From assembly GCA_025774205.1 (NCBI GenBank), contig JALGWK010000081.1, forward strand, positions 1-7,687: DNA of 7,687 nucleotides, in the 5' to 3' direction. This DNA is from a bacterium. Lineage in GTDB: Bacteria; Blakebacterota; Blakebacteria; Blakebacterales; Blakebacteraceae. The notes under the pieces were generated by a model, which saw only the letters and a program-made list of their open reading frames with translations, was not told where the DNA came from and searched no databases. The stretch's first letter is position 1. Every line of letters begins with the position of its first letter. Below, piece by piece: positions 1 to 7,687 of the stretch. The position numbers were made by a program, and so were the translations under genes.

Positions 1-16
1 TGCGGATGAACCTCAT
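1..16 (-). CDS. Possible start of a downstream gene (only first codons visible)
   Basis: Downstream of pilC, an ATG at 16-14 opens a frame reading M-R-F-I-R before the window ends. It lies 34 bases after the pilC stop, behind a purine-rich stretch (AGAAGAGAAGGG) that could serve as a ribosome binding site, although the GAAGGG part sits very close to the ATG. A short basic start of this kind would suit a type IV prepilin leader, and pilins often follow pilC, but five codons cannot establish this. The ATG also lies inside a small 6-bp hairpin (GGATGA-GGT-TCATCC, 4-18). It could equally be non-coding, with the true start beyond the window edge. Confidence 0.22.
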
Positions 17-50
17 CCCTTCTCTTCTGTTCTGTGCCTCTCTTCGCTTC

Positions 51-1229
51 TCAGGCTCGCGCCACCGACATCATGTCGAACATCGGCAGCAGACAGGCCA
101 GAATCATCCCGCTCACGATCAGTCCCATGGCGATGATCAACAGCGGTTCAAGCACGGTTGTGAGCCTGGTCACCTCGTGAGCGACTTCCCGGTCGTAGAA
201 CTCTGCCACTTCCAGGGCCATCTCATCGAGTGAACCGCTCTCCTCACCCACGGAGAACATCTGTACCACCATGGGCGGAATCTCTTTGCTCTCGGCCAGC
301 GGTTCCGAAAAGGAACGTCCCTGCTTGACCTGCTGCTGGACCCTCAGGATTTCGACCAGTGGAACACCCCGTGACAGCAGCGAACCGTAGGTCCTGGAGA
401 ACCGGGCAATATTCAGCTTCCGGACCAGGTCTCCCGCCAGTGGCAGTCTCAACTGGAGCATGTGCCAGTAATACTCCCCCCGATCCGACCTGACGAGGCT
501 CTTGAGCCCCACGATGGCGAGAATGACGCCGGGCAGGATGAAGAACCAGTACCCCTTCATGAATCCGCTCGCCCACAGGAGCGCCAGGGTGAGCCCCGGC
601 AGATCGACCCCCGCGTCGGTGAAGATCTCCACGAACTGGGGGATGATGAAGGTCAGCAGGAAGCTGACGATGATCACCGCTACCCCGGCCATGATCGAGG
701 GGTAGACCATCGCGTTCTTGATCTTCTGGTTGAGTTCCTTCTGCGACTCCAGGATCCCGGCCAGGTACAGCAGGTTCTCCGGAAGCCCCCCTCCGATCTC
801 GCCAACCGTTACCAGGGCGAGGAAGAGCGGTCCGAACACCTTCGGATACCGGCCAAACGCTTCACTCAGCTGCTCACCTGCCTGGATGTGCCGTTTCACC
901 TCGCCCAGTATCATCTTGAACCGATCGTTCTCGGTCTGGGCGATGATGACGTCCAATCCTTCGGTCAGCGGGACGCCAGCCTTGAGCATTGTGCCAAAGA
1001 GCGTGGTGAAGGTCGCCAGGTCATCATCTTTGATCGGTTTCTGGAAAAGCCGGTCGAAAAAACTCAGGTCGAACTTGAATCCAGACTTTCTTTTCGGTTC
1101 GACACTGACAACCGAGTAACCGTGTGAGACGAGCTGGTCGTAGACTACCTTCACGCTTTCTGCCTGTGATTCCCCGGTGACAACACTCCCGTCTGAGGAG
1201 ATCACTTTGTATTCATAGAACCGGGCCAT
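51..1229 (-). CDS. pilC: Type IV pilus / type II secretion inner-membrane platform protein (PilC/GspF family)
   Basis: This is the polytopic platform protein on which the extension ATPase acts to assemble pilin subunits in the inner membrane. The N-terminus (MARFYEYKVISSDGS...) is typical of PilC. It is followed by a first T2SSF repeat (about residues 73-195: TLFGTMLKAGVPLTEGL, then VTVGEIGGGLPENL) and a second (about 277-382: FSRTYGSLLSRGVPLVE, then FSVGEESGSLDEM). Three hydrophobic segments are visible at about 178-200, 224-244 and 361-383. At 392 residues it is slightly shorter than the usual 400 or so, and the loss maps to the second repeat: L291 to G304 spans 14 residues, while the equivalent stretch in repeat one (L88 to G118) spans 31. 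A sigma54-type promoter lies directly upstream, and the G-rich stretch at 1239-1244 is only a weak Shine-Dalgarno. The family is clear. Pilus versus secretion system cannot be separated from this gene alone. Confidence 0.95.
   Translation of the reverse strand: MARFYEYKVISSDGSVVTGESQAESVKVVYDQLVSHGYSVVSVEPKRKSGFKFDLSFFDRLFQKPIKDDDLATFTTLFGTMLKAGVPLTEGLDVIIAQTENDRFKMILGEVKRHIQAGEQLSEAFGRYPKVFGPLFLALVTVGEIGGGLPENLLYLAGILESQKELNQKIKNAMVYPSIMAGVAVIIVSFLLTFIIPQFVEIFTDAGVDLPGLTLALLWASGFMKGYWFFILPGVILAIVGLKSLVRSDRGEYYWHMLQLRLPLAGDLVRKLNIARFSRTYGSLLSRGVPLVEILRVQQQVKQGRSFSEPLAESKEIPPMVVQMFSVGEESGSLDEMALEVAEFYDREVAHEVTRLTTVLEPLLIIAMGLIVSGMILACLLPMFDMMSVARA
318..359 (-). other. Shortened helical hairpin in the second T2SSF repeat of PilC
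   Basis: Residues 291-304 of PilC (L-V-E-I-L-R-V-Q-Q-Q-V-K-Q-G) join the start of the first cytoplasmic helix of repeat two almost directly to the end of the second helix. Compared with repeat one of the same protein, about 17 residues are missing in frame. The flanking motifs (GVPLVE before, GRSFSE after) are intact. This is inferred by internal repeat comparison, not by alignment with homologues. Confidence 0.55.
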
Positions 1230-1251
1230 CTACAGGCACCCCCCAAGTTAG

Positions 1252-1267
1252 TGCAAATGTCATGCCA
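1252..1267 (-). promoter_or_regulatory. Sigma54 (RpoN) promoter of pilC, -24/-12 element
   Basis: On the minus strand the sequence TGGCATGACATTTGCA matches the sigma54 consensus TGGCAC-G-N4-TTGCW at every conserved position except T for C at position six. The invariant GG (1266-1265) and GC (1254-1253) are separated by exactly 10 bases, as required. With C1253 as -12, transcription would start near 1241, only about 12 bases before the pilC ATG. The adjacent upstream gene encodes a complete sigma54 activator with the GAFTGA loop, which strongly supports the call. That this regulator acts here is inference. Confidence 0.8.
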
Positions 1268-1292
1268 GAGTTATCCGGCAATCAGGCAATTA

Positions 1293-1325
1293 CGTGTAAC
1301 CACCTTTGAAGTAAGTAGTTACACG
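1293..1325. repeat. 33-base dyad, 8-bp perfect arms (possible operator)
   Basis: CGTGTAAC (1293-1300 on the plus strand) and GTTACACG (1318-1325) form a perfect inverted repeat with 8-bp arms and a 17-base spacer. The centre lies about 68 bases upstream of the predicted sigma54 start point and about 50 bases upstream of the -24/-12 element. It could be a second regulator site, an IHF-assisted architecture, or a site for another protein. The arm sequence differs from the TTAACAG repeats further upstream. Confidence 0.45.
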
Positions 1326-1374
1326 ATTTGCCCGGTCTTTGTCCGCATTGTCCATCTACCAGATCGTACTACAT

Positions 1375-1396
1375 CCTGTTAACCATCCTTAACAGG
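1375..1396. promoter_or_regulatory. 22-base palindrome, candidate enhancer (UAS) for the sigma54 activator
   Basis: On the minus strand CCTGTTAA (1396-1389), six bases, then TTAACAGG (1382-1375) form a perfect 8-6-8 dyad. The size and symmetry are those of dimeric Fis-type helix-turn-helix sites used by NtrC-family regulators. The centre is about 145 bases upstream of the predicted pilC transcription start, within the usual enhancer range. Binding by the neighbouring regulator is inferred from position only. Confidence 0.5.
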
Positions 1397-1415
1397 TGTT
1401 CTCAGACTGTTAAGG
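1387..1415. repeat. 9-bp inverted repeat overlapping the UAS palindrome
   Basis: CCTTAACAG (1415-1407, minus strand) and CTGTTAAGG (1395-1387) are perfect inverted repeats around an 11-base spacer. The right arm is shared with the 22-base palindrome at 1375-1396, so the motif TTAACAG/CTGTTAA occurs three times within about 40 bases in alternating orientation. It begins 7 bases after the regulator stop codon. The stem could form in RNA, but it is AT-rich and no T tract follows, so tandem protein sites seem likelier than a terminator. Confidence 0.5.
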
Positions 1416-1422
1416 CGGCTTA

Positions 1423-2826
1423 TCACTTCCGCGATGAGGTTCCGTTCCCGATCGCGTACTCGTTGATCTTCTGATGGAGGTTGACGCGACTGATCCTGAG
1501 CAACCGTGCCGCCTCGCTCTTGTTGCCGCCCGATCGCTCCAGCGCTTCCTCTATGAGAACCCGTTCGAACCGGGAGCGCACCTGTTTCAGGGCATCGGGG
1601 AGCGACTGACCCGCCAATTCGTCCAGGGAGAGGGTCGAGGTGGACGGTGTTCCACCGATCATCTCGGGAGGAACCGCCGCGAAGGTGATGATGTCGCTCC
1701 GTTCGAGGACCACGGCCCGCTGCAGCGCGTTCTGAAGTTCCCGGACATTCCCCGGCCAGGGGTATTCGAGGAACCTCGCCATCACCTCTTCATCCACTCC
1801 GGTGATCGCCTTCCCGAATTTCTCATTGAAGCGCGTCAGGAACGAGGTCACCAGGATCGGGATGTCCTCGGGTCGGTTCCTGAGAGGAGGCAGGGGCAGG
1901 CTCACAACGTTCACCCGGTAGAAGAGGTCCTCCCGGAAACTGCCGGAAGCGATCGCCTCCTTGAGGTCCTTGTTCGTCGCGGCCAGCAGCCTGACGTTCA
2001 CGCGAACAGTGCTGGCGCCGCCGACCCGGTGGAACTCACCGGTTTCGATAACCCGCAGGAGCTTGGTCTGCACCATGGGGGTCATGTCCCCGATCTCATC
2101 CAGGAAGAGGGTCCCGCCGTCAGCCTGTTCGAATTTGCCCGTCGTACGCTGAGCCGCCCCGGTGAAGGCCCCCTTCTCGTAACCGAACATCTCGGTCTCG
2201 ATGAGTGTGTCCGGGATGGCAGCGCAGTTGAGAGTGATGAAGGGCCCCTTCGCCCGATTGCTCTGCAGATGGATCAGTTCGGCCACCAGTTCCTTCCCGG
2301 TGCCCGACTCTCCCAGGATGAGGCAGGTCACATCAGAATCCGCGACTGTCGAGATCGTTTCCCGGACCACCCTCATCACGGTGCTTTCACCGATGAAGCG
2401 GGGCGCTTCGGCCTTCAGGCCCTCCTCCATCTGCCGGCGCAATTCCTCCACCTCACGTACCAGTCGAGCGTTTTCGGCGGCCCGCCGGATGACCACCCGC
2501 ATATCCGTCAGATCGAACGGTTTGCTGAAATAGTCGTACGCGCCCTCACTCAGGGCCTGGTGGGCGACCTGTTTGTTGCCATGAGCAGTGATGATTATCA
2601 CCGGCACCTCGGGCCGCTGCTCCCGGAAACTCTTCATGATCTCCATGCCGTCCGCGTCGGGCAGTTTCAGGTCCACGACCGCGACATCGAAATCCTCTTC
2701 CCGGAACAGTTCGAGGGCTCGATCCCCCTTCCCGACGGTCCTTACCTCGTATCCTTCCTTCTTCAGCGCCTCGGTGAAGAAGAACCTGATGTTCTCTTCA
2801 TCATCGAGGACCAGGATCCGTGTCAT
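1423..2826 (-). CDS. NtrC-family sigma54-dependent response regulator
   Basis: This cytoplasmic transcription activator remodels sigma54 RNA polymerase after phosphorylation by its partner kinase. It has an N-terminal receiver domain (1-120) with the acidic pair D9/D10, phosphoacceptor D52 (VVDLKLP), T80 and K102. The central AAA+ domain (about 143-375) has Walker A GESGTGKE (172-179), the sigma54-contacting loop GAFTGA (219-224), Walker B GTLFLDEI (238-245) and YPWPGNVREL (355-364). A Fis-type helix-turn-helix sits at about 418-455 (GGNKSEAARLLRISRVNLHQKI). All catalytic residues look intact and 467 residues is a normal length. Its ATG overlaps the kinase stop as ATGA, with GAGGGT (2835-2840) eight bases upstream. 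Given its place in a pilus locus and the sigma54 promoter after it, it is a PilR-like candidate, but the sequence alone also fits other AtoC/ZraR-type regulators. Confidence 0.95.
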   Translation of the reverse strand: MTRILVLDDEENIRFFFTEALKKEGYEVRTVGKGDRALELFREEDFDVAVVDLKLPDADGMEIMKSFREQRPEVPVIIITAHGNKQVAHQALSEGAYDYFSKPFDLTDMRVVIRRAAENARLVREVEELRRQMEEGLKAEAPRFIGESTVMRVVRETISTVADSDVTCLILGESGTGKELVAELIHLQSNRAKGPFITLNCAAIPDTLIETEMFGYEKGAFTGAAQRTTGKFEQADGGTLFLDEIGDMTPMVQTKLLRVIETGEFHRVGGASTVRVNVRLLAATNKDLKEAIASGSFREDLFYRVNVVSLPLPPLRNRPEDIPILVTSFLTRFNEKFGKAITGVDEEVMARFLEYPWPGNVRELQNALQRAVVLERSDIITFAAVPPEMIGGTPSTSTLSLDELAGQSLPDALKQVRSRFERVLIEEALERSGGNKSEAARLLRISRVNLHQKINEYAIGNGTSSRK

Positions 2827-4661
2827 CGGGAGTTACCCTCACTGACACGATAATCCCGGAACACGATCCGGAAGGTTGTGCCCTGCCCCGGTTTGCTATC
2901 CACCTCCAGCTGTCCCTGGTGCTCGTTCACGATGGTGTGGGCGATGCTCAGGCCGAGACCCGATCCGTTCTCCTTGGTGGTGTAGAAGGGATCGAAGATG
3001 TGCTCCATGACGTCTGACGGGATGCCGGGTCCATTGTCGGCGATCTCGATCACCACCCGATCGCCTCCGGCCCGTGCCTCCTTGTAGGTGGCGACCGTAA
3101 CCGCGCCATCTGTTCCGATCGCCTGGAGCGCGTTCACGACGATGTTGTGGAAGGCCTGCAGGAGCCGGTTCCGGTCCATGCGTATGGGCTTCAGGTCCAG
3201 GTCGAGCTCCTGGAGGATGGTCGGTCCACTCTCGCCGAGGCGGAACCGGGTCATCTCGAGACCTTCCTTTACGAGATCGTTGACCTGAACCGATTCGAGA
3301 GTGAGGGGACGACGCTGAGAATAATCGAGCAGTTCCTCCACGATACTGCTGAGCCGGTCGACCTCGCGGACGATTCGATCGAGGTACTGGTATGTCTCGC
3401 TCCCCTCCTCGAGTGATTCGAGGGCGAGCTGTCCGAGTCCCTTGACCGAACCGAGCGGGTTCCGGATCTCATGGGCCACCTTGGTGGCCATGTTCCCGAG
3501 GGAACTCATCCGATCCGCCCTCCGGAGCCGCTCCTTCAGTTCGACGAGTTCACTCAGATCGATGATGACCACGATGGCATTGAGGATCCCGCCCGACTGG
3601 TCGGGTACCAGACTGGTGGCCACTCCCAGCTGGACGATCTCACCCCGTCCATTTCTGAAATCGATCTCACGGGTCCTTCCGAAGGTGATGTGCTCGACCA
3701 ACAGCTCATTCAGGATCGCAATGAAGGGCTGGTTCTCATCAGGTGACGGGATGATCTGACCGATTGTCCGTCCGATCATGTTCCCCTCGAGGCCCATTAT
3801 CCGTCGGGCTGCCGTGTTTATCTGCAGAACCTCTCCCTTTTCGTCGAGCGCCACCACACCCCCCTCCATCGACTCCACGATCCCATGGAGCGATCGTTTC
3901 ACGTTGACCAGCGCGTTCAGAGCCTGTTCGAGGGCCAGTGCCAGCGTCGCGACCTCTTCCGGCTCCTTCGCCAGTTCGATGATCCTGTTCACTTCCTCCG
4001 GGTCGAGCAGTTCCCTCCTGGCGAGTTCACGCGTCTTCTCCGCGAGTCGATGCAGGGGCGCAGTCATGACCCAGGAGATACTGATCAGGGCTGCCATCAG
4101 GAGCAGCGTGATGATGAGTGACACGATCCTGATCCAGCGGCTGAATTGCTGGATGTTGCGGTAGGGTTCCAGCGCGATCAGGTAGTAGCCGTTCTCGATC
4201 GCCCGATGGACTGTGGCCAGGTGACGCTCCCGCTGAAGCCCTATCTCGATGATCTGGGCCGGATCAATATCGCTCGTCAGGGTCAGGAGTCGGGTCTGGT
4301 CCTGCTGGGTGATCTCACCGGTCGGATCGTAGTGCAGGAACGACGCCGCGAGAGGAGTCCTGATGAGCACGAAGCGGACATCATCCGTCTGGCGCGACCG
4401 CTCGTGAAAGCCCACCTGGTCACCGAGCACCGCCAGGAGAGTGTCATCGGTTTCCAGCATCTGACGCTCCGCGGCGTTGATAAGGCTCCGGGCCAGAACG
4501 ATATGATAGTTGAGAGCCCTTTGCTGCAGCACCCGGGTTGAGTGTTTCGCAGCGAATGTCGTCACTGCCACGGAGACAAGCATGATCAGGAGCGGCAGAC
4601 TCACTACCAGCCTCAGCCGAACTCCTGATCGCAATTTTGTTCTGGTTGATGTCATCATCAT
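2823..4661 (-). CDS. Membrane PAS sensor histidine kinase, partner of the sigma54 regulator
   Basis: This kinase autophosphorylates on histidine and should phosphorylate D52 of the regulator encoded next to it. The order is: transmembrane helix (about 18-38), periplasmic region of about 140 residues (39-177), second transmembrane helix (about 178-198), HAMP-like linker (199-252), PAS (about 257-370), and HisKA with H-box VAHEIRNPL (H397). The HATPase domain follows, with N-box FHNIVVNALQA (N506/N510), G1 DNGPGIP (542-548), F-box FDPFYTTK (556-563) and G2 GSGLGLSI (566-573). All kinase boxes are intact. Three ATG codons in a row (4661, 4658, 4655) offer alternative starts; AAAGG at 4665-4669 is better spaced for the second or third. 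Canonical PilS has six transmembrane helices and no large periplasmic domain, so this is a PilS analogue by position but closer to AtoS/ZraS types in architecture. What it senses is unknown. Confidence 0.94.
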   Translation of the reverse strand: MMMTSTRTKLRSGVRLRLVVSLPLLIMLVSVAVTTFAAKHSTRVLQQRALNYHIVLARSLINAAERQMLETDDTLLAVLGDQVGFHERSRQTDDVRFVLIRTPLAASFLHYDPTGEITQQDQTRLLTLTSDIDPAQIIEIGLQRERHLATVHRAIENGYYLIALEPYRNIQQFSRWIRIVSLIITLLLMAALISISWVMTAPLHRLAEKTRELARRELLDPEEVNRIIELAKEPEEVATLALALEQALNALVNVKRSLHGIVESMEGGVVALDEKGEVLQINTAARRIMGLEGNMIGRTIGQIIPSPDENQPFIAILNELLVEHITFGRTREIDFRNGRGEIVQLGVATSLVPDQSGGILNAIVVIIDLSELVELKERLRRADRMSSLGNMATKVAHEIRNPLGSVKGLGQLALESLEEGSETYQYLDRIVREVDRLSSIVEELLDYSQRRPLTLESVQVNDLVKEGLEMTRFRLGESGPTILQELDLDLKPIRMDRNRLLQAFHNIVVNALQAIGTDGAVTVATYKEARAGGDRVVIEIADNGPGIPSDVMEHIFDPFYTTKENGSGLGLSIAHTIVNEHQGQLEVDSKPGQGTTFRIVFRDYRVSEGNSR

Positions 4662-4669
4662 CGACCTTT
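4655..4669 (-). promoter_or_regulatory. Ribosome binding site and triple ATG deciding the kinase start
   Basis: On the minus strand AAAGG (4669-4665) is followed by TCG and then ATGATGATG. The gap to the three ATGs is 3, 6 and 9 bases, so initiation at 4658 or 4655 is better supported by spacing than at 4661. The TGA of pilB (4660-4658) lies within the ATG run, so a ribosome terminating there could restart on any of them. Confidence 0.55.
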
Positions 4670-6493
4670 AAAAACCTCGACCGGGGCGGAATCAGGCCCT
4701 TCAACCCCGCCCGATTCGGTCTCCTCTACATTCTGGGTTACCCGGAGCACTTCTTCGATCGTGGTGATCCCGTCCCTGACCTTGGCAAGTCCGTCATCAC
4801 GCAGAAGCCTCAGCCCCTGACTGCGGGCGATATCAGTGAGAATCGCGCTGTCTGCGCTGATGTTGATCTGCTTGCGTATCTCGCGCGTGATCCGGAGCAA
4901 TTCGTAGATGCCGCTCCGACCCGCATACCCGGTGTTCAGACATTCGTTGCATCCTTTCCCCTTCGTGAACGTGAAACCCTCGAAGGAGGCGGGATCGGCG
5001 AACTGGCGAAGGATCTCGGGGTCGGGTTCGTACTCCTCGCGGCAGTGGGGACAGATCGTCCTCACCAGCCGCTGGGCCAGAACACCGGTCACCGTGTTGG
5101 CAATGAGGTAGGCCGGGATACCCATATCCACCAGGCGGACGATCGCGCCGACCGCGTCATTGGTATGCAGGGTAGAGAACACCAGGTGCCCGGTCAGGGA
5201 GGCCTGAACGGCGATCTGTGCCGTCTCCGCGTCACGTATCTCACCAACCATGATGATATCGGGGTCCTGTCGCAGGATTGAGCGGAGACTGGTGGCGAAC
5301 GTCAAGCCGGCTTTCGGATTCGTCTGGACCTGGTTGATCATCTCCAGCTGGTATTCGATCGGGTCCTCGACCGTAACGATGTTCTGGTCGGGGCTGTTGA
5401 TCTCGGAGAGCGCTGAATAGAGGGTAGTCGTCTTGCCCGATCCGGTCGGACCGGTGACCAGGAGAACCCCGTTCGGCTGACTGATGAGTTTCCGGAACTC
5501 GATCAGCGCATCTTCAGGAAAACCGATCTTATTGAGCTGGAGCTGGTCTTTGTTCGTTTCGAGCAGCCGCAGCACGATCTTCTCGCCGTAGAAGGTCGGG
5601 AGAGTACTTACCCGGATATCCACCTCCATGCCATGGAGACGGACGTGGAAACGGCCGTCCTGCGGGATCCGCTTTTCGGCGATGTCCATGGCCGCGAGGA
5701 TCTTGACCCTGGTGACCACCGCCGACTGGAGTCGCTTCGGGGGAGCCATATCCTCCTCCATGAGAACCCCGTGTATCCTGTACCGGATCCGGATGAAGTG
5801 TTGTGCGGGCTCGATATGGACATCGGAGGCGCCATCTCTCAGCGCCTTTCCGATCACCAGGTTCACTAGTTTGACGACCGGGGCTTCCTCGGCGCTCTCG
5901 GCCATCTCCGCGATGTCGTAGTCGTCGTCGAATTCCTTGTCCTGCACCTGCACGAACTCAATCGAGTCCTCGTCACTCAGTTCGCCGAACTCACGGAAGA
6001 AGGCGCTCAGACCGTAGAGTCGCTCGATGGCGCGTTCGATGTCATTCCGGGAACCGATAATCGGCTCGATCTCTATCCCGGCCAGCCGCTTGAGATCGTC
6101 CAGCTTGGCTATGTCGAGTGGATCGAGCACCGCGACCTGCAGCACCTCTCCATCTTCGATGAGGCGTACCGGGACTGCTCGCAATCTCCGGGCGACATCT
6201 TCAGGGAACATTTTCGATATCGCTTCCTCGGGTTCGTATTCGATGAGATCGAACACATCGACTTCCAGCTGTTCAGCCAGGGACCGGATCAGGTCGGTCT
6301 CGGAGACGAGGCGCATGTCACGGATGATCTCACCGAGGCGCTTGTATTCCTTGCGCTGCTGTTCGAGCACTTGCTCGACCTGGCTACTGCTGAGAAGTCC
6401 TTTTTCCTTCAGGATGGCACCCAGCTTCCGCCGGCGCTCCTGCATCGGCTGCTCCCTGGGGGAGTCATCCTTGTCACGTTTGATCGCGGTCAT
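4658..6493 (-). CDS. pilB: Type IV pilus extension ATPase (PilB/GspE family) with MshEN N-domain
   Basis: This cytoplasmic hexameric ATPase drives pilin polymerisation. The N-terminal MshEN/T2SSE-N domain (about 20-160) includes two 24-residue repeats starting at K23 and R52. The second is followed by a low-complexity acidic linker (172-202). Next come the N2 domain (about 205-312) and the RecA-like core with Walker A GPTGSGKTTT (348-357), Asp box VTVEDPIEY (373-381), Walker B DPDIIMVGEIRD (410-421) and His box GHLVFSTLHTND (435-446). A tetracysteine zinc motif (C481/C484 and C515/C518) marks the PilB/GspE class rather than PilT. The length of 611 is slightly above the usual 570 or so because of the N-terminus and an acidic C-terminal tail (about 588-611). 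The ATG overlaps the HD-GYP stop as ATGA and is preceded by GAGGAA (6502-6507) at 8 bases, which decides this start over M17. GspE is the alternative identity. Confidence 0.95.
   Translation of the reverse strand: MTAIKRDKDDSPREQPMQERRRKLGAILKEKGLLSSSQVEQVLEQQRKEYKRLGEIIRDMRLVSETDLIRSLAEQLEVDVFDLIEYEPEEAISKMFPEDVARRLRAVPVRLIEDGEVLQVAVLDPLDIAKLDDLKRLAGIEIEPIIGSRNDIERAIERLYGLSAFFREFGELSDEDSIEFVQVQDKEFDDDYDIAEMAESAEEAPVVKLVNLVIGKALRDGASDVHIEPAQHFIRIRYRIHGVLMEEDMAPPKRLQSAVVTRVKILAAMDIAEKRIPQDGRFHVRLHGMEVDIRVSTLPTFYGEKIVLRLLETNKDQLQLNKIGFPEDALIEFRKLISQPNGVLLVTGPTGSGKTTTLYSALSEINSPDQNIVTVEDPIEYQLEMINQVQTNPKAGLTFATSLRSILRQDPDIIMVGEIRDAETAQIAVQASLTGHLVFSTLHTNDAVGAIVRLVDMGIPAYLIANTVTGVLAQRLVRTICPHCREEYEPDPEILRQFADPASFEGFTFTKGKGCNECLNTGYAGRSGIYELLRITREIRKQINISADSAILTDIARSQGLRLLRDDGLAKVRDGITTIEEVLRVTQNVEETESGGVEGPDSAPVEVFKGR
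6311..6427 (-). other. MshEN-type repeats (possible c-di-GMP binding) in PilB
   Basis: The c-di-GMP-binding MshEN pattern is RLG-x2-L-x3-G-x6-L-x3-L-x2-Q. Repeat I spans residues 23-46 (KLGAILKEKG..., then V39, L43, Q46) and repeat II residues 52-75 (RLGEIIRDMR..., then L68, L72, Q75). Repeat I has K for R at position 1 and V for L at position 17. Repeat II keeps RLG but has R61 where the conserved glycine (position 10) belongs. The fold is clearly present. Whether ligand binding survives is uncertain. Confidence 0.55.
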
Positions 6494-7407
6494 CCAAGTG
6501 ATTCCTCAGCAGAGGGTTCAGGCTGTCGGTCCGGGGCGGTCACCTCGGGGAGCACATCGATCGCCAGCGGAACCAGGTCGGGATCGAACTGTGTTTCGGA
6601 ACAGTCACGGAGTTCCTGGATGATCTCCGGGATCGTCTTCGCGCGACGGTAGAACCGGTCGTTGGCCATGGCGTCCCAGGTGTCTCCGAGAATCAGCAGG
6701 CGGGCCATGAAGGGGATCTCATCCCGGCTGAGCCCCTCGGGATAGCCGTAACCATCCCATCGCTCATGGTGATAGAGGATGCCGTCGAGAGCCGCCTTCA
6801 GGAAACTGATCGGTTTGACGATCTCGTAACCGATCCCCGGGTGCTGCTTGACGAGATTGAACTCTTCATGAGACAGCTTCTCCTTGGTGGAGAGGATATG
6901 GGTCGGGAGACCGATCTTGCCGACGTCGTGCAGCAGGGCCGAATACCTGATCATTTCCACTTCCGCGGTGGGAAGACCGACCGCGCGGGCAAGATGGACC
7001 GAGTTCCGCATGACCCGCTCCGAGTGGCCGCGGGTGTAGGCGTCTTTGGCATCGACCGCTGCCGCCAGGGCCGTCACCGTATCGAGATAGGAGACTTCAA
7101 GGCTCCGGTAGAGCTGGGCGTTCCGGCCGGCCACCGACACATGACTGGCCAGGGTTTTCAGGAATTCGATGTCGTCCTCACTGAACGACTCGGCACTCTG
7201 TTCGATGGTGAGGATGATCGCTCCGTAGGCGTGTTCCTCTTTGAAGAGGGGGAGTCCCAGGGTTCTGATCGACCGCTCACGGCTCCAGAGACTCAGGGTA
7301 CGAACCTCGATCTCACCGTCATAGATCAGGCAGAGGTTTTCACTCTGGAGGACCTTCCGGGCGCACTCGCGTGGCGTCCCGAATCCCTTCGACAGATCCG
7401 GCGCGTT
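6490..7407 (-). CDS. GAF (C-terminal part) and HD-GYP domain, c-di-GMP phosphodiesterase-like; 3' piece of a frameshifted gene
   Basis: HD-GYP proteins hydrolyse the second messenger c-di-GMP. Counting from an in-frame GTG at 7140, the domain shows RGHSERV (H39), LLHDVGKIGLP (H71, D72, K75), QHP (H100), HHERWDGYGYPEGL (H124, H125, GYP 132-134) and GDTWDAMANDRFYR (D153), so the known metal ligands and the GYP signature are present. Upstream of the GTG the frame stays open to 7407 and encodes the back half of a GAF domain (SLWSRERSIRTLGLPLFKEEHAYG, SEDDIEFLKTLASHV), so GTG 7140 is not a credible natural start. There is no ATG, GTG or TTG between 7407 and 7140. The front half of the protein lies in another frame (7340-7687). 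The stop overlaps the pilB start as ATGA, suggesting coupled expression and a c-di-GMP role in pilus control. Confidence 0.85.
   Translation of the reverse strand, partial: NAPDLSKGFGTPRECARKVLQSENLCLIYDGEIEVRTLSLWSRERSIRTLGLPLFKEEHAYGAIILTIEQSAESFSEDDIEFLKTLASHVSVAGRNAQLYRSLEVSYLDTVTALAAAVDAKDAYTRGHSERVMRNSVHLARAVGLPTAEVEMIRYSALLHDVGKIGLPTHILSTKEKLSHEEFNLVKQHPGIGYEIVKPISFLKAALDGILYHHERWDGYGYPEGLSRDEIPFMARLLILGDTWDAMANDRFYRRAKTIPEIIQELRDCSETQFDPDLVPLAIDVLPEVTAPDRQPEPSAEESLG
7340..7407 (-). other. Frameshift interval in the HAMP-GAF-HD-GYP gene, probable site near 7385-7387
   Basis: The upstream frame ends at TGA 7342-7340 and the downstream frame is closed above 7407 by TGA 7410-7408, so the shift must lie between them. 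Protein continuity is best if one G of the GGG at 7387-7385 is removed, giving V-E-G-F-G-T-P-R-E-C-A-R-K-V-L. The sequence therefore has one extra base relative to an intact gene. No classical slippery stop signal is evident, so an indel mutation or a sequencing/assembly error is likelier than programmed frameshifting. Confidence 0.75.
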
Positions 7408-7687
7408 TCAGACCCTCGATCCGGAACCTGTCCGGTTCGAGGTCATCACTGTCGATGGTATAGAGGCCGACCATCGCCGGTTTCACATGATTACGGACGT
7501 TCTCCTCGACCGATCCACCCAGTTTATCGAGTGACAGGTGGTGCGAGAAGGCATGCCCCGCCTGGTTCAGACCGGCCAGCTGATCAACCTTCCGCACCAG
7601 TGAATCGGTCATGGTGTTGAAGGACATGATCAGGTCGCCGATCTCATCATTCACGGGGTAGACGATCCGACGGGTGAGGTCACCGCC
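7340..7687 (-). CDS. HAMP and GAF (N-terminal part), 5' piece of the frameshifted HD-GYP gene, truncated by the window edge
   Basis: The frame enters from beyond the window edge (first codons G-G-D-L-T-R-R-I) and reads the second half of a HAMP domain, GDLTRRI...NDEIGDLIMSFNTMTDSLVRKVDQL. This implies a transmembrane segment and perhaps a periplasmic sensor further upstream. A short helical link leads to the start of a GAF domain (NQAGHAFSHHLSLDKLGGSVEENVRNHVKPAMVGLYTID). It runs to a TGA at 7342-7340, but residues after about 7385 (I-R-D-A-T-R-V-R-P-E-G) look like out-of-frame nonsense, whereas the other frame continues the GAF fold. Together with the 3' piece this would be one HAMP-GAF-HD-GYP membrane protein. 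The GTG at 7654 lies inside the HAMP domain and is not a real start. Confidence 0.8.
   Translation of the reverse strand, partial: GGDLTRRIVYPVNDEIGDLIMSFNTMTDSLVRKVDQLAGLNQAGHAFSHHLSLDKLGGSVEENVRNHVKPAMVGLYTIDSDDLEPDRFRIEGLKRAGSVEGIRDATRVRPEGPPE

Follow-up and report, generated by a model that had tools for sequence, protein, structure and literature searches.

Among described systems, the locus reported here most resembles the PilS-PilR/sigma54 control of pilA in Pseudomonas aeruginosa and Geobacter sulfurreducens. Likeness lies in an NtrC-type two-component regulator within the pilus cluster and in a sigma54 promoter before a pilin operon, with the difference that here the promoter precedes pilC and the prepilin gene comes second. 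The recognition helix of PilR presumably differs from that of the regulator studied here. The P. aeruginosa PilR site is recognized by TGT-N11-AGA and GTCT elements (PMC6058289), as against CTGTTAA-N6-TTAACAG at our locus. Another comparable case is NmpR of Myxococcus xanthus (GCGCA-N5-TGCGC), where two dyads, built from GCGCA half-sites with an N5 spacer instead of CTGTTAA half-sites with an N6 spacer, likewise stand in tandem ahead of a sigma54 box. Tandem dyad sites with neighbours 10-15 bp apart are known for several NtrC-like regulators (PMC11841059), and the 11-bp gap between our two dyads fits this range. Finally, the orp promoters of Desulfovibrio vulgaris likewise carry IHF sites between activator dyads and the sigma54 box (PMC3897727); those were matched to the one-sided WATCARN4TTR, whereas the element described below is two-sided, YAAN4YTG-N5-CARN4TTR.

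The enhancer-bend-sigma54 layout is therefore classic, and the new part is only the exact DNA word: CTGTTAA-N6-TTAACAG was not found in a non-exhaustive literature search, in which the motif letters returned unrelated text. With it, a pilus regulator from a phylum known mainly from metagenomes would have a concrete recognition word that can be tested; the layout appears intact in this phylum, and the regulator appears tied to a pilC-prepilin operon.

The pilus gene cluster and its sigma54 promoter

The window (7,687 nucleotides) is the whole of contig C279 of the draft genome G000 (3.09 Mb, estimated 86% complete). Its minus strand encodes an HD-domain protein, a PilB/GspE-type assembly ATPase of the same cluster (4658..6493, from profile matches), a PAS sensor histidine kinase (2823..4661; PAS, HisKA, HATPase_c), an NtrC-type, PilR-like response regulator (1423..2826) and a PilC/GspF-type inner membrane protein (51..1229; Pfam T2SSF, with NCBIfam GspF/PilC below cut-off). 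The kinase and regulator genes overlap by 4 bp, and the kinase is the probable partner of its neighbour. In G000 and in two relatives, G001 and G002, the promoter is followed by pilC and, behind it, a prepilin gene; for G000 this order was obtained from a contig overlap, as the end of the window overlaps C224, which runs from the pilC end into the orthologous prepilin gene. pilC would be the first gene of an operon under predicted sigma54 control. At the other end of the window, the HD-domain gene (6490-7687) seems split over two frames, possibly through an assembly error, and the G001 counterpart, of 542 aa, is unbroken and includes HAMP, GAF and HD domains.

The repeat array discussed below lies in the 193 bp that separate the regulator gene, ending at 1423, from pilC, which starts at 1229. 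This gap also holds a minus-strand sigma54 -24/-12 box, TGGCATGACATTTGCA (1252..1267, read 1267-1252), with 0 mismatches to TGGCAYRN4TTGCW; the orthologous box has 0 mismatches in G001 and 1 in G002, and a sigma54 (rpoN) gene is present in the genome (PF04552 at C36, E 7e-62). Transcription is predicted to start 12 nt past the C of the -12 element, at about 1241. This +1 lies inside a G-rich ribosome-binding stretch (1230-1251), 12-15 nt before the pilC ATG, giving pilC a leader of about 12 nt, and the geometry is the same in G001 and G002. A start within a ribosome-binding stretch is odd and counts against the enhancer-promoter account.

Two tandem dyads upstream of pilC

A preliminary description of this DNA had reported three near-identical half-sites forming two overlapping palindromes. 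Every repeat it listed is present: an 8-6-8 inverted repeat, CCTGTTAA (1375-1382)-N6-TTAACAGG (1389-1396), and a 9-11-9 inverted repeat, CCTTAACAG (1387-1395)-N11-CTGTTAAGG (1407-1415), with the arm 1389-1395 common to both. The three copies stand, although their total does not, as a fourth half-site in 1407-1426 had been overlooked. Since 1407-1426 is itself a dyad, again with an N6 spacer, the natural reading is four half-sites in two tandem dyads rather than overlapping palindromes, and the 9-11-9 repeat is the halves of two neighbouring sites joined. Dyad 1 (1376..1395) is a perfect 20-bp CTGTTAA-N6-TTAACAG, and dyad 2 (1407..1426), a 20-bp CTGTTAA-N6-TTATCAC with two mismatches, shares bases with the regulator's stop codon. 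Their centres are 31 bp apart, about three helical turns. Taking +1 as about 1241, dyad 1 is centred near -145, where the array had been placed before, and dyad 2 at about -176, both within the roughly 80-200 bp upstream of the start that is the range of an NtrC-type enhancer.

Judged from one sequence, the array is unlikely to only a modest degree (4-6% of shuffles). Among dinucleotide shuffles of the window, 5.7% carry some 7-mer three times, on either strand, within 40 bp, and 4% have a perfect 8-bp inverted repeat in the intergenic stretch. What makes the array convincing is its conservation in relatives, not these single-sequence statistics.

The gap was aligned across three genomes of one small clade, namely G000, G001 and G002, one of the two relatives being a Latescibacterota MAG. 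Their regulator orthologues are 88% (G001) and 76-77% (G002) identical to that of the window; G003, with no detectable orthologue, was left out of the comparison. Invariant positions make up 25/28 of the dyad half-sites (13/14 in dyad 1, 12/14 in dyad 2) against 14/100 of the spacers (p=1.3e-13), and they number 11/12 among the specified bases of the sigma54 box and 9/14 in the arms of the third inverted repeat. Loss of the repeat from relatives that keep the promoter had been named beforehand as the observation that would speak against a binding site; both relatives with the sigma54 box retain both dyads, and the distance between dyad centres is 31, 31 and 31 bp in the three genomes, with dyad 1 lying 109, 109 and 112 bp from the -24 box. 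The half-site GTGATAA overlaps the regulator stop codon in G000 and G001 and is retained in G002, where the gene ends earlier, so the stop codon does not explain its conservation.

The adjacent regulator and the proposed mechanism

The dyads sit at the 3′ end of the regulator gene, whose product combines the domains expected of Group I bacterial enhancer-binding proteins: a receiver (Response_reg), a sigma54-interaction AAA+ domain (Sigma54_activat) with GAFTGA in the translation, and a Fis-type HTH (HTH_8). All three orthologues have the same recognition helix, SRVNLHQKINEY. Among the 25 best NCBIfam matches of the regulator there is no PilR model, and the best match is AtoC at 474 bits versus a cut-off of 714. 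Because of its position, its domains and this co-conservation, the adjacent regulator is most likely what binds the dyads, although these genomes code for many further sigma54 activators, so that another of them may be the binder.

We put at about 0.8 the probability that two dimers of the adjacent PilR-like activator use the array as their enhancer and act, with IHF-type looping, on the sigma54 promoter of the pilC-prepilin operon. The candidate enhancer array of the preliminary description is supported in so far as the dyads are conserved with the promoter, a sigma54 activator gene is adjacent and an IHF-type element lies between. The DNA elements, their geometry and conservation, the gene order and the protein domains are direct observations. 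The neighbouring kinase would phosphorylate the response regulator, two dimers of which would then occupy the two in-phase dyads, while an IHF-type protein at about -68 would bend the DNA. The assembled AAA+ activator could in this way contact sigma54-RNA polymerase at the -24/-12 box through a DNA loop, and this contact would open the promoter of the operon. Here we infer from sequence which protein binds, its phosphorylation by this kinase, the looping and the activation. Against this account weighs its basis of three genomes from one small clade, with no clear regulon beyond this promoter.

A symmetric IHF-type element

Between the dyads and the box lies an inverted repeat that the preliminary description lacked, GTGTAAC-N17-GTTACAC (1294..1324, centre about -68), which we read as a symmetric IHF-type bend site. 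It fits YAAN4YTG-N5-CARN4TTR, which is the IHF consensus of E. coli, WATCARN4TTR (PMC7962754, PMC3897727), doubled back to back, with a score of 10/12, and its position between enhancer and promoter gives extra support to the enhancer interpretation. The first pointer to the pattern came from a six-copy position matrix, whose scan counts are not independent, since they include its own training copies and several loci picked by an earlier form of the pattern. When the literature-derived pattern was applied to 34 sigma54-like places picked by the box alone, 9/34 scored at least 10/12, where 0.24 are expected from random positions and about 1.1 under an AT-rich null (3.3% per place), the symmetric form itself having been suggested by some of the same 34 promoters. 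Three of the nine elements stand 28-29 bp from the box, five 38-41 bp and one 48 bp, in steps of about one helical turn, a clustering noticed post hoc. Elements similar to 1294-1324 were seen upstream of sigma54 boxes in G000 (C220, C126, C106, C476, C356), G001 (C180, C211, C191) and G002 (C22, C311).

The search for HU/IHF-family genes gave two, an HU-like and an IHF-like one, each scoring under the curated cut-offs, and as the genome is incomplete a second IHF gene may be missing. A tentative possibility, which we consider rather doubtful at present, is that in this Latescibacterota lineage a single IHF-like protein reads, as a homodimer, the symmetric double-consensus site. Such sites, set in steps of about 10 bp (gaps of 28-29 or 38-41 bp) before many sigma54 boxes, would then be a permanent architectural part of the sigma54 regulon, and the activator dyads would be promoter-specific, CTGTTAA-N6-TTAACAG for example. 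This symmetric element is more novel and less certain than the enhancer; if its recurrence is confirmed, sigma54 promoters of the lineage would be easier to find, and it would bear on why IHF sites elsewhere are one-sided.

Alternative explanations

The most serious alternative, which we regard as unlikely though worth keeping in mind, is that the dyads are the operator of a different protein, either another of the many sigma54 activators that these genomes encode or a repressor. The dyads directly adjoin the end of an activator gene, with a perfect sigma54 box downstream of them, and the recognition helix is co-conserved, all of which argues for the neighbouring regulator instead. A repressor finds some encouragement in a similar dyad at a prepilin gene start that has no recognisable sigma54 box, but positions -135 to -186 are far for simple repression.

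Repeats of this kind could also act in RNA, as a hairpin in a regulator-pilC read-through transcript serving as terminator, attenuator or processing signal. The minus-strand RNA can indeed fold (MFE -17.4 kcal/mol, z -1.8), but a search for terminators gave neither a T-run nor a terminator-like match at the repeats, and pairing is not preserved: against an unchanging GTGATAA, the partner half varies between TTAACAG, TTTACAG and TTAACAC, and the outer pair is mismatched in dyad 1 of G002. Nor is a 31-bp spacing to a second dyad a property of hairpins, and we rejected the hairpin or terminator reading as very improbable. Still harder to credit are chance repeats in an AT-rich gap; the shuffles quoted above and a loose motif genome-wide no commoner than its control are what such a reading can draw on, whereas both dyads and their spacing are conserved amid diverged spacers, so that the two relatives effectively refute it.

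Dyad copies elsewhere

The exact dyad CTGTTAA-N6-TTAACAG occurs once in the 3.09 Mb genome, and when as many as 3 mismatches are allowed it is matched 25 times and the reversed pattern 23 times, so that noise accounts for most loose matches. The dyad does not serve as a genome-wide marker of a pilin regulon, given a single exact copy and no excess at three mismatches. As the candidate recognition sequence of a regulator family it is supported within the small orthologous group of three only, rather than for PilR regulators in general. Upstream of the other sigma54-like boxes, no dyad with fewer than 4 mismatches was found except at C220 of G000, where a perfect sigma54 box is preceded, at about 165-195 bp, by CTGTTAA copies. 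This site adjoins a different activator (helix HRNTLLHHL) that precedes its own perfect sigma54 box; as the orthologous promoters in G001 and G002 retain the box and lose the motif, we treated it as chance or lineage-specific and set it aside. In 384 kb of homologous regulator and PilC loci from other phyla, the dyad was matched 3 times with no more than 2 mismatches, and the best match lies within PilC-coding sequence.

Dyad-like copies were also seen at the start of orthologous prepilin genes, GTGTTAA-N6-TTAACAT in G000 (C324, L049:5517-5536) and GTGTTAA-N6-TTAACAG in G001 (C46, L101:1501-1520), about 42-43 bp beyond an IHF-type element and with no recognisable sigma54 box. They overlap predicted coding sequence and may for that reason partly reflect the protein, and they remain a lead. 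At L146:985-1000 (G000 C476), a second prepilin gene is preceded by a near-perfect sigma54 box, TGGCACGATATCTGCT, and by an IHF-type element, without a CTGTTAA dyad, so another activator probably acts there. Lastly, TGCAC/GTGCA-type repeats, of which TTGCAC-N8-GTGCAA in G001 is an example, occur in orthologous sigma54 promoters behind a different activator gene (L048:4764-5060, L093:2006-2284, L094:2582-2865) and are a possible site for that other activator.
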